The notes beneath the pieces were generated by a model that was not told the DNA's origin, ran no database searches, and saw only the letters and a list, made by a program, of their open reading frames with translations. This document shows positions 1 to 64,000 of a DNA stretch of 64,000 nt, piece by piece. The position numbers and the translations under genes are program-made. Numbering within the stretch: position 1 is the first letter of the stretch; each line of letters opens with the position of its first letter. The stretch is from the NCBI RefSeq assembly GCF_009797025.1, contig NZ_CP047027.1, positions 1,302,001 through 1,366,000 of the forward strand. The letters run 5' to 3'. This stretch comes from Cellulophaga sp. L1A9. GTDB lineage: Bacteria > Bacteroidota > Bacteroidia > Flavobacteriales > Flavobacteriaceae.

Positions 1-1
1 T

Positions 2-511
2 AATAAGATTGTTACTTCTGGATTAGCATCTCTTAACGCTTTAAAGAGCGCTTTAGAAGACACTAAAAATGAAGATAAAGAATTTGCTAAAGTTTATGGT
101 GATTGGGAAAAAGTAAACAAACGTGTTGAAAAACTCAATAAAGAATACGAAGATTTAAAAACCAAAGCGTCTAATCTTTTCACGGCTATGGATACCCAAA
201 CCAATAGTTTAAGTGATGAGACTAGCAAGAAAACTTTATTAAAAGCCATCAATAAAGCAAGAACAAAATACAACGGTACACTTGCGAACACTTCTAAAGC
301 TATTGAGAAGTTGCGCTTATTGCATGGTGATGCCGTTGAGGTAGTAAAGGCATTAGAAGTTGCTGCTGCTTTAAATTCTTTTGATAATATCAATGATCAA
401 ATGAAAAGTATTGAGGGTCGTGTTGACGGTATCATGCAAGAGCTAAACGTGGCTGTCGTAGAAAGCAAAAAGCTTTACGAAAAGAAAATTACGGAATTAG
501 AAGACAAATAA
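2..511 (+). CDS. DUF2959-like coiled-coil protein (5' end outside window)
   Basis: The reading frame is open from base 2 through the TAA at 509-511, so only the C-terminal part (about 169 codons) is present. The product is almost entirely charged heptad-like helix rich in Lys, Glu and Leu, with Asp-Trp-Glu near residue 32 and a closing stretch of the type 'VVESKKLYEKKI'. The spacing and the alternation of basic and acidic helices resemble DUF2959 proteins, which are roughly 210 residues long and usually secreted or lipid-anchored; the signal sequence would lie upstream. The role of this family is unknown. The assignment rests on pattern similarity only and could instead be another coiled-coil protein. 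Confidence 0.6.
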   Translation, partial: NKIVTSGLASLNALKSALEDTKNEDKEFAKVYGDWEKVNKRVEKLNKEYEDLKTKASNLFTAMDTQTNSLSDETSKKTLLKAINKARTKYNGTLANTSKAIEKLRLLHGDAVEVVKALEVAAALNSFDNINDQMKSIEGRVDGIMQELNVAVVESKKLYEKKITELEDK

Positions 512-611
512 TGAACTTAAGATGAGGCTACTCATCTAATTTAACAACAATTTTAAATTCATTGGCAGGGTATTTGCTAAATTTACTATGAGCTAAAGAC
601 TATATTGAGCT

Positions 612-1262
612 ATGAGGCAGTTTCTGATTTTTTTATTTTGTGGTTTACTTTTTCAAGTAGGTTTCTCCCAAGAAGGAGTTTCTAAGGCGCAGCCCTTGAA
701 AATAGAAAGCAAAACTCCAAGTGATTTAAAACTAACTCCAGAGAAGAAAACCAACCTGTCTTTAAATATGCCTAACTTGTTAGATAAGCCAGAAGACTAC
801 GACATGAAGGATTCTTCAAAGGCTAATATTTCTATGCTCCCGAACAAAGAATTGGTACAAGCTGGAAAAGACTTAAAATTGAATCCAAAATTTGGTGAAA
901 ACTCAGGTCAAAGTCAGGGTAAGCATTTCCCTAATATGTATTTAGGCGATATTAAAAATAATGGAAAATTTATAGGAATTGTCTGCCGTGACCATGAATA
1001 TGTAGATGGAGATTTGGTTAGTATTTCTGTAAACGGAGAAGTTGTAGATCCTAAGTTATTTTTAACAGGAGCTTTTAAAGGAGTAAATGTAGATCTTAAG
1101 CAAGGTTTTAACCGGATAGAATTTAAAGCGCTAAATGAAGGTTCTTCCAGCCCAAATACCGCGCAAATTAATGTTTACGATGATCAGGGCAAACTACTTT
1201 ATGCCAATCAATGGAATTTATCTGCAGGTAGCGTTGCTACTTTTATTGTTACTAAAGATTAG
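612..1262 (+). CDS. Secreted protein of unknown function
   Basis: The 216-residue product begins with a classical signal peptide (hydrophobic residues 4-17, likely cleavage after 'VGFSQ'). Residues 20-110 are polar, Lys/Asn/Pro-rich and probably extended. Residues 110-216 look like a beta-sandwich, with alternating strands such as 'LVSISVNGEVVD', 'FNRIEFKALNEG' and 'AQINVYDDQGKLLY'. That pattern fits a periplasmic or surface domain. I do not recognise a named family. The gene stands alone between the DUF2959-like gene and the agmatine operon, with 78 bases before aguB. No T9SS sorting domain is visible at the C terminus. Confidence 0.75.
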   Translation: MRQFLIFLFCGLLFQVGFSQEGVSKAQPLKIESKTPSDLKLTPEKKTNLSLNMPNLLDKPEDYDMKDSSKANISMLPNKELVQAGKDLKLNPKFGENSGQSQGKHFPNMYLGDIKNNGKFIGIVCRDHEYVDGDLVSISVNGEVVDPKLFLTGAFKGVNVDLKQGFNRIEFKALNEGSSSPNTAQINVYDDQGKLLYANQWNLSAGSVATFIVTKD

Positions 1263-1340
1263 GTTTTTCTAACTTTTATCTCCTCATTTTTAATCTCATT
1301 ATTTAATATATTTACAGTCTCAAATTAGATACTAATTTTC

Positions 1341-2228
1341 ATGGCTAATAAAAAATACACCATCGCTGTTCTTCAATTAAATTTGAACAACACTCCAGAA
1401 GAGAATAGAAAGAAATGCTTAGATTGGATTCGTAAAGCTGCTGAAAAAGGAGCCGAAGTTATTTCGCTTCCAGAATTATATAGTAGTCATTATTTCTGCC
1501 AGAGTGAAGATGTTAGTAATTTTGAATTAGCAGAACCTTTAGGTGCTATTTCATTTACAGCTTTCAGCGAGTTGGCTAAGGAACTTAAAGTTGCTTTGAT
1601 TATCCCTTTTTTCGAAAAAAGAATGTCGGGCATCTATCATAACAGTGCTTACATAATTGATACAGATGGTTCTCAAGCCGGATTGTATCGTAAAATGCAT
1701 ATTCCAGACGATCCACATTTTTATGAGAAATTCTATTTTACCCCTGGTGATTTAGGTTTTAAATCAACCCCTACTAAAAAAGGAAATATAGGAACATTAA
1801 TTTGTTGGGATCAGTGGTACCCTGAAGCAGCAAGGCTTACGGCTTTGAAAGGCGCAGATGTAATTTTTTATCCAACAGCAATTGGATGGCACCCATCAGA
1901 AAAAGAACAGTACGGTGAAAACCAATATGGCGCTTGGATGAATGTTATGAAAGGTCATGCCGTAGCAAATGGTATTTACGTTGCTGCTGCTAATCGCATT
2001 GGTTTAGAACAATATTTACCAGGTACTGATGGTATTCAATTCTGGGGTAATTCTTTCATTTGCGGCCCACAAGGCGAAATTTTAGCACAAGCATCTTCCG
2101 ACAAAGAAGAAATTTTATTAGCTGAAGTAGATTTAGAGCTACAAGAGAATGTTCGCCAAAATTGGCCATTTTTCCGTGACAGACGTATTGATGCTTTTGG
2201 AGATATTACTAAACGCGCTTTAGATTAA
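1341..2228 (+). CDS. aguB: N-carbamoylputrescine amidase
   Basis: This carbon-nitrogen hydrolase (nitrilase superfamily) splits N-carbamoylputrescine into putrescine, CO2 and ammonia in the cytoplasm. The Glu-Lys-Cys triad is visible as Glu45 in 'LPELYSSHYF', Lys118 in 'LYRKMHIPDD' and Cys155 in 'LICWDQWYPE'. 'HIPDDPHFYEKFYFTPGD' is characteristic of the AguB branch. The length of 295 residues is normal. The gene ends four bases before the agmatine deiminase gene, so the two are almost surely co-transcribed and together convert agmatine to putrescine. Confidence 0.95.
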   Translation: MANKKYTIAVLQLNLNNTPEENRKKCLDWIRKAAEKGAEVISLPELYSSHYFCQSEDVSNFELAEPLGAISFTAFSELAKELKVALIIPFFEKRMSGIYHNSAYIIDTDGSQAGLYRKMHIPDDPHFYEKFYFTPGDLGFKSTPTKKGNIGTLICWDQWYPEAARLTALKGADVIFYPTAIGWHPSEKEQYGENQYGAWMNVMKGHAVANGIYVAAANRIGLEQYLPGTDGIQFWGNSFICGPQGEILAQASSDKEEILLAEVDLELQENVRQNWPFFRDRRIDAFGDITKRALD

Positions 2229-2232
2229 TACT

Positions 2233-3267
2233 ATGGCTGCAAGAAGATTTCCCGCAGAATGGGAGAAACAAGAAGGTATTTTATTATGTTTTCCACATAA
2301 CGGAAATGACTGGCCAGGAAAATATGCTGCCATTCAGTGGGCTTTTGTAGAGTACATTAAAAAAATAGCTGAACAAGAAACTGTTTTTTTGGTGGTTGCT
2401 ACCGATAATTTAAAAATAAAGGTGACTGAAATGCTAGAAATGGCAACGGTAAACCTTAAAAATATTTCATTTATTATAAAAAAAACTAATCGCAGTTGGA
2501 TGCGTGACTCTGGACCTATTATTGTTGAAAACAACGGCAAAAGAGAAGCTCTTAATTTCAATTTTAACGGTTGGGCAAAATATAAAAACTGGCAATTAGA
2601 CAAACATGTTCCGGATACGGTAGCGGCACATTTAAAAATTCCAGTGAACAATGTTACTTATAAAGGAAAAAATGTAGTTTTAGAAGGCGGAGCTTTAGAG
2701 GTGAACGGTTCTGGCACCCTTATAACTTCCGAAGAGTGTTTATTAGATCCGGAAATTCAAGTTAGGAATGCTGGCTTTACTAAAAAAGATTACGAAGCTA
2801 TTTTTCTAGAATATTTTGGCGTGACTAATACCATTTGGTTAAAAGATGGTATTATTGGTGATGACACACATGGTCATATTGATGATTTATGCCGCTTTGT
2901 ATCTAAAAATACAGTTGTAACCGTCGTAGAAGACAACCGAAAAGACAAAAACTATCACCCACTCCAAGAGAATTTAAAACGTTTGCACGACGCAAAACTT
3001 GAGGATGGTTCAAAATTGAATGTGGTTGAATTGCCCATGCCAAGCCCCATAATATTTGATGGTTTGCAATTACCTGCAAGTTATGCTAACTTCTTAATTA
3101 TAAACAAAACGGTTTTAGTTCCAACTTTTAACGATGCAAAAGACCACATTGCACTTACTATTTTAGCAGACTGTTTTCCAGACCGCAAAGTGATTGGGAT
3201 TAGTTGTATTGATTTTATTTGGGGTTTTGGCACGTTGCATTGTTTGAGCCAGCAAATACCAAAATAA
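2233..3267 (+). CDS. aguA: Agmatine deiminase
   Basis: This peptidyl-arginine-deiminase-family enzyme hydrolyses agmatine to N-carbamoylputrescine and ammonia. Guanidine-modifying landmarks are present in order: 'WMRDSGP' at 89-95, 'EGG' at 151-153, 'HGHIDD' at 213-218 with the catalytic His, and the nucleophilic Cys337 in 'GTLHCLSQQ'. The length (344) is normal. It follows aguB after four bases, in the order in which its own product is consumed. No arginine decarboxylase is seen here, so agmatine would come from a speA-type gene elsewhere or from the environment. Confidence 0.95.
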   Translation: MAARRFPAEWEKQEGILLCFPHNGNDWPGKYAAIQWAFVEYIKKIAEQETVFLVVATDNLKIKVTEMLEMATVNLKNISFIIKKTNRSWMRDSGPIIVENNGKREALNFNFNGWAKYKNWQLDKHVPDTVAAHLKIPVNNVTYKGKNVVLEGGALEVNGSGTLITSEECLLDPEIQVRNAGFTKKDYEAIFLEYFGVTNTIWLKDGIIGDDTHGHIDDLCRFVSKNTVVTVVEDNRKDKNYHPLQENLKRLHDAKLEDGSKLNVVELPMPSPIIFDGLQLPASYANFLIINKTVLVPTFNDAKDHIALTILADCFPDRKVIGISCIDFIWGFGTLHCLSQQIPK

Positions 3268-3434
3268 TAATCGCTTATACCTTATTGAAAACCCAAAATA
3301 ACGCATGGCTTCCCTTTTTCTTTATTTCTTGCGTTGATTTAAATTCATAATCTTAATTGGTTGCCTCAATTAGAAAATGCTCTTATCCATGGAATTATTC
3401 TTATTTTTATTAGAATAAACTATAGGCATGATTA

Positions 3435-4283
3435 ATGAAGTCGATTAATTTAAATTTTAAGCTAATTATTATTTGGTGTATAATTTTATGTAGCTATGGC
3501 TGTGCTCCTAAAATTGCTCCATTACAGGAAATAACAAAAGAAACTTCTTTATTAGATAAAATAATAGAAAGAGATACCCTCAAGGTAGGGACAACGGCTG
3601 ATTTTTTGCCTTTCACTTATACCAATCCTGAAACTTCTAATTACCAAGGCATAGATATTGAACTTGCCAAAGACCTAGCAAAATCACTAAATGTAAATCT
3701 TCTGATTGTTAAAACTAGTTGGCCAACATTACTTGCTGATTTAGAAAATGGGTCATATGATATTGGCATGAGCGGTATTACCATAAATTTAAAGCGACAA
3801 CAACAGGCTTTTTTCAGCTACCCTATGCGCTCTAGTGGCAAGGCAGCTATAGCAAGAACTGAGGACCAAGAAAAATACACTACCATTGATGCTATTAATA
3901 CTCCAGAAGTACGTGTGATTTTTAATCCAGGAGGCACAAACGAAACTTTTGCCAGAGACAATTTCCCTAAAGCTCAACTTATTTTGAATGAAGACAATTT
4001 GAGCATTTTTCAAAAAATTGCTGATGGCGAAGTAGATGTAATGGTTACTGACGCTATAGAAACTCTTGTACAGGAACGAATTCACTCAGAACTAAAAGCA
4101 ATTAACCCAGATAGTCCATTCAATTTTTTTGAAATGGCGTATTTATTACCTAGAGATGTTGTATTCCAAGCCTACATAAATCAATGGTTAAATCTGAGGC
4201 AAAAAGATGGTACCTACGATACTATTTTCAAATCTGAACTTGAGAAGATACCCTATCTAAATAAAACCCATTCTCCGAGATAA
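3435..4283 (+). CDS. Cyclohexadienyl dehydratase-like (PheC) lipoprotein
   Basis: The 282-residue protein has a type II signal peptide with lipobox 'SYGC' (Cys23), followed by a periplasmic-binding-protein fold. Its motifs match PheC-type cyclohexadienyl/arogenate dehydratases better than transport receptors: 'GTTADFLPFTY', 'SWPTLLADLENGSYDIGMSG', 'NPGGTNETFARDNFP' and 'VTDAIETLVQ'. PheC enzymes convert prephenate or arogenate to phenylpyruvate or phenylalanine in the periplasm. No permease or ATPase gene is adjacent, which agrees with an enzyme rather than an ABC receptor. Lipid anchoring is unusual next to the soluble periplasmic PheC of Pseudomonas. A simple amino-acid-binding lipoprotein remains possible. 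Confidence 0.75.
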   Translation: MKSINLNFKLIIIWCIILCSYGCAPKIAPLQEITKETSLLDKIIERDTLKVGTTADFLPFTYTNPETSNYQGIDIELAKDLAKSLNVNLLIVKTSWPTLLADLENGSYDIGMSGITINLKRQQQAFFSYPMRSSGKAAIARTEDQEKYTTIDAINTPEVRVIFNPGGTNETFARDNFPKAQLILNEDNLSIFQKIADGEVDVMVTDAIETLVQERIHSELKAINPDSPFNFFEMAYLLPRDVVFQAYINQWLNLRQKDGTYDTIFKSELEKIPYLNKTHSPR

Positions 4284-4553
4284 AATGAATTTTGTATTAT
4301 TCTTTTATAACACAGCTCATTTTCCTTGCTCCATTAAATTGGAATACTTTTGCGAAGCTGGGATTTTAAATATTCCGTTTATTCATTATCCTATTTTTGG
4401 GTGGTAATTAAATTTTTAAAAAAACATAAACCGACTACTTTCAATTGATGCTTTTGTATCTGGAGATACACTTTCTAAATATAGTCCAGACCTTTCCTTT
4501 GTTGCAGAATAATTATATTAAACATATGTTTTATATGTTGTATTTTAAACTTT

Positions 4554-4584
4554 TATTGTACATTTGTTGTACAATAATTTTTTA
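4554..4584 (+). terminator. Terminator-like AT-rich hairpin in the spacer
   Basis: TATTGTACA (4554-4562) pairs perfectly with TGTACAATA (4568-4576) around a five-base loop and is followed by ATTTTTT. The geometry is that of a rho-independent terminator on the plus strand, but the stem is AT-rich and weak. No gene ends just upstream, so it could close a small transcript of the spacer. Confidence 0.35.
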
Positions 4585-4629
4585 CAAAAAAAGCCTACAG
4601 TATATTGCAGACTTTTATTTTTTTACTTA

Positions 4630-4655
4630 AATCTTCTTATTTCACTAAGAAGATT
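4630..4655. repeat. Perfect 10-bp inverted repeat
   Basis: AATCTTCTTA at 4630-4639 and TAAGAAGATT at 4646-4655 are exact reverse complements separated by six bases. Neither side carries a T-run, so it is not a standard terminator. Confidence 0.6.
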
Positions 4656-4757
4656 GGTAAATACTAAAAATAATATTATCCATGTTTCCATAGCTCTAGT
4701 GGGTGAAGAAAAAGGATTAATCACAAAAGAGCTAGAGTTATGACCTCTGGCTTTTTT

Positions 4758-4786
4758 CATTTCAGTTCCCTTCGCATACTGAAATG
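4758..4786. repeat. Perfect 9-bp inverted repeat
   Basis: CATTTCAGT at 4758-4766 and ACTGAAATG at 4778-4786 are exact reverse complements with an 11-base loop. It lies about 100 bases from the 10-bp hairpin in the same geneless spacer. Its function is unknown. Confidence 0.6.
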
Positions 4787-5131
4787 TGATCTGTTCAATA
4801 CACAAACCCTAATGATTTGTTGAACATTAAAAGCATGCAGCCAATAATTGATATACCAATCATTCTCGCTCGCCCCTGGTTATCTAGTAACCATTATACA
4901 AAGGTCTGTAATATCTTGTGCTTTTTCACTATATCAGTATTTTGTTTTTCCACATTTAATAAACAATTCCTTAATAAAATTTTAAACAGACTTATAATCA
5001 ACGCGTTAACACCCCTATTTAAAGTCGTAAATGAAGTGGTGTTATTTTTATAATTTTTACACAAAAAAAATAGACTTCTACAATTTTAAGTTGCAGCTGT
5101 TCCTGTGCTTTTCTGCAGTATGAATTTTTAT

Positions 5132-5362
5132 CTACTTTTTATGTTCAATTCTCAGTTCGAGATTTTCCCCAGGGCAAAATTTTGAAGACTTTCTTAATTT
5201 TCTTTTGGGTGTTTTAACAGGCTGTCCATTTCAATCATTTTCAGACGTTATGAGCTTCTTATTAATTTAAAGGAGCTCTTGCTCTTTTAATTAAACAAGC
5301 TAAAAAACCTCTTTTAATGGATTTCCTCTACTATCCCTAACACTTACAAATTCTGCAGTAGA
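5132..5362 (-). pseudogene. Possible decayed coding fragments
   Basis: On the minus strand, 5300-5362 reads as 'STAEFVSVRDSRGNPLKEVF' and a stop; just upstream in another frame is 'RWFEIYVTLAE'. Further along, 5132-5230 reads without stops as a Lys/Arg-rich stretch containing 'KTPKRKLRKSSKFCPGENLE', then a stop. The composition is more protein-like than the rest of the spacer, as if one frame had been broken by shifts and stops. I recognise no family, and chance is a real alternative. Confidence 0.25.
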
Positions 5363-5625
5363 TTAAAACTTTATTCCGCAAGGGTTACATAAATTTCAAA
5401 CCACCTAATAAGCATAGGGAATAGGTGTTCTACTAAAAAATAACCAATGCATATAAAGACGCTTCCTCGCAGTTAATTATTGTTTAGACCCTCAGAAATT
5501 AATGCCTTTTTTCAATGTATTATGAGTTTTAGCTCAAAAATTGATTCTAAGAATATCCCAAAATTTCTAAAATAATATTTAGTTTGAGCCGTTTCTAAGA
5601 AACAACCACCAACAAAAACCGCCAA

Positions 5626-6444
5626 ATGAAGAGTCTATTAACAACCGTATTATTAAGTAGTTTATTATTTTCTTGTGTGAACAAAAGTCCAGAAGTTGAT
5701 GAAACAAAATACTTGACCGCTCAAAAAGAATACGAACAAAAAAAAGAAACACTTACTAAAAATAAAGGCGTGTATTTCAAGGGAAATAGCACCGCTATTA
5801 TCGCTAAAATAAACAGCCTTAATAAATTAGCAGATTCTACGAATACCTTCAATGAAGCCTCTAATGATTCTACCCTATTTTACCGAAGCGCTGCCATTAA
5901 TTTTATTAATTTTCCCAGTTACATTGTAACCGATAAAGATAAGAGCGTAAACTCCTCTAGTTTTGAATTTAGAGCAAAACAGAAGAGTAACGTGCCCTCC
6001 AAATCTGCCGTATTTATTGCCAAAGAAAATAATAAATTTGCAAAGCAGAACATTAAAGATGTTTTGTCAGATTTATATTCTTGTACCAATATTCCTTTAG
6101 ATATTACGTGCACTAGTTTAAATGAGACAGAACTAGAGCAATTTAAAGATATTAGTTTAGCGTTCATCATAGAAGGTTATAGTATAATGGATCCGAAATT
6201 AGATGATGCTGACAATTTCTCTTCTGGTCTATTTTTCGCAACCATAACGGCAGTAGATGTTGAAAAAAATCACCCTATTTTAAAATTTGACGTTAGTGCA
6301 ACGAATAGCGATAAAATAGAATACCGTGAAGGCGGATACATGAATGAAAGTCCTTCTCAAAAAATAAGTGAAGACTATAGAAAAAATATAAGAACAGCCT
6401 TATTAGCGGCATGCAAAAAACACTTTGAAGTCATAAATTACTAA
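5626..6444 (+). CDS. Lipoprotein of unknown function
   Basis: The 272-residue product starts with a lipoprotein signal (lipobox 'LFSC', Cys17). Residues 25-65 are Lys/Glu-rich and probably helical. The remainder is a mixed alpha/beta domain with 'AVFIAKENNKFAKQNIKDVL' in the middle and a C-terminal helix. No enzyme motif is apparent. The gene is monocistronic: it is preceded by the large spacer, where a near-match to the flavobacterial -7 box (TTAGTTTG) lies about 40 bases upstream, and followed by a strong bidirectional terminator. Confidence 0.75.
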   Translation: MKSLLTTVLLSSLLFSCVNKSPEVDETKYLTAQKEYEQKKETLTKNKGVYFKGNSTAIIAKINSLNKLADSTNTFNEASNDSTLFYRSAAINFINFPSYIVTDKDKSVNSSSFEFRAKQKSNVPSKSAVFIAKENNKFAKQNIKDVLSDLYSCTNIPLDITCTSLNETELEQFKDISLAFIIEGYSIMDPKLDDADNFSSGLFFATITAVDVEKNHPILKFDVSATNSDKIEYREGGYMNESPSQKISEDYRKNIRTALLAACKKHFEVINY

Positions 6445-6469
6445 GCCTTCTTTTTCTATAAAATGGACA

Positions 6470-6513
6470 AAAAAATAGGGTTAAACTTTTATAAAAGTTT
6501 AACCCTATTTTTT
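6470..6513. terminator. Bidirectional terminator between convergent genes
   Basis: An almost perfect palindrome is centred at 6491/6492. The arm AATAGGGTTAAACTTTTA is mirrored exactly, with A-runs on the left and T-runs on the right. It serves both the upstream lipoprotein gene and the gene converging from the right. Confidence 0.9.
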
Positions 6514-6533
6514 TTAGTATACGCCTTTGAGAT

Positions 6534-7268
6534 TTAATTTTGAGCAACCTCAAGTTCCTCTCTGTCCATTCCTTTAAATACATAACACCAATTCATGTCC
6601 TTTAATGGCACATCTTCACTATAATCTCTGTATTCTTTATGAATTGAATTCATAATATCTTCTTTTTTCAATTCAAAAGAATTATACTGGTAATCAAGGT
6701 TTTTATCTATTTCTGATTGTATCGAATAGGAATATTGATTACTATCTAAAATATTTATATATGCACTTGAAAATTCAATGCTATCCTCATCATAGGCTAT
6801 AACTTTTACTATAATTTCTGCCGGGCGACTACTAGTATCTGAGCATTCAAAGGTCTTAAATTTATAATAATCTCCAGTTGTCGGGTATTTTACCCGCATT
6901 TTCTGATCTGCCTGTTGTGCATAAAACTGATTTTCCCACCTAATATCTTTCATCTTCTCATTTCCAAAATAAGAAACCGCAATAAACAAGGCTAAAAACA
7001 TCAGAGAATAAGAGTACCAAGGTGTTTTTACATCTGCTCTGTTTGATAGTACATGTTGTAATTCAAGCGGCATTTCATACATATTACTATCACCTTCTTT
7101 TCTTATGACATATGCTTTTCCTATGGGGAAAAACGGAATCCAAAATAAATGAAAATAACGTTGGCGCACCTCGAGAGTTATCCTTTGTTCTCCAGGGTTT
7201 TCTGGAATCCCTAATTCTCTAGGTGAAAAGCTTTTTATTTTGAAATTATTATGTCCGAATACTATCAT
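6534..7268 (-). CDS. Membrane protein of unknown function
   Basis: The 244-residue protein starts 'MIVFGHNNFKIKSFSP' and has 'YFHLFWIPFFPIGKAYVIR' near residues 38-56, then one transmembrane helix around 95-111 and a C-terminal domain that is probably extracytoplasmic. The N-terminal layout resembles zinc-ribbon membrane proteins of the form 'FGxR...C..C...FFHLFFIPLFP', but the cysteine pairs are absent here, so this would be a ribbon-like domain without metal. No catalytic motif is visible. The gene is transcribed alone and converges on the preceding lipoprotein gene. Confidence 0.65.
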   Translation of the reverse strand: MIVFGHNNFKIKSFSPRELGIPENPGEQRITLEVRQRYFHLFWIPFFPIGKAYVIRKEGDSNMYEMPLELQHVLSNRADVKTPWYSYSLMFLALFIAVSYFGNEKMKDIRWENQFYAQQADQKMRVKYPTTGDYYKFKTFECSDTSSRPAEIIVKVIAYDEDSIEFSSAYINILDSNQYSYSIQSEIDKNLDYQYNSFELKKEDIMNSIHKEYRDYSEDVPLKDMNWCYVFKGMDREELEVAQN

Positions 7269-7350
7269 ACTAAAGGTTTATTGGGTTTGGTTGCTTCTAA
7301 GCGAACGCAAACCAACCCCATTTAGTATTTATTTTCGATGAACGCCAATC

Positions 7351-7410
7351 GAAATGCAATACATTTTAACAAGACTATTATATATCTTCATTTAATATGT
7401 ATTGCATTTC
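7351..7410. repeat. 14-bp perfect inverted repeat
   Basis: GAAATGCAATACAT (7351-7364) and ATGTATTGCATTTC (7397-7410) are exact reverse complements around a 32-base AT-rich loop. They lie upstream of the minus-strand gene starting at 7268 and downstream of the acylase gene. A small stem-loop RNA, a regulator site or a transposition scar are all possible. Confidence 0.7.
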
Positions 7411-7447
7411 ATCTGCATTTTACATCCTGCAAGTACCCCCCGCTCCG

Positions 7448-7465
7448 CAAAGTCTCCCGACTTTG
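7448..7465. repeat. GC-rich 7-bp hairpin behind the acylase gene
   Basis: CAAAGTC (7448-7454), TCCC, then GACTTTG (7459-7465) forms a tight hairpin inside an unusually GC-rich patch (about 7435-7470). The patch has the look of a dispersed palindromic unit. No T-run follows, so it is a weak candidate terminator for the acylase gene. Confidence 0.45.
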
Positions 7466-7508
7466 AGGCTACACTCTTTATCATTTCAATTCTATTTAGT
7501 ACTTAAAA

Positions 7509-9689
7509 TTACTTTCGTTCTCCCGGCTTATAGGTTTCTTCAGCTCTTTTCAAAACATCGTCTTTATAAAAAGCGACGTCTTTAAATTGCATCGCAGCAT
7601 AGCGTGCTATTTGATCATCAAAATGAGGTGATTTAGGATCTCCACTTTGTCCACCAGCCAACATACTTTTTGCCTTCACTTTAGCTCCAAACTCTACCAC
7701 AGCCACAAAACTATTGCCTCTAGTCCCGTAAATCTTTTTAGTATCATTGGTGTAACTTACTCCATAGGCTGCCAATGCGCCCCACCTACCCGAAGCAAAC
7801 CCAATAGGAATACTTGGTAAACTATCATTAAAAGCTTGACGAATGTCTCCGTTTAAGCGTTGATACCTGTTTACTTCTCCCCAAGGCATATTCCATGTGC
7901 CAAAATCATTTTCTAGCCTTTTTACTACCGCCTTGAAAACGAGTATACGTTCTTCTAACGGAGATTCTGACCCAAAATAATTTAAGCGTTCCATATCGCT
8001 AAATCCTTTAGGCGCTTCAACCATTTTACTATACATAGTTCCATAATAATGAGCTAAATTCATCGCTACAGAAGTTTCAGAAGTTTTTAAATCCCATGTT
8101 CTCAGTACTTCAATAGGGGCTCCTAATTCTTTGGTTTTATCTGCCTTATCATATGCCTCTACCAAGCCTGGAATTAGTTTTTCAAAAGCGGGTAAATAAG
8201 GATCGTGTGCTAATTGTATTAAACTATCTATGGTATACCCACTTCTATCAGTCAATAAATTAATGGCATGAATTCCTCTAAAATTCTCTTGATCTCTAGA
8301 CATATATTTTGGATACTCCTCCTTTTTAGGGCTAAATTCTAAGGCTGCTGTAAAAGGAGTGGAATTACAATTTTGAAACCATCCGTTCTCAGGATTTAAA
8401 ATAAGGATATTTTCATCGACGGTATGCAATCCTTGCCAGTCGGTTTTTGGGTTACTCCCATCAACAGGTTGCGTATAATCATAAATAGTATCTCGTTTAG
8501 GAACATAATTACCATGGAAATACGCAATATTTCCTTCCGCATCTGCATATACCGTATTGTTTGATGAGTTTGTTCTTATATCCATCATTTCTCTAAACCC
8601 CTTATAACCCGTTTGTTTGGTGCGTACGTACGACTGTTCTAAAGCTTTAACTGGTTCCCACATCATAGCAGAAGCCGTCCACTGGCCATCTACCATATGC
8701 GTAATTGGCCCGTGATGTGTTCTATAGGTTGGCACTTTCTTTTCTTTAATACTATCTCCTACTTTATATTTGAGAATGACTTCTCCAACCGTTACTGTTC
8801 GTAATTCTTCACCATATTGATACACCAATTGATCGTCAACCTCCAGAATAGTTTCTTTAAACTCATCCATCACATCAGTATACGTGGAGGTATGCATCCA
8901 TCCTGTTTTTTCATTGAAGCCTTGATACACAAAAAACTGACCCCAAGTTACCGCTCCATAGGCATTTAAGCCTTCTTCACTTACCACATGCACTTCACCT
9001 CTAAAGAAAAATGAGGTATGTGGGTTGATTAACAACAACGGATTTCCTGATTGGGTTAGTTTACCTGAAATGGCGATTCCGTTAGAGCCCTGTGGTTCTG
9101 CCATTTCTTCTTCCTTTTTTAGTTCTAGTTGTTTAAGTTTTGGTAACTCCATTCCGCTTTCATAAAAAGCCTTTATCTTATTACTGGATATCCTTTCAAT
9201 ATCGCCACCAATAGAGCCTTCACTAAAATACATTGGCATCCAAGGTTCAAAATGGGTAAGCAAATTTGGTTTCACTTCTGGGTGTGTTTCTAAGTAATAA
9301 TTAATACCATCAGCAAATGCATCACATAATTTCTTTAACCATTCTGGGCTATTCTCATAATTTACTTTCGCCTCGTCTTCTGTCATAAATAGTTTAGCCC
9401 GCAAATCACTATACAAAGCATCTTCACCTTCTACCTCCGCCAACCTACCTGTTGCCCAGATATAATTTTGTTCTACCCTATTAAAATCATCTTCACATTG
9501 TGCGTACAAAAGTCCGAATACAGCATCAGCATCGGTCTTCCCATAAATATGGGGCACTCCAAAATCATCTCTAATAATTTCTACATTTTCAACGTACTTC
9601 GAGAATTTGCTTGCTGGTTTACTATTTTTTGATACTGATTGGCAGCTCATCAAAGTGATTGCGAAAACCAATAAAAGACAATTTTTCAT
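7509..9689 (-). CDS. Penicillin acylase family lipoprotein
   Basis: The 726-residue Ntn-hydrolase precursor has lipobox 'LMSC' (Cys16), so it is probably an outer-membrane or periplasmic lipoprotein. The predicted autocatalytic cleavage site and N-terminal nucleophile is Ser202 in 'PQGSNGIAISG', preceded by an acidic/basic linker typical of the excised spacer; alpha chain about 35-190, beta chain from 202. Downstream 'NPHTSFFFRGEVH' and 'RTHHGPI' match the beta subunit. Family members hydrolyse amides such as acyl-homoserine lactones, penicillins or acyl-amino acids; the substrate cannot be read from sequence. It has no operon partners and diverges from the ABC exporter gene. Confidence 0.88.
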   Translation of the reverse strand: MKNCLLLVFAITLMSCQSVSKNSKPASKFSKYVENVEIIRDDFGVPHIYGKTDADAVFGLLYAQCEDDFNRVEQNYIWATGRLAEVEGEDALYSDLRAKLFMTEDEAKVNYENSPEWLKKLCDAFADGINYYLETHPEVKPNLLTHFEPWMPMYFSEGSIGGDIERISSNKIKAFYESGMELPKLKQLELKKEEEMAEPQGSNGIAISGKLTQSGNPLLLINPHTSFFFRGEVHVVSEEGLNAYGAVTWGQFFVYQGFNEKTGWMHTSTYTDVMDEFKETILEVDDQLVYQYGEELRTVTVGEVILKYKVGDSIKEKKVPTYRTHHGPITHMVDGQWTASAMMWEPVKALEQSYVRTKQTGYKGFREMMDIRTNSSNNTVYADAEGNIAYFHGNYVPKRDTIYDYTQPVDGSNPKTDWQGLHTVDENILILNPENGWFQNCNSTPFTAALEFSPKKEEYPKYMSRDQENFRGIHAINLLTDRSGYTIDSLIQLAHDPYLPAFEKLIPGLVEAYDKADKTKELGAPIEVLRTWDLKTSETSVAMNLAHYYGTMYSKMVEAPKGFSDMERLNYFGSESPLEERILVFKAVVKRLENDFGTWNMPWGEVNRYQRLNGDIRQAFNDSLPSIPIGFASGRWGALAAYGVSYTNDTKKIYGTRGNSFVAVVEFGAKVKAKSMLAGGQSGDPKSPHFDDQIARYAAMQFKDVAFYKDDVLKRAEETYKPGERK

Positions 9690-9804
9690 TAAGGTTAATT
9701 TTAGGTTGATGCCATGAATTTAAAGGACTCGACAATTAAATACTAATTTTCCACTAAAAAAAACCGATTGAATATAACAAAGCCCAATTTCAATCATTTT
9801 AAAG

Positions 9805-9812
9805 TAACTTTG
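9805..9812 (+). promoter_or_regulatory. -7 box of the ABC exporter gene
   Basis: TAACTTTG matches the Bacteroidota -7 consensus TAnnTTTG exactly and lies 30 bases before the ATG at 9843. No clear -33 TTG is visible. Confidence 0.55.
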
Positions 9813-9842
9813 CATTTTATTTATTTATTGTAATTTTCAACT

Positions 9843-11579
9843 ATGGCAGAAAAAAAAGTTAGCATTCTTACCGCATTCAAAACAATTATTTGGCCTAGAA
9901 GAAATCTTGTATTTATAGGGCTTTTATTAATTGTAATTAGTAAAGCGGCAAGCTTCGTTGCCCCCTTATCACTTAAGTATCTAATGGATGATATTATCCC
10001 TAATAAAAACATACACCTATTAAAATTATTGGTAGCCGCCGTTGCTTTGGCTATTTTAGTACAGTCTGTCACCTCTTTTTTATTAACCAAAATTTTGAGT
10101 GTACAAGCACAATACCTCATCTCAGAATTACGAGCACAGGTACAGAAAAAAGTACTTTCCCTACCTATTCGGTTTTTTGACAATGCAAAATCCGGAGCCT
10201 TAGTTTCTAGAATTATGTCTGATGTTGAAGGGGTTCGTAATTTAATAGGTACAGGATTGGTACAATTAGTTGGGGGATCTATCACAGCTATTGTTGCCTT
10301 AATCTTATTACTACAGACGAGTGTATCGATGACTTTATTCACCTTAGTACCACTTGCTATATTTGCTATTATTGCATTAAAAGCCTTTAAAGTAATTCGT
10401 CCAATATTTAGAAATAGAGGTAAAATAAATGCAGAAGTAACTGGTAGGCTAACGGAAACCTTAGGCGGAGTTCGAGTAATTAAAGGATTCAATGCTGAAG
10501 AACAAGAGAGTAAAGTATTTGAAGAAGGTGTTGATAAGCTATTTCAGAATGTGAAAAAGAGTTTAACAGCCACTGCTTTTATGACCAGTTCTAGCACATT
10601 TCTATTGGGTATAGCAACTACTGGAATTATGGGAATTGGCGGGTATAAAATAATGATGGATGAACTCACCATTGGAGAGTTTTTGACCTTTACTTTTTTA
10701 TTAGGGTTGATGATTGCCCCGATTGTACAAATGAGTAATATTGGAAGTCAGTTGACCGAAGCTTTAGCAGGCCTAGACCGTACTGAAGAATTAATGAATA
10801 TGACTCCAGAATCTGATGAGGAGAATAGAACGATTGTTTTAGAAAAAATAAAAGGGAAGATCGTTTTTGATGATGTTTCGTTTGCCTACGAGGAAGATAA
10901 AGATGTACTCCATAATATAAATTTTGAAGTTAATTCTGGTGATGTAGTTGCCTTAGTAGGTAGTTCTGGCTCCGGAAAATCTACCATTGCAGGCTTAGCC
11001 GCTACTTTTTTAAATCCGCAATCGGGTATGATTACTATTGATGGCAATGATGTATCCAAGGTGAACCTTAACAGCTACCGAAAAAATCTTGGTGTAGTAT
11101 TACAAGATGAATTTTTATTTGAAGGTACTATTCGTCAAAATATTTTATTCCCAAGACCCAATGCTACTGAAGAAGAATTGCAAGCTGCTGTTAAGGCTGC
11201 TTATGTTAATGAATTTACAGATCGTTTTGAAAAAGGTTTAGATACATTGATTGGAGAACGCGGTGTAAAATTATCTGGGGGTCAGCGTCAAAGAATTGCC
11301 ATTGCTAGAGCTGTTTTAGCAAATCCTAAAATATTAATTTTAGATGAAGCGACGTCTAACTTAGATACGGAAAGCGAAGCCTTAATTCAAAAAAGTTTAG
11401 CCATGTTAACCGAAGGAAGAACTACGTTTGTCATTGCCCACAGATTAAGTACCATTCGTAAAGCTAATCAAATATTAGTCATTGAAAATGGTAGGATTGC
11501 AGAGCAAGGAACGCATGACGATTTAATCGCTAAAGAAGGGCGTTACTATAATTTGTTTACGTATCAAGCGAGAATATAA
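9843..11579 (+). CDS. ABC exporter, fused membrane and ATPase domains (MsbA-like)
   Basis: This 578-residue half-transporter has six predicted transmembrane helices in the first 310 residues and a C-terminal nucleotide-binding domain. All ATPase motifs are intact: Walker A 'GSSGSGKST' near 373, Q-loop 'VVLQDEFLFEGTI', signature 'KLSGGQRQR' near 476, Walker B 'ILILDEATSNLD' near 497 and H-loop 'VIAHRLST' near 532. It would act as a homodimer exporting lipid or drugs, in the MsbA/multidrug class. The gene is single, diverges from the acylase gene and ends in a strong terminator. Confidence 0.93.
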   Translation: MAEKKVSILTAFKTIIWPRRNLVFIGLLLIVISKAASFVAPLSLKYLMDDIIPNKNIHLLKLLVAAVALAILVQSVTSFLLTKILSVQAQYLISELRAQVQKKVLSLPIRFFDNAKSGALVSRIMSDVEGVRNLIGTGLVQLVGGSITAIVALILLLQTSVSMTLFTLVPLAIFAIIALKAFKVIRPIFRNRGKINAEVTGRLTETLGGVRVIKGFNAEEQESKVFEEGVDKLFQNVKKSLTATAFMTSSSTFLLGIATTGIMGIGGYKIMMDELTIGEFLTFTFLLGLMIAPIVQMSNIGSQLTEALAGLDRTEELMNMTPESDEENRTIVLEKIKGKIVFDDVSFAYEEDKDVLHNINFEVNSGDVVALVGSSGSGKSTIAGLAATFLNPQSGMITIDGNDVSKVNLNSYRKNLGVVLQDEFLFEGTIRQNILFPRPNATEEELQAAVKAAYVNEFTDRFEKGLDTLIGERGVKLSGGQRQRIAIARAVLANPKILILDEATSNLDTESEALIQKSLAMLTEGRTTFVIAHRLSTIRKANQILVIENGRIAEQGTHDDLIAKEGRYYNLFTYQARI

Positions 11580-11586
11580 AACATAA

Positions 11587-11631
11587 AAAAGGCTAGTTTA
11601 ATACGATAGTATCGTTTTAAACTAGCCTTTT
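11587..11631. terminator. Bidirectional terminator
   Basis: AAAAGGCTAGTTTAA (11587-11601) pairs exactly with TTAAACTAGCCTTTT (11617-11631), with a further inner ACGAT/ATCGT stem. The A and T runs let it serve both the exporter gene and the ferredoxin gene converging from the right. Confidence 0.9.
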
Positions 11632-11652
11632 AAAATTCTGGATAGGTATTTT

Positions 11653-11982
11653 CTAACTCTCTGGAGCTAATTCTATTTCTAAGCCTTCTAAATCGTCCGT
11701 AAGGTGAATTTGACATCCTAAACGGCTGTTATCTTTAACATTAAAAGCTTCTGCTAACATAGCATCTTCATCATCAGATTTTTCTGGTAAGGATACATCA
11801 TTTAACACATAACATTGGCAAGAAGCGCACATTGCCATCCCACCACAAACACCAATAGTACCTTCTGGAGCTAATTCGTAAGCACGAACCAATTCCATAA
11901 CATTCATGTTCATATCTGTTGGCGCATCTACTTCGTGTGCGACCCCTTCTCGATCTATAATTTTTATTTTTATATCGGCCAT
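11653..11982 (-). CDS. [2Fe-2S] ferredoxin, adrenodoxin type
   Basis: This 109-residue electron carrier has cluster ligands Cys46, Cys52, Cys55 and Cys90 in the arrangement C-x5-C-x2-C-x34-C ('GVCGGMAMCASCQC' and 'RLGCQIHLTDDLEG'). That is the adrenodoxin/ISC-Fdx pattern rather than the plant-type pattern. It lies 74 bases downstream of a NifU-domain gene and an Mrp ATPase gene on the same strand. It plausibly supplies electrons for iron-sulfur cluster assembly, or to a monooxygenase or reductase. Confidence 0.92.
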   Translation of the reverse strand: MADIKIKIIDREGVAHEVDAPTDMNMNVMELVRAYELAPEGTIGVCGGMAMCASCQCYVLNDVSLPEKSDDEDAMLAEAFNVKDNSRLGCQIHLTDDLEGLEIELAPES

Positions 11983-12056
11983 GGTTACTTCATATTAAAA
12001 ATTCCCGTAGATTTTTTAAGTCCAAGGGAATACTACTTTATTTTATTTCTAACTAA

Positions 12057-12296
12057 CTACCCTATATTTATGACCTCTTCTATTTGAGGAGCATACTTTT
12101 TTATGGTCATTTCAACACCACTCTTTAAGGTCATCTGATTCACAGAACACCCAATACAAGCACCTTCTAATTTAACTTTAACAGAAGTATCATTATCAAT
12201 AGAAACTAATGAAATATCACCACCATCACTTTGTAAAAAAGGTCGGATTTCTTCCAACGCTTTTTCAACATTTAATCTTAATTCTTCTGATGTCAT
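12057..12296 (-). CDS. NifU C-terminal-domain iron-sulfur carrier (NfuA-like)
   Basis: The 79-residue NifU-type scaffold has the cluster-binding pair Cys47-x2-Cys50 in 'EGACIGCSVNQMT' and the preceding 'QSDGGDISL'. It carries or transfers Fe-S clusters. I place the start at 'MTSEELRLN' (12296), which begins just past the stop of the upstream mrp gene; the longer frame from 12323 would overlap that gene and add residues foreign to the family. It is likely co-transcribed with mrp, another Fe-S carrier. Confidence 0.92.
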   Translation of the reverse strand: MTSEELRLNVEKALEEIRPFLQSDGGDISLVSIDNDTSVKVKLEGACIGCSVNQMTLKSGVEMTIKKYAPQIEEVINIG

Positions 12297-12298
12297 AA

Positions 12299-13447
12299 TT
12301 ATTTCTTTTTTACCGGCGAACAACCTGCCATAGTAGTTATTTTAATTGCCTCTGTAGGCGGTAGCTCTTCATTTCTGTTCACTACTTCTTGCACCACATT
12401 TTTAGTAATTTCTTCAAAAGCATTCGCTATTGGCGTTCCTTCTTGCATTGCCGCTGGCCTACCAACATCCCCTGCTTCTCGTATGCTTTGCACTAAAGGA
12501 ATCTCTCCTAAAAATGGCACCTTCAAATCCTCAGATAAATGCTTAGCACCTTCTTTTCCAAAAATATAATACTTATTATCCGGAAGCTCTTCTGGTGTAA
12601 AATACGCCATATTTTCAACGATACCTAACACCGGAACGTTAATAGAGTCTTGTTGAAACATGGCAACACCCTTACGCGCATCTGCCAAAGCAACCTCCTG
12701 CGGAGTACTTACCACTACAGCACCAGTAACTGGCATTGCTTGCATGATACTCAAATGAATATCTCCTGTTCCTGGAGGTAAATCAATCAACATAAAGTCT
12801 ATTTCTCCCCAATGTGCATCAAAAATCATTTGATTTAATGCTTTAGACGCCATTGGCCCTCTCCATATAACTGCTTGATTAGGCTGGGTAAAAAAGCCTA
12901 TAGAAAGCAACTTAACACCATAACTTTCTACGGGTTTCATTTTAGACTTACCTTCTATCGTTACTGCTAAAGGTTTCTCCATAGCAACATCAAACATGAT
13001 TGGCATTGATGGCCCGTAAATATCGGCATCTAATAAACCAACCTTAAAACCCATTTTAGCTAAGGTTACCGCTAAATTTGCAGTCACTGTAGATTTCCCT
13101 ACACCACCTTTCCCTGAGGCAATAGCTATAATATTTTTAATTCCAGGAAGTGGCTTCCCTTTTATTTCGTTAGTCTTAGGCTTATCTGCAGCTGCAGGAG
13201 CTTCTACCTTAACGTTAATTTTTATTTTCGCTTTTTCGTAAACCTCTTTATGGATGATCTTTAAAATTTCAACTTCTGTCTTTTTTCTTGCTTGAAGACT
13301 TGGGTTGGCTATGGTAACGTCTATCTCTACTTCATCACCAAAAATTTGAATATTTTTTACAGCACCGCTTTCTACCATGTTTTTACCTTCTCCTGGTACT
13401 GTAATTTGCTCTAAAGCTTTAAGAACATCTTTTTTTTCTAATTTCAT
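12299..13447 (-). CDS. Mrp/NBP35-family P-loop ATPase, iron-sulfur carrier
   Basis: The 382-residue protein has an N-terminal MIP18/DUF59 domain (about 1-85) joined by an Ala/Pro/Lys linker to a MinD-like ATPase. Its deviant Walker A is 'GKGGVGKST' at 112-120, and 'DADIYGPSMP' and 'DLPPGTGDIHLS' follow. Mrp/ApbC proteins load [4Fe-4S] clusters onto apo-enzymes. The usual CxxC in the C-terminal third is not visible: the segment after 'ENMAYFTPEE' has no Cys, leaving only one near the end in 'GCSPVKKK'. The nifU-like gene lies immediately downstream. Confidence 0.92.
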   Translation of the reverse strand: MKLEKKDVLKALEQITVPGEGKNMVESGAVKNIQIFGDEVEIDVTIANPSLQARKKTEVEILKIIHKEVYEKAKIKINVKVEAPAAADKPKTNEIKGKPLPGIKNIIAIASGKGGVGKSTVTANLAVTLAKMGFKVGLLDADIYGPSMPIMFDVAMEKPLAVTIEGKSKMKPVESYGVKLLSIGFFTQPNQAVIWRGPMASKALNQMIFDAHWGEIDFMLIDLPPGTGDIHLSIMQAMPVTGAVVVSTPQEVALADARKGVAMFQQDSINVPVLGIVENMAYFTPEELPDNKYYIFGKEGAKHLSEDLKVPFLGEIPLVQSIREAGDVGRPAAMQEGTPIANAFEEITKNVVQEVVNRNEELPPTEAIKITTMAGCSPVKKK

Positions 13448-13685
13448 CTGAGTGTTTTACTGCTGTTTATTTGTAAGACGTAATTTTCATGAATTCATTT
13501 CAAAAAAACTCAAAAAAGAGTCCTAGAATTACGCAATTAAATTATGATGTAATAAATCAAAATTTATCCTACAAAGATACGGTTTAGAAAGTATATTAAG
13601 AAAACTAGAAATTGAAATATAACATTGTTAGATAAGATTCGTTTATTTGGTACTTTATCTTATTATTTGTGTTCTAAGCTTATGC

Positions 13686-14030
13686 TTAAAGCTCCGTATT
13701 TAACTCTAAAAATGGATCCCAAAAAAGCACATCCAGATTTTGTATTTGGTTTTCTACCACTTCCACACCTTCGTTTTCTAAAAGTTGTTGCATAAGGTTA
13801 GTTCCATCAAAATGATGCTTCCCTGTTAACAACCCTTTTTTATTAACTACTCTGTGTGCAGGAATATCTTCCATATTATGAGAGGCATTCATTGCCCAAC
13901 CCACCATACGTGCGCTTCTGGCAGCACCCAAATATTTTGCAATTGCACCATACGAGGTAACACGACCATGTGGGATTAACTTGGCCACTTCATAGACTTT
14001 CTGAAAGAAATTTTGATTCTCTTCTTTCAT
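13686..14030 (-). CDS. Alkyltransferase-like protein (MGMT fold without active Cys)
   Basis: The 114-residue protein carries the O6-alkylguanine-DNA alkyltransferase DNA-binding domain: 'IPHGRVTSYGAIAKYLG' and 'ARMVGWAMNASH', with the arginine finger in 'ARSARMVG'. The active-site PCHR motif is 'IPAHRVV', Ala58 replacing the alkyl-accepting Cys. This marks an ATL protein, which binds O6-alkylguanine lesions and hands them to nucleotide excision repair instead of reversing them. The start is the ATG at 14030; a TTG six bases earlier is possible. It starts two bases after the LysE-type gene stops, so they share a transcript. Confidence 0.9.
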   Translation of the reverse strand: MKEENQNFFQKVYEVAKLIPHGRVTSYGAIAKYLGAARSARMVGWAMNASHNMEDIPAHRVVNKKGLLTGKHHFDGTNLMQQLLENEGVEVVENQIQNLDVLFWDPFLELNTEL

Positions 14031-14032
14031 CC

Positions 14033-14662
14033 TCAATGATTAATTATTCTGAATATTGTAATAACAAAAAGCAACCCCATTAATCCGCTTAATATATAAT
14101 TGGAATTTCTAGAGAAGGTATTGTTTTTTGTTTCCAGTTTAAAAAAATAAATGGTATAAAAATAAAGCACTGCAAAGGTACCCGTTCCTGCCGCTAATAC
14201 AAAGACCACAATATCTGTAAGCTCAAACTTAATCCAACCCGATGCTTTCCACATGGCATTTAGACCACTGTAATAGGGAATGGTAAGTAGGTTTAATCCT
14301 GCTAAAAGAATCCCTTTAAAGAAGCTATTTTTCTTACTGACATTGATTGTTTTCTGTTTTTTAGGTTTATTCCGTTTTGCAAGCACAAAAAAATATACAC
14401 AGAAAAAAGCAAACACCACCAATGCTATTTTTAACAAAACAGCGACTACCTCAGGATGGTTGTGCAAGTATTTGGAAATAAGCACTGCAATATATGCCTG
14501 AATCATAATCATGGTAGAAACACCAAGACTAAAAATGATTCCGTTTAACTTTCCTTTTTCTACACTAGTTTTTGCTGCATTCATGTTTAACAACCCTGGC
14601 GGCACGGTTGCCATAAAGGCAGCCGAAAAGGTCGCAAAAAATAAAATAAGCAAATGCGTCAT
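14033..14662 (-). CDS. LysE-family amino-acid exporter
   Basis: The 209-residue membrane protein has about six hydrophobic helices. The N-terminal 'ATVPPGLLNMNAAKTSVEKG' with a following Gly-rich helix is the family hallmark. LysE/RhtB proteins export amino acids or related metabolites; the substrate is not predictable. The gene sits three bases after trmB and just before the alkyltransferase-like gene in a tight minus-strand operon. Confidence 0.85.
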   Translation of the reverse strand: MTHLLILFFATFSAAFMATVPPGLLNMNAAKTSVEKGKLNGIIFSLGVSTMIMIQAYIAVLISKYLHNHPEVVAVLLKIALVVFAFFCVYFFVLAKRNKPKKQKTINVSKKNSFFKGILLAGLNLLTIPYYSGLNAMWKASGWIKFELTDIVVFVLAAGTGTFAVLYFYTIYFFKLETKNNTFSRNSNYILSGLMGLLFVITIFRIINH

Positions 14663-14665
14663 CGA

Positions 14666-15337
14666 TTAATGGACTTTAAATTGAGTAAAAGTAATTGGCT
14701 TTCCTTTCTCAAGATACTGATTCTCATAGAAAGTTTGAATCGTCAAGACCTCTTTAGGACTCCCTTCATTTTTATACACATCATGATTGGCATAAATAAC
14801 TTCAAGACCTAAACCATGTAATAACCCTAAGGTATACCCATGCATAAATTCACTATCGGTCTTTAAATTTACAACGCCATTCTCGTCCAAAATGTAATTG
14901 TATTTATTTAAAAATATTTTATTGGTAAGTCTATGTTTGGTGCGCTTATATTTTATTTGAGGATCTGGGAAAGTAATCCAAATTTCAAAAACTTCATTTT
15001 CCGCAAAAAGTAAATCAATTAATTCTATTTGCGTTCTTAGAAAAGCCACGTTAGTTAACCCTTCTTCTTTTGCAGTTTTAGCACCACGCCAGAAGCGCGC
15101 ACCTTTAAGGTCTACACCAATAAAATTTTTGTTTTTATCTTGCCTTGCTAATCCAATGGTATATTCTCCTTTACCGCAACCTAACTCTAAAACAATAGGA
15201 TTATCATTCTTGAAAAATTCACTCCATTTCCCTTTCAAATCACACAACCCCTTCTGAACATCGTCTCTATCAGGCTGAAGAACATTTTCAAACGTATCGT
15301 TCTCTCTAAACCTTTTTAACTTGTTTTTACTCCCCAC
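14666..15337 (-). CDS. trmB: tRNA (guanine-N7-)-methyltransferase
   Basis: This SAM-dependent enzyme makes m7G46 in tRNA. The 223-residue protein has the SAM-binding 'VLELGCGKGEYTIGLA', then 'NFIGVDLKGARFWRGAKTA' and the family signature 'WITFPDPQIKYKRTKHRLT'. The start is at 'MGSKNKLKRF', the usual flavobacterial N terminus. It is the first gene of a trmB-lysE-atl run. Confidence 0.95.
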   Translation of the reverse strand: MGSKNKLKRFRENDTFENVLQPDRDDVQKGLCDLKGKWSEFFKNDNPIVLELGCGKGEYTIGLARQDKNKNFIGVDLKGARFWRGAKTAKEEGLTNVAFLRTQIELIDLLFAENEVFEIWITFPDPQIKYKRTKHRLTNKIFLNKYNYILDENGVVNLKTDSEFMHGYTLGLLHGLGLEVIYANHDVYKNEGSPKEVLTIQTFYENQYLEKGKPITFTQFKVH

Positions 15338-15425
15338 TTTTGAAATATTAATTTAATCGGCAAAACTACTAAAATCTTAGCATTAAGAATGATGCAATAT
15401 TGAGAATATCTAAATAAAAGGACTT

Positions 15426-16493
15426 TTATGCTTTTGCCTGTTCTACTTTTGGAGCTACTTTTTCCAGTGTAAATGAAAATTCTGATCCAACACCTAAGAC
15501 ACTTTCTACATAAATACGTTCATTATGCGCTTCGATAATGTGCTTTACAATAGATAAACCCAATCCTGAACCACCTTCTTCTCTACTTCCACTTTTATCA
15601 ACACGATAAAAACGTTCAAAAAGTCGCGGGATGTTTTGTTTTGATATTCCTTCGCCATTATCTGTTACACGAACAATGACCTTATTTTTAATAAGATTTT
15701 CAACGCTCACCTCTGTGGTTCCGTTTTCATGACCGTATTTAATGGAGTTTACCAATAAGTTTGTTACTACTTGCTGAATTTTTTCCCTATCCGCATTTAC
15801 TAAAATTGGTGTTTTGTACTTCATATCGAACGTGAGAGAGATATGCTTCTTTGCTGCTTTCATTTCTAAAAGATCAAACACATTCTGAATTAACTCTACA
15901 ATATTAAACTCACTTAGCTCTACATTGAGATCACCCACTTCTAATTTGGTAATTAAATCTAAATCTTTAACGATATAAATTAACCGGTCTACCCCTTTAC
16001 TTGCACGTTGTAAATATTTTTTTCGCAGCGCTTTATCGTCTGCAGCGCCATCTAGCAAGGTAAGTATATAGCCTTGCACAGTAAATAAAGGTGTTTTTAA
16101 TTCATGAGAAACATTCCCTATAAAATCACGGCGGTATTCTTCCCGAATTTTAAGGGTATCTATTTCTATTTTTTTGTCTTTAGCAAATTTTTCAATTTCA
16201 GAAGTTAGCGTACCCATATCTGTAGTTACGGTACGCGAAGCCAAGCTAGAAGATTCTAATAATGAGACATCATCATAGATTCTTTTTATCCGCTTGTATA
16301 TAAATTTTTCTACTCGAAGTTGAATTACAAAAAAACAAATAGTATATGTAACCAGCATAAACACAATTAGAAGCAACCAATCTAATTCACCCTTTAACCA
16401 CAAAAAAGCGGATAAGAATAGTGTTATTGCTACGGTAATATAAGTTGCTGAGCGAAATGCAAATTTGTATGATTTTTTAAAGGATATTGCCAT
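15426..16493 (-). CDS. phoR: PhoR-type sensor histidine kinase
   Basis: The 355-residue kinase has two transmembrane helices in residues 13-58 with almost no periplasmic loop, a linker, the phospho-acceptor His130 in 'NVSHELKTPLFTVQGYI', N-box 'NSIKYG', G1 'DNGEGIS' and G2 'GSGLGLSIVKHI'. A very short sensor region is typical of PhoR, which senses phosphate through the Pst/PhoU complex. The ATG overlaps the stop of the response regulator gene. The phosphate role is inferred from this architecture and from PHO-box-like repeats in front of the regulator's divergent neighbour. No pst or phoU gene is in the window. Confidence 0.8.
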   Translation of the reverse strand: MAISFKKSYKFAFRSATYITVAITLFLSAFLWLKGELDWLLLIVFMLVTYTICFFVIQLRVEKFIYKRIKRIYDDVSLLESSSLASRTVTTDMGTLTSEIEKFAKDKKIEIDTLKIREEYRRDFIGNVSHELKTPLFTVQGYILTLLDGAADDKALRKKYLQRASKGVDRLIYIVKDLDLITKLEVGDLNVELSEFNIVELIQNVFDLLEMKAAKKHISLTFDMKYKTPILVNADREKIQQVVTNLLVNSIKYGHENGTTEVSVENLIKNKVIVRVTDNGEGISKQNIPRLFERFYRVDKSGSREEGGSGLGLSIVKHIIEAHNERIYVESVLGVGSEFSFTLEKVAPKVEQAKA

Positions 16494-17179
16494 TATAACA
16501 CAAACTTATACCCTACTCCTTTTACGGTTTTAAAGTGATCATCTCCAATTTTTTCACGAAGTTTTCTAATATGAACATCAATAGTTCTACCACCAACAAC
16601 AACTTCATTACCCCAAACTTTATCTAAGATAACTTCTCTTTTAAATACTTTATTAGGCTTGGAAGTAAGCAAGGACAACAATTCAAATTCTTTTCTTGGC
16701 AGAACAAGCTCTTGACCGTCATTGACAATCTTATATTCTTCCCGATTAATGATGATGTTACCCACTTTTACAATATCATCAGCCGAAGCTTCTTCATCTT
16801 TTAAGCGTCTTAACAAAGCTTTTACCTTACTCACAAATACTTTTGGCTTTATAGGTTTGGTAATATAGTCATCTGCACCAGCATCAAAACCAGCAACTTG
16901 AGAATAATCTTCACTACGTGCCGTTAAAAAAGTAATAATAGTCTCTTCTAAACCTGGCGTATTTCTAATAATTTCACAAGCTTCTATACCATCCATTTCT
17001 GGCATCATGACATCTAGTATGATCAAATGTGGCTGTTTCTTTTTTGCCTTAGCTACTCCTTCCGCTCCATTTTTAGCCGTAAATACTTCATAGCCTTCTG
17101 CGCTTAAGTTGTAACTTAAAATCTCAAGAATATCTGGTTCATCATCTACCAATAATATTCTAATGTCCTTCTTTTTCAT
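16493..17179 (-). CDS. phoB: PhoB-type response regulator
   Basis: The 228-residue OmpR/PhoB-family regulator has a receiver domain with phospho-acceptor Asp56 in 'IILDVMMPEMDG' and the conserved Lys in 'DDYITKPIKP', followed by a winged-helix domain ending 'DVHIRKLREKIG' and 'KTVKGVGYKF'. It is co-transcribed with the kinase and points away from the TonB-receptor gene across a 267-base spacer that holds TTAACA-type direct repeats. That layout suggests control of the divergent locus. Assignment to PhoB rather than another OmpR-type regulator is likely but not proven. Confidence 0.82.
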   Translation of the reverse strand: MKKKDIRILLVDDEPDILEILSYNLSAEGYEVFTAKNGAEGVAKAKKKQPHLIILDVMMPEMDGIEACEIIRNTPGLEETIITFLTARSEDYSQVAGFDAGADDYITKPIKPKVFVSKVKALLRRLKDEEASADDIVKVGNIIINREEYKIVNDGQELVLPRKEFELLSLLTSKPNKVFKREVILDKVWGNEVVVGGRTIDVHIRKLREKIGDDHFKTVKGVGYKFVL

Positions 17180-17326
17180 TTGATACTTGAATTAAATTCG
17201 GGAACTTTCTATGGCATAAATCACATTCTTGTCGCTGTATATCAACAACTTGCAATCATTACCCCTAAAGTTTCTTAGTTGGTTAATCGCTCAAAAGTAA
17301 AGATAATACAATTACGACTAAAGCAC

Positions 17327-17395
17327 TTAACATTGATTTAATATCATAACATTAAGTTAACACTTAAAAAATAAATCTTTAACACAGGGGTAACA
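17327..17395 (+). promoter_or_regulatory. PHO-box-like array of TTAACA half-sites
   Basis: Six half-sites lie on one strand: TTAACA 17327, TTAATA 17338, ATAACA 17346, TTAACA 17357, TTAACA 17379 and GTAACA 17390. Within each of three pairs the starts are exactly 11 bp apart (6-base site plus 5-base spacer), and pairs two and three are 22 bp apart, so they sit on one helical face. This is the layout of PhoB/PhoP boxes; TTAACA with 5-bp spacing is the B. subtilis PhoP consensus. The last pair ends about 20 bases before a -7-like element, fitting activation of the TonB receptor gene. Confidence 0.65.
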
Positions 17396-17415
17396 TCACT
17401 TTTACCCTGCCGAAC

Positions 17416-17423
17416 GTTCTTTG
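17416..17423 (+). promoter_or_regulatory. Possible -7 element of the TonB receptor gene
   Basis: GTTCTTTG retains the TTTG half of the TAnnTTTG consensus but lacks TA, which would suit a promoter needing an activator. It lies 23 bases before the ATG and about 20 bases after the last TTAACA-type half-site. Confidence 0.35.
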
Positions 17424-17446
17424 CCGCGTAAAAAGACAAAAACAAA

Positions 17447-20341
17447 ATGAAGTATCTATTAGTATCACTATTTTTAATAGTATCAACTTTATCGTACGCA
17501 CAGGACAAAGGTAGTGTTGTTGGTAAAGTAATTGACAAAGAAGCAAGTGACGAACCCTTGGCATTTGCTAACGTGTTAATAAAAGGGACAACAAAAGGTA
17601 CCACTACAGATTTTGATGGATTATACGAAATTGCAAATGTTGATCCAGGCACCTATATAGTTGTATTTAGTTATTTAGGCTATGAATCTGTTGAAGTACC
17701 GAATGTTGCTATAGAAGCAGGAAAAGTAACTACGATAAATATTCCCTTGGCTGCGAGTGAAGGAATGTCTTTAGATGAAGTTGTAGTAACTACAACTGCC
17801 AGAAAAGATTCTGAAGCAGCTTTATTATTAGATCAAAAGAAATCTGTTGATATTACGGTTGCTATTGGAGCTCAAGAGTTAGGGAAAATTGGTGTTACTG
17901 ATGCAGCCACTGCTACCACTAAAATTTCAGGTGTTACCAGCAGTCAGGCCTCAGGAGATATTTTTGTAAGAGGTTTAGGTGATCGTTATCTAAGCACTAC
18001 TCTTAATGGCTTACAAGTTCCATCTGATAATGTAGACCGTAAAAATATCGCTTTAGAACTTTTCCCGACTAGTGTTCTTCAAAACGTTAGCGTAAGAAAA
18101 ACTTTCTCTGTACAAAATACTGCCGATCAATCTTCGGGTACAGTTAATATTGCATCAAGGGAATTATCTGGAAGCTCTGAGTTTTCTGTAAGTCTATCTG
18201 CAGGGGGTAATACAAATGTACTTAAAAACGGGGTTTACGATAATTTTAAAGTAAGTCCTAATTACAGCAATACAACTTTAGGTATCTACAATGAAAACCC
18301 ATTATTACAAACTCAAATTATTCAACAGTCTTGGAATACTGAGAAGCTAAACAATCCTATCAATTATTCTGCTTCTTTAACCGCAGGGAAAAAGTTTTTT
18401 GAAAATAGACTAGCTATACTTTTAACCGCATCACATTCCAAAACTAACGAATACCAACAAGGCACTTTTAAGCAATTCAGATCTAACTTTATAGAAGACT
18501 CTATTAATGATGCTACAACTTACACTACTAACATTATTAATACAGCTCTTTTAGATGTAGTCTTTTATGCTAATGAGAAAAATAAAATTAAATCAAGCAC
18601 TTTCGTTATAAATAAGTTTAGCGACCAAGTTTTTGAAGCTGGTAGAGATGGTCAAACAGTAATATTTGAAGAAACAGAACCTGCTGAAGGTTTATCTCAA
18701 TTTATAAGAGACCAAAACTCAAAGCAAACACAACTTTTTGTGACGCAGCTTATAGGATCGCACAAAATAGGAGAAATAAACACTATTGAGTGGGCCGGAG
18801 GTTATAACTTCTTAAATGCTGATGAACCGAACAGAATCAGAAATGAAATAAATTTTGATTTTGATGGTACTGAGATTGAATTAGCAAGAAGAGGCGATTT
18901 CCAACAAAGAAAATCTAGTCAAAAAATTAATGATATTGAATACAACGGATATTTAAAAGACATCATAAAAATAATAGACGAAGAGGACAGAAACTTTAAA
19001 ATTGAAATAGGAGCAAATTACAGAAACAAGGAACGTGACTTTAGCTCTGAATTTGTGGGTGTGATTGAAGCATCTGGTAGAACAGTAACTCCTCCTTCTT
19101 TAGATGACCTTGGAAGTATTTTTACCATACCAAATTTTAACGATGGTAATTTAAGATACAGGTTATTGGGCGTTAATGCAAATGGCACTCGTGAAGATAT
19201 TTATACAGGTAATTTAGAATCTTATGCTGGATATGCAGATATTAATGTTGGTTTGAAAAAATGGAACTTTAATGCTGGACTGAGATTCCAAAAAGATGAT
19301 TTGAGTGTAAATTACGATATCGGTAACCTTGGAATCTCTAGATTAGGAACTAGCGAACAAGATTACAATAGAGTATACCCAAGCTTAAATGTTAAGTATA
19401 GCGTAAACGACAACAATGCGTTTAGATTTGCCGCAAGTCAAACTCTAACATTGCCCGAATTTAAAGAAATTGCTCCTTTTCAATACGTATCTCCTACCAA
19501 CCAAATTACTGCTGGTAATCCAGATTTGAGAGCATCTACAAACTTTAATTATGATATTAAATGGGAGAGCTACCCGTCTATAGGTGAATTAATTTCTCTT
19601 GGAGCCTTTTATAAGAAAATTGAAGATCCAATTAATAGATTGAGACAAAGGAGTGCTTCAGGTGTATTCTCTTATTTCAACTCAGGTGAAAAGGCAGAGG
19701 TTTTTGGTTTAGAAGCTGAAACTAAATTCGATTTGATCAAAGCTACCACAAATGATGAAGATGGAAACTTATCTGGTTCTGAATTAAGTTTGGTGTTTAA
19801 TGCAACGCGCATGTGGCACACCCAAGACTTAAAACAAATTATCAATGAAGATGGCACTGTTGGAGAAAGTTTTAGATATAAAAACATTACAGAGACTGAT
19901 TTACAAGGAGCATCAGACTGGATACTAAATTCAAGTATAAACTTTAATACTGCTGGCAAAAACCCTCTTGCTGCATCACTTACAGCCAACTATGCATCAG
20001 ATAAAATTTATGCAATTGGTGTCGCAAACACGCTTACAAGTAGCGATTTTGATTACGACGATGCTATTATTGAAAAAGGCTTCGTAACACTTGATGCTGT
20101 GGTTAGTAAAGAAATAAATGAGCACTGGAAAGTTAAACTGGTAGGAAGAAACTTATTAAACCCAAACATCAAGCAAACTCAAAATATTTTAACTAACGTA
20201 AGAGATTTTAGTCAATTAAGTAGTTCTACTACACTAGAAGAGCGCCAAGCAATGAATATTCCATTAATGGAACAGGAAAATACCGTATTGGCATATAAAC
20301 TTGGAATTAATTTAAGCATAGGCGTAAGCTTTCAATTTTAA
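17447..20341 (+). CDS. TonB-dependent outer-membrane receptor
   Basis: The 964-residue receptor has a signal peptide (1-19, 'VSTLSYAQ'), a carboxypeptidase-like regulatory domain (about 24-108, 'GSVVGKVIDKEASDEPLAFA'), a plug domain (about 125-235, with 'DIFVRGLGDRYLSTTLNG') and a 22-strand-type barrel to a terminal Phe. It imports a ligand too large for porins using TonB energy. No SusD-like partner is present; instead a beta-helix-like lipoprotein follows after 39 bases. The upstream TTAACA array and the divergent PhoB-type regulator suggest induction by phosphate starvation and a phosphorus-containing ligand. The ligand is inference. Confidence 0.92.
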   Translation: MKYLLVSLFLIVSTLSYAQDKGSVVGKVIDKEASDEPLAFANVLIKGTTKGTTTDFDGLYEIANVDPGTYIVVFSYLGYESVEVPNVAIEAGKVTTINIPLAASEGMSLDEVVVTTTARKDSEAALLLDQKKSVDITVAIGAQELGKIGVTDAATATTKISGVTSSQASGDIFVRGLGDRYLSTTLNGLQVPSDNVDRKNIALELFPTSVLQNVSVRKTFSVQNTADQSSGTVNIASRELSGSSEFSVSLSAGGNTNVLKNGVYDNFKVSPNYSNTTLGIYNENPLLQTQIIQQSWNTEKLNNPINYSASLTAGKKFFENRLAILLTASHSKTNEYQQGTFKQFRSNFIEDSINDATTYTTNIINTALLDVVFYANEKNKIKSSTFVINKFSDQVFEAGRDGQTVIFEETEPAEGLSQFIRDQNSKQTQLFVTQLIGSHKIGEINTIEWAGGYNFLNADEPNRIRNEINFDFDGTEIELARRGDFQQRKSSQKINDIEYNGYLKDIIKIIDEEDRNFKIEIGANYRNKERDFSSEFVGVIEASGRTVTPPSLDDLGSIFTIPNFNDGNLRYRLLGVNANGTREDIYTGNLESYAGYADINVGLKKWNFNAGLRFQKDDLSVNYDIGNLGISRLGTSEQDYNRVYPSLNVKYSVNDNNAFRFAASQTLTLPEFKEIAPFQYVSPTNQITAGNPDLRASTNFNYDIKWESYPSIGELISLGAFYKKIEDPINRLRQRSASGVFSYFNSGEKAEVFGLEAETKFDLIKATTNDEDGNLSGSELSLVFNATRMWHTQDLKQIINEDGTVGESFRYKNITETDLQGASDWILNSSINFNTAGKNPLAASLTANYASDKIYAIGVANTLTSSDFDYDDAIIEKGFVTLDAVVSKEINEHWKVKLVGRNLLNPNIKQTQNILTNVRDFSQLSSSTTLEERQAMNIPLMEQENTVLAYKLGINLSIGVSFQF

Positions 20342-20380
20342 TTTAATTAATAATCACTAATATATTTAAAAATCAATCTT

Positions 20381-22402
20381 ATGAAAACGAACTTTTTAAA
20401 ATTGTCTTTTATCTGTTCAGCAGTTTTTGCTTTAGCATTAACTAGCTGCAGCAACGATGACGATGTGTCTAATCCTGCTGATTTATGTAGCAATGGTATT
20501 TTAGATGCCGGTGAAGAAGGTGTTGATTGTGGTGGTACATGTTCAAACTCATGTCCTGATGCCGCAACAAATTTAACAGGAGAACTTACTGAAGACAGAA
20601 CTTTAGACCCGAGTTTAGATTATGTATTAACGAATAGCTTTAGCGTTGCTTCAGGTGTTACTTTAACCATACCTGCTGGAACTAAAATTACAGCAAACGT
20701 ACAAACTGGTACCGAAACTAATACTTACATCGTAGTTCAAAAAGGTGGTAAGATTGATGTTCAGGGTACAGAAGCTAATCCAGTTATCATGACATCTACT
20801 AATGCTACACCTGGTGATTGGGGTGGTTTAGTAATCTTAGGAGATGCTACAACTACAAAAGGTGTTGATGCTACTGCCGAAGTAGGAGACTTTAAATATG
20901 GTGGAACTAACGATACTGATAATTCAGGATCTATCCAGTACTTAATCATTAACTACGCTGGCGCCTCTATTAATGCTGATTCTCAATACAATGGCCTTAC
21001 ACTTTATGCTGTTGGTTCTGGAACAACTGTAGAGAATGTAGCCATGTTAAATGGTACTGATGATGGAGTTGAATTCTTCGGAGGAACTGTTTCTGCGACT
21101 AATATGTATATGGAAAACAACGAAGACGATTCAATCGATTGGACTGAGGGATGGAACGGTACTTTGACTAATGGTTATATTGTTCACACTATAGAAGATT
21201 TTTCTACAGTTATGGAAGGTGATGGTGATAATAATAATCCTAAATTTGTGAACATCACAGCTATTTCTACAGTAGGTGGTACTGCACTTCAGTTTAAAAA
21301 AGAATCTGGAGGAACAATTACTGGCTTATCATTATCTGGTTACGATACATCTTTAGATTTCCCTCAAGATGGTTCATTATCCAATGTTCAAATTGATGGA
21401 GCAGATGCAAATCCTTCTTTAACTTATATCGCTTCTCCAACAGTAGACGTTGCTTTATTCGCATGGGTTAACTCTTCTATTGCTATTGAAAATAGTGTGT
21501 TAAGTGGAACAGTATCAAGCGATATGACATTAGATGCTAATGTTCCTTATTTCTTAGAAAATGCTTTAAGCGTAGAATCAGGAGTAACATTAACAATTCC
21601 GGCCGGAACTATGATTACAGCTAAGGTTGAAGCTGGTACTGAAACAAATACTTATATTGTAGTTCAAAAAGGCGGTAAGATTGATATTCAAGGTACAGAA
21701 GCTAATCCAGTCGTTATGACTTCCGCAAATCAAACGCCTGGCGATTGGGGTGGTTTAGTTATTCTTGGTGACGCGACTACTACAAAAGGTGTTGATGCTA
21801 CTGCTGAAGTAGGTGATTTTAAATATGGTGGTTCAAACGATGCCGATGATTCAGGATCTATAAGCTACCTAGTCATTAATTATGCAGGTGCTTCTATCAA
21901 TGCTGATTCTCAATACAATGGTCTTACGTTATATGCTGTTGGTTCTGGAACTACAATTGCAAACGTTGCAATGTTAAACGGTACAGATGATGGCGTTGAG
22001 TTTTTCGGAGGAACTGTTTCTGCCACTAATATGTATATGGAAAACAATGAAGATGATGCTATTGACTGGACAGAAGGTTGGAATGGTACTTTAACCAATG
22101 GTTACATTTCTCATACTATAGAAGGTTTTTCAACTGTAATGGAAGGTGATGGAGACAATAACAATCCTAAGTTTGTAAATATCACGGCTGTTTCTACTGT
22201 AGGCGGAACTGCCCTTCAATTTAAAAAAGAATCTGGAGGAATCATTACTGGTCTTTCATTGATTGGTTATACAACTATATTAGATTTCCCTCAAGGTGGT
22301 GCATTTGCAAATGTTCAAATTGAAGGTGCTGATGCTGATCCTAGTCTATCATATGATGACGCTGCTACTGTAGATGTTGCTACATTTGCTTGGGCTAAAT
22401 AA
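20381..22402 (+). CDS. Internally duplicated surface lipoprotein
   Basis: The 673-residue product has lipobox 'LTSC' (Cys23), a Cys-rich linker with 'GEEGVDCGGTC' (about 42-60), then two near-identical halves at about 66-364 and 375-673. Each half contains 'GVTLTIPAG', 'GDWGGLVILGDATTTKGVD', 'NGTDDGVEFFGGTVSATN' and 'MEGDGDNNNPKFVNI' and looks like a short-rung right-handed beta-helix. At DNA level the copies are offset by exactly 927 bases (309 codons) and differ mostly at silent positions. It follows the TonB receptor closely and is probably its surface binding partner, analogous in position to SusD though unrelated. Many Asp/Asn residues suggest metal binding. Confidence 0.85.
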   Translation: MKTNFLKLSFICSAVFALALTSCSNDDDVSNPADLCSNGILDAGEEGVDCGGTCSNSCPDAATNLTGELTEDRTLDPSLDYVLTNSFSVASGVTLTIPAGTKITANVQTGTETNTYIVVQKGGKIDVQGTEANPVIMTSTNATPGDWGGLVILGDATTTKGVDATAEVGDFKYGGTNDTDNSGSIQYLIINYAGASINADSQYNGLTLYAVGSGTTVENVAMLNGTDDGVEFFGGTVSATNMYMENNEDDSIDWTEGWNGTLTNGYIVHTIEDFSTVMEGDGDNNNPKFVNITAISTVGGTALQFKKESGGTITGLSLSGYDTSLDFPQDGSLSNVQIDGADANPSLTYIASPTVDVALFAWVNSSIAIENSVLSGTVSSDMTLDANVPYFLENALSVESGVTLTIPAGTMITAKVEAGTETNTYIVVQKGGKIDIQGTEANPVVMTSANQTPGDWGGLVILGDATTTKGVDATAEVGDFKYGGSNDADDSGSISYLVINYAGASINADSQYNGLTLYAVGSGTTIANVAMLNGTDDGVEFFGGTVSATNMYMENNEDDAIDWTEGWNGTLTNGYISHTIEGFSTVMEGDGDNNNPKFVNITAVSTVGGTALQFKKESGGIITGLSLIGYTTILDFPQGGAFANVQIEGADADPSLSYDDAATVDVATFAWAK

Positions 22403-22426
22403 GACTAAACAATTAAATATACACCT

Positions 22427-22454
22427 AAAAGCCTCGCAATCGCGGGGCTTTTTT
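22427..22454 (+). terminator. Terminator of the TonB receptor operon
   Basis: AAAAGCCTCGC (22427-22437) pairs with GCGGGGCTTTT (22442-22452) with one G-T wobble, followed by more T. It starts about 25 bases after the lipoprotein stop. Confidence 0.88.
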
Positions 22455-22614
22455 ACATCTTATATTCTACAAAATCCGATCAAACAACATTATAACAGAC
22501 AAATAGTGAGTATTTAGTGCTTTTTATCGAAAATATTTGATTAAAATTTAACATTATATTTCTGTACTATTAATTTTAGTATCTTCGTGGTATACTATTT
22601 GTTATTAGTAACAT

Positions 22615-22923
22615 ATGAAAAAACTTTACTTTATCATTCTTTTCTGTATTGCAACTCTTGGCTATAGTCAGGACAAGCCTACTACAGGTGATATTGAAGG
22701 GTTTAAATTGTACCCTAACCCTGTTACTAGCGGAAAAGTCTTCATCAATACCGCTTTAAATGCCCCAAAAAAAGTTTTAATTTTTGATGTTTTAGGGAAT
22801 AAAGTAATGGAAGCCACTATTATCGGCACAGAGTTGAATCTTTCGGATATTGATGCTGGAATTTATGTAATTCGTGTCTACGAAAAAGATAAAATGGTAA
22901 CCCGAAAACTTATCGTCAAATAG
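22615..22923 (+). CDS. Cargo-less T9SS type A sorting-domain protein
   Basis: The 102-residue protein is a signal peptide (1-18, 'CIATLGYSQ') followed almost directly by a T9SS type A C-terminal sorting domain: 'GFKLYPNPVTSGKVFIN', 'VLIFDVLGNKVME', 'LSDIDAGIYVIRV' and terminal 'TRKLIVK'. Normally this domain guides a large cargo through the outer membrane and is cut off; here no cargo domain remains. It might be a minimal secreted peptide, a regulator or decoy of the sorting machinery, or the remnant of a larger gene. A near -7 box (TATCTTCG) lies about 30 bases upstream. A similar gene follows after 220 bases. Confidence 0.88.
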   Translation: MKKLYFIILFCIATLGYSQDKPTTGDIEGFKLYPNPVTSGKVFINTALNAPKKVLIFDVLGNKVMEATIIGTELNLSDIDAGIYVIRVYEKDKMVTRKLIVK

Positions 22924-23143
22924 AACACTTCATCCTATTTATGATTATACCTGAGTAATTATCCTACAACTATAGTTAGGACGCCTACGCATTCGTACAT
23001 TTAAAAGACTGATTTACAATAAATAAAACCTTTAAAAGGTTAAAAAAGTCAGTTTACCTACAATAATATGTATTTCACAACATTTAGTACTCCTCCATAT
23101 ACCCTTTTGTTAAATTTACGTCAGATACCCCAATCAATCACAC
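22924..23143. other. Spacer with two palindromes between the sorting-domain genes
   Basis: No gene is seen. The spacer holds the palindrome AACTATAGTT (22968-22977, extended imperfectly to CCTA/TAGG) and AACCTTTAAAAGGTT (23027-23041). The latter is flanked by ACTGA/TCAGT, forming a longer interrupted stem. A T-run does not follow cleanly. It probably contains the 3' end of the first gene and the promoter of the second (TAAATTTA at about 23112-23119). Confidence 0.45.
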
Positions 23144-23464
23144 ATGACAAAAATCTACTTTATCCTACTTATGGTTTTCACATTCTCTCTTTCAGGACAA
23201 GAGCCCGTCGAAAACCATACGAAAAATACCGAAATTGCTGGCTTTAAATTGTATCCTAACCCTACTTTCAATGATGTGGTTTACATCACCACAAAAGACA
23301 ACCTAGGTAAGAACATTCAAGTATATGATTTATTAGGAGAATTGGTGCTGCAAGAATACAGCCACTATAAAGAATTAAACATTTCTAAACTAGATGCTGG
23401 TGTTTACATTGTTCAGGTTACAGAAAATAACAAAACAACTTCAAGAAAGTTAGTCGTGAAATAA
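23144..23464 (+). CDS. Cargo-less T9SS type A sorting-domain protein (second copy)
   Basis: The 106-residue protein has the same plan as the gene before it: a signal peptide (1-18, 'FTFSLSGQ'), a spacer of about a dozen residues and a complete sorting domain with 'AGFKLYPNPTFNDVVYI', 'IQVYDLLGELVLQ', 'ISKLDAGVYIVQVTE' and terminal 'SRKLVVK'. The two copies share the motif framework but differ in many residues, so they are paralogues rather than a recent duplication. It has its own promoter region and a strong terminator. The function is unknown; the sorting domain assignment is firm. Confidence 0.88.
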   Translation: MTKIYFILLMVFTFSLSGQEPVENHTKNTEIAGFKLYPNPTFNDVVYITTKDNLGKNIQVYDLLGELVLQEYSHYKELNISKLDAGVYIVQVTENNKTTSRKLVVK

Positions 23465-23484
23465 ACCAAACCAAGCTATACTAC

Positions 23485-23521
23485 CAAAAACTCTTTTTCT
23501 AATATTGAAAAAGAGTTTTTG
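23485..23521 (+). terminator. Terminator after the second sorting-domain gene
   Basis: CAAAAACTCTTTTTC (23485-23499) pairs exactly with GAAAAAGAGTTTTTG (23507-23521) around a seven-base loop. T-rich sequence follows. Confidence 0.88.
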
Positions 23522-23544
23522 TTTTATAGACCAATGAGTATGTT

Positions 23545-23552
23545 TACTTTTG
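23545..23552 (+). promoter_or_regulatory. -7 box of the LuxE-like gene
   Basis: TACTTTTG matches TAnnTTTG exactly, 18 bases before the ATG at 23571. This also argues against the alternative TTG start at 23550, which lies inside the box. Confidence 0.6.
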
Positions 23553-23570
23553 TACTTGTATATTTTGGTT

Positions 23571-24548
23571 ATGGACGCTTCTTCTATTTTTACTATTCAA
23601 TCACAGGCAGATTTTAATTCCGTAGCGCTACAGGTCTATCGCCATCAGTATACCCATAATCTTGTTTACCAAGAATTTTGCAACTACCTAAAAAAAACAC
23701 CCAACAACGTTTCGGAAGTCATTGCCATTCCTTTTTTACCTATTGAATTTTTTAAATCGAAAAAGGTTGTTTCAAGTACTGAAAATCCCGAAATACTCTT
23801 TACCAGCAGCGGAACTACAGGAACAATGACGAGTACACATTATGTAACAGATGTTTCTATCTATGAAGAAAGCTATCAAAGAGCGTTTACTCATTTTTAT
23901 GGTGCCGTAACAGAGTATTGTGTGTTAGCTTTATTGCCTTCTTACTTAGAACGCCAAGGTTCGTCATTAATCTATATGGCCGATGATTTGATTAAAAAAA
24001 GTAAGCATCCAGAAAGCGGATTTTATTTAGACACCCTAGAACTTCTGGTTCAGAAACTAAAGGAACTAGATCAATCCAATACCAAAATTCTACTAATCGG
24101 AGTTTCTTTTGCTCTTTTAGATATTGTGGAGAACTACAATCTTAAACTAAAAAATGTAATTATCATGGAAACTGGCGGTATGAAAGGCCGCCGAAAAGAA
24201 ATGATCAGAGAAGAATTACACGACACGCTAAAAGAAGGTTTTGGCGTGCAAAAAATTCATTCTGAATATGGCATGACAGAACTGCTATCGCAAGCATATT
24301 CTAAAGGTGATGGCATTTTTAAAAGTCCACCTTGGATGGATGTTCTCATAAGAGATCCTGAAGATGCACTTAGCTACCAAAGTACAGGAAAAACCGGTGG
24401 CGTAAATGTTATAGATTTAGCCAACATAAACTCTTGCTCGTTTATTGCTACACAAGATTTAGGTAAAAAATACAGCAACAATACTTTTGAAATTTTAGGT
24501 CGTTTTGACCATTCAGATATTAGAGGCTGTAATTTATTGGTGTTATAA
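23571..24548 (+). CDS. LuxE/acyl-protein synthetase-like adenylating enzyme
   Basis: The 325-residue product resembles LuxE acyl-protein synthetases: 'IPFLPIEFFKSKKVV', the adenylation loop 'ILFTSSGTTGTMTSTHYV', 'ALLPSYLERQGSSLIYM', 'IIMETGGMKGRRKEMIREE' and 'IHSEYGMTELLSQAYS'. LuxE enzymes activate a carboxylic acid as an acyl-AMP and pass it to a thiol. No luxCD or aldehyde-forming partner is present, so the bioluminescence role is excluded; such stand-alone genes in Bacteroidota have no proven role. The ATG at 23571 fits the promoter better than the upstream TTG. Confidence 0.85.
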   Translation: MDASSIFTIQSQADFNSVALQVYRHQYTHNLVYQEFCNYLKKTPNNVSEVIAIPFLPIEFFKSKKVVSSTENPEILFTSSGTTGTMTSTHYVTDVSIYEESYQRAFTHFYGAVTEYCVLALLPSYLERQGSSLIYMADDLIKKSKHPESGFYLDTLELLVQKLKELDQSNTKILLIGVSFALLDIVENYNLKLKNVIIMETGGMKGRRKEMIREELHDTLKEGFGVQKIHSEYGMTELLSQAYSKGDGIFKSPPWMDVLIRDPEDALSYQSTGKTGGVNVIDLANINSCSFIATQDLGKKYSNNTFEILGRFDHSDIRGCNLLVL

Positions 24549-24550
24549 AT

Positions 24551-24946
24551 TTATTTTCTTGCATACCTATAAGTAACCTCATCATCTGCAATCATAGGCT
24601 CATCAATATAAGTCAATGTTAATACATCATCCTCGACTACGTACATATACTCCTGATCCGTATCCTGTAAACTTATAATACCCTCTATATTAGTATAGCT
24701 GTAGGTTCCTGCGATATGAAAATAATAATTAGTCTCATCATTTTCTATTATAACACTATTATCCTCTTCTGGAAAATTTAAGGTATGCACGCTAAAATCC
24801 ACATCTTCGGGAAAGCCACAAAAACAACTTACATCGGTTAACACCCATTCCCCAGACAAGCTTTCATCAAGCGTAAAATCATCGTCATTATCCGTACAAG
24901 CGATACAAAATAAAAACACACCTAAAACAAAAGTTACTATTCTCAT
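24551..24946 (-). CDS. Small lipocalin-like lipoprotein
   Basis: The 131-residue protein has a lipoprotein signal (lipobox 'CIAC', Cys17) followed by an Asp-rich tether 'TDNDDDFTLDE'. It then shows 'SGEWVLTDVSCFCGF' and several short strands ending in 'EVTYRYARK'. The start resembles the 'GxWxL' opening of flavobacterial lipocalin-like domains. A CxC sits near residue 41. It converges on the LuxE-like gene with only two bases between stops. The function is unknown. Confidence 0.65.
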   Translation of the reverse strand: MRIVTFVLGVFLFCIACTDNDDDFTLDESLSGEWVLTDVSCFCGFPEDVDFSVHTLNFPEEDNSVIIENDETNYYFHIAGTYSYTNIEGIISLQDTDQEYMYVVEDDVLTLTYIDEPMIADDEVTYRYARK

Positions 24947-24991
24947 AAGGTCTTTTATTTTAGATGTGAATTCTCTCTAAGGGTTGCGTTT

Positions 24992-26287
24992 TTACTTTAC
25001 GAGTATTACAAAGTAATTTTTCTTCCCTCTTTGCAAAAGAACAAATTTATCATTGATTAAATCTTCTTTTGTAATTACGTAGTCTTCCTTGACCTTTTCT
25101 TTATTTACAGAGATGGAATTTTGTTTCAGCTCCCTTCTCGCCTCCCCATTAGATCCTAAAAAGTTAGTCTTCGCCGCTAGAGCTCCAATCATATCTAAAC
25201 CTTCTTCAACATCAGCCATAGTTACCTCTGCTTGAGGAACACCTTCAAAAATGTCCAAGAATGTTTTTTCATTCAATTTCTTTAAACTTGCGGCTGTAGA
25301 TTTTCCAAAAAGAATTCCACTTGCCTCCACAGCGTTATCAAGATCTTCTTGTGAATGCACCATCACGGTAATCTCATCCGCCAATCGTTTTTGAAGCACA
25401 CGTAAATGCGGTGCCTCCTTATGCTCCGCTACCAAAGCTTCTATTTCCTCTTTAGCGATAAAGGTGAATATTTTGATATATTTTTCAGCATCCTCATCAG
25501 AGGTATTTAACCAATATTGGTAAAATTTGTAAGGTGAAGTACGTTCTGCATCTAGCCAAACATTACCGCCTTCCGTTTTACCGAACTTAGTACCATCTGC
25601 TTTTGTAATTAGCGGACAGGTAAGTGCGTAGCCTTTACCACCACCAATACGTCTTATAAGTTCTGTTCCCGTTGTTATATTTCCCCACTGGTCACTACCT
25701 CCCATTTGTAAAGTACAATTGTGTTCTTTAAAAAGGTGTAAAAAGTCATACCCTTGAACCAGTTGGTAGGTAAACTCTGTAAAAGACATTCCTTCTTTCG
25801 CTTCCGAAGAAAGACGTTTTTTAACAGAATCTTTCGCCATCATATAATTTACGGTGATATGTTTCCCCACATCACGGATAAATTCTAAGAATGAAAAATC
25901 TTTCATCCAATCATAATTATTGACAAGAATAGCCGCATTCTTTGCATCACTACTAAAATCTAAAAAACGAGAAAGCTGTCCTTTTAAAGCATCTTGATTG
26001 TGACGCAAGGTTTTTTCATCTAAAAGATTACGTTCTGTAGATTTTCCTGAAGGATCTCCAATCATCCCCGTAGCACCACCAATAAGTGCATACGGTTTAT
26101 GGCCTGCTAGTTGAAAATGACGTAACATCATTACCCCCACTAAATGCCCTATATGTAACGAATCTGCTGTAGGATCTATACCAACATAAGCCGATTGCAT
26201 TTCATTCATTAAATGCTCTTCTGTTCCTGGCATGGCATCATGTAACATGCCTCTCCATTTTAATTCTGCTACAAAATTGGTTTTCAT
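24992..26287 (-). CDS. tyrS: Tyrosyl-tRNA synthetase
   Basis: This class I synthetase charges tRNA-Tyr. The 431-residue protein has the HIGH motif at 45-48 ('[10 protein letters not shown]'), the tyrosine-binding '[20 protein letters not shown]', the KMSKS counterpart 'KFGKTEGG' and a C-terminal S4 RNA-binding domain (about 365-431, '[10 protein letters not shown]'). Length and domain order are normal. It is transcribed alone. Confidence 0.96.
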
Positions 26288-26388
26288 TCGTGTGCTATTT
26301 TTTAATGTAGCTGCAAATATAAAAGAATGTAGTGTTTTAGCGGTGTTTAAATTTGAATAAATAAATTACAATTCCGTATTTTTAAACC

Positions 26389-27396
26389 ATGATTTTAGTC
26401 ACAGGCGGTACAGGTTTAGTTGGGTCACACCTTTTGTTTGAATTAACAAAAACAAATGCGAGTATACGCGCCATCCATAGAGAACGAAGCGACTTAAAAC
26501 AAGTGGAAAAGATATTTTCTTACTACACTGAAAATTTTCAAGAACAATTCAATAGAATAGAATGGTTTGTTGCAGACCTTAGTGATATTTCTGCTTTAGA
26601 CACTGCTTTTGAAAATGTAACACATGTTTATCATTGCGCGGCACTAATTTCTTTTGACCCCAGAGATTACGATAAACTATTTAAAATAAATTGCGAAGGC
26701 ACAGCAAATGTCGTGAATACCAGCCTCGCTAAGAATGTAAAAAAATTGGCTTACATAAGCTCTATTGCTACCATTGGTCAAGAAATTAATTCTGTTATTG
26801 TCAATGAAGACTCCGATTGGAATGCAAAAGATGCCAATGTGTATGCACTCACCAAATACGATGCAGAAATGGAGGTTTGGCGTAGCTCTCAAGAGGGCTT
26901 ACCTACCATAGTATTAAATCCGGGTGTTATACTAGGCCCCGGATTTTGGGATTCTGGAAGTGGTACTATATTTAAAACTGCAGCCAAGGGCTACTCTTAT
27001 TACCCACCTAGCGGCACCGGTTTTGTTGGCGTAATGGATGTAGTAAAACTATTAATTTTAGGAATGAATTCTGAAATTAATAAAGAACGATTTATTGTTA
27101 TTGCGGAAAACAAAACATACAAAGATGTTTTACACGATATCTGCGAAAAGCTTGAACTAAAACCCCCAAATAAAGAATTAAAAAAATGGCAGTTGAGCCT
27201 CTTATGGCGCTTAGATTGGCTCGCCAGTTTCTTGACAAAAAAGGAACGAAAATTAACAAAAAACAGCGTCAAATCACTTCAAGAGCAAAAACAGTACGAT
27301 CATCAAAAAATAAAAACCACTTTTAACTATGAGTTTGAACCTATAGATAAGGTGTTAGATTTTTGTACAGAACAATTTATAAAGGAAACTTCTTAA
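26389..27396 (+). CDS. NAD-dependent epimerase/dehydratase (extended SDR)
   Basis: The 335-residue extended short-chain dehydrogenase has the Rossmann motif 'TGGTGLVGSHL' (5-15), 'VYHCAALISF' and the catalytic Tyr-x3-Lys in 'YALTKYDAE'. Substrates of this group are often nucleotide sugars, but dihydroflavonol-reductase-like members look the same, so the substrate is open. Its last four bases overlap the end of the DUF4296 gene on the other strand. The arrangement next to DUF4296 and dihydroorotase genes is one I recall from other flavobacteria. Confidence 0.85.
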   Translation: MILVTGGTGLVGSHLLFELTKTNASIRAIHRERSDLKQVEKIFSYYTENFQEQFNRIEWFVADLSDISALDTAFENVTHVYHCAALISFDPRDYDKLFKINCEGTANVVNTSLAKNVKKLAYISSIATIGQEINSVIVNEDSDWNAKDANVYALTKYDAEMEVWRSSQEGLPTIVLNPGVILGPGFWDSGSGTIFKTAAKGYSYYPPSGTGFVGVMDVVKLLILGMNSEINKERFIVIAENKTYKDVLHDICEKLELKPPNKELKKWQLSLLWRLDWLASFLTKKERKLTKNSVKSLQEQKQYDHQKIKTTFNYEFEPIDKVLDFCTEQFIKETS

Positions 27397-27827
27397 TTCA
27401 GCTCTGACTTTTCAATTTTTTCCGCCTTTATACTATCAAGTTTCTTCGGCTTGCGTATGCGCTCAATACTATCTAGTTTACGTTGCTCTTTTTTAGCATC
27501 ATCTATAACTTTTATATCTCCTTTTATCTTTCCTTCTACGCTCTTGTAAATCTCACCGTAAATAACTGGTTGTGAAGCATAATAGAGGTCACTTTTTACA
27601 AACTGAAGACTATCTATATCATGTTTTGCATAGATATATTTCATCGCTTCTATCTTATTCTCTTTTAGCACATCTACACTTGTATTTTTTGCTGCAGTCA
27701 CCAATGCCAAATCATACAAAATTGCAGACATCTTATCTTTTGCAATAAGATTTTCCGGTGGTTTAATTAATTCCTCCTTACAAGAAACCATCAAAGCCAA
27801 AACACATAAAACAAGCACTTTATACAT
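27393..27827 (-). CDS. DUF4296 lipoprotein
   Basis: The 144-residue lipoprotein (lipobox 'MVSC', Cys16) has the DUF4296 core 'PPENLIAKDKMSAILYDLAL' and 'YIYAKHDIDSLQFVKSDLYYAS', ending in a long Lys/Glu/Arg helix. The family is confined mainly to Bacteroidota and has no known role. Its resemblance to the helical Lys/Asp tails of envelope chaperones is only suggestive. It starts three bases after the dihydroorotase gene and is probably co-transcribed. The 3' end overlaps the convergent epimerase gene by four bases. Confidence 0.88.
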   Translation of the reverse strand: MYKVLVLCVLALMVSCKEELIKPPENLIAKDKMSAILYDLALVTAAKNTSVDVLKENKIEAMKYIYAKHDIDSLQFVKSDLYYASQPVIYGEIYKSVEGKIKGDIKVIDDAKKEQRKLDSIERIRKPKKLDSIKAEKIEKSELN

Positions 27828-27830
27828 AAG

Positions 27831-29165
27831 TTATCTATTGAAGGTAAGACGTTTGGCATTTCGCTTATCGGAAATAATTCCGTTTTCATAAGCCAAATGT
27901 CCGTTTACAAAAGTATGTGATATTTTCGACCGAAAAGCAGTTCCTTCAAAAGGAGACCAACCACATTTGTACACGATATTTTCTTTAGACACGGTCCAAG
28001 AATTGTTTATATCTACCAATACCAAATCTGCATAATACCCCTCGCGCACATAGCCTCTTCTATCTATTTCAAATAAAATAGCGGGATTATGACACATCTT
28101 CTCCACAATCTTTTCTAAACTTATTTTACCTTGATGGTACTTTTCCAACATGGCTGGCAATGCATGCTGCACTAATGGCCCTCCAGAGGGCGCCTTGGTA
28201 TATACATTATCTTTTTCTTCTAAAGTATGTGGTGCATGATCTGTTGCTAAGACATCAATTCGGTCATCTAAAAAAGCATCCCACAATTGATCTCTATCTT
28301 CCGCAGTTTTTACTGCTGGATTCCATTTAATTAAAGATCCTTTTGTTTTATAATCTTCATCGGAAAACCATAAATGATGCAAGCAAACTTCTGCTGTTAT
28401 TTTCTTTTCCTTTAAAGGGATATCATTTCTAAAAAGAGCCGTTTCTATTCCTGTAGATAAATGGAATACATGAAACCTTGCTCCCGTTTGTTTCGCTAAG
28501 GCAATTGCCTTGGAGGATGATAAATAACAAGCCTCTGCACTTCGTATTAACGGGTGGTACTCCATAGGAATATCATCACCATACTGCTCTTTGTACTTTG
28601 CTAAGTTATTTTTTATAGTGGTCTCATCTTCACAATGTGCCGAGATCACCATTTCGGTATTTCTAAATATCTTTTCTATAACCTCTTCGTTATCTACCAG
28701 CATATTTCCCGTAGAAGAGCCTAAGAATAATTTTACCCCAGAACAGGCATTTTTATCAAGTTTTTTAAGTTCTTCTAAATTGTCATTAGTACCTCCAAAC
28801 AAAAATGAATAATTAGCATAAGAGCTCGCTGCTCCCAAAGCAAATTTATCCTCCAATTTTTCTATGGTTGTTGTTTGTGGATTGGTATTTGGCTGTTCCA
28901 TAAAAGTGGTAATCCCACCTGCAACAGCAGCCCTGCTTTCACTAGCAATATTTCCTTTATGAGTTAACCCCGGTTCTCTAAAATGTACTTGATCATCAAT
29001 AATACCCGGTAAAAGATATTTTCCCGAAGCATCAATAACCGTAGCTGTAGCGTCAGAAATAGTAGCACCTATTTTTTGAATAATATCGTCTTGAATAAGA
29101 ACATCTGCTACTTGCAGTTTATTTTCATTGACGATAGTAGCATTCTTTATTAAAAACTTACTCAT
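27831..29165 (-). CDS. pyrC: Dihydroorotase-family amidohydrolase
   Basis: The 444-residue amidohydrolase should interconvert carbamoyl-aspartate and dihydroorotate in pyrimidine synthesis. Motifs: 'IDDQVHFREPGLTHKGNIA', the probable carbamylated Lys in 'GVKLFLGSSTGN', metal His in 'ISAHCEDE' and 'FHVFHLST', and the general base Asp in 'LATDHAPHTLEEK'. The first metal-binding HxH is QxH here, which could weaken one metal site; I recall the same change in other Bacteroidota enzymes. The start overlaps the end of the mannosyltransferase gene by four bases. Confidence 0.88.
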   Translation of the reverse strand: MSKFLIKNATIVNENKLQVADVLIQDDIIQKIGATISDATATVIDASGKYLLPGIIDDQVHFREPGLTHKGNIASESRAAVAGGITTFMEQPNTNPQTTTIEKLEDKFALGAASSYANYSFLFGGTNDNLEELKKLDKNACSGVKLFLGSSTGNMLVDNEEVIEKIFRNTEMVISAHCEDETTIKNNLAKYKEQYGDDIPMEYHPLIRSAEACYLSSSKAIALAKQTGARFHVFHLSTGIETALFRNDIPLKEKKITAEVCLHHLWFSDEDYKTKGSLIKWNPAVKTAEDRDQLWDAFLDDRIDVLATDHAPHTLEEKDNVYTKAPSGGPLVQHALPAMLEKYHQGKISLEKIVEKMCHNPAILFEIDRRGYVREGYYADLVLVDINNSWTVSKENIVYKCGWSPFEGTAFRSKISHTFVNGHLAYENGIISDKRNAKRLTFNR

Positions 29166-29896
29166 GATTTAAATTTATTTTTTCTGAAAAAGCTCATCCA
29201 TTTCATTTTGATTACTCCAAAAATAGCTTCTCTAACAATGGACGAATTCATTTTTGATTTCCCTAATACACGATCCGTAAAAATAATAGGCACTTCAACA
29301 ATTTTAAATTTGTTTAAATGTGCTCTAAATTTCATTTCTATTTGAAAGGCATATCCAACAAAATGAATGGCCGACAAATCTATGTTCTCTAAAACGCTTC
29401 TTTTGTAACAAATAAAACCCGCTGTTGGGTCATGAACTCTCATGCCCGTAATTATTTTTACATAAAATGATGCACCGTAAGATAATAAGACACGATGCAA
29501 GGGCCAATTTACAACATTAACTCCTTTTATATATCTAGAACCTATTGCCAAATCTGCCCCATCTACGCAAGCTTGATAAAGTCTAATAAGATCCTTGGGG
29601 GTATGTGAAAAATCGGCATCCATTTCAAAAATGAAATCATATTGCTTAGCAATAGCCCATCTAAAGCCATGAATATACGCGGTACCTAAACCTGCCTTTT
29701 CTTTTCTAACCTCTAAAAATAATTTTCCTGGAAAAGTTTTTTGTAGTTCCCTAACCTTACTGGCTGTCCCATCTGGTGAATTATCATCAACAATTAGCAC
29801 ATGAAACTCTTTCTCTAAATTAAAAACAGCTTTAATTATAGCTTCAATGTTTTCAATTTCGTTAAAAGTTGGAATAATTACAAGACTATCTATCAT
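29162..29896 (-). CDS. Polyprenol-phosphate mannose synthase-like GT2
   Basis: The 244-residue glycosyltransferase of family 2 matches dolichol-phosphate mannose synthase: 'VIIPTFNEIENIEAII', 'VDDNSPDGTASKVREL', the nucleotide-metal motif in 'FEMDADFSHTPKDL', 'GADLAIGSRYIKG' and 'GFICYKRSVLENID'. It lacks the C-terminal membrane helices of some bacterial forms and would act at the inner membrane face, making polyprenyl-P-mannose. The neighbouring divergent gene is an ArnT/PMT-like transferase, the kind of enzyme that uses this donor. It is translationally coupled to the dihydroorotase gene. Confidence 0.9.
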   Translation of the reverse strand: MIDSLVIIPTFNEIENIEAIIKAVFNLEKEFHVLIVDDNSPDGTASKVRELQKTFPGKLFLEVRKEKAGLGTAYIHGFRWAIAKQYDFIFEMDADFSHTPKDLIRLYQACVDGADLAIGSRYIKGVNVVNWPLHRVLLSYGASFYVKIITGMRVHDPTAGFICYKRSVLENIDLSAIHFVGYAFQIEMKFRAHLNKFKIVEVPIIFTDRVLGKSKMNSSIVREAIFGVIKMKWMSFFRKNKFKS

Positions 29897-30026
29897 TTAA
29901 AAAATTCTATTCTTGCAAAAATAGTTTTTTTATAATGGTAACGAAATTAGCATAAATTATTTATGATTTTTTTAGTCAAAAAAGCTATTTAAAATAATTA
30001 ATTAAAAGCCTATGTCTTATAATTTG

Positions 30027-30034
30027 TAGTTTTG
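30027..30034 (+). promoter_or_regulatory. -7 box upstream of the ArnT/PMT-like gene
   Basis: TAGTTTTG matches TAnnTTTG exactly, 21 bases before the ATG at 30056. It lies in the spacer shared with the divergent GT2 gene. Confidence 0.55.
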
Positions 30035-30055
30035 CCGAAATAAGCTTGTTGAAAA

Positions 30056-31723
30056 ATGCAGAAACTGCCGAAATTATTTATTTATATCCTTGGAATTATT
30101 TTTGTTATTAACCTCATACAAAGTTATTTTACCGATTTAATTTTTGATGAAGCATATTATTGGCATTATGCCCAGAATATGGCTTGGGGTTATTTTGATC
30201 ACCCGCCAATGGTTGCTTTCTTAATTAAATTAAGCAGCTTTTTCTTTAATGGCGAGTTAGGCGTTCGGTTTATGAGTTGCCTACTTTCTATTGGCACCCT
30301 TGTATTTATTTGGCTGGTTATAGACAATCCGAAAAAGAAAGAGTTTGTCTTGCACTTTTTTGTGCTTACTTTTTCTATGACTCTTTTAAATGCTTATGGC
30401 TTTTTCACCCTTCCCGACACCCCGCTTTTATTTTTTACTGCTGCCTTTTTATATGTTTACAAGAAATTCATAGCAGCTCCATCTGTAGCATTATCCATAA
30501 TTTTAGGGTTAATCATGAGTGCCCTGATGTACAGTAAGTACCATGCTGTATTGGTTATTGTATTTGTACTCCTATCAAACATAAAACTAGTCTTGAATAA
30601 ATACGCATGGTTCGCTGTATTTATAGCGCTAGTAAGTTATTTACCACATTTTTTATGGCTCTATGAAAATGATTTTGTTTCCATAAAATATCACTTGTTT
30701 GAACGCCCTAACAGAGCTTATGAGTTTAATGATTATACTGTTGGTTTTTTCGTAAACTTACTTGCATTGTTTGGCCTTACCTTCTTTTGGGTTTATAAAG
30801 CATTGTGGAAAACAAAAGGAACCAATTTATTTAATAAAGCATTATTATTTCTAACCTACGGTACCCTAATATTTTTCTTTATTTCTAGTTTTAATCGTCG
30901 CATACAAACACAGTGGATCATTGTAATCTCTATATCACTTGCTATAATTGCTTTTAATTATATGTTAGAAAATGAGAATGCCAAGAAGTGGATTTTCAGA
31001 ATGGGATTGGTAAATATTGTTCTTCTGATATTTATTCGCTTTGTATTGGTGTTTGAAGAGATTTCTCCCATACATTATGAATCTCATGGAAATAAAGAAT
31101 GGGCAGCCTCTATCAGTGATAGGGTTGGTGATACTCCTGTAGTTTTCGAAAACTCTTATAGGAACGCCCCTATGTATGAATTTTACTCGGGAAACATTTC
31201 GTTTTCATTAAACAATGTGATGTACCGCCGAAATCAATATTCTATAGATGACACAGAATCAAAGGTGCAGCATAAAAGAATACTATACGTTTCTCAATAT
31301 TTAAAAAAAGGAGATATTGCTGTTGATTTACCAAAACAGAAAAAAGGTTTTGGCGTATACATGGATGATTTTGAATCTTTTAGAAAATTAAGGGCAATTC
31401 TTGATGAAAGTGAGATTTCGCTTAACAACCATGATGATATTAGCTTAAAAATTTACAACCCTTATGATTTTGATATCCCATTAAGTAAATTAAAATATAA
31501 GGTTGCCTTTCATACGCAATACAAACGTCCTGAAGAAATTGTAGCTATTACGCCCGTTTTAAAAGATGCCAATACTACAGTATTAAAAGCAAAAGACACG
31601 GTGTTTTATAACTTTACACTTCCAGCACATACCATGGATGATCCAGGGTATTTTAAAGTTGCCATTAGTGAAAACGGATTACAACCCGGGATGAATGGAG
31701 ATAATATAAAATTAGTAAACTAA
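30056..31723 (+). CDS. ArnT/PMT-like glycosyltransferase (family 39 or 83)
   Basis: The 555-residue integral membrane protein has about 10-12 hydrophobic helices in the first 340 residues and a C-terminal soluble domain. The first periplasmic loop has 'LIFDEAYYWHYAQNMAWG' and 'YFDHPPMVAFLIKL', the Asp/Glu-containing signature of C-type transferases that use polyprenyl-phosphate sugars. It would transfer a sugar to protein or lipid on the periplasmic side. The divergent neighbour makes the likely donor. The stop abuts the ATG of the DUF4271 gene, so the two are coupled. Confidence 0.85.
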   Translation: MQKLPKLFIYILGIIFVINLIQSYFTDLIFDEAYYWHYAQNMAWGYFDHPPMVAFLIKLSSFFFNGELGVRFMSCLLSIGTLVFIWLVIDNPKKKEFVLHFFVLTFSMTLLNAYGFFTLPDTPLLFFTAAFLYVYKKFIAAPSVALSIILGLIMSALMYSKYHAVLVIVFVLLSNIKLVLNKYAWFAVFIALVSYLPHFLWLYENDFVSIKYHLFERPNRAYEFNDYTVGFFVNLLALFGLTFFWVYKALWKTKGTNLFNKALLFLTYGTLIFFFISSFNRRIQTQWIIVISISLAIIAFNYMLENENAKKWIFRMGLVNIVLLIFIRFVLVFEEISPIHYESHGNKEWAASISDRVGDTPVVFENSYRNAPMYEFYSGNISFSLNNVMYRRNQYSIDDTESKVQHKRILYVSQYLKKGDIAVDLPKQKKGFGVYMDDFESFRKLRAILDESEISLNNHDDISLKIYNPYDFDIPLSKLKYKVAFHTQYKRPEEIVAITPVLKDANTTVLKAKDTVFYNFTLPAHTMDDPGYFKVAISENGLQPGMNGDNIKLVN

Positions 31724-32383
31724 ATGAAAGAGGTCTTACTAAGAACAATCGAAAATATAGACTGGATTACATTAATTTTATGCTGTAGCATTACTACTGT
31801 GGTCTTGGCTAAAAAACTCTTTTACGGTAGATTTACGAACTTTATTATTTTACCTTTCAACAATAAATACATCTTCCTCTACAATAAGAAAGATAAATTA
31901 TCACATTGGTTTACAATTTTTCTTTCTATTTTTCAATTGTTGAATTTCACCTTATTCCTCTATTTTATAGATTCAATTTTTAATTTTTCGCATCATACAA
32001 ACACTCCTTTTACTTACATAATTACCTTAGGGATTTTAATAGCTTTCTTTTTTTCTAAACTAATCCTACACTTAGGTAATGCATTTGTTTTCAACATACA
32101 AGGACCTGTGAGCGAATTTTTATTCAAGAAAATATCTTACTTTAACTACAGTAGTTTAGTCATGTTTGTAGCGAATATCCTTCTTGCTTACATCCTAAAA
32201 GATTCAAAAATTGTAGTTTATGTAAGTATACTCTTAATTACCGCAATAAACATCCTTGGATGGGTCACAGCAATACGAAATCATCAAAAATTAATTACCA
32301 ATAATTTTTTCTATTTTATTTTGTACCTTTGCGCACTCGAAATAGCACCCTTAGTGCTTCTAGGAGATTACTTTAAAGACTGA
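31724..32383 (+). CDS. DUF4271 membrane protein
   Basis: The 219-residue protein has about six hydrophobic helices; the pattern with 'FGRFTNFIILPFNNKYIFLY'-like sequence early and 'ALEIAPLVLLGDYF' at the end is that of DUF4271, a Bacteroidota family of unknown function. It begins immediately after the preceding stop, and its own TGA overlaps the ATG of hemD as TGATG, so translation is coupled in both directions. I recall DUF4271 next to hemD in other flavobacteria. Confidence 0.82.
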   Translation: MKEVLLRTIENIDWITLILCCSITTVVLAKKLFYGRFTNFIILPFNNKYIFLYNKKDKLSHWFTIFLSIFQLLNFTLFLYFIDSIFNFSHHTNTPFTYIITLGILIAFFFSKLILHLGNAFVFNIQGPVSEFLFKKISYFNYSSLVMFVANILLAYILKDSKIVVYVSILLITAINILGWVTAIRNHQKLITNNFFYFILYLCALEIAPLVLLGDYFKD

Positions 32384-33135
32384 TGCTTATGAAAGTAAAA
32401 ACGATTTTGGTTTCACAACCAGAACCTAAGATGGAAAACTCTCCATATTCCCGACTTATTGACAAGGAAAAAGTAAAGGTAGATTTTAGGCCTTTTATAC
32501 ATGTTGAAGGCGTTGACGCCAAAACTGTACGACAACAAAAAATTGATCTAAACAATTTTACTGCTATTATTTTAACAAGCAGAAACGCTGTAGATCATTT
32601 TTTTAGAATTGCAGAAGAAATGCGCTTTAAAGTGCCTGATTCAATGAAATATTTCTGTCAGTCAGAAGCTGTTGCCTATTATTTACAAAAATACGTGGTA
32701 TACAGAAAGCGTAAAATTTATGTAGGTAAAATGAATTTTTTAGACCTCTCTACACTTTTCAAGAAGTATAAAGATGAAAAATTCCTATTACCTTCTTCCG
32801 ATTCTCTAAAGCCAATTGTTCCAGAAACACTTGATGCTTTAGGATTAAATTGGACCAGAGGTATATTCTACAAAACTGTAGTTAGTGACCTTTCTGATTT
32901 AAAGGATGTGTATTATGATATTTTAGTATTCTTTAGTCCTTCTGGAATTGAATCTTTATTAAAGAATTTTCCAGATTTTGAACAAAAAGATACTAGAATT
33001 GCTGTTTTTGGTAATTCTACTGTAAATGCAGCTACTGAGGCTGGTCTAAGAATAGACATTAAAGCACCAACACCCGAAACACCTTCTATGACCATGGCGT
33101 TGCAGAAATATATAGCAGGGTTAAATAAAAAATAA
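32383..33135 (+). CDS. hemD: Uroporphyrinogen-III synthase
   Basis: HemD closes and isomerises hydroxymethylbilane to uroporphyrinogen III. The 250-residue protein shows the two-domain HemD pattern: 'ILVSQPEPKMENSPYSRLID', 'AIILTSRNAVDHFFRIAE', 'YDILVFFSPSGIESLLKNF' and 'IAVFGNSTVNAATEAGLRI'. HemD sequences are very divergent; the assignment rests on the 'TSRNAV' and 'FFSPSGI' blocks and on context. The ATG at 32383 overlaps the DUF4271 stop; a second ATG follows at 32389. A terminator lies 27 bases after the stop. Confidence 0.9.
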   Translation: MLMKVKTILVSQPEPKMENSPYSRLIDKEKVKVDFRPFIHVEGVDAKTVRQQKIDLNNFTAIILTSRNAVDHFFRIAEEMRFKVPDSMKYFCQSEAVAYYLQKYVVYRKRKIYVGKMNFLDLSTLFKKYKDEKFLLPSSDSLKPIVPETLDALGLNWTRGIFYKTVVSDLSDLKDVYYDILVFFSPSGIESLLKNFPDFEQKDTRIAVFGNSTVNAATEAGLRIDIKAPTPETPSMTMALQKYIAGLNKK

Positions 33136-33162
33136 GAACTAATATTTTTATTTACAAGCATA

Positions 33163-33190
33163 AAAAAAGCCTCTTTTCAGAGGCTTTTTT
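33163..33190. terminator. Bidirectional terminator between hemD and pckA
   Basis: AAAAAAGCCTCT (33163-33174) pairs perfectly with AGAGGCTTTTTT (33179-33190) around TTTC. It serves both converging genes. Confidence 0.92.
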
Positions 33191-33194
33191 ATTT

Positions 33195-34802
33195 TTAGAA
33201 TCCATAACGTTGCGGTCCGCCACGTCTTATTTCTTCATTTGCATCTTCTTCAAACTTTTTAAAGTTCTCACGGAACGCATTAGACAGCTTAAAAGCCGTG
33301 GTATAATACTTCTCATCATTATCCCAAGTTGTTCTAGGACTTAACACCTCTGTAGGTACACCAGGACACTCTCTAGGCTGTGCAACACCAAATACAGAAT
33401 GTATATGGTATTTATCATAAGAATACAGACCTAAGTCCCCATTCAATGCAGCAGTAATCATAGCACGAGTATATTTTAATTTCATACGGGTACCAATACC
33501 ATAAGGACCACCTGTCCAACCTGTATTTACCAACCAAACATTAACCCCAGCCTCTTTCATTTTCTTACTTAGCATCTCTGCGTATTTCGTAGGGTGCAAA
33601 GGCATAAATGGCGCACCAAAACATGCTGAAAAATTAGGAGTAGGTTCTACGATACCGGCTTCAGTTCCTGCTACTTTTGCTGTATATCCGGATATAAAAT
33701 GATATGCTGCCTGATTAGGAGTTAGTTTAGAAATTGGAGGTAAAACTCCAAATGCATCTGCCGTTAAGAAAAAGATGTTTTTAGGATTTTTACCTATTGA
33801 GGGTACTTGAATATTTTCAATATGATCAATTGGATAACTTACCCTTGTATTTTGAGTGATAGAAATATCCTCAAAATCTACAATACCTTGAGAATCCATA
33901 ACAACATTTTCAAGCAATGCTCCTTTCTTAATTGCCCCAAAAATTTCTGGCTCATTTTCTGCAGAAAGATTAATCACTTTCGCATAACAACCTCCTTCAA
34001 AATTAAAAACAGTATTTTCTTTTGTCCAACCATGTTCATCATCACCAATAAGTTTTCTATTGGGATCCGCAGAAAGTGTTGTTTTCCCAGTACCCGAAAG
34101 TCCAAAGAAAATTGCAGTATCGCCATCTTTACCCACATTGGCAGAACAGTGCATTGGCAATGTATTTTTATACACGGGCAAAATAAAATTAAGCGCAGAG
34201 AAGATTCCTTTTTTAATCTCTCCAGTATACCCAGTACCTCCAATTAAAGCAATCTTTTTTGTAAAGTTTAAGATTGCAAAATTATGTTGACGGGTACCAT
34301 CAACATCTGCATCTGCCATAAAACCAGGCGCATTAACTACAGTCCATTCTGGATCAAAGTTTTCTAACTCTTTTTCTGTCGGCCTTAAAAACATATTACT
34401 AGCAAACAAGTTAGACCAAGGGTATTCATTAATTACCCTAATATTTAATTTGTAGTCTTCATCTGCACAAGCATAACTATCGCGCACATAAATTTCTCTT
34501 TCATTTAAATAGTCTATGACTTTATCATACAACTTATCAAAGGCGGAAGGCTCAAACGGTATATTAACGTTTCCCCACCAGACTAAATCATTTGTAATTT
34601 CATCTTTAACGATAAATCTATCCATAGGAGACCTACCGGTAAACTCACCTGTATTTACAGCGAGAGCACCAGAAGATGCCTCTTTACCCATACCCTTTTC
34701 TAAAGTTAATCTGTGTAAATCATCTGGTGATAACTGATAATGTACATTTTCACTTGTAATGCCATACTTGCTCAACGAAATCGTTTGCGTGACTTTAGTC
34801 AT
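33195..34802 (-). CDS. pckA: Phosphoenolpyruvate carboxykinase (ATP)
   Basis: This gluconeogenic enzyme converts oxaloacetate and ATP to phosphoenolpyruvate, ADP and CO2. The 535-residue protein has the P-loop 'FGLSGTGKTTLSADP', metal/substrate motifs 'HCSANVG' and 'IGDDEHGW', and 'FSACFGAPFMPLHPTKYAEM'. The length is normal for the ATP-dependent class. The single gene starts with 'MTKVTQTISL'. An AT-rich leader with a near-identical 20-base direct repeat lies upstream. Confidence 0.97.
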   Translation of the reverse strand: MTKVTQTISLSKYGITSENVHYQLSPDDLHRLTLEKGMGKEASSGALAVNTGEFTGRSPMDRFIVKDEITNDLVWWGNVNIPFEPSAFDKLYDKVIDYLNEREIYVRDSYACADEDYKLNIRVINEYPWSNLFASNMFLRPTEKELENFDPEWTVVNAPGFMADADVDGTRQHNFAILNFTKKIALIGGTGYTGEIKKGIFSALNFILPVYKNTLPMHCSANVGKDGDTAIFFGLSGTGKTTLSADPNRKLIGDDEHGWTKENTVFNFEGGCYAKVINLSAENEPEIFGAIKKGALLENVVMDSQGIVDFEDISITQNTRVSYPIDHIENIQVPSIGKNPKNIFFLTADAFGVLPPISKLTPNQAAYHFISGYTAKVAGTEAGIVEPTPNFSACFGAPFMPLHPTKYAEMLSKKMKEAGVNVWLVNTGWTGGPYGIGTRMKLKYTRAMITAALNGDLGLYSYDKYHIHSVFGVAQPRECPGVPTEVLSPRTTWDNDEKYYTTAFKLSNAFRENFKKFEEDANEEIRRGGPQRYGF

Positions 34803-34834
34803 TTTGAAGAAGATTTAATAATTTTTATGGGTTA

Positions 34835-34896
34835 AAATTATTGAAAATATAACAGACCACCTTATTTTTAGATAAAAAATTATTAAAAATATAACA
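34835..34896. repeat. Direct repeat upstream of pckA
   Basis: AAATTATTGAAAATATAACA (34835-34854) and AAATTATTAAAAATATAACA (34877-34896) differ at one of 20 positions and start 42 bp apart, about four helical turns. A shorter AAATATAACA follows near 34918. They lie in the region just upstream of pckA and could be activator or repressor sites. The AT-richness makes chance more plausible than for a mixed-base repeat. Confidence 0.45.
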
Positions 34897-34927
34897 AAGC
34901 CCTTTAGTTTTTCAATTAAATATAACA

Positions 34928-35308
34928 TTAGTCCTTCAGAAAGCGAATTCCGAAATAGCCCCAACCTAAAATTAGACACAAACCACCTATTGGAGTCACA
35001 AATCCTATGGTTTTAAAATCAAATCCCGTTAAAGTGTTGGTTGCCAGTAGATAAATAGAAAAAGAAAACAGAAATATTCCCGCAGTAAACAACCCGTAGA
35101 TTATTTTTTTCTTTGCAGCAGGTATTTTATTTACACTACCTAGCACCAATAATACTATGGCATGATACATTTGATAGGTAACTCCTGTATTAAATGTAGC
35201 TATAGACTCGGGAGAAATAAGATTTTTTAAACCGTGAGCCCCAAAAGCACCAAATACCACTGCAAGGGTACCAAATAAAATTCCTGTACTAAAAATTGTT
35301 TTGTTCAT
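34928..35308 (-). CDS. DUF423 membrane protein (YgdD-like)
   Basis: The 126-residue protein has four hydrophobic helices and the DUF423 opening 'LAVVFGAFGAHGLKNLI', then 'NTGVTYQMYHAIVLLVLG' and a C-terminal 'TPIGGLCLILGW'. The family is widespread and without known function. It is monocistronic and divergent from the saccharopine-dehydrogenase-like gene. Confidence 0.88.
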   Translation of the reverse strand: MNKTIFSTGILFGTLAVVFGAFGAHGLKNLISPESIATFNTGVTYQMYHAIVLLVLGSVNKIPAAKKKIIYGLFTAGIFLFSFSIYLLATNTLTGFDFKTIGFVTPIGGLCLILGWGYFGIRFLKD

Positions 35309-35380
35309 AACTAAAATGATTGTTATTTTTACATATATAACAAATGTGATTTTTAAATGTCACGATAAAGATACAAAACT

Positions 35381-36754
35381 ATGCTGCGAAAAATTCTAAT
35401 TATTGGTGCTGGCAAGTCCACATCATACTTATTAGATTACTTTTTAGAAAAAGCAATTGAAGAACGATTACATGTTATTATTGCAGATTTATTTCCTGAG
35501 AATATTCCTGCTAAATTTAAGAGTCACTCTAATTTCAGTGTTATAAAGTTAGACATCTTCAATACAGAAGAACGCCAAAAAGCAATACAAGAAGTAGACA
35601 TCGTTGTATCTATGTTACCAGCACATATGCACATCAACATAGCCAAAGACTGCATAAATTACAGCAAACACTTAGTAACCGCTTCTTATGTTAGTGATGA
35701 AATAAAAACTTTAGACCAAGAAGCAAAAGACAAAGGACTTGTATTTATGAATGAAGTTGGCCTTGATCCAGGAATAGATCATATGAGCGCCATGCAAATC
35801 ATCGATCGCATTAAAAAGAAAGGTGGTAAAATGTTGCTGTTTGAATCTTTTACGGGAGGATTGGTAGCCCCTGAAAGCGATAACAATTTATGGAATTATA
35901 AATTTACATGGAATCCTAGAAACGTTGTTGTTGCCGGACAAGGAGGAACCGCACAGTTTATACAAGAAGGAACGTATAAATACATTCCATATCATAAATT
36001 ATTCAGACGAACCGAGTTTGTAAATATAAAGGGATACGGCAAATTTGAAGTCTATGCCAATAGAGACTCCTTAAAATATCGCGAAGCTTACGGTCTTAAT
36101 GACATTCTTACACTATATAGAGGTACCATGAGACGTGTCGGATTCTCTAAAGCATGGAATATGTTTGTTCAATTAGGTCTAACGGATGACAGTTACACCA
36201 TTGAAAACTCTGAAGGAATGACCAATAGAGAATTTGTTAATTTATTTTTACCTTATTCTCCCACAGATTCAGTGGAATTGAAACTTAGATATTATCTAAA
36301 AATAGATCAAGATGATATTATGTGGGATAAATTAGAAGAGCTTAATTTATTTAATTCTGACAAAAAAATAGCCCTTAAAAATGCAACACCTGCACAAATA
36401 TTACAAAATATACTTGAAGATAGCTGGACCCTTGCGGAAGATGATAAAGATATGATTGTAATGTATCATAAGTTTGGCTATGAACTAAATGGTACTAAAA
36501 AACAGATTGATGCGAACATGGTGGTTATTGGAGAAAACAGAACCCACACCGCTATGGCTAAAACAGTAGGCTTACCCGTTGCCATTGCCACACTATTAAT
36601 TTTAAATAAAAAGATTACACGTCCAGGTATTCAAATTCCAATGCATGAAGAGGTATACACCCCTATTCTAAAAGAATTAGAAGCCTACGGAATTATATTT
36701 AATGAAGAAGAAGTTCCCTATTTAGGATACAATCCAAATACAGTAGCTAGTTAA
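35381..36754 (+). CDS. Saccharopine dehydrogenase-like protein
   Basis: The 457-residue protein has an N-terminal Rossmann domain ('ILIIGAGKSTSYLLDYFLE') and the saccharopine dehydrogenase pattern 'FMNEVGLDPGIDHMSAMQII', 'ESFTGGLVAPESDNN', 'NPRNVVVAGQGGTAQF' and 'KTVGLPVAIATLLIL'. It probably acts in lysine degradation, cleaving saccharopine with NAD(P), but no lysine-ketoglutarate reductase gene is adjacent. An Lrp/AsnC regulator follows after 49 bases and may control it. Confidence 0.88.
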   Translation: MLRKILIIGAGKSTSYLLDYFLEKAIEERLHVIIADLFPENIPAKFKSHSNFSVIKLDIFNTEERQKAIQEVDIVVSMLPAHMHINIAKDCINYSKHLVTASYVSDEIKTLDQEAKDKGLVFMNEVGLDPGIDHMSAMQIIDRIKKKGGKMLLFESFTGGLVAPESDNNLWNYKFTWNPRNVVVAGQGGTAQFIQEGTYKYIPYHKLFRRTEFVNIKGYGKFEVYANRDSLKYREAYGLNDILTLYRGTMRRVGFSKAWNMFVQLGLTDDSYTIENSEGMTNREFVNLFLPYSPTDSVELKLRYYLKIDQDDIMWDKLEELNLFNSDKKIALKNATPAQILQNILEDSWTLAEDDKDMIVMYHKFGYELNGTKKQIDANMVVIGENRTHTAMAKTVGLPVAIATLLILNKKITRPGIQIPMHEEVYTPILKELEAYGIIFNEEEVPYLGYNPNTVAS

Positions 36755-36803
36755 TAATTGAAACTAAATAACTATATTTCATTTTAATTTGAAACAGTTA
36801 CAG

Positions 36804-37274
36804 ATGAAATCAGCTAAAGAAAGTGTGAAAATTGACGGAATTGACAAAAAAATATTACGTTTTTTAATGGCTGATGCCCGTAAACCTGTACTAGAAATAG
36901 CTAGGAATATTGGTATTTCTGGTGCTGCGATTCATCAAAGACTCCGAAAATTAGAAAACTCTGGCCTTATTGCAGGATCTAAATTTGTAATCAATCCAAA
37001 AGTTCTAGGCTTTTCTACCATGGCTTATATTGGTATCTATTTAGACAAGGCTATGAGTAACCCTGTTGCTGTTAAAGAATTAGAGAAGATCCCTGAAATA
37101 CTTGAATGCCATTACACCACTGGAAACTGGTCTATTTTAATTAAAGTGTTGTGTAGAGACAATGAGCATTTAATGCAGGTTTTAAACAACAATATTCAAC
37201 AAATAGATGGCGTATCTAGAACAGAAACATTTATTTCTCTTGATCAACAAATAGAGCGACAAATAACCATTTAA
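36804..37274 (+). CDS. Lrp/AsnC-family transcriptional regulator
   Basis: The 156-residue regulator has an N-terminal helix-turn-helix ('DGIDKKILRFLMADARKPVL', 'IGISGAAIHQRLRKLENSGLI') and a C-terminal RAM ligand-binding domain ('ECHYTTGNWSILIKVLCRD'). Such proteins sense amino acids. I use the ATG at 36804; a TTG at 36789 would add five residues. It sits behind the saccharopine-dehydrogenase-like gene, which hints at lysine-related control. Confidence 0.9.
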   Translation: MKSAKESVKIDGIDKKILRFLMADARKPVLEIARNIGISGAAIHQRLRKLENSGLIAGSKFVINPKVLGFSTMAYIGIYLDKAMSNPVAVKELEKIPEILECHYTTGNWSILIKVLCRDNEHLMQVLNNNIQQIDGVSRTETFISLDQQIERQITI

Positions 37275-37285
37275 AGGTTTCAATT

Positions 37286-37804
37286 TTGAAAATAAAAAAG
37301 CTTAACTACAGTATCCTTTGTTTATTATTCCTATTTTTTTCATGTAAAGAGGAATTAAAATGCGATAGTTTGATGGCTAATTTAGGGATTCGAAAAGAAC
37401 TCACGAAGATACATGCCAAAGAAAAAGCTTTTTTTAAGTTATTCGAAATAGATAATCCCACTAATATATTACGAGAACTTTTTAATACAAAAACGAAGAT
37501 CCATACTGTAAAAACACTTCCGAATGCAGCTACAGAAACTTGTCATTGCGAAGCACGGTTATCTATAACCTATGATGACAAAACAAAAGCGGCAATTTTA
37601 AAGAAGATAGCCCCCCAAATGCACCCATTATTCAACAGCTATTTTGATGAATTTGTCTCTGAAAGTAGTATTGAATATGAGTTCTCAAATCCTTCGAAAA
37701 ACATTTTTGATGTGAAAATCATAGAAAGCAATGAAGAAGAACTTGTAAGAAGCATTATGTATTTTATTCGCTTGCACAAGTACGAACAAGCTGCAAAAAA
37801 GTAA
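37286..37804 (+). CDS. Lipoprotein of unknown function (TTG start)
   Basis: The 172-residue protein starts with TTG: no ATG precedes the signal peptide, and the hydrophobic stretch with lipobox 'FFSC' (Cys20) is needed for export. The body is helical with 'CHCEARLSITYDDKTKAAIL' near 85-105 and a C-terminal helix. No family is recognised. It follows the Lrp-type gene after 11 bases and is probably co-transcribed, then a terminator follows. Confidence 0.7.
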   Translation: MKIKKLNYSILCLLFLFFSCKEELKCDSLMANLGIRKELTKIHAKEKAFFKLFEIDNPTNILRELFNTKTKIHTVKTLPNAATETCHCEARLSITYDDKTKAAILKKIAPQMHPLFNSYFDEFVSESSIEYEFSNPSKNIFDVKIIESNEEELVRSIMYFIRLHKYEQAAKK

Positions 37805-37810
37805 ACAAAA

Positions 37811-37836
37811 AAAAGCTCCTAACTTAAGGAGCTTTT
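37811..37836. terminator. Bidirectional terminator
   Basis: AAAAGCTCCT (37811-37820) pairs with AGGAGCTTTT (37827-37836) with a short loop. It lies between the lipoprotein gene and the convergent metallopeptidase gene. Confidence 0.88.
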
Positions 37837-37859
37837 ATATTATTTACTAAAAAGTAAGA

Positions 37860-38555
37860 TTATCTTCTACCTCCAAAAACTTGTAAAGCCCAATACGCAA
37901 GTGTAGCAACTGAACCAATAGCTGCAACTAAATAGGTTCTAGCAGCCCATTTTAAAGCATCTTCTGCACCTGCATACTCTTGTGGAGCTAGCATATTTGT
38001 TTTCTTTAACCATGCCAAGGCACGATGACTCGCATCATATTCTACAGGCAACGTAACCAAACTAAATATTGTAGCAAAACTCATCATAACCAAACCTGCA
38101 ACTGCAACATAATACCCAAATCCAAATCCTGCAGCAGCACCTAACATTAGTCCACCAAAAACAACCCACATAGACATACTAGAGGTAACATTTACTATAG
38201 GAACTAAATTAGACCTTAAACCCAACCATCGATATGCTTGTGCGTGTTGTACCGCATGACCACATTCGTGAGCAGCCACTGCTGCGGCAGAAGCATTACG
38301 CTGATTATATACACCTTCACTTAAATTTACTGTTTTGTTAGCAGGGTTGTAATGGTCTGTTAACATTCCTGGCGTTGAAATTACTTTTACATCACGAATA
38401 CCATTATCCGCTAGCATTTTTTCAGCAATTTCTGCACCGCTCATCCCATTGCGTAAATGAACTTTTGAATATTGCTCAAATTTGCTCTTCAGCTTCCTGC
38501 TTACTAACCAACTAATTAATGCAATCCCTCCTATTAATATATAATATCCGAACAT
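37860..38555 (-). CDS. Membrane zinc metallopeptidase (Zn_peptidase_2 type)
   Basis: The 231-residue membrane protein has the zinc motif HExxH in 'AAVAAHECGHAVQHAQAYRW' (about 92-111), an N-terminal anchor helix and three further hydrophobic helices. The opening 'MFGYYILIGGIALISWLVS' and 'MLTDHYNPANKTVNLSEGVY' are typical of this YugP-like family. Substrates are unknown; it may act in membrane-protein quality control. It stands alone. Confidence 0.9.
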   Translation of the reverse strand: MFGYYILIGGIALISWLVSRKLKSKFEQYSKVHLRNGMSGAEIAEKMLADNGIRDVKVISTPGMLTDHYNPANKTVNLSEGVYNQRNASAAAVAAHECGHAVQHAQAYRWLGLRSNLVPIVNVTSSMSMWVVFGGLMLGAAAGFGFGYYVAVAGLVMMSFATIFSLVTLPVEYDASHRALAWLKKTNMLAPQEYAGAEDALKWAARTYLVAAIGSVATLAYWALQVFGGRR

Positions 38556-38615
38556 AATTTTTTTATTTTAATACTTTAAATATAGCAAAGTTTCTCTGCT
38601 ACATACTAATAACGC

Positions 38616-38672
38616 AAAAATCCCGCCAAAATTTTCCAACACGTAAATGCGGAAAATTTGGCAGGATTTTTA
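38616..38672 (-). terminator. Terminator of the alanine dehydrogenase gene
   Basis: The arm of 22 bases at 38616-38637 (AAAAATCCCGCC then AAAATTTTCC) pairs with 38651-38672 with one bulge and one mismatch. On the minus strand it ends in a T-run and lies 26 bases after the ald stop. Confidence 0.85.
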
Positions 38673-38697
38673 AATTAATGCTTTGAGCTAGGTTAAC

Positions 38698-39789
38698 TTA
38701 TGATGCCCAATCAAATGCTTCTATAATTTCTTTGTAAACTACTTCTCCTTCAGAAATATTTAAACCTTTCTGTAATCCTGGATCAGAAGCTAATGCTTTT
38801 TTCCAACCCAAATTAGCAATCTTAATAGCGTAAGCTGTAGTTACATTCGTAAGCGCTATAGTAGATGTGTAAGGTACCGCTCCTGGCATATTTGCTACAG
38901 AATAATGTACAATCTCATCGATAATATAAATAGGATCTTCGTGAGTTGTAGGTCTTGTAGTTTCTACACAACCCCCTTGATCTACCGCTACATCAACAAT
39001 AACAGCACCAGATTTCATGGTTTTAAGCATGTCTCTAGTAATTAAATTAGGTGCTTTCTTTCCTTTTAGTAAGACACCACCAATAATTAAATCATGTGTT
39101 TGTACAAATTCTCTAATATTATACTCATTAGAGAATAAGGTAGTACAATTATTTGGCAAAACATCATTTGCATAACGTAGTCGTTTCATGTCAACATCTA
39201 GGATGGTAACCTGAGCACCTAAACCAGATGCCATTTTAGCAGCTTGCATTCCTACCACACCTGCACCAAGTATTAAAACCTTTCCTGGGGGTACTCCTGG
39301 CACACCACCAAGTAAAAGGCCACGACCCTTTACAGGCTTCTCTAAATACTTTGCTCCTTGTTGGATAGACATTCTACCTGCAACTTCAGACATAGGTGTT
39401 AATAACGGCAAACCACCATCTCTATCTTCAACTGTTTCATAAGCAATACAAACAGCACCACTAGCAATCATTGCTTTAGTTAATGGTTCACTTGAAGCAA
39501 AATGGAAATAAGTGAAAACAATTTGTCCTTTTTTAATAAGACTGTATTCTTCCTCAATAGGTTCTTTTACTTTAACAATCATTTCAGCGATAGCATATAC
39601 CTCTTCAATTGTATCAAGAATTGTAGCCCCAGCCTCAATATAAGTTTCATCTATGAAACCACTATTATCTCCTGCCGTTGACTGTACGAATACTTCATGG
39701 TTGTTTTTCACTAGTTCAAAAACACCACCTGGAGTCATACCTACACGACTCTCATTGTTTTTAATTTCCTTAGGGATACCTATTTTCAT
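38698..39789 (-). CDS. ald: Alanine dehydrogenase
   Basis: This NAD-dependent enzyme interconverts alanine and pyruvate plus ammonia. The 363-residue protein opens with '[20 protein letters not shown]', has '[16 protein letters not shown]', the Rossmann motif '[21 protein letters not shown]' shortened to its core GAGVVG, '[19 protein letters not shown]' and '[18 protein letters not shown]'. It is somewhat shorter than the 371-398 residues of many homologues but complete at both ends. Upstream is an AT-rich spacer with an ATCTGCA/TGCAGAT inverted repeat in the presumed leader. Confidence 0.95.
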
Positions 39790-40209
39790 TTGCTTTATTT
39801 ATTAGAACTTTCGTTTAAAAAGAAAAATATCTGCATAAAAATGAATTTGTTTATCAGATTCCTGCAGATCACATTTATAAAAAAACAAACTAAAAAAGAC
39901 AAAGGCAAATCTTAAGTTTATTCAACAAACAAATTAATTCGCCAATGTCAATTTTAATTATAATTAGTCGCGTCAAATTTGCCACAAATAGTTATAATAA
40001 AAAAACAAAAACCATTAAAATTGTGATGGTTTAACTAAAATTCAAACTTTTAACAATAAGCCCTGTATTGTTTTGTCAAAATAATAAAAATGATGCTTAA
40101 AATTCAGATTATGGAATAAAGTGTTACATAATTATCAACCTTAAACAAACTAGGAAGAATAAACACCAATCTACTGCATTTACTACTGTAGATTAGTGTT
40201 CAACCAAAA
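39790..40209. other. 420-bp AT-rich spacer between ald and leuS
   Basis: No gene is seen. It contains the ald leader with ATCTGCA/TGCAGAT arms near 39829 and 39870, a 7-bp hairpin AAACCAT/ATGGTTT (40009-40032) and the leuS 3' hairpin at 40162-40200. Nothing else stands out. Confidence 0.5.
40162..40200 (-). terminator. Hairpin behind leuS
   Basis: AACACCAATCTAC (40162-40174) pairs with GTAGATTAGTGTT (40188-40200) with one mismatch. It lies ten bases after the leuS stop. The sequence beyond the stem on the minus strand is only moderately T-rich (TTATTCTT). Confidence 0.55.
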
Positions 40210-43185
40210 TTACCCTACTATATTTATAATTTTACCAGGAACGATGATCACCTTTTTAGGGGCTCTTCCGGCTAATTGTTGTATTGTTTTTTCATGCGCC
40301 ATTACTGCTTCTTCTATTTGATCCTTTGTAAAATCCATAGGAAGCTCTAATTTGAAACGCATTTTCCCGTTAAAAGAAACCGGATATTCTTTACTACTTT
40401 CTACCAAGTGCGATGCTTCAAATTTTGGAAAAGGAGCGGTAGAAATAGATGCTGTATGTCCTAATTTACTCCATAACTCTTCAGCAATATGTGGTGCATA
40501 AGGCGATACCAATACAATTAACGCTTCTAAAACTTCTCTACTTGTACATTTCTGAGCAGACAGTTCATTCACTGCAATCATAAAGGTAGATACGGAAGTA
40601 TTGAAAGAGAAGTTTTCGATATCTTCTTCTACTTTCTTAATAGTTTTATGTAAGGTCTTAAGGTCCTCCCCCGACCCCTCCGAAGGAAGGGAGTTTGTGA
40701 CGTAAAACGCTCCATTTTCTCCAGAATGATACAAACGCCATAATTTTTTAAGAAAACCATGCGTACCTGTAATACCAGCCGTATTCCAAGGCTTAGATTG
40801 TTCTAATGGGCCTAAAAACATCTCATACAAACGTAAACTGTCTGCTCCGTAATCTACACAAATACTATCCGGACTTACCACATTGTATTTAGATTTGGAC
40901 ATTTTTTCTACTTCGCGAGAAACTTTAAAAACCCCATCTTCTTCAGTGATAAATTCCGCACCAGCGTATTCTGACCTCCAATTTTTAAATCCTTCGATAT
41001 CCAATTCATCCGAAGCATTTACTAATGAAACGTCTGCATGAATTTTTTGAATTTTATAAAGTAATTTACTTTCAGTTTTATCATCCTGAAAAGTAATTTT
41101 CATTAAATCTTTTATTTGATAACCATATATACTTGATATTTCATCTTCTAATGGAAAATTTCCTGGAATTAATTTTTTTGGAATAAAAATAGCCTTTTTG
41201 TCTAATGTATGTATTCTATAAACAAAAGCACTTGTCCCTGTAATCATTCCTTGATTGATGAGTTTTTTAGCAAACTCGTTTTTAGGAACCACGCCTTTAT
41301 CAAACAAGAATTTTTGCCAGAAACGCGCATATAATAAATGCCCCGTAGCGTGCTCACTACCACCAATATATAAATCTACATCTTGCCAGTAGTTAATGGC
41401 ATCCTCCGAAAATATAGTCTCCGTATTGTTCGGATCCATATAGCGGTTAAAATAAAAACTACTCCCCGCCCAGCCTGGCATGGTATTTAATTCTAATTCC
41501 CCTCCTAGCCTCCCCGAAGGAGAGGAACTATTAAATTCTTCTTCTGAAACTACTTTCCCTTCGTCACCATACTGCAACCAGTACCATTCTTTAGCATTCC
41601 CCAAAGGTGGCTCACCAGTTTCTGTAGGCAGGTATTTATCTACTTCTGGCAATGCCAATGGAAGAAATTTACTATCTAACATTTGCGGCATTCCATCTAC
41701 ATAATACACTGGAAAAGGTTCTCCCCAATACCGTTGTCTGCTAAAAACAGCATCGCGCAAGCGGTAGTTAATTTTCCCTTTTCCTTGTCCTATTTTTTCC
41801 AATTCATAAATCGCCAATTTCATGGCTTTCTTATACGGCAATCCGTTTAAGAAATCAGAATTAGCAATTACGGTTTTATCTTTATCTGCATGCGCTTCTT
41901 CAGAAATATCTACCCCTTCAAATACATTAGGAATAGCTATGTTGAATTTCTTAGCAAAATCATAATCACGCTGATCACCACAAGGTACTGCCATAACAGC
42001 TCCTGTTCCGTAACCTGCTAACACGTAATCCCCAATCCAAATTGGCACTGGCTCTTGGGTAAAAGGGTGTTCTGCATAAGACCCTGTAAAAGCCCCTGAA
42101 ATAGTTTTTACATCTGCCATACGTTCACGTTCACTACGTTTTGCAGTGGCTTCTATATACGCTTCAACCTCCGCTTTTTGCTCAGGAGTGGTTATTTTAG
42201 CCACCAACTCATGCTCTGGCGCTAAAGTCATAAAAGAAACTCCAAAAATAGTATCAGGGCGAGTGGTAAAAACATCAATCCGATGAGATTGCTTCGCTTC
42301 GCTCGCAATAACATTGAAGACCGCTGATGCTCCTTGACTTCTCCCAATCCAATTGGTCTGTGAATCTTTAAGCGGTTGTGGCCAATCTACTGTTGTTAAA
42401 TCATCTAACAAACGCTGTGCATAAGCAGAAATACGCATGCTCCACTGTGTCATTTTTTTACGAATAACAGGGTGACCTCCGCGTTCTGATACGCCATTGA
42501 CAATCTCATCATTAGCCAATACAGTACCTAATCCAGGACACCAGTTTACTTCAGTATCTGCCAAATAGGTAAGTCGGTATTGCAACAGTATTTCTTGTTG
42601 CTCTTTTGTATCAAAAGCATACCACTCTTCTGCTGTAAAAGCTATAATATCTTCATCAGAAACTGCATTTACCGTCGCATTTCCTTCTTTCTCAAAAAGC
42701 GCGGTTAACGTAGCAATGTCTTCTGCCTTATTCGTATCATTATTATACCAAGAGTTGAACAACTGGATAAAAATCCACTGGGTCCATTTGTAATACTCCG
42801 GAGTAGAGGTACGCACTTCACGGCTCCAATCAAAAGAAAAACCAATTTTATCCAATTGGTCTCTATATCTAGCAATATTTGTTTCTGTAGTAATTGCAGG
42901 ATGCTGTCCTGTTTGGATAGCATATTGTTCTGCGGGTAAGCCAAAAGAATCATATCCCATGGGATGCAATACATTAAACCCTTTATGCCTTTTATAACGT
43001 GCATAAATATCACTAGCAATATACCCTAACGGATGCCCAACATGCAGTCCTGCCCCTGAAGGATAAGGAAACATGTCTAACACATAAAACTTTTCTTTAT
43101 CAGAATTGTTTTCTGCTTTAAACGTTTGGTTTTCTGCCCAATATTTTTGCCATTTGGCTTCAATTTCTGTGAAATCGTAGTTCAT
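40210..43185 (-). CDS. leuS: Leucyl-tRNA synthetase
   Basis: The 991-residue class I enzyme charges tRNA-Leu. It has HIGH as 'PSGAGLHVGHPLGYIASD' (near 42-60), the CP1 editing domain with 'TTRPDTIFGVSFMTLAPEH', 'ELNTMPGWAGSSFYF' and KMSKS as 'EKMSKSKYNVVSPD'. It is longer than many bacterial LeuS. Part of the excess is the Bacteroidota insertion around 'GTSAFVYRI'. The rest includes three short peptides encoded by GC-rich repeat-like DNA: 'NVIASEAKQSH' near 291-301, 'SSPSGRLGGEL' near 552-562 and 'NSLPSEGSGED' near 831-841. The frame stays open throughout and all catalytic motifs are intact. Confidence 0.96.
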   Translation of the reverse strand: MNYDFTEIEAKWQKYWAENQTFKAENNSDKEKFYVLDMFPYPSGAGLHVGHPLGYIASDIYARYKRHKGFNVLHPMGYDSFGLPAEQYAIQTGQHPAITTETNIARYRDQLDKIGFSFDWSREVRTSTPEYYKWTQWIFIQLFNSWYNNDTNKAEDIATLTALFEKEGNATVNAVSDEDIIAFTAEEWYAFDTKEQQEILLQYRLTYLADTEVNWCPGLGTVLANDEIVNGVSERGGHPVIRKKMTQWSMRISAYAQRLLDDLTTVDWPQPLKDSQTNWIGRSQGASAVFNVIASEAKQSHRIDVFTTRPDTIFGVSFMTLAPEHELVAKITTPEQKAEVEAYIEATAKRSERERMADVKTISGAFTGSYAEHPFTQEPVPIWIGDYVLAGYGTGAVMAVPCGDQRDYDFAKKFNIAIPNVFEGVDISEEAHADKDKTVIANSDFLNGLPYKKAMKLAIYELEKIGQGKGKINYRLRDAVFSRQRYWGEPFPVYYVDGMPQMLDSKFLPLALPEVDKYLPTETGEPPLGNAKEWYWLQYGDEGKVVSEEEFNSSSPSGRLGGELELNTMPGWAGSSFYFNRYMDPNNTETIFSEDAINYWQDVDLYIGGSEHATGHLLYARFWQKFLFDKGVVPKNEFAKKLINQGMITGTSAFVYRIHTLDKKAIFIPKKLIPGNFPLEDEISSIYGYQIKDLMKITFQDDKTESKLLYKIQKIHADVSLVNASDELDIEGFKNWRSEYAGAEFITEEDGVFKVSREVEKMSKSKYNVVSPDSICVDYGADSLRLYEMFLGPLEQSKPWNTAGITGTHGFLKKLWRLYHSGENGAFYVTNSLPSEGSGEDLKTLHKTIKKVEEDIENFSFNTSVSTFMIAVNELSAQKCTSREVLEALIVLVSPYAPHIAEELWSKLGHTASISTAPFPKFEASHLVESSKEYPVSFNGKMRFKLELPMDFTKDQIEEAVMAHEKTIQQLAGRAPKKVIIVPGKIINIVG
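40661..40692. repeat. GC-rich repeat unit inside leuS (C-terminal linker)
   Basis: This 32-base C/G-rich block contains CCCCTCCGAAGGAAGGGAG and is an imperfect palindrome around CCTCCGAAGG. It encodes 'NSLPSEGSGED' in LeuS. Its layout matches the unit at 41498-41529, so both appear to belong to one family of short dispersed elements. Confidence 0.65.
41498..41529. repeat. GC-rich repeat unit inside leuS (before ELNTMPGWAGSS)
   Basis: This 32-base block contains CCTAGCCTCCCCGAAGGAGA in AT-rich surroundings and encodes 'SSPSGRLGGEL'. It shares the arrangement of C-blocks, CGAAGGA and G-blocks with the unit at 40661-40692. It is positioned in a surface loop just before a conserved catalytic-domain motif. 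Confidence 0.65.
42285..42312. repeat. REP-like unit inside the leuS editing domain
   Basis: The block reads GAGATTGCTTCGCTTCGCTC and then GCAATAAC; on the minus strand it encodes 'VIASEAKQS', a peptide that I recognise as the translated signature of a widespread short GC-rich repeat. It interrupts the segment between 'NWIGRSQGASAVF' and 'IDVFTTRPDT' without shifting the frame. Confidence 0.7.
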
Positions 43186-43490
43186 TATATAAAGTTTGTG
43201 TAAACCTGATGGTTTTAATGCGGAGCAAAAATAAGTTTATTATAGGAAAGGGAAAAGATTATAGACGCTTCCCTTTAACAATCGCATAAGAAAAAAGAAT
43301 TTAGACGCTCAAACAACCTCATATAAGTAATAATTTAACTTCTACTAATGATAACCCTTAATTCAAATGACCTTTTTAAGCTCTAAAAGCATCATTTACT
43401 GTAAAAACTAAGATATTATTAGCACAAAATGTTAACAGAGATTTCATATTAAATATACTTTCCTATTTTTACATATCGTTTTCACACATT
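43186..43490. other. 305-bp divergent spacer between leuS and ftsX
   Basis: This AT-rich promoter region serves two divergent essential genes. I see no hairpin, repeat or open frame worth noting and only weak -7-like sequences near 43465-43480. Confidence 0.5.
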
Positions 43491-44369
43491 ATGAGTAAAT
43501 CTTTTGAGCGCTATCAACAACGTAAATTAATATCGAGCTATTTTTCTGTAGTCTTAAGTATAGGTCTTGTGCTTTTTCTATTGGGAATTTTAGGCTTATT
43601 GGTATTAAATACTAAAAAACTAGCCGATCATTTTAAAGAACAAATTACCATCTCTGTCTTTTTAAAAGATAATGCCAAACAGGTTGAAGTAGATCAGCTT
43701 CAGAAAAGCTTAGTTATGGCAGAATATACGAAAGCTGCAACTTACGTTTCTAAAGAAGAAGCTGCAGAACAGCACAGTGAGGATATTGGTGAGAATTTCC
43801 AAGATTTTCTAGGCTACAACCCTTTAAAAAATTCCATTGATGTTCAGTTAAATGCAGATTTTGTAACACCAGAACAACTGGAAGAAATAGCAACGGAAAT
43901 TACTGCTAAAGATTATGTAGAAGAAGTAAGCTATGACAAACCACTAATAGGCTTACTTAATGAAAATGTAAAACGCATTAGCTTCTGGATTTTAGTAGCC
44001 AGCAGTATTTTTACTTTTATTGCTGTTTTATTAATCAACAGTTCTATACGCCTATCTATTTATTCCAAGCGTTTTATTATTAAAACGATGCAAATGGTAG
44101 GTGCTACTAAAGTATTTATTCGCAAACCATTTATTTGGACAAATGTTAAGCTAGGGGTACTAGGTGCTATTTTAGCCATGCTTGCCTTAGCGGGTGTTTT
44201 ATATTATGTAAATGAAAACTTCCCAGAGTTAGGCCTAATGGATGACCCTATTATTCTAGTGATTCTTTTTTCTAGTGTTTTTATTTTAGGCTTGTTAATT
44301 TCACTTATTAGCACCTACTTTGCAACACAACGTTTCTTAAATCTAAGAACAGACGAATTATATTATTAA
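43491..44369 (+). CDS. ftsX: Cell division protein FtsX
   Basis: The 292-residue permease-like protein has one N-terminal helix (about 20-42), an extracellular domain with 'ITISVFLKDNAKQVEVDQL' (about 52-160) and three C-terminal helices, the FtsX topology. With FtsE it relays division signals to cell-wall hydrolases. No ftsE is adjacent, so it must be elsewhere. It heads a plus-strand operon with DUF3098, uppP and truB; spacing to the next gene is nine bases. Confidence 0.92.
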   Translation: MSKSFERYQQRKLISSYFSVVLSIGLVLFLLGILGLLVLNTKKLADHFKEQITISVFLKDNAKQVEVDQLQKSLVMAEYTKAATYVSKEEAAEQHSEDIGENFQDFLGYNPLKNSIDVQLNADFVTPEQLEEIATEITAKDYVEEVSYDKPLIGLLNENVKRISFWILVASSIFTFIAVLLINSSIRLSIYSKRFIIKTMQMVGATKVFIRKPFIWTNVKLGVLGAILAMLALAGVLYYVNENFPELGLMDDPIILVILFSSVFILGLLISLISTYFATQRFLNLRTDELYY

Positions 44370-44378
44370 ATTTGCAGC

Positions 44379-44642
44379 ATGGCAAACAAGAGTGACAATT
44401 CAAATCAAGATTCTAAAAAGGAATTTATCTTTCAAAGTAAGAACTATACCTTTATGTTTATTGGCCTTGCTTTTATAGTAATAGGCTTTATATTAATGAG
44501 CGGTGGCGGGAGTGATGACCCAAATGTTTTTAATCCTGAGATATATAGCTTTAGGAGAATCCGTTTAGCACCAACACTTGTGCTTATCGGTCTAGGTATA
44601 GAAATCTATGCTATTTTGTTGAACCCTCATAAAAAAGATTAA
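44379..44642 (+). CDS. DUF3098 membrane protein
   Basis: The 87-residue protein has two transmembrane helices (about 24-42 and 63-81) flanking 'GGGSDDPNVFNPEIYSFRRI', the conserved DUF3098 block. The family is restricted to Bacteroidota and has no assigned role, but its constant place between ftsX and uppP suggests cell-wall or division work. Its stop abuts the TTG start of uppP. Confidence 0.9.
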   Translation: MANKSDNSNQDSKKEFIFQSKNYTFMFIGLAFIVIGFILMSGGGSDDPNVFNPEIYSFRRIRLAPTLVLIGLGIEIYAILLNPHKKD

Positions 44643-45437
44643 TTGGAAGTTATAGACGCAATAATCCTTGGTATAATCCAAGGTTTAACAGAGTTTCTAC
44701 CTGTTTCATCAAGTGGACATTTAGAACTAGGAAAAGCTATTTTAGGTGATCATTCTGTCCCCGAAGAAAGCCTTTTATTCACCGTAGTACTCCATTTTGC
44801 TACAGCATTAAGCACACTTGTTGTTTTCAGAAAAGATGTTTGGGAATTACTACGCGGCCTTTTTCAATTTAAATGGAACGAAGAAACTCAATTCTCTATA
44901 AAAATTATTATTTCAATGCTACCAGCTGTTTTTGTTGGTTTATTTTTTGAAAAACAATTAGAGAGTTTCTTTGGCGGCAATGTTCGCTTTGTAGGTTTCA
45001 TGTTGCTAGTTACTGCAGCGCTTCTTTACTTCGCTGATAAAGCCAAAGACACCGATAAAAAAGTGAGTTTTAAAAATGCTTTTCTTGTAGGTATCTCTCA
45101 AGCCATTGCTATGCTACCTGGCATCTCTAGAAGTGGAGCAACGATTTCTACCTCTGTATTGCTAGGCGTTGACAAAACCAAAGCTGCACGCTTTTCCTTT
45201 TTAATGGTTGTGCCTTTAATTTTCGGTAAGATATTTAAAGACCTATTAGGCGGAGAACTAACTTTTGACGGAGATAACAATGTTGCCATGGGCGCTGGCT
45301 TTATTGCTGCATTTATTGCCGGATTAGGAGCTTGTACTTGGATGATTCAACTCGTGAAGAAAAGTAAGCTTTCTTATTTTTCTATCTATTGCTTAATTGT
45401 TGGTCTTATCGCCATTGCTTACGGATATTTTGGATAA
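44643..45437 (+). CDS. uppP: Undecaprenyl-diphosphatase
   Basis: This integral membrane enzyme dephosphorylates undecaprenyl diphosphate to recycle the cell-wall lipid carrier and gives bacitracin resistance. The 264-residue protein has about eight helices and both family motifs, 'GLTEFLPVSSSGHLELG' and 'LPGISRSGATIS'. The start is TTG immediately after the DUF3098 stop; no ATG precedes 'MEVIDAIILGIIQG', so TTG is well supported. Confidence 0.95.
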   Translation: MEVIDAIILGIIQGLTEFLPVSSSGHLELGKAILGDHSVPEESLLFTVVLHFATALSTLVVFRKDVWELLRGLFQFKWNEETQFSIKIIISMLPAVFVGLFFEKQLESFFGGNVRFVGFMLLVTAALLYFADKAKDTDKKVSFKNAFLVGISQAIAMLPGISRSGATISTSVLLGVDKTKAARFSFLMVVPLIFGKIFKDLLGGELTFDGDNNVAMGAGFIAAFIAGLGACTWMIQLVKKSKLSYFSIYCLIVGLIAIAYGYFG

Positions 45438-45457
45438 TACGCATTTAAAAATAACTA

Positions 45458-46168
45458 TTGAAAACTAAAGAACATTTCTTAGAAGGACAAACACTTTTGA
45501 TTGACAAACCACTAGGATGGTCTTCTTTCCAAGCGGTAAACTCTATTAAGTGGAGCATCCGAAGAAAATTTGAACTCAAAAAAATTAAGGTTGGTCATGC
45601 AGGCACTTTAGATCCTTTAGCTACAGGATTGTTACTTATCTGCACAGGAAAATTCACCAAAACAATTAACGAACTTCAAGGCCAAGCAAAAGAATATACA
45701 GGAACAATTACCTTAGGAGGCACCACACCTTCTTACGATTTAGAGTCTGAAATTAACGAAACGTTCCCTACAGCACACATTACCGAAGCTTTAATAAAAG
45801 AAGCCACTAAGCAGTTCCTAGGCGAAATTGAACAAGCACCTCCAATTTTTTCTGCTTTAAAAAAAGACGGAAAACGCTTGTATGAATATGCAAGAGAAGG
45901 TATTGAAGTAGAAATAAAAAAACGGCTAATCACCATTCATGAATTTGAGATAACCGCTATTGAAGGGAATGTAGTTTCTTTTAGAGTAGCTTGTAGCAAA
46001 GGTACTTATATTAGATCTCTAGCTCATGATTTTGGAATTGCCCTAAACTCTGGAGCACATTTATCATCACTCAGAAGAACCAAAATAGGCGATTATAACG
46101 TAGATAATGCTATAACCACAGAGGCATTTAACAAGCTATTAAATCCTGATTCTGAAGAAAACCTTTAG
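45458..46168 (+). CDS. truB: tRNA pseudouridine(55) synthase
   Basis: TruB makes pseudouridine 55 in the T-loop of tRNAs. The 236-residue protein has 'LLIDKPLGWSSFQAVN', catalytic Asp52 in 'VGHAGTLDPLATGLL', 'PPIFSALKKDGKRLYEYAREG' reduced in its core to SALK-GKR-YE, and 'GTYIRSLAHDFG'. It starts with TTG, as no ATG precedes the conserved N terminus. It is the fourth gene of the ftsX operon, 20 bases after uppP. Confidence 0.95.
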   Translation: MKTKEHFLEGQTLLIDKPLGWSSFQAVNSIKWSIRRKFELKKIKVGHAGTLDPLATGLLLICTGKFTKTINELQGQAKEYTGTITLGGTTPSYDLESEINETFPTAHITEALIKEATKQFLGEIEQAPPIFSALKKDGKRLYEYAREGIEVEIKKRLITIHEFEITAIEGNVVSFRVACSKGTYIRSLAHDFGIALNSGAHLSSLRRTKIGDYNVDNAITTEAFNKLLNPDSEENL

Positions 46169-46238
46169 AAAAAGAACATTTTCACAACTGTTTAACGATT
46201 TGATAAAATAATATTCTAAAAAAGTGGTTAATAAGAAT

Positions 46239-46982
46239 ATGAATTTAAATAAAAGTCAACTTTCATTACTAATCACGATTTTCTCTATGGCTATCATGGT
46301 GTTGGGTTTATACAACGTCCATTTAGGCTCAAAGGAAAAAGAGGAATATGTGGTGGAGTTAGCTTTACTTGAAGAAGATCCCGAAGAACTTTTAGAAGAA
46401 GAGGAGCAAGAACTACAAGATCAAGCAGAAGCAGAAGCAGAAGCTATCAAAAGTCATATGGCTTTTAACGAAACAGCAAAAGCTAGTTTTGGCAATCCAG
46501 AGCCCTTAAAAACATTAGAAGAATTAATGGAAGAAGCAGAAAACGGTTCTGATAGCGATGAACCTAACGAGCTTTTAACGTCTGACTCTGGCGAATATGC
46601 TGCAAGCTTAAAGGAACTTAAAAAAAAGCGTCAAGAAGCAAAAGAATTATTAGGGGAACGCGAAGCTCAGAAAGATGTGCCTACCAATAATTTAGCAAAA
46701 CGTAGGACATCTATATCGTATTCATTAATAGACAGAAATCACTACAGTTTACCCGTACCAATTTATACCTGTATTGAAGGTGGTAAAATAGTAATTAATA
46801 TTAGCGTAAATAGCGCAGGCATGGTTACTGATGCTAGTTTCAATAAAAGTAGTTCCAGCACAGAAAATGGCTGCTTAATAGACAATGCTTTAGAATATGC
46901 CTATAAAGCATCTTTCAACAAATCTACAAAAGCTAGCCAGAAAGGTACCATCACCTATTTATTCCAAGAGAAGGCCCGTTAA
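46239..46982 (+). CDS. Membrane-anchored protein with acidic coiled coil and TonB-like end
   Basis: The product (247 residues from ATG 46239; 252 from an alternative GTG at 46224) has a short cytoplasmic tail, one helix (about 9-27), a strongly acidic stretch with 'EEEEQELQDQAEAEAEA', a Lys/Glu coiled region and a C-terminal domain with 'YTCIEGGKIVINISVNSAGM', like the energy-transducing end of TonB-family proteins. That topology fits an envelope-spanning protein, though the usual Pro-rich span is replaced by charged helix. It is the last gene of the ftsX-truB operon and overlaps the convergent thioredoxin-family gene by 24 bases. Confidence 0.72.
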   Translation: MNLNKSQLSLLITIFSMAIMVLGLYNVHLGSKEKEEYVVELALLEEDPEELLEEEEQELQDQAEAEAEAIKSHMAFNETAKASFGNPEPLKTLEELMEEAENGSDSDEPNELLTSDSGEYAASLKELKKKRQEAKELLGEREAQKDVPTNNLAKRRTSISYSLIDRNHYSLPVPIYTCIEGGKIVINISVNSAGMVTDASFNKSSSSTENGCLIDNALEYAYKASFNKSTKASQKGTITYLFQEKAR

Positions 46983-47594
46983 TAAATCTTCCGCAGTATT
47001 TACTCCTTTATCTTTGGTATACCAAATTTGCAAATCTTGCTTAAACTCAGGCGTTAATGTACCATGTGTATTTTTGTAGTCATTTACCAATTGAGTTGCT
47101 TTAGTAGGTCGTGGACCCCAATCTGAAAATACAGTGTTCGTAGCATCATCAATCATTAGCAACTTAGGGATAGACAAGGTTCCGTTGGTCAAAAATTGAT
47201 TCATCAGTTCTAGATTTTCATCACGCAAAATAACTTTAAAAGATATATTTGGATTCAAACTAGCCAATTTATTCATTACTGGCATAGTCTGCGCAGCATC
47301 GCCACACCAGCTTTCAGTAAGTACCAACCAAGTTACTTTTCTTTCAACTTTCTCAACTTTTTCAATGATATCCTCTGAAAATTTAAGCGTCTTATCCAAA
47401 CGTTTCATACGCTTATCATTAAGCATGGTATAATTGGCAAGCGCATCATTCTGAACGACACCTGTAGACTTTTCGTTGGCTACTAAATCTGAAATAGTAT
47501 TTCGGTATTCTTCATAGCTTACAGCTTTTAATAAACTACTATTTAATAACTGAGAAATTTCTTGGGATGTTTTGTTGGTTTCTAAAATATTCAT
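46959..47594 (-). CDS. Thioredoxin-family protein with a single active-site Cys
   Basis: The 211-residue protein has a thioredoxin-like domain from about 85 on, with 'TWLVLTESWCGDAAQTMPVM' and a cis-Pro region 'TLSIPKLLMID'. The active site reads WCGDA instead of WCGPC, so only the N-terminal Cys is present, as in the Thioredoxin_9 group. It is therefore not a classical disulfide reductase; a glutathione-type or binding role is possible. No signal peptide is seen. Its 3' end overlaps the convergent upstream gene by 24 bases. Confidence 0.85.
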   Translation of the reverse strand: MNILETNKTSQEISQLLNSSLLKAVSYEEYRNTISDLVANEKSTGVVQNDALANYTMLNDKRMKRLDKTLKFSEDIIEKVEKVERKVTWLVLTESWCGDAAQTMPVMNKLASLNPNISFKVILRDENLELMNQFLTNGTLSIPKLLMIDDATNTVFSDWGPRPTKATQLVNDYKNTHGTLTPEFKQDLQIWYTKDKGVNTAEDLLTGLLLE

Positions 47595-47680
47595 GACGGG
47601 TTTATTTGGGGTAAAATTAGATACTGAGTTTCATTAAAAAACTGAGTTACGTCATGTTTGTAGAAAAAATGAGAGAAAAC

Positions 47681-48610
47681 TTACAAATGCCTTTTTTTAA
47701 TCATTCCGCCTCTGGTATCATTTATACTATTCATGACAACAAACGCACTAGCATCTATTTTTGATACTTCTATATTCAATCTTCGAATTTCCAGTCTTGT
47801 GATTACCGTATAGATAACATCATATTCCTTTTGAATACCCTCATTGCTAAAACCACCTTTTGCACTATAGATGGTTAAACCCCGACCTAATTTCTCGGAA
47901 ATCATAATTCTAATTTCTTCACTCTTCCCATAAATAATAGTAACACCTGTATATTCCTCTATACCATCAACCACAAAGTCTAAAGTTTTTGAGGCCGATA
48001 AATAAGTTAACATGGAATATAAAGCCGTTTCAATAGATAAGAAATATGCTGCCGCTAAAAAAATGATAATATTGATTAGAATAATGATATCGCCAATGGT
48101 AGTCCCTAACTTTCTACTTAAAAAAATAGCAAGTACTTCGGTGCCGTCTAATACGCCACCACCACGAATAGATAAACCTATCCCCGCTCCTAGAAAAAAA
48201 CCTCCAAAAACAGCTACCAATAGCTTGTCTTGTGTAATTTCCGGAAAATGCACAGTAGATAACACTAAAGCCAATCCTACAATAGCAATTGAAGCTTTTA
48301 CAGCAAAGGTTTTGCCTATAACCTTATATCCAAGAATTAAAAAAGGAATATTCACTACCAAAATTAAGAGAGGTAAAGGCAAGGTAAAAACTTCTGAAGC
48401 CAGTAATGAAATACCCGTTGCTCCACCATCTATAAATTTATTTGGCAATAAAAAACTTTCCAGCCCAAAGGCCGCCGAAAAAATACCCACTAAAATAAAG
48501 AGCATATCTTTTAAAAAAGCCCTAAACCCCACTCGAAGTTTTCTTGATCTTTTTAGATAGGCACCTGCATGCCCCAATAATCGATACCCTTTTGTTTTAC
48601 TATTCGGCAT
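47681..48610 (-). CDS. YitT family membrane protein (DUF161/DUF2179)
   Basis: The 309-residue protein has about five hydrophobic helices in its first 205 residues ('GIFSAAFGLESFLLPNKFID', 'GATGISLLASEVF', 'FFLGAGIGLSIRGGGVLDGT') and a C-terminal DUF2179 domain ('GRGLTIYSAKGGFSNEG', 'VIYTVITRLEIRRL'). This is the YitT architecture; the family is common and its transport substrate unknown. The basic N terminus is longer than usual. It lies nine bases downstream of the TolC-type gene on the same strand. Confidence 0.9.
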   Translation of the reverse strand: MPNSKTKGYRLLGHAGAYLKRSRKLRVGFRAFLKDMLFILVGIFSAAFGLESFLLPNKFIDGGATGISLLASEVFTLPLPLLILVVNIPFLILGYKVIGKTFAVKASIAIVGLALVLSTVHFPEITQDKLLVAVFGGFFLGAGIGLSIRGGGVLDGTEVLAIFLSRKLGTTIGDIIILINIIIFLAAAYFLSIETALYSMLTYLSASKTLDFVVDGIEEYTGVTIIYGKSEEIRIMISEKLGRGLTIYSAKGGFSNEGIQKEYDVIYTVITRLEIRRLNIEVSKIDASAFVVMNSINDTRGGMIKKRHL

Positions 48611-48619
48611 GTATTAACA

Positions 48620-50020
48620 TTATAAATCTTTCGGATTTAATGCTAAGCTATTAAATAATTTGGCTTTCGTTACAAAGAATTTATTTTGAACAGAATTTTG
48701 TTTTAATCTAGATTCTATAAGTTTATTTTCTCGCGAATTGATTAAAAACAAAGAGCTTTCTCCAAAACTGAATTTACGCTCTTCTGCTGCTAATAAAATT
48801 TCATAATTTTGCACCATAGTCCCGATAAGCAAATTCTGCTTTTCAAAAGATGCTAACTCTCGATACATGGCTATTACCTTATTTTTTATTACAATTTCAG
48901 CATTGTCCAATTCGTATTTTGCATCTTGTAATTTAAATTTTGCTAATTTTAAATCTCCACGTTCCTTTCTTAAAAATAAGGGCAATTGAAAACGTATTCC
49001 TCCTTTATAATAATCTGTTTGAAGGGAATTTAAATACTCCGGTGTCTCCGTCAAAAAATTATACTCAATTTCTATTTTTGGCAATAACTTATTCGCTTTC
49101 AAGTTTTTATCTACTCGCAAACCGTCCATTTTATAGGTCAGCGATTTTAATTTAGGATGATTTTCTATCGTAAAGCTATCTAATGGAACCCCATTAATCC
49201 CTAAGACTTCATTAATGTCTTCTGCAATATTAGCATCAGGAATAATATTTTCTTGAAGCTCGATAGGCACATCGTCTAACCATAGAAAACTAGAAAGTTC
49301 TAATGATTTTTGCATCAACCTTACTTTTGCTTGTTCTAAATTTAAGGCCCTATCCTGTAATGTAATCGTTGCCTCCACAGTATCAATTGCTGCTACCTGA
49401 CCAGAATATGCACTTTTTTTCACCCCATCTAAACGAATAGCTGCATTGGATAAAAAACTATCAAATATTTTATTTTCATTGTACGCCTGCAACCAATCAA
49501 AATATGCTTGTGCAGCGTCAAACAACACTTGATTCACCAAAATATCTCGGTCTGCTTTTGATTGTTCTCTAAAATACTTGGCTTTTTTCAAGGTTGCCAT
49601 TCGGTCATTAATCCAAAGTCCTTGACCTAGAGACATACTTACCCCTGCACTGTATAAACCATCATCCGGAACAGTAGCTTCCGGATTCAAATACACCCCT
49701 TCATTCTGCTCAAAAGCCCCTTTAAAATTAACACCATACCAGGTAGGGATTTTAAATACAGCATTTAATTTTTCGTAATATTCTGTACCTTTAAACTGTT
49801 TGGCTCCGTAATCTACCTCAATTTTAGGATCAAAACCTCCTCTAGCCTTTAACAGCTTTGCTTGCCCCATATCTAAAGTTAGTGCCGCCTGTTTTGCTAT
49901 AGGATGATACTTCTTCACATACCCTAAATACTCTTTAAAATCAAGAACAGTAGCATCTATATCTTGCGCACTTAAACCATAGCTAAAGAGCAATACACTA
50001 TAAAAAAGAATTTTTTTCAT
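48620..50020 (-). CDS. TolC-family outer-membrane efflux protein
   Basis: The 466-residue protein has a signal peptide (1-18, 'LFSYGLSAQ') and the long alternating helices of TolC factors: 'ALTLDMGQAKLLKARGGFDP', 'RMATLKKAKYFREQSKADRD' and a repeat of the same hairpin in the second half with 'YKGGIRFQLPLFLRKERGD'. It forms the outer-membrane channel of the export system encoded upstream. Its start overlaps the stop of the HlyD-type gene by one base. Confidence 0.9.
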   Translation of the reverse strand: MKKILFYSVLLFSYGLSAQDIDATVLDFKEYLGYVKKYHPIAKQAALTLDMGQAKLLKARGGFDPKIEVDYGAKQFKGTEYYEKLNAVFKIPTWYGVNFKGAFEQNEGVYLNPEATVPDDGLYSAGVSMSLGQGLWINDRMATLKKAKYFREQSKADRDILVNQVLFDAAQAYFDWLQAYNENKIFDSFLSNAAIRLDGVKKSAYSGQVAAIDTVEATITLQDRALNLEQAKVRLMQKSLELSSFLWLDDVPIELQENIIPDANIAEDINEVLGINGVPLDSFTIENHPKLKSLTYKMDGLRVDKNLKANKLLPKIEIEYNFLTETPEYLNSLQTDYYKGGIRFQLPLFLRKERGDLKLAKFKLQDAKYELDNAEIVIKNKVIAMYRELASFEKQNLLIGTMVQNYEILLAAEERKFSFGESSLFLINSRENKLIESRLKQNSVQNKFFVTKAKLFNSLALNPKDL

Positions 50021-51369
50021 TATTTCTTATCCTTAGTTGCTGTTGCGTTTGGCTGATAATAGTTAGGCGGGAATCCATTCAATTGTCGCCATAACTCATA
50101 CCAAATTGGCACGTCTTCTAATAAGGCAATAGTACTTGCCCCAGACCCCACACGAATCTCTTTTGGCCACGCTTGATCTTCGGGGTCTTGTGCTAAGAGC
50201 ACGCGGTATTTTCCATTGGGACTAATAAATGTCTCTACAGCCACCACAATACCTCCATAGGTACCATAAGACGCATTGGGCCAACCACTAAAAACAATAG
50301 AAGGCCACCCATCAAACTCAATACGCACTTTCTCGCCCTTATGAATTAGAGGCAGATCTAAAGGCGCCACAAACATCTCTACAGCTTTATCATAAACAGA
50401 AGGCATAATCCCTACCAACTTATCCCCTTCTTTAAAAGTTTCACCTATACCTGCCTGAATTGCTTTATTTATGTACCCACTTAGTGGTGCTTTTATATAG
50501 TACATATCATTACGCATTTCATAATTGGTAAATTGATTTTCTAGTTTAGTTACTTGCGCCTGTGAATCATATTGACCCGATTGCGCCGTATACATATCAC
50601 TCTGCGCTTTAGAAATCTTATCAGTATACGCTGCTTGCACACTATTTACCTCTACAGAAGCATTTAGAATCTCATTCCTACTCGCTAACAATTTATTCTC
50701 TTGAGAAATTAATTTAGCCTGCGTTTCCTGCAACTTTAATCTTTTTTCTTCAACATCGGTAACCGCTTTTAGTCCCTCTTCTTGTAACTGTGCGGTACGC
50801 TCATATTGCCGTACAGCAATTTCTAAATTGGTAGTTGCTGCCTGTAAATCTATACTATCACTCTGCACCTTTAATTTAGACTGCAACAACTTATTTTTAG
50901 CTTGCTCCAATTTAAAACCGCGCTCCGTAACCAATGCACCAATTTGATTATTCAATGCTTTTACTTTGCCTTCATAGGAAACTACAGACATTTCCTTGGC
51001 CTTAATTTGATCTCCCGTTCGCTCTACTAATTTTGGATCAAAATATTCGTTTTTTATTTCCGAAATGAACAGAATAGTATCTCCTTTATTTACAAAATCG
51101 CCTTCTTGAACATACCATTTTTCTATACGCCCAGGAATTGGAGATTGGATGGTTTGTGGGCGCTGATCTGGCCTTAAAGTCGTCAATAATCCTTTACCAC
51201 GAACATTCTGCGTCCATGGTAGAAACAACACAATAACTCCAAATAAGGCAGACCCAATTAAAAATCTATTGAAATACTTGTAATGTCTCTTATGAAAAAC
51301 GCGACGTGTAGCCTTATAGATTCCAAGATCTACCGTTTTATTTAATACGTTATTAGATATATTAAGCAT
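50020..51369 (-). CDS. HlyD-family periplasmic adaptor
   Basis: The 449-residue membrane-fusion protein has one helix (about 35-52), a lipoyl half-domain with 'IQSPIPGRIEKWYVQEGDFV', a long coiled-coil hairpin (about 120-290) and the second half with 'YYIKAPLSGYINKAIQAGIG'. It bridges the ABC protein and the TolC channel. The C terminus has a Trp/Pro-rich extension with 'PIWYELWRQLNGFPPNYY'. It lies eight bases after the ABC gene in a TetR-ABC-HlyD-TolC operon. Confidence 0.9.
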   Translation of the reverse strand: MLNISNNVLNKTVDLGIYKATRRVFHKRHYKYFNRFLIGSALFGVIVLFLPWTQNVRGKGLLTTLRPDQRPQTIQSPIPGRIEKWYVQEGDFVNKGDTILFISEIKNEYFDPKLVERTGDQIKAKEMSVVSYEGKVKALNNQIGALVTERGFKLEQAKNKLLQSKLKVQSDSIDLQAATTNLEIAVRQYERTAQLQEEGLKAVTDVEEKRLKLQETQAKLISQENKLLASRNEILNASVEVNSVQAAYTDKISKAQSDMYTAQSGQYDSQAQVTKLENQFTNYEMRNDMYYIKAPLSGYINKAIQAGIGETFKEGDKLVGIMPSVYDKAVEMFVAPLDLPLIHKGEKVRIEFDGWPSIVFSGWPNASYGTYGGIVVAVETFISPNGKYRVLLAQDPEDQAWPKEIRVGSGASTIALLEDVPIWYELWRQLNGFPPNYYQPNATATKDKK

Positions 51370-51377
51370 AAGTCTCT

Positions 51378-53048
51378 TTAATTTGTACTAACAATTTTTC
51401 CATTTTCAAGCGTAATCATTCTATCTACACGGCTCAACCATTTAACATCATGACTCACAACAACAACAACAGACCAAGGATTACTTTTATCGGTTAGAAA
51501 ATCCATTATTTTAAGCGCTTCTATTTCATCCAATTGGTCCAAAGGCTCTTTTAAAATTAATAATTTTGGTTTTCTAACAATAGCCCTTGCCAACACTATT
51601 TTCTTTGCCACATTATGGGGTATTTGCTGCCCTTCTGGGAATAAGATGGTATGAATACCTTTTGGCTGTTCTTTTACAAATTTGGTAAGTCCCGTATTCT
51701 CAATAGCCCAATATAAATCTTTTTGAGAAATTGCTTCATCACCAAAAGTGATATTATCTAAAATAGTACCCTCAAACGGACTTTCCTCTGTTAGCGATTG
51801 CCCTATAAAGTTTCTATAGTGATTTGGCAGAATATTATCTAAAGAAATATTATTTGCATAAACAGCACCTTCCGTTGGATGAATTAATCCTGAGATTAAT
51901 CGCAACAATGTTGTTTTTCCAGATCCATTTGCCCCCATTAACAGCGTAGTGCTTTTTGGAATAAATGTTAAGGATACGTCGTCTATTACCTTATGTGTAG
52001 CACCCTGAGGAATATAGCTTACTTCCGAAATCTCTATGGTCAATTCTGATGATACCGTTAAGGGGGTTTCACCATCTTGAGATTCTAATTCTTTATCTAC
52101 CACTTGCCCTAACTTTTCAAGAGAAGTCAATAAATCATATACCGTTTCTAGACCTTTTATTAATTTTTCTACAGAGGTAATGACTAATAAAATAATGATC
52201 TCTGCCGCAACAAATTGCCCAATATTCATCTCTTGGTTTAGCACTAAGAGCCCTCCTATAAGCAATAAACCAGCGGTTACCAAAACTTTAAAGCCAATCA
52301 TTTGAATGAACTGAATGACCAAAACCCTAAAGTGACTTTCGCGCGCATCTAGGTATTCTCCCACCAAGGTATCATTCTTTCGTAAGGCGTGATTGGTTTC
52401 TCCAGAAAGTTTAAAACTCACTAAAGAACGTGCTACCTCTTGTAGCCAATGGGCCACTTTATACTTGTATTTAGATTCTGCCAAGCTAGTTTCTAGGCCT
52501 TTTCTAGCGGTAAATTTAAACACAACGTAGATAAGGATTAAAAGCAATAAGCCATACAATATAAAGAATGGGTGATAAAAAGAGAGCAATAGAAGGCCGA
52601 AGATTATCTGCAGCAATGCCGCAGGAAAATCTAACAAGACCTTCGCTAAAGATTTCTGAACGTTTATAGTATCAAAAAATCTATTGGCCAATTCTGGAGG
52701 ATAATAATCCCTCAATTCACTCATCTTAATTTTTGGAAAACGATACGCAAACTCAAATGAAGCTCTCGTAAATATTTTTTGCTGTACATTCTCTATAATC
52801 CTAATTTGCATTAATTGCAGTAAGCCCCCAAAAGCAACACCCCCGGTTACCAAAACTACAAGAACAATCCAAGAGGTACTTATCTGTGCTCCTTGAATTA
52901 AATTGATAATAGCCTGAATCCCTAATGGAAGTGTTAAGTTGACGATACCTGCAAAAATTGCGTAATAGAATGTTTGTAGAATGTCTCGCTTATCAAGTTT
53001 TAATAATCCTATTAAACGTTGCCAAGCGGTAAGTGCATTTTTAGACAT
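51378..53048 (-). CDS. ABC exporter with degenerate nucleotide-binding domain
   Basis: The 556-residue protein has a six-helix transmembrane domain (about 25-300) and an ATPase domain, without the C39 peptidase domain of bacteriocin exporters. Walker A 'MGANGSGKTTLLRL', Q-loop 'NFIGQSLTEESPFEGTI' and H-loop 'VVVSHDVKWL' are intact. The LSGGQ signature is replaced by 'FPEGQQIPHNVAKKIVLARA', and Walker B reads 'PKLLILKEPLDQLD', with Lys in place of the magnesium-binding Asp. It may still bind ATP but hydrolyse weakly, or work in a type I secretion-like complex with the adaptor and channel. It overlaps the tetR gene by eight bases. Confidence 0.88.
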   Translation of the reverse strand: MSKNALTAWQRLIGLLKLDKRDILQTFYYAIFAGIVNLTLPLGIQAIINLIQGAQISTSWIVLVVLVTGGVAFGGLLQLMQIRIIENVQQKIFTRASFEFAYRFPKIKMSELRDYYPPELANRFFDTINVQKSLAKVLLDFPAALLQIIFGLLLLSFYHPFFILYGLLLLILIYVVFKFTARKGLETSLAESKYKYKVAHWLQEVARSLVSFKLSGETNHALRKNDTLVGEYLDARESHFRVLVIQFIQMIGFKVLVTAGLLLIGGLLVLNQEMNIGQFVAAEIIILLVITSVEKLIKGLETVYDLLTSLEKLGQVVDKELESQDGETPLTVSSELTIEISEVSYIPQGATHKVIDDVSLTFIPKSTTLLMGANGSGKTTLLRLISGLIHPTEGAVYANNISLDNILPNHYRNFIGQSLTEESPFEGTILDNITFGDEAISQKDLYWAIENTGLTKFVKEQPKGIHTILFPEGQQIPHNVAKKIVLARAIVRKPKLLILKEPLDQLDEIEALKIMDFLTDKSNPWSVVVVVSHDVKWLSRVDRMITLENGKIVSTN

Positions 53049-53727
53049 TTTTGGTTGGTGCTAAGGTTTTAAATACTAATTCTAAAAAATAGTTGGTGGG
53101 AGATTTAGGATCATGACAATCCGTAAGCGTCGGGAAATGATCTTTTAAAAAAAACTGATGTAAAGAGCCCTCTAGTATGGTACTTGCAAGACTAGAAGAA
53201 TACCCATACGCCGGATTTACGGCTTTGATCATATCAGACAAACGCATAATTAGCCGCTTGTAAATTGTAAAATAACCTTCCTTATTTTCTCCATCGACTT
53301 CTTTTGTTAAATACGATTTGGAATACTCATTTATAACAATCTTACTTAAGACAACCTCATCAATATGTGAAAAATGAGAATCTTGCTCAATGGTCTTCGC
53401 TAGTACTTCTATGGCTTTTTTAAGTTTATCTGATGAATCTGATATACTATTCGTAGAAAAAACCAATTGATATTCTAGCCAACCCCAATACCAAGAAGCT
53501 AAATACAACAACAACTTATGTTTGTTTTCAAAATATCTATAAATAGAACTTTCATTAGACCCAATAACTTCACCTAATTTTTTAAAGGTAAATTTCTCAA
53601 AACCTATTTCATGAATCATTAAAATGCTATGCTCAATAATTTTCTTTCCCAACCCAGATGACTCAGGGTCTTTAATATAGATTTTATTATTTATTGCAAT
53701 TTTTACCGATTGTAAAAGCCTATCCAT
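53041..53727 (-). CDS. TetR-family transcriptional regulator
   Basis: The 228-residue protein has a TetR-type helix-turn-helix: 'IIEHSILMIHEIGFEKFTFK' followed by 'KLGEVIGSNESSIYRYFENK' (about 29-70), then a helical ligand domain. It is the first gene of the export operon and overlaps the ABC gene by eight bases, so it probably represses its own operon. A perfect 13-bp palindrome in front of it (53759-53771) is a candidate operator. Confidence 0.88.
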   Translation of the reverse strand: MDRLLQSVKIAINNKIYIKDPESSGLGKKIIEHSILMIHEIGFEKFTFKKLGEVIGSNESSIYRYFENKHKLLLYLASWYWGWLEYQLVFSTNSISDSSDKLKKAIEVLAKTIEQDSHFSHIDEVVLSKIVINEYSKSYLTKEVDGENKEGYFTIYKRLIMRLSDMIKAVNPAYGYSSSLASTILEGSLHQFFLKDHFPTLTDCHDPKSPTNYFLELVFKTLAPTKNV

Positions 53728-53758
53728 CTCTAATTATTTAAGTACACTTGCGAATATA

Positions 53759-53771
53759 ATAGTATTACTAT
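53759..53771. promoter_or_regulatory. Candidate TetR operator palindrome
   Basis: ATAGTATTACTAT is a perfect odd palindrome centred on 53765, 32 bases before the tetR start and in the divergent spacer with the next gene. TetR proteins usually bind palindromes of 13-17 bp. A second AGTAT/ATACT pair lies about 40 bases further on. Confidence 0.45.
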
Positions 53772-53834
53772 CAACATACAATAGTTTAACAATTTTTAAC
53801 GAAAGTATAACTAACTAATACTACACTTATTTTT

Positions 53835-53842
53835 TAAATTTG
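53835..53842 (+). promoter_or_regulatory. -7 box of the small secreted protein gene
   Basis: TAAATTTG matches TAnnTTTG exactly, 26 bases before the ATG at 53869. Confidence 0.55.
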
Positions 53843-53868
53843 ACTTTACAATTTAAACCTTAAAACAT

Positions 53869-54231
53869 ATGAAACAGCTCCTAGTTTTTGTTTTCCTTGC
53901 GATATATTCTATAGGTGGACATAGTCAAGAAAAAGCAGTAAACCTTGAGAAAGGTACTGTATTAGTACTCTTAAACCCAAGAGGCGAAAATTACAAACAC
54001 CTAGATTTTCCTAGAAAAAACCATATTATAAAAAGAGGCGCGATAGCAGATTTTAATAGCCTGGTTGGACTTAAATTAATCATTGAAGATTTTAAAGAAG
54101 TTAAAAACAAAAAACAAGTGACCACCTTAATTAGACAAGATGGGAAGCCCTTTTTTAGGTTCTTCAACTCCGTTAACGCAGACTTAGAGGAAGCAATAGA
54201 AAATGGAGAACTAAAGCTATATTCAGAATAA
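53869..54231 (+). CDS. Small secreted protein of unknown function
   Basis: The 120-residue protein has a signal peptide (1-19, 'AIYSIGGHSQ') and then about 100 residues with 'GTVLVLLNPRGENYKHLDFP' and 'TTLIRQDGKPFFRFFNSVNA'. The mature part is basic and probably a small beta-rich domain. No family is recognised. It diverges from the tetR operon and is followed by the tag gene after 80 bases. Confidence 0.7.
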   Translation: MKQLLVFVFLAIYSIGGHSQEKAVNLEKGTVLVLLNPRGENYKHLDFPRKNHIIKRGAIADFNSLVGLKLIIEDFKEVKNKKQVTTLIRQDGKPFFRFFNSVNADLEEAIENGELKLYSE

Positions 54232-54311
54232 AAAAGCTTCATTTCAATTGCTAAACAAATTTCTCCTTTATCTTTAAGCATTGTTTTAATTTTAATATAA
54301 ATTAATTTTTG

Positions 54312-54875
54312 ATGGAAAAAAAACGCTGCGGATGGTGTAAAGGAGATGATTTATATGAAGCTTATCATGATTTAGAATGGGGTGTACCTGTGAAAGATGA
54401 TCATCAACTTTTTGAATTTTTAATTCTAGAAACCTTTCAGGCCGGCCTAAGTTGGATTACAATATTGCGAAAAAGAGAAAATTTCAGGAAAGCTTTTGAT
54501 TTTTTCGATTATAAAAAAATCGCTAAATATGATGCTGGTAAAATTGAAGAGTTATTACAAAATGCCGGAATTATACGAAACAAGCTTAAAATCAATGCAA
54601 CGATTTCCAATGCCATTGCATTTATGAAAATTCAGGAAGAATTTGGAAGCTTTAGCAAGTACATCTGGAAATTTGTTGACCACAAGCCTGTTAAAAATAC
54701 TGTAGAAAATTATAAATTAGCACCGGCAAATACCCCTTTATCAGATACCATAAGCAAAGACTTAAAAAAAAGAGGGTTCAAATTTGTGGGTAGCACGGTA
54801 ATATATGCTCAAATGCAAGCTACAGGAATGGTAAATGATCACGAAACAACATGTTTTAGATATAATGAAGTATAA
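54312..54875 (+). CDS. tag: DNA-3-methyladenine glycosylase I
   Basis: Tag excises 3-methyladenine from alkylated DNA. The protein (187 residues from ATG 54312) shows 'KRCGWCKGDDLYEAYHDLEWG' in its zinc/base-binding start (broken here at the Cys and His ligands), 'FEFLILETFQAGLSWITILR', 'NAGIIRNKLKINATISNA' and the C-terminal zinc ligands in 'MVNDHETTC'. A TTG just before the ATG is a less likely start. The next gene starts inside its last 11 bases, so they are co-transcribed. Confidence 0.95.
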   Translation: MEKKRCGWCKGDDLYEAYHDLEWGVPVKDDHQLFEFLILETFQAGLSWITILRKRENFRKAFDFFDYKKIAKYDAGKIEELLQNAGIIRNKLKINATISNAIAFMKIQEEFGSFSKYIWKFVDHKPVKNTVENYKLAPANTPLSDTISKDLKKRGFKFVGSTVIYAQMQATGMVNDHETTCFRYNEV

Positions 54876-55440
54876 AATTTTAATCCTAATTTTACTTTGC
54901 AGCTATAGTACGCTTATGGCCCAAGTAAAACACGAACGCGAATTTCGCATCAAGAAAAAAGACTTTCCAACGGAAAGCTACGATTTAATAAAAAGCAAAG
55001 TCTCTGATGCAAAAAAGCTGAAGTTCTATAAAGAAATAGACAGCTTAAAAATTAGTTACGAAGCCAAATTTAAGAAAGATAAACTTTGGTACAGTATTGA
55101 GTTTAATGAAGAAGGCACCTTAGAGGATATTGAAATTACCATTAAAGAAATTGATGTCCCTAATGAAACTTACGAAAGAATCCAGAACTACCTTGGCACC
55201 AATTTTACCTCTTTTAAAATAAAAAAAATACAGCAACAATATGTTACCGAAGACCCTGTAGAAAAAACTTTTAAAAATGCATTCCAAAATTTGATGTTGC
55301 CCTCTGTAAACTATGAATTAATCATTGACGCTAAAAAAGAGAAGAACTACGACCAATTTGAAATACTCTTTAACTCAGAAGGGAACTATCTAAGCATTAG
55401 AAAATCTCTACCTCCTAATTATGATCATGTCTTATATTAA
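54865..55440 (+). CDS. Secreted protein of unknown function
   Basis: From the ATG at 54865 the product has 191 residues: a signal peptide ('LILLCSYSTLMAQ') and a mixed alpha/beta mature part with 'LWYSIEFNEEGTLEDIEITI' and 'YDQFEILFNSEGNYLSIRKS'. These two similar strand-turn-strand units suggest an internal duplication of a beta-lactamase-inhibitor-like (PepSY-like) fold, but that is only a guess. It overlaps tag by 11 bases and the next gene by 20 bases. Confidence 0.72.
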   Translation: MKYKILILILLCSYSTLMAQVKHEREFRIKKKDFPTESYDLIKSKVSDAKKLKFYKEIDSLKISYEAKFKKDKLWYSIEFNEEGTLEDIEITIKEIDVPNETYERIQNYLGTNFTSFKIKKIQQQYVTEDPVEKTFKNAFQNLMLPSVNYELIIDAKKEKNYDQFEILFNSEGNYLSIRKSLPPNYDHVLY

Positions 55441-56110
55441 ATTAAGCCTTTTTCTAATTGCTTTTTTTATTTTAAAACCTCTTCTCGCTCAAAATAACTT
55501 TACAGGATATATTGAACCTCAAATAGCTGTGAATCATAAATTCTCTTCTATATACGGTACTAATTTTTCTGTAGGCAGTAGAACTTATTTCTATAAAGAG
55601 AAAGGGATTGAACTACAAACACGGCAGTTAGATTTTGCTCATTTTTCAGAATTAAAAGTATCCAGCAATCAGAGTATTGCTTTAGGAATTCAATACCGAT
55701 TTAGGGCTCCTTTTGAAACTGAAAAAGAAAACGAATTACGAATTACAGAACAATACAATCACACATTTAAACCAAGTGCCATAAGGTATGGCCTTAGAAC
55801 ACGTATTGAACAGCGAATCGCACCGTCATTAACTACACACAGGTTTAGATTTAGATGTGCTGCAGACATGCCCTTGAAAGGTGAAAAACTTGATATCGGG
55901 GAGCCCTATTTTATTCTCTCTACGGAAAGTTTATTAAGTATTGCGAAAACAAAAAAACCGAGTTACGATCAACGCTTTTCCTCGCAGGTTGGCTACAAAT
56001 TAAGTACTTTTACAAAATTACAAATAGGTCTAGAATACAGAATAGAAGATTACAATAAAGCCTTAGCCCACGTACTTTTTATAAATTCTGCATTTGTGAT
56101 CACCCTATAA
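55421..56110 (+). CDS. DUF2490-like outer-membrane beta-barrel protein
   Basis: The 229-residue protein has a signal peptide (to about 'LKPLLAQ') and amphipathic strands throughout, including 'RYGLRTRIEQRIAPSLTTHR', 'FRCAADMPLKGE' and the closing 'LAHVLFINSAFVITL'. The DUF2490 family is a porin-like outer-membrane group of unknown role. The start overlaps the preceding gene by 20 bases (ATG 55421; a second ATG at 55427). The three genes tag, 54865 and 55421 form one transcript. Confidence 0.75.
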   Translation: MIMSYIKLSLFLIAFFILKPLLAQNNFTGYIEPQIAVNHKFSSIYGTNFSVGSRTYFYKEKGIELQTRQLDFAHFSELKVSSNQSIALGIQYRFRAPFETEKENELRITEQYNHTFKPSAIRYGLRTRIEQRIAPSLTTHRFRFRCAADMPLKGEKLDIGEPYFILSTESLLSIAKTKKPSYDQRFSSQVGYKLSTFTKLQIGLEYRIEDYNKALAHVLFINSAFVITL

Positions 56111-56132
56111 AATTCTAATCTATTTTATTTCA

Positions 56133-56738
56133 CTAAAAATGCAATACTAAAATATCCTTCTTATCAGGATAGTTGCCTTTGAGTATTTCTAGTTTTTCTT
56201 TTGCCTCCTCACAGTGTAAAAAATCTATTTGACAAGAACGCACTAAAGCTTTAGTTAATTGATAATTGGCTTCATACTTTTCCGGAAATAATTCTTGAGC
56301 TTTTCTATATTGAAAAATAGCATTATTGAATTTGTTTTTATTGAACCATACATCGCCATCACTCTTATAAAAATCATACTGTTGCGACATTACATCGGCC
56401 TTCAGTTTTAAATTGTTCGATTTGATCGTATTTTCGTTTGCTAAGAATGCGGAAATTAGATAGGCGAAAAGCGTTAACAATGGCACCAAAATAGCAAGGG
56501 ATAAAAGCAAATTTTTTCTTTTATCTTTATTACGGTTTTCGAGAACAAGCTTCCTTACGCTTCGAAGTTCTTCAGGGCTTAGTTTTTTTAGAGCGATAAA
56601 ACCCCCAGCAGCCCTAGAGTACTCAATTTTTGTATTTGAAAATGTTCGTTTAGAGGAGAACCTGTTGGTTTTACGCAATAATTTGATATTATTACGATGC
56701 ATTTGAGCCATTCCCGCGCCACTTCCACCACCAAACAT
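56133..56738 (-). CDS. Membrane protein with TPR-like C-terminal part
   Basis: From ATG 56738 ('MFGGGSGAGMAQMHRNN') the product has 201 residues: a basic cytoplasmic stretch, one transmembrane helix (about 77-99) and a C-terminal part with 'GDVWFNKNKFNNAIFQYRKA' followed by 'YEANYQLTKALVRSCQ', the pattern of tetratricopeptide repeats. An earlier start at 56765 is possible. It is transcribed alone, converging with the DUF2490-like gene. It may serve as a protein-interaction scaffold; the function is unknown. Confidence 0.72.
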   Translation of the reverse strand: MFGGGSGAGMAQMHRNNIKLLRKTNRFSSKRTFSNTKIEYSRAAGGFIALKKLSPEELRSVRKLVLENRNKDKRKNLLLSLAILVPLLTLFAYLISAFLANENTIKSNNLKLKADVMSQQYDFYKSDGDVWFNKNKFNNAIFQYRKAQELFPEKYEANYQLTKALVRSCQIDFLHCEEAKEKLEILKGNYPDKKDILVLHF

Positions 56739-56793
56739 AGTTTTGCTTTTCCTTATTGGTATCAAATACTACAGAAAAGTTACATTTTACCTG

Positions 56794-57423
56794 TTACAAT
56801 AACTTAATAAAATCTTCTCTAGCAATTTCTTCTGCACCTAAACTCTCAAGGTGCTCCGTGTACACTTGGCAATCTATTAACTTATAATCTTTACGTGCTA
56901 ACTCTTTTGCCAAACTGATAAAGGCGAATTTAGAGGCGTTACTCACTAGACTAAACATGCTTTCTCCACAAAAAATATGGCCTAAATCTATACCATACAA
57001 TCCCCCTACTAAAGTATCATTTTCCCAAACTTCATAGGATTGCGCTATGCCTTTTTTGTGAAGTTCCAAATAGGCTTCTTTCATGTTCTCGGTAATCCAA
57101 GTACCGTCTTGATCCTTTCTATTTACCATAGAACAATACTCAAGAACTGTTTTAAAATCAACATTTTTGGTAAGTGTAAACTGATTATCTCTAATCACCT
57201 TACGCATACTTTTAGACACCTTAACTTTCTCTGGGAACAATACCATTCTAGGATCAGGACTCCACCATAGAATTAAGGAATCCTCATTAAACCAAGGGAA
57301 AATGCCACTTTTATAAGCCAGTAATAAGCGTTCCGGAGAAAGGTCTCCCCCAGCCGCAAGCAAACCTTCATAATTAGCTTCTGAAACATCGGGAAAGTTT
57401 AACTCCTCAGAAAGAAAAATCAT
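56794..57423 (-). CDS. aat: Leucyl/phenylalanyl-tRNA-protein transferase
   Basis: Aat adds Leu or Phe to proteins with N-terminal Arg or Lys, marking them for ClpS/ClpAP degradation. The protein (209 residues from ATG 57423) has 'GLLAAGGDLSPERLLLAYKS', 'GIFPWFNEDSLILWWSPDPR' split in its core as FPW and WWSPDPR, and 'GGLYGIDLGHIFCGESMFS'. The frame continues upstream to a TTG at 57450, but the ATG fits the family N terminus better. Confidence 0.94.
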   Translation of the reverse strand: MIFLSEELNFPDVSEANYEGLLAAGGDLSPERLLLAYKSGIFPWFNEDSLILWWSPDPRMVLFPEKVKVSKSMRKVIRDNQFTLTKNVDFKTVLEYCSMVNRKDQDGTWITENMKEAYLELHKKGIAQSYEVWENDTLVGGLYGIDLGHIFCGESMFSLVSNASKFAFISLAKELARKDYKLIDCQVYTEHLESLGAEEIAREDFIKLL

Positions 57424-57492
57424 GGGCTTATAAATTAATTTTTTATTCAACTATTTTTTAACCTTAAAATACATCAAACTAAATAAAAACAA

Positions 57493-57525
57493 AAGACCTA
57501 TTTAGTAAAAAACTAAACAGGTCTT
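57493..57525 (-). terminator. Terminator of the DUF3127 gene
   Basis: AAGACCTATTTAGT (57493-57506) pairs with ACTAAACAGGTCTT (57512-57525) with one mismatch. A long T-rich run follows on the minus strand. Confidence 0.85.
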
Positions 57526-57546
57526 CCGTACTCTTTATTTATAAAT

Positions 57547-57930
57547 TTAAAAAGGTAAATCGTCGTGATCTTCTTCATTTAAATCATCTGCTGGCTGAAA
57601 AGAATCCATCGGTGGTGCTGGAGGAATTCCTGCACTTGAATTTGATGCCGCTGGTTGAGAACTTTCAATTCTCCAACCCTGAATAGAGTTAAAGTATTTA
57701 GTTTCTCCTTGTGGATTAACCCATTCTCTACCACGTAAATTAATTCCAATTTTTATAGGTTGTCCAACACTTACGCTGTTCAATAAGTCACACTTATCTT
57801 GAACAAACTCTACCATAATATGTTGCGGATATTGCTCTTCTGTAGTAACGACAATCTCTCTTTTTCTAAATCCGTTATTTCCAAAGGTTTGAGTTTCCCC
57901 AACCATTTTCACTTTTCCTTCTACTTCCAT
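57547..57930 (-). CDS. DUF3127 OB-fold protein with SSB-like tail
   Basis: The 127-residue protein has a compact N-terminal domain (1-88, 'KVKMVGETQTFGNNGFRKRE', 'FNSIQGWRIE') of the DUF3127 family, an OB-like fold, then a Pro/Ser/Ala-rich linker and an acidic end 'NEEDHDDLPF'. The layout copies single-stranded-DNA-binding proteins, whose C-terminal DDDIPF peptide recruits repair and replication enzymes. It may be an accessory SSB-like protein. It lies six bases behind the flavin reductase gene on the same strand. Confidence 0.88.
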   Translation of the reverse strand: MEVEGKVKMVGETQTFGNNGFRKREIVVTTEEQYPQHIMVEFVQDKCDLLNSVSVGQPIKIGINLRGREWVNPQGETKYFNSIQGWRIESSQPAASNSSAGIPPAPPMDSFQPADDLNEEDHDDLPF

Positions 57931-57936
57931 TTTCTC

Positions 57937-58818
57937 TTAATTTGATAATAATACTTTCCAAGCGGAAAGTACGTCATTTTTATGTAAATATTCCTGTGCT
58001 TTACTATGAATTAATTTTTTATCATCTGCACTTATGATCACTCGTAGTTCCACGTTTGATGCCAAAAACTCTTGAACTTCTTTTTCTGTGGGTATTTCTT
58101 CAACGTTCCCTAACCTACCCAAATCATTTCCTGTTAACACAGTACTAGAACGTATTTCTACAGGTATTGCATCAACACCTATTCCTAGCGAAGATAATGG
58201 TTTAGGCACTTCAAACAAACCTTCGTTAGCTCTGCTATACCAATTACCACCCATTCTAGCAACTAAATCTATTTTTCGTTGATCTATAGCTCCATTTTCA
58301 TCTAAAATTGCCTTGTCTATATGTACTTTAACTACTTCGGAAAAGATTAAATTTCCTGCGCCACCATTTTCACCTAATGCCTCAACTTTAATGACTTTAC
58401 ACTCAAATTGTACAGGAGATTCGGCAACCCTAAAGGGTTTAATTATATCCGAAGGTAGCATGCTCAATCCTGCTTTTTTAAATTCATTTTCTCCAGCTGG
58501 ATACTCCGTACTAGAAAGCGACATTTGCTGTACAATATCAAAATTAACAACATTAATTACCACTTCTTTAGTCTGCAAACAGTTTTCTAATGTATGCTTT
58601 GTGGTATTATCACGAACCCTACGTGCAGGAGAAAAAATTAAAATTGGCGGATTTGCACTAAATACATTAAAAAAACTGAAAGGTGCTAGATTAGGCTTTC
58701 CATTTTCATCCATTGTACTTGCAAAAGCAATAGGCCTAGGACCTACAGCCCCCAACAAATAGCCATGTAATTTTGCCGTTGTTACCTCATCTGGTTGTAT
58801 GGAAATCATTTCTCGCAT
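57937..58818 (-). CDS. Flavin reductase family protein
   Basis: The product (293 residues from ATG 58818; ATG 58809 is also possible) is an FMN-binding split-barrel protein with 'LLGAVGPRPIAFASTMDENG', 'NLAPFSFFNVFSANPPILIF' and 'STVLTGNDLGRLGNVEE'. Members reduce free flavin or bind FMN for unknown reductions. The length exceeds the minimal 170-residue flavin reductases owing to a C-terminal extension of about 80 residues. AGGA lies five bases before the ATG at 58818. It is co-transcribed with the DUF3127 gene. Confidence 0.88.
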   Translation of the reverse strand: MREMISIQPDEVTTAKLHGYLLGAVGPRPIAFASTMDENGKPNLAPFSFFNVFSANPPILIFSPARRVRDNTTKHTLENCLQTKEVVINVVNFDIVQQMSLSSTEYPAGENEFKKAGLSMLPSDIIKPFRVAESPVQFECKVIKVEALGENGGAGNLIFSEVVKVHIDKAILDENGAIDQRKIDLVARMGGNWYSRANEGLFEVPKPLSSLGIGVDAIPVEIRSSTVLTGNDLGRLGNVEEIPTEKEVQEFLASNVELRVIISADDKKLIHSKAQEYLHKNDVLSAWKVLLSN

Positions 58819-58933
58819 CGTCCTGCAAAAATACATAAATTAAGGTCAAATATGAAAATAACAACTTATCAAATAGATAGAATAACTTTTGACATTTTAC
58901 GTTATATTGTAAGCACTATAAGCATTTGTTTGA

Positions 58934-60082
58934 ATGAACTTCAACCCTGAAAAGAAAACTATTACTATAATTCTACAAATAACCTCTTTTGTTATTGTGA
59001 GTCTTATACTTTGGAACACGAATAGTTTTTTCAAAAAATTTAAAGAGGAAGAACGCAATAAGGTAGAAATTTGGGCCAGCGCCTTAGTAGAATTACAATC
59101 CTTACCTGCTGATGCAGATCCAGGAAATCTACCCTTGAAAATATTTCAAAACAACACCACGACTCCCATGATTTTAATGAACAGGGATGGCGCCATTAAA
59201 GTAAGCAATATGCCTAAAGAAATTGCGGCAGACACAGCATTGATTCAGAAAAAAATAGCAAAATTTGAAGGAGAAAACAGTCCAATAAAAATAGACTACA
59301 AAGGTGAGGAACTTGCAACTTTATATTATGGTAATTCAGATGTATTAAATAAATTAAAATATTATCCCATTGCCTTGCTGTTAATCATCTTTCTTTTTGG
59401 TGCCGTAATCTATTTCTTTTTTAAAACGAATAAATCATCAGAACAGAATAAACTTTGGGCAGGTATGGCTAAAGAAACTGCGCACCAAATAGGAACGCCA
59501 TTAACCTCTCTCCTAGGCTGGAATGAACTTTTAAAAGCAGAAAACATAAATCCGAGTATCACGGAAGAGATTGAAAAAGACATCTCTAGACTAGAAACTA
59601 TTACAGAGCGATTTTCTAAAATAGGCTCCTTGCCAATTTTAGCAGAACACGATATTGTTACAGAAACCAAAAATGCATTTGATTATCTAAAATTAAGAAG
59701 TTCTAAATTAATCCATTTTTCATTTAGCAGCAAAGCAGAAAATCTTCCCGTACTTTTAAATAAATCATTATTTCAATGGACGATTGAAAATTTGGTTAAA
59801 AACGGGATTGATGCCATGCGAGGAAAAGGCAGCATTAGTGTTGAAATTTTAAAAGAAGGAAATAATGCCGTAATTTTGGTCTCTGATACAGGTCACGGAA
59901 TTTTAAAGAAAGATTTTAATACCATATTCAATCCCGGATTCACCTCTAAAAAAAGAGGTTGGGGCTTAGGCTTATCACTTGTCAAACGTATCGTGGAAGA
60001 ATATCACCAGGGAAAAATAAAAGTACTCACCTCAAGTAAAGAAGGAACAATAATGAAAATTACTTTTAAATTAAATTCGTAA
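58934..60082 (+). CDS. Orphan sensor histidine kinase
   Basis: The 382-residue kinase has two helices (about 9-30 and 135-160) bracketing a periplasmic domain of roughly 100 residues, then a catalytic core. The phospho-acceptor His183 lies in 'MAKETAHQIGTPLTSLLGWN', a form of H-box ('HQIGTPL' instead of 'HELRTPL') common in Bacteroidota orphan kinases. The N-box 'ENLVKNGIDAM' and G2 'GWGLGLSLVKRIVEE' are intact. No response regulator is next to it, so its partner must be elsewhere. A zinc-ribbon membrane protein gene follows after three bases. Confidence 0.9.
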   Translation: MNFNPEKKTITIILQITSFVIVSLILWNTNSFFKKFKEEERNKVEIWASALVELQSLPADADPGNLPLKIFQNNTTTPMILMNRDGAIKVSNMPKEIAADTALIQKKIAKFEGENSPIKIDYKGEELATLYYGNSDVLNKLKYYPIALLLIIFLFGAVIYFFFKTNKSSEQNKLWAGMAKETAHQIGTPLTSLLGWNELLKAENINPSITEEIEKDISRLETITERFSKIGSLPILAEHDIVTETKNAFDYLKLRSSKLIHFSFSSKAENLPVLLNKSLFQWTIENLVKNGIDAMRGKGSISVEILKEGNNAVILVSDTGHGILKKDFNTIFNPGFTSKKRGWGLGLSLVKRIVEEYHQGKIKVLTSSKEGTIMKITFKLNS

Positions 60083-60085
60083 GCA

Positions 60086-60433
60086 ATGGCAGAGATAAAA
60101 TTAGAAGTTATTAAAGAAGCTGATCTGACCAATAATTGTCCAGAATGCTTTAACCAAGGTTTAAAATTATCCTTTTTTCAAAAACATTCTTACGGTAAAT
60201 TAATTCATAAAACGACGAATGAAATTACTTCTGAACTGGAATGTAAAAAGTGTGGAACCAAAATTTACCCAGTTGGGTGGACTCCTGATATAGAACGTGT
60301 TTTTGAATACTACCAAAAAATGGCGGTACCACAAAAGAAGTCTTTAAAGTTTACCACGTTGTTTTATATTTTAATATTGGTGCTTATTACACTTGTAGGC
60401 ATCGGGGTATATATCCTTTTAAATAGCAATTAA
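60086..60433 (+). CDS. Small membrane protein with a zinc-ribbon-like domain
   Basis: The 115-residue protein has two CxxC pairs, Cys18-x2-Cys21 ('NNCPECFNQG') and Cys53-x2-Cys56 ('ECKKCGTKI'), spaced like a zinc ribbon, and a single C-terminal helix (about 89-112). It follows the orphan histidine kinase after three bases, so the two are translated together and it could belong to that signalling unit. The function is unknown. Confidence 0.78.
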   Translation: MAEIKLEVIKEADLTNNCPECFNQGLKLSFFQKHSYGKLIHKTTNEITSELECKKCGTKIYPVGWTPDIERVFEYYQKMAVPQKKSLKFTTLFYILILVLITLVGIGVYILLNSN

Positions 60434-60480
60434 CGGTTTTATAAAGCACATTCAGAGTTGAATTCACATCTGGGTTATGA

Positions 60481-60795
60481 AAATCTATAGCCAGTACTCC
60501 ATTTGAAAATAACATTTTTGAAATTGATCTTTTAATTGATTAAAATGCCAATTTAAGGAAAGGAGCAACAGTACTGGTTGAGTCAAGCAATACGGTGATC
60601 ATGAACATTCTAAAATTCACTTTAGAACTTAAAGAAACAAATACAAATCAACACTATTACCCTTCTTCAGGTATTCATATTACGATTCTATCAATGATTT
60701 CGTATTATGAAAAATCTTATTTAAGCAAAAGACAGCTCAACTAGATCCATTCTTAAAAATTATTGCGATTTTGACTTGGGAAATTTTGAGGTAAG
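60481..60795 (+). pseudogene. Decayed 2H-phosphoesterase/mutarotase-like gene
   Basis: In frame with base 60481 the sequence reads 'PFENNIFEIDLLID', a TAA at 60541-60543, then 'NANLRKGATVLVESSNTVI' and 'NILKFTLELKETNTNQHYYP' ending 'SGIHITILSMISYYEKSYLS', and a TAG at 60742-60744. The order 'FEIDxLID', 'RKGxTxL', 'QHYYP' and 'HITILSxIS' follows 2'-5' RNA ligase/mutarotase-like proteins of the 2H superfamily, whose first HxT motif is the 'HIT' here. The second half with the second HxT is missing. The N terminus is lost in another frame upstream. It lies between the kinase operon and the HIT gene. Confidence 0.6.
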
Positions 60796-60798
60796 TAA

Positions 60799-61191
60799 TT
60801 AAACTAATTCTGCTTTTATTTTTTCGGCAATTGCTCTAAACTCGTCATCAGAAAATTTTACTTTATGCTGAAAAGTAGCATCCTTCATTTCATTTAAAGG
60901 GATTAAATGAACGTGTACATGTGGTACTTCTAAACCAATAACGGTCATCCCAACCCGCTTACAATCTATAGCACGCTCGAGGGCCTGACCAATTTTTTTA
61001 GAAAAAGCCATTAACCCCATATAGGTAGCATCATCTAAATCCATTATCTTGTTTACTTCTTTTTTAGGAATACATAAGGTATGCCCTTTTGCATTAGGGT
61101 TGATATCTAAAAAAGCAAAAAACTCATCATTTTCAGCTATTTTATAAGAAGGGATTTCTCCATTGATAATCTTTGTAAATATACTAGCCAC
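60799..61191 (-). CDS. HIT-family nucleotide hydrolase
   Basis: The 130-residue HINT-type protein has the histidine triad 'HVHVHLIP' (91-98), 'IINGEIPSYKIAENDEFFAF' at the start and 'LDINPNAKGHTLCIPKKEV'. Such proteins hydrolyse purine nucleoside phosphoramidates or other nucleotide conjugates. It follows the BLUF gene after 13 bases and the GreA gene further upstream on the same strand. Confidence 0.93.
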   Translation of the reverse strand: MASIFTKIINGEIPSYKIAENDEFFAFLDINPNAKGHTLCIPKKEVNKIMDLDDATYMGLMAFSKKIGQALERAIDCKRVGMTVIGLEVPHVHVHLIPLNEMKDATFQHKVKFSDDEFRAIAEKIKAELV

Positions 61192-61204
61192 GGTATTGTC
61201 TGAT

Positions 61205-61639
61205 TTAAATAATTGTTGGGTTAATTATTAGATTATTAATCCCCCTCCAAAACATTTTTAACGTAGTGGTTGGTTTTTCAATAAACTCGGAAAGTAAAAG
61301 AAGATTATTTGCGTAGCTCTTAACCTCAGTGTCTTGTCCTGAATTTGCACTTATATCTGTGAATGCCATATTCCAATCTGGAAAAAAACGTTGGTCTTTC
61401 TCACCTTCATAAAGCACTTGAATATTTGAATGTCTATTGTCTTCTGCTATTTTGGAAAATACCTTCTTAACAAGCACTTCATTTCCTTCCAAAATTTGGA
61501 TAAAATGGTTGTTGTAAAAAACTAAACAGCCTGTAATGTCATGCTCTTCATTGGTCCGTATTGCGGTATCGCGTATTGCTAAGATATCCTCTTTTGATAG
61601 CTCTAAGCCTGCAACAGATTTATACGATAATTCAAACAT
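61205..61639 (-). CDS. BLUF-domain blue-light sensor
   Basis: The 144-residue protein is a BLUF domain plus a short C-terminal helix. All photochemical residues are present: Tyr6 ('MFELSYKS'), Asn30 and the following 'DITGCLVFYNNHFIQILEG' with Gln48, 'EDNRHSNI', and Trp89/Met91 in 'FFPDWNMAF'. BLUF proteins bind FAD and signal by hydrogen-bond switching. There is no fused output domain such as EAL or cyclase, so it must act through a partner. It sits 13 bases upstream of the HIT gene and 74 bases downstream of greA. Confidence 0.93.
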   Translation of the reverse strand: MFELSYKSVAGLELSKEDILAIRDTAIRTNEEHDITGCLVFYNNHFIQILEGNEVLVKKVFSKIAEDNRHSNIQVLYEGEKDQRFFPDWNMAFTDISANSGQDTEVKSYANNLLLLSEFIEKPTTTLKMFWRGINNLIINPTII

Positions 61640-61713
61640 TACTCCTAATACTTATATTAATTTACACTGTTTTTGAAAACTAAATTCATTTCAAGATATT
61701 AAATAATCACCAA

Positions 61714-62190
61714 TTAAGACCTAGTAATTTCTAATATTTCAAGTTTCAATACACCATTGGGAATTGTAATCTCTGCAGATTCTCCTACTTTTTTACCCAA
61801 TAAACCTTTTCCAATTGGCGAATTTACAGATATTTTACCGGTCTTTAAATCAGCTTCACTTTCAGCAACTAAAGTATACTTCATCTCCATACCATTATTC
61901 TGGTTTTTCAACTTTACCGTTGATAAAACAAGAACCTTGGAGGTGTCTAATTGAGACTCATCTATTAAACGTGCATTGGAATATATTTCTTCCAATTTCG
62001 AAATTCGAAGTTCCAACAAACCTTGCGCCTCTTTTGCAGCATCATATTCCGCGTTTTCAGATAAATCACCTTTATCTCGAGCCTCTGCTATATCCCTTGA
62101 TGCCTTCGGACGTTCTATATCTTTAAGCTGATTAAGTTCGTCTCTCAACTTTTTTAATCCTTCTGGTGTATAATATGATTTGTTACTCAT
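61714..62190 (-). CDS. greA: Transcription elongation factor GreA
   Basis: GreA stimulates transcript cleavage by stalled RNA polymerase. The 158-residue protein has the N-terminal coiled coil with 'EARDKGDLSENAEYDAAKE', where the acidic tip residues (Asp/Glu in 'DLSENAEYD') are intact, and the C-terminal FKBP-like domain with 'SPIGKGLLGKKVGESAEI'. The length is normal. An AT-rich hairpin lies in its presumed leader. Confidence 0.96.
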   Translation of the reverse strand: MSNKSYYTPEGLKKLRDELNQLKDIERPKASRDIAEARDKGDLSENAEYDAAKEAQGLLELRISKLEEIYSNARLIDESQLDTSKVLVLSTVKLKNQNNGMEMKYTLVAESEADLKTGKISVNSPIGKGLLGKKVGESAEITIPNGVLKLEILEITRS

Positions 62191-62214
62191 AACTAAGCGT
62201 TTTATAAAATAAGA

Positions 62215-62239
62215 AAATCCTCTTTTTTATAGAGGATTT
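62215..62239. repeat. 9-bp hairpin in the greA leader
   Basis: AAATCCTCT (62215-62223) pairs exactly with AGAGGATTT (62231-62239). It starts 25 bases before greA on the minus strand, in the spacer shared with the divergent lipoprotein gene. It could be a leader structure or an upstream terminator. Confidence 0.5.
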
Positions 62240-62301
62240 AAGACAAATATACATTTTTTTTGTTCAACTTTGTTTCTGTATTCTTAAAATACAAATATGT
62301 T

Positions 62302-62751
62302 ATGCAAAGAATTTTAGCATTTTTTTTATTGATATTACTATTTGCTTGTGACACGGATACCTCCGATAGAAATCCCTATTTACAAGAGATAGGATTTAGA
62401 TTTGACATTAACACTAATTTACCATTATATAGCGATTTAACGAATGAAGGTAGCGCGATATATATTGGTAATTCTCAAGCAGGAACAAGAGGTATTTTTG
62501 TAATTAAAACCTTATCTGCCTTTGCTGGCTACAGAGCATTTGAAGCTAGTTGTCCTAACCATACGCCAAATAATTGCTCTACGATGACCTTAGATACCAG
62601 TAGAAATTCAGTTACATGCGAGTGTGACGACTACAACTACAGCTTGTTTACCGGTCAATTATTAACCAACCTAGGCGAAGACCAAAAATTTTACAACATG
62701 TTAGAATATCGTGTGAGTGTTGGTAGTGGCGTTATATCGGTTACGAATTAA
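62302..62751 (+). CDS. Rieske-like lipoprotein with altered ligand motif
   Basis: From ATG 62302 the product has 149 residues with lipobox 'LFAC' (Cys16). The mature part resembles small Rieske-fold lipoproteins of flavobacteria: a first box 'ASCPNHTPNNCSTM' (Cys84, His87, Cys92) and a second box 'VTCECDDYNYSLFTGQ' (Cys106, Cys108). Canonical Rieske centres need C-x-H and C-x2-H; here the spacing is C-x2-H and the second His is absent. The [2Fe-2S] cluster may be lost, or the cysteines may form disulfides. The gene diverges from greA. Confidence 0.75.
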   Translation: MQRILAFFLLILLFACDTDTSDRNPYLQEIGFRFDINTNLPLYSDLTNEGSAIYIGNSQAGTRGIFVIKTLSAFAGYRAFEASCPNHTPNNCSTMTLDTSRNSVTCECDDYNYSLFTGQLLTNLGEDQKFYNMLEYRVSVGSGVISVTN

Positions 62752-62761
62752 TAATAACAAC

Positions 62762-63736
62762 TTATTTTAATACCTGACTCATCACCCAACTGGTGTGCAA
62801 AGCGGTTTCACCTGTTGATGGATGCGGGATACCGTCCATCAAATCTAACTTTAGATTTTGAACATGGTAGTGCTGTATGTGCTTCGGGTTTTCTATAAAT
62901 AGCTTATCAATACCTTTAGCATTCTCTAAAACAACCGCCTCTTCTTTAAATATCGAAAAACCTATTTTCCCTTTTGAACCTATTATTTCTACGCTATCTT
63001 CTCTTGCAAAAGCACCAAAATTCCAACTTCCAGTACCTGTAATACCATTTTCATGAACCCAAGTGGCAGTGATTGCATCCTTAGCAGAATATAAGCCTTG
63101 TTGATTAAGACTCATTCCTAAAACCTCTTTAAAGTCACCCAGCAAATAGGCGAACAAGTCTAAACCATGACTCGCCAAATCATCAAAATAACCGCCAGGA
63201 GCAATTTTAGCATCGGTGCGCCAATTATAGTCTTGACTTAAATCGATAGCATTTGCGGGTTTAGAGAAACTCCAGTTTATATGACGAACTTCTCCTATTT
63301 TATCTTCTTTTAACCACTTTTCAACTTGCAGAAAACGAGGCAATGAGCGCCTGTAGTACGCTACAAATAGTGGAACATGTTTCGCTTTAAATGCATTTAC
63401 TATTGCTAGCCCGTCTTCATAACTCGGCGCTAAAGGTTTTTCTATACAGCAAGGCTTACCTGCTTTGGCCACCATTAACCCATATAATTTATGGCTATCC
63501 GGTGGTGTTGCGATATAAATAGCATCTGTTTCTGGATTATTGATGATGTTATCTGCCTCACTATAAAAATGAGGCACCCCATGTCTTTTTGCGTAGTCTT
63601 CTGCTTTTTGCAAGTCTCTGCGCATTACGGCATCTAAACTAAAGCCAGAAGTTGATTGATATGGCGGACCGCTTTTTACTTCGGTTACTGCTCCACAACC
63701 AATTATTCCCCATCGCAATTTCTGAACGCGCTCCAT
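62762..63736 (-). CDS. Gfo/Idh/MocA-family oxidoreductase
   Basis: The 324-residue NAD(P)-dependent oxidoreductase has the Rossmann start 'RWGIIGCGAVTEVKSGPPYQ', 'DAIYIATPPDSHKLYGLM', the catalytic motif 'CCIEKPLAPSYEDG' (EKP) and 'GGYFDDLASHGLDLFAYLLG' with the active-site His. Substrates in this family are usually sugars or inositols; the one here is unknown. It is transcribed alone, just ahead of the TonB receptor end. Confidence 0.92.
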   Translation of the reverse strand: MERVQKLRWGIIGCGAVTEVKSGPPYQSTSGFSLDAVMRRDLQKAEDYAKRHGVPHFYSEADNIINNPETDAIYIATPPDSHKLYGLMVAKAGKPCCIEKPLAPSYEDGLAIVNAFKAKHVPLFVAYYRRSLPRFLQVEKWLKEDKIGEVRHINWSFSKPANAIDLSQDYNWRTDAKIAPGGYFDDLASHGLDLFAYLLGDFKEVLGMSLNQQGLYSAKDAITATWVHENGITGTGSWNFGAFAREDSVEIIGSKGKIGFSIFKEEAVVLENAKGIDKLFIENPKHIQHYHVQNLKLDLMDGIPHPSTGETALHTSWVMSQVLK

Positions 63737-63770
63737 ATTTTAAAATTTTAGTCTAAAATAAGAAATAAAA

Positions 63771-63800
63771 AAAGGGATTTCTAAAAAAGAAATCCCCCTT
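63771..63800 (-). terminator. Terminator of the TonB receptor gene
   Basis: GGGATTTCT (63774-63782) pairs with AGAAATCCC (63788-63796), with A-runs at the left that read as a T-run on the minus strand. It lies about 25 bases after the receptor stop. Confidence 0.85.
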
Positions 63801-63824
63801 AATATCATTACAATTATGTAATCT

Positions 63825-64000
63825 TTAAAAATTTAAGGTTGCCCCTACTAAGAAATTTGTTCCTGCTTGTGGGTAGTAACCTTGAACTTCAAATGACGAA
63901 ACTTCATCCCAAGAATTCAAATAGGTATAGCCATTCGACTCATATTTTTCATTAAAAATATTATTTACTAAAGCAGAAAAAACAATAGATTTAAAAAAGG
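63825..64000 (-). CDS. TonB-dependent receptor, C-terminal end
   Basis: The minus-strand frame is open from the window edge to the TAA at 63825-63827. It reads 'VNNIFNEKYESNGYTYLNSW' and ends 'GYYPQAGTNFLVGATLNF', the last barrel strands and terminal Phe of a TonB-dependent receptor. About 58 codons are visible; the plug and most of the barrel lie beyond the window. The ending with 'GYYPQAG' is typical of siderophore- or cofactor-type receptors, but the ligand cannot be told. Confidence 0.9.
   Translation of the reverse strand, partial: FFKSIVFSALVNNIFNEKYESNGYTYLNSWDEVSSFEVQGYYPQAGTNFLVGATLNF

Follow-up and report, generated by a model that had tools for sequence, protein, structure and literature searches.

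A conserved array of 11-bp direct repeats between phoB and a TonB-dependent receptor operon shares its geometry with flavobacterial phosphate-uptake promoters

Between a phoBR-like gene pair and a divergent TonB-dependent receptor gene, a 64-kb stretch of DNA from Cellulophaga sp. L1A9 (the window, part of a host genome that is a single contig of 5.07 Mb) carries an array of TTAACA-type direct repeats spaced by 11 bp. Closer analysis confirmed the array and its strong conservation; it has the same geometry as promoters of known phosphate genes, and its distal pairs recur at standalone phoB promoters. We consider it probable, at roughly 86%, that this is a flavobacterial PHO-box array from which phosphorylated PhoB activates the receptor and lipoprotein genes under phosphate starvation, the two products acting as one outer-membrane uptake unit. 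This interpretation is supported because strong comparative evidence is joined by the published expression of an equivalent locus.

The locus and its genes

phoB and the receptor gene are separated by 267 bp, and the array lies within this interval. The features of the locus are as follows.

15426..16493, minus strand: phoR-like sensor histidine kinase, 355 aa (Pfam: HisKA and HATPase only)
16493..17179, minus strand: phoB-like OmpR-family response regulator, 228 aa (Pfam, NCBIfam)
17297..17305, minus strand: -7 element of the phoB promoter, TATCTTTAC on that strand (by comparison with standalone phoB loci)
17327..17362, plus strand: distal module, half-sites 17327, 17338, 17346 and 17357, forming two 11-bp pairs 19 bp apart
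17379..17406, plus strand: proximal module, tandem 11-bp triplet 17379, 17390 and 17401 (the same triplet is present at pst, PHO4 and Na/Pi promoters)
17416..17424, plus strand: weak -7 element GTTCTTTGC of the receptor promoter, with TTTGC at 17420-17424
17447..20341, plus strand: TonB-dependent receptor, 964 aa, with CarboxypepD-like N-terminal domain, plug and barrel (PF13715, PF07715, PF00593, PF14905)
20381..22402, plus strand: lipoprotein, 673 aa, a tandemly duplicated module (duplication visible in the sequence)

The window receptor is 98% identical to one of Cellulophaga baltica DSM 24729. Pfam detected no sensory domain in the PhoR-like kinase, and NCBIfam PhoR models matched it well under their cut-offs. 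The regulator fell short of two NCBIfam PhoB equivalogs, TIGR02154 (212.5 bits; cut-off 296.2) and NF053854 (210.3 bits; cut-off 270), although these were its top-ranked NCBIfam models. The lipoprotein had zero Pfam matches, PF28492 being precomputed for its relatives; with no such match, a SusD-family partner (as in a SusCD-like complex) was not found, and a sequence search of solved structures identified no relative for it (single match at E 0.63). Among the best 120 of its 6221 homologs, lengths fell into classes near 400, 650-720 and 840-1015 aa which, judged by length, suggest proteins of about one, two or three modules.

Layout of the array

The earlier note, made from the sequence alone, had listed six TTAACA-type half-sites in three pairs with exact 11-bp spacing. 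All six were confirmed on the plus strand at the positions listed, as was the spacing within pairs: exact TTAACA stands at three of them (17327, 17357 and 17379), the others being TTAATA (17338), ATAACA (17346) and GTAACA (17390). The count was incomplete, however. A seventh half-site that had been missed, TTTACC (TTTACA in the consensus of relatives), lies at 17401, and since it follows 17390 by 11 bp, the last pair becomes a tandem triplet, 17379/17390/17401. The steps between pairs are unequal, 8 bp from 17338 to 17346 and 22 bp from 17357 to 17379, so that the array does not keep a single unbroken register. The poor -7 box that had been described downstream is indeed there: a weak GTTCTTTG begins at 17416, 20 bases after the last site then listed (17390). 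Across 32 sequences its TTTG is invariant and the next C nearly invariant, and the last core of the triplet starts 18 bases ahead of TTTG.

The E. coli PHO box and the B. subtilis PhoP boxes are 11-bp direct repeats that bind an OmpR-family regulator and replace the -35 element. The window likewise has direct repeats at 11 bp upstream of a promoter, as a PHO box should. The E. coli half-site is CTGTCAT, whereas the window has a TTAACA-type triplet joined to a -7 box, which we take to be of the Bacteroidota type.

Three NTAAYA pairs at 11 bp were found in 0 of 20,000 dinucleotide shuffles of the 267-bp region and two pairs in 5 of 20,000, in a test framed post hoc with the array already seen. 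Elsewhere in the window, one further NTAAYA pair at 11 bp was found, on the minus strand. A chance cluster in AT-rich intergenic DNA would agree with the observation that TTAACA doublets by themselves are not enriched: genome-wide, TTAACA-N5-TTAACA with at most one mismatch gave 89 matches against 118 for the reversed pattern, so the doublet alone says little. None of the genes behind exact TTAACA doublets was recognisable as a phosphate gene when translations were judged by eye, and the triplet without its -7 element was uninformative in this genome (9 matches, against 4 for the reversed control). Both the shuffles and the relatives speak against chance; in the latter the cores are fixed in spacing while the spacers have diverged, a conservation that refutes this reading, which we regard as barely conceivable.

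Conservation of the array in receptor relatives

A receptor search covered 397 genomes of the family, 221 of which had a match at E 1e-100. Loci were taken from the best 30 rows, the window's own included, and the addition of four named genomes brought them to 33, or 31 after removing two duplicates (L020, with the array of L026, and L022, with that of L046). These 31 relatives are the closest receptors and hence not independent. They were aligned by an ungapped anchor at exact spacing, and a site was scored by its core, T[AT]A[CT] (T[AT]AC for site 7).

The core was kept at sites 1-7 in 27, 25, 31, 28, 26, 29 and 27 of the 31 closest relatives, respectively, for a background of 2.2% per position; the skipped register position, 17368, had a core in 3/31. 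Seven sites were kept in 15 relatives, six in 12, five in one, four in two and three in one. The proximal triplet was full in 20/31, and two of its three sites were present in the remaining 11. Sites 1-2 were missing in L053 and, together with site 5, in L031 and L038. Single losses affected site 2 (L036, L037), site 4 (L052, L054), site 5 (L034, L040, L046), site 6 (L027, L033) and site 7 (L048, L049, L051). L047 scored only three sites, those further upstream being misplaced by the ungapped anchor; it was excluded from the conservation means and counted, unfavourably, in the per-site and per-relative counts.

Mean information, over 31 rows with the window included and L047 excluded, was 1.72 bits in the cores, 0.67 in the rest of the array and 0.33 in the upstream flank, with a peak at register shift 0. 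Core positions have been kept at fixed spacing, and the spacers have diverged. Loss of the 11-bp spacing in close relatives had been named beforehand as an outcome that would count against phosphate control; the spacing was largely kept, including in 13 of the 31 relatives with phoB elsewhere.

In these 13 relatives phoB was not found adjoining the receptor. All 13 genomes nonetheless carry a 75-89% identical ortholog elsewhere and, with the next-best regulator at no more than 42% identity, there is one clear phoB ortholog per genome. The array persists at their receptors, with three triplet sites in 6/13 and two in 7/13.

A control region common to phoB and the receptor

The standalone phoB loci of the same 13 genomes provided a view of the other promoter. 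A -7 element of the form TAT[ACG][TG]TTA (TATCTTTA-type) lies 37-49 bases ahead of the phoB ATG in 12/13. At least one 11-bp pair, oriented opposite to phoB as in the window, was present at 11/13, and two pairs 19-20 bp apart, in the style of the distal module, at 6/13; pairs on the same strand were found at 1/13. In single-base shuffles of each phoB upstream region, such a pair occurred in 3-12% (one strand scanned). A position-weight model of the distal module, built from phoB-free receptor loci, was also tried: 3/13 standalone phoB loci scored above all their shuffles. The model proved too stringent where phoB promoters have a 20-bp step, and the plain count of 11-bp pairs was therefore used instead.

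In the window, 22 bases separate the phoB -7 element from the start of the distal module, and the end of the proximal triplet lies beside the receptor -7 element. Since distal pairs are also found at 11/13 standalone phoB promoters, the intergenic region is one control region between two promoters, common to phoB and the receptor. Those pairs would also suit an array that serves phoB autoregulation only, next to a constitutive receptor promoter. Retention of the array in the 13/31 relatives without an adjoining phoB (full triplet in six, two sites in seven) argues against this, as does recurrence of the triplet at pst and PHO4 promoters (see below), and we hold such a restricted role to be highly improbable.

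The same geometry at other phosphate operons

A pattern derived solely from the receptor promoter, TAAC-N7-TWAC-N14-TTTGC, was searched in 40 genomes of the genus, family and order. The strict pattern gave 61 matches versus 27 for the reversed pattern. As much as 5 kb downstream of each of the 61 and the 27 matches was screened against a panel of phosphate proteins. This panel was partly built from genes first seen behind matches and is thus not blind; it also served to judge the 27 controls. Phosphate-uptake operons lay directly downstream of 32/61 pattern matches and of 0/27 reversed ones (Fisher one-sided 2e-7, for matches that are not phylogenetically independent). Two neighbouring control matches on one G423 contig had a receptor and phoB 1.4-3.2 kb off, not directly downstream. 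The remaining 29 strict matches are not beside a panel gene, and 18 of them are flagged inside a frame of at least 150 codons. In three same-genus genomes (L169, L171, L174), a conserved intergenic match precedes a 202-aa gene.

Receptor/lipoprotein operons account for 18 of the 32 (G006 counted twice, having two sites), and the other 14 stand at PHO4, pst, Na/Pi or PhoX operons. Nine of these 14 consist of a small CarbopepD protein followed by a PHO4 transporter, one of them in the window's own genome. Two comprise a phosphate-selective porin followed by pst genes, extending through phoU in G007 and, in G003, on a contig ending after pstB; a porin-PHO4 operon, a Na/Pi cotransporter and a PhoX gene make up the rest. 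Pfam was run on 20 neighbouring genes as representatives. A third repeat 11 bp further upstream, outside the pattern, was found at 29/32 phosphate matches versus 7/29 others, and the remaining offsets between 6 and 19 each reached at most 2/32.

A search of related genomes for the array at pst, phoX and other phosphate genes had been proposed beforehand, and it located pst, PHO4, Na/Pi and PhoX operons. PF05787 (PhoX-family) genes, by contrast, do not as a rule carry the array. There are 16 PF05787 loci in 13/40 genomes, and the module with a -7 box was present at 1/16 (in G414), a loose triplet at one more (L098). With 15/16 loci lacking the module with a -7 box, PF05787 genes were discarded as a test set for the array. 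A geometry common to known phosphate genes, the other mark of a PHO box, was therefore found, though at only 1/16 PF05787 loci.

These operons also bear on whether another OmpR-family regulator, answering a different signal, might use the array, the link to phosphate genes then being merely shared ancestry of receptor operons. Half-sites of the family resemble each other, the Riemerella PhoP motif being called highly similar to that of ArcA in the available text of its report (PMC9603813), and receptor/lipoprotein operons do form 18 of the 32 matches. The other 14, however, repeat this geometry at unrelated phosphate genes (pst, PHO4, Na/Pi, PhoX), albeit nine of them as one CarbopepD-PHO4 operon in relatives, and distal pairs track phoB itself where phoB sits elsewhere. 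We therefore judge this alternative unlikely.

In the window's own genome, the strict pattern gave three exact matches, at the receptor, at the PHO4 operon and within a coding frame. A relaxed three-repeat pattern found the same three plus seven places with one mismatch, 10 versus 6 for the control. Given how few relaxed-pattern matches exceed control (9 vs 4; 10 vs 6), the regulon readable here is small, namely the receptor and the PHO4 operon. The PHO4-operon match (G000:C1:2173753-2173786, minus strand) is a second promoter of the same geometry, outside the window; its operon (L177, G000:C1:2168753-2173886) encodes a small CarboxypepD-domain protein and then a 762-aa PHO4-family transporter. 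Neither of the two PF05787 genes of this genome has the module with a -7 box.

PhoU was found in 0/18 same-genus genomes, the window's own included, by a search that was positive in 13/14 control genomes. PstB at E 1e-60 was likewise found in 0/18, with 50 candidates scored per genome, and in 13/14 control genomes. phoBR is present in the window's genome although PhoU and PstB were not found, and their absence from these searches of 18 genomes raises the question of how PhoR senses phosphate there.

Proposed mechanism and comparison with known systems

In the mechanism that we favour, the adjacent phoBR would make phosphorylated PhoB, which would bind head-to-tail on the 11-bp repeats with core TTAACA. 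The occupied proximal triplet (17379-17406) would replace the -33 element and bring RNA polymerase to the poor -7 box starting at 17416, so that receptor and lipoprotein are expressed in phosphate-starved cells. The four distal sites (17327-17362) would be a module common with the divergent phoB promoter, and probably also serve PhoB autoregulation. Receptor and lipoprotein would then take up a phosphorus source as a single outer-membrane unit. We infer binding by the window PhoB, activation, the starvation signal and the substrate; organic or polymeric phosphate, which the earlier note had put forward as a possible substrate, is only a guess. Weighing against this explanation are the incomplete triplets (20/31 complete), the 29/61 strict matches away from panel genes and the PhoB and PhoR scores below NCBIfam cut-offs.

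The closest parallel is the phoBR cluster of F. johnsoniae (PUSIV, Fjoh_0541-0549), described in the main text of its report as containing phoR, phoB, a TonB receptor and a lipoprotein (PMC8115612). Upon Pi depletion, the receptor Fjoh_0545 rose by log2 8.0, the lipoprotein Fjoh_0546 by 9.9 and phoB by 3.1, phoR changing by 0.76, not significant; uncharacterised low-Pi loci were tightly repressed under N and Fe limitation (PMC8115612). Gene order in PUSIV, as deduced from locus tags, is that of the window (phoR-phoB, receptor, lipoprotein), and the three families given for the F. johnsoniae receptor, pf07715, pf13715 and pf14905, are all in the window receptor (PMC8115612). Its lipoprotein, FII (IPR011050), is likened to ours by gene order, and unlike the window the cluster also includes OprP, a glycosyl transferase and Fjoh_0549 (PMC8115612). 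Together with the operon matches (32/61 vs 0/27), the induction of this locus supports the earlier proposal of a putative phosphate-starvation system under the adjacent regulator (PMC8115612). The terms 'pho box', 'promoter' and 'motif' have 0 occurrences in that main text, which gives no promoter motif, whereas the array is defined here.

Our search of the open-licence literature found no published PHO box definition for the phylum; the nearest is the DAP-seq motif of Riemerella anatipestifer PhoP, given in the available text as core TTTAACA from 583 peaks and ArcA-like (PMC9603813). In EMSA, this PhoP bound a TonB-receptor promoter as well as a 35-nt segment (-156 to -121) ahead of its own operon, similar in length to the window distal module (36); the unphosphorylated protein bound about equally in vitro (PMC9603813). 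The available text has no 11-bp array and no -7 geometry, and the regulators are likened here by motif (PMC9603813). Deletion of phoPR in Riemerella is reported to raise pstS 8-fold, opposite to simple activation (PMC5399024). For plcP clusters of marine bacteria, PhoB sites were predicted bioinformatically in a strain set including the flavobacterium Dokdonia sp. MED134; the accessible text gives no motif letters and no statement on the flavobacterial cluster, in contrast to the explicit pattern here (PMC4796936). That pattern, 11-bp TTAACA-type repeats followed by 14 bases and TTTGC, offers a testable signature of flavobacterial phosphate-starvation promoters and would help to place unknown genes in the phosphate regulon.

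For the lipoprotein, the parallel is ElpS of Caulobacter crescentus, a phosphate-starvation surface lipoprotein adjoining the TonB receptor CC0171, their functional interaction having been deduced by its authors from co-occurrence (PMC2996285). FII-type lipoproteins are reported to be homologous to ElpS (PMC8115612). ElpS is released by a T2SS-dependent route, and the Caulobacter receptor is described as constitutive, unlike the receptor proposed here (PMC2996285).

Exchange of the barrel and lipoprotein as a block

Two same-genus genomes, G408 and G401, have mosaic copies of the locus. In G408 (L106), about 90% DNA identity to the window extends from phoB (16481) across the array to receptor codon ~181 (17989); from 17291, G408 (L158) and G401 (L184, to 17877) are 87% identical to it. 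Beyond 17877-17989 only short pieces align, until 22395 in G401 or 22423-22523 in G408, and 84-86% identity returns around the lipoprotein stop at 22402 in both. Relative to the window, the N-terminal domains of G408 and G401 are 96/93% identical, the barrels 32/31% and the lipoproteins 39/42%, with a lipoprotein of 398 aa versus 673 in the window. The breakpoints, near 17877-17989 and 22395-22523, delimit a barrel and lipoprotein replaced as a block in both genomes.

Barrel and lipoprotein also covary. Over 66 pairs from 12 genomes their identities correlated at r 0.95 (rank 0.55, weaker than the linear value), those of N-terminal domain and barrel at r 0.38 (rank 0.20); the thirteenth genome, G203, was excluded, its stretch ending at the contig end with no lipoprotein. 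Judged from these sequence comparisons, barrel and lipoprotein may be one binding unit, with substrate or phage as conceivable drivers of the exchange. We see an even chance that the locus combines a fixed PhoB switch with an exchangeable barrel/lipoprotein specificity cassette, the promoter, signal peptide and N-terminal domain ahead of it being conserved, and that PhoBR in this genus apparently works without a Pst/PhoU sensor complex. If so, joint swapping would make barrel and lipoprotein one co-adapted ligand-binding unit. Their co-exchange suggests partners that do not belong to SusCD.

Downstream of the lipoprotein gene lie genes for two small proteins with T9SS sorting domains, at 22615-22923 and 23144-23464, both on the plus strand; the first lies within the stretch where G408/G401 homology resumes.
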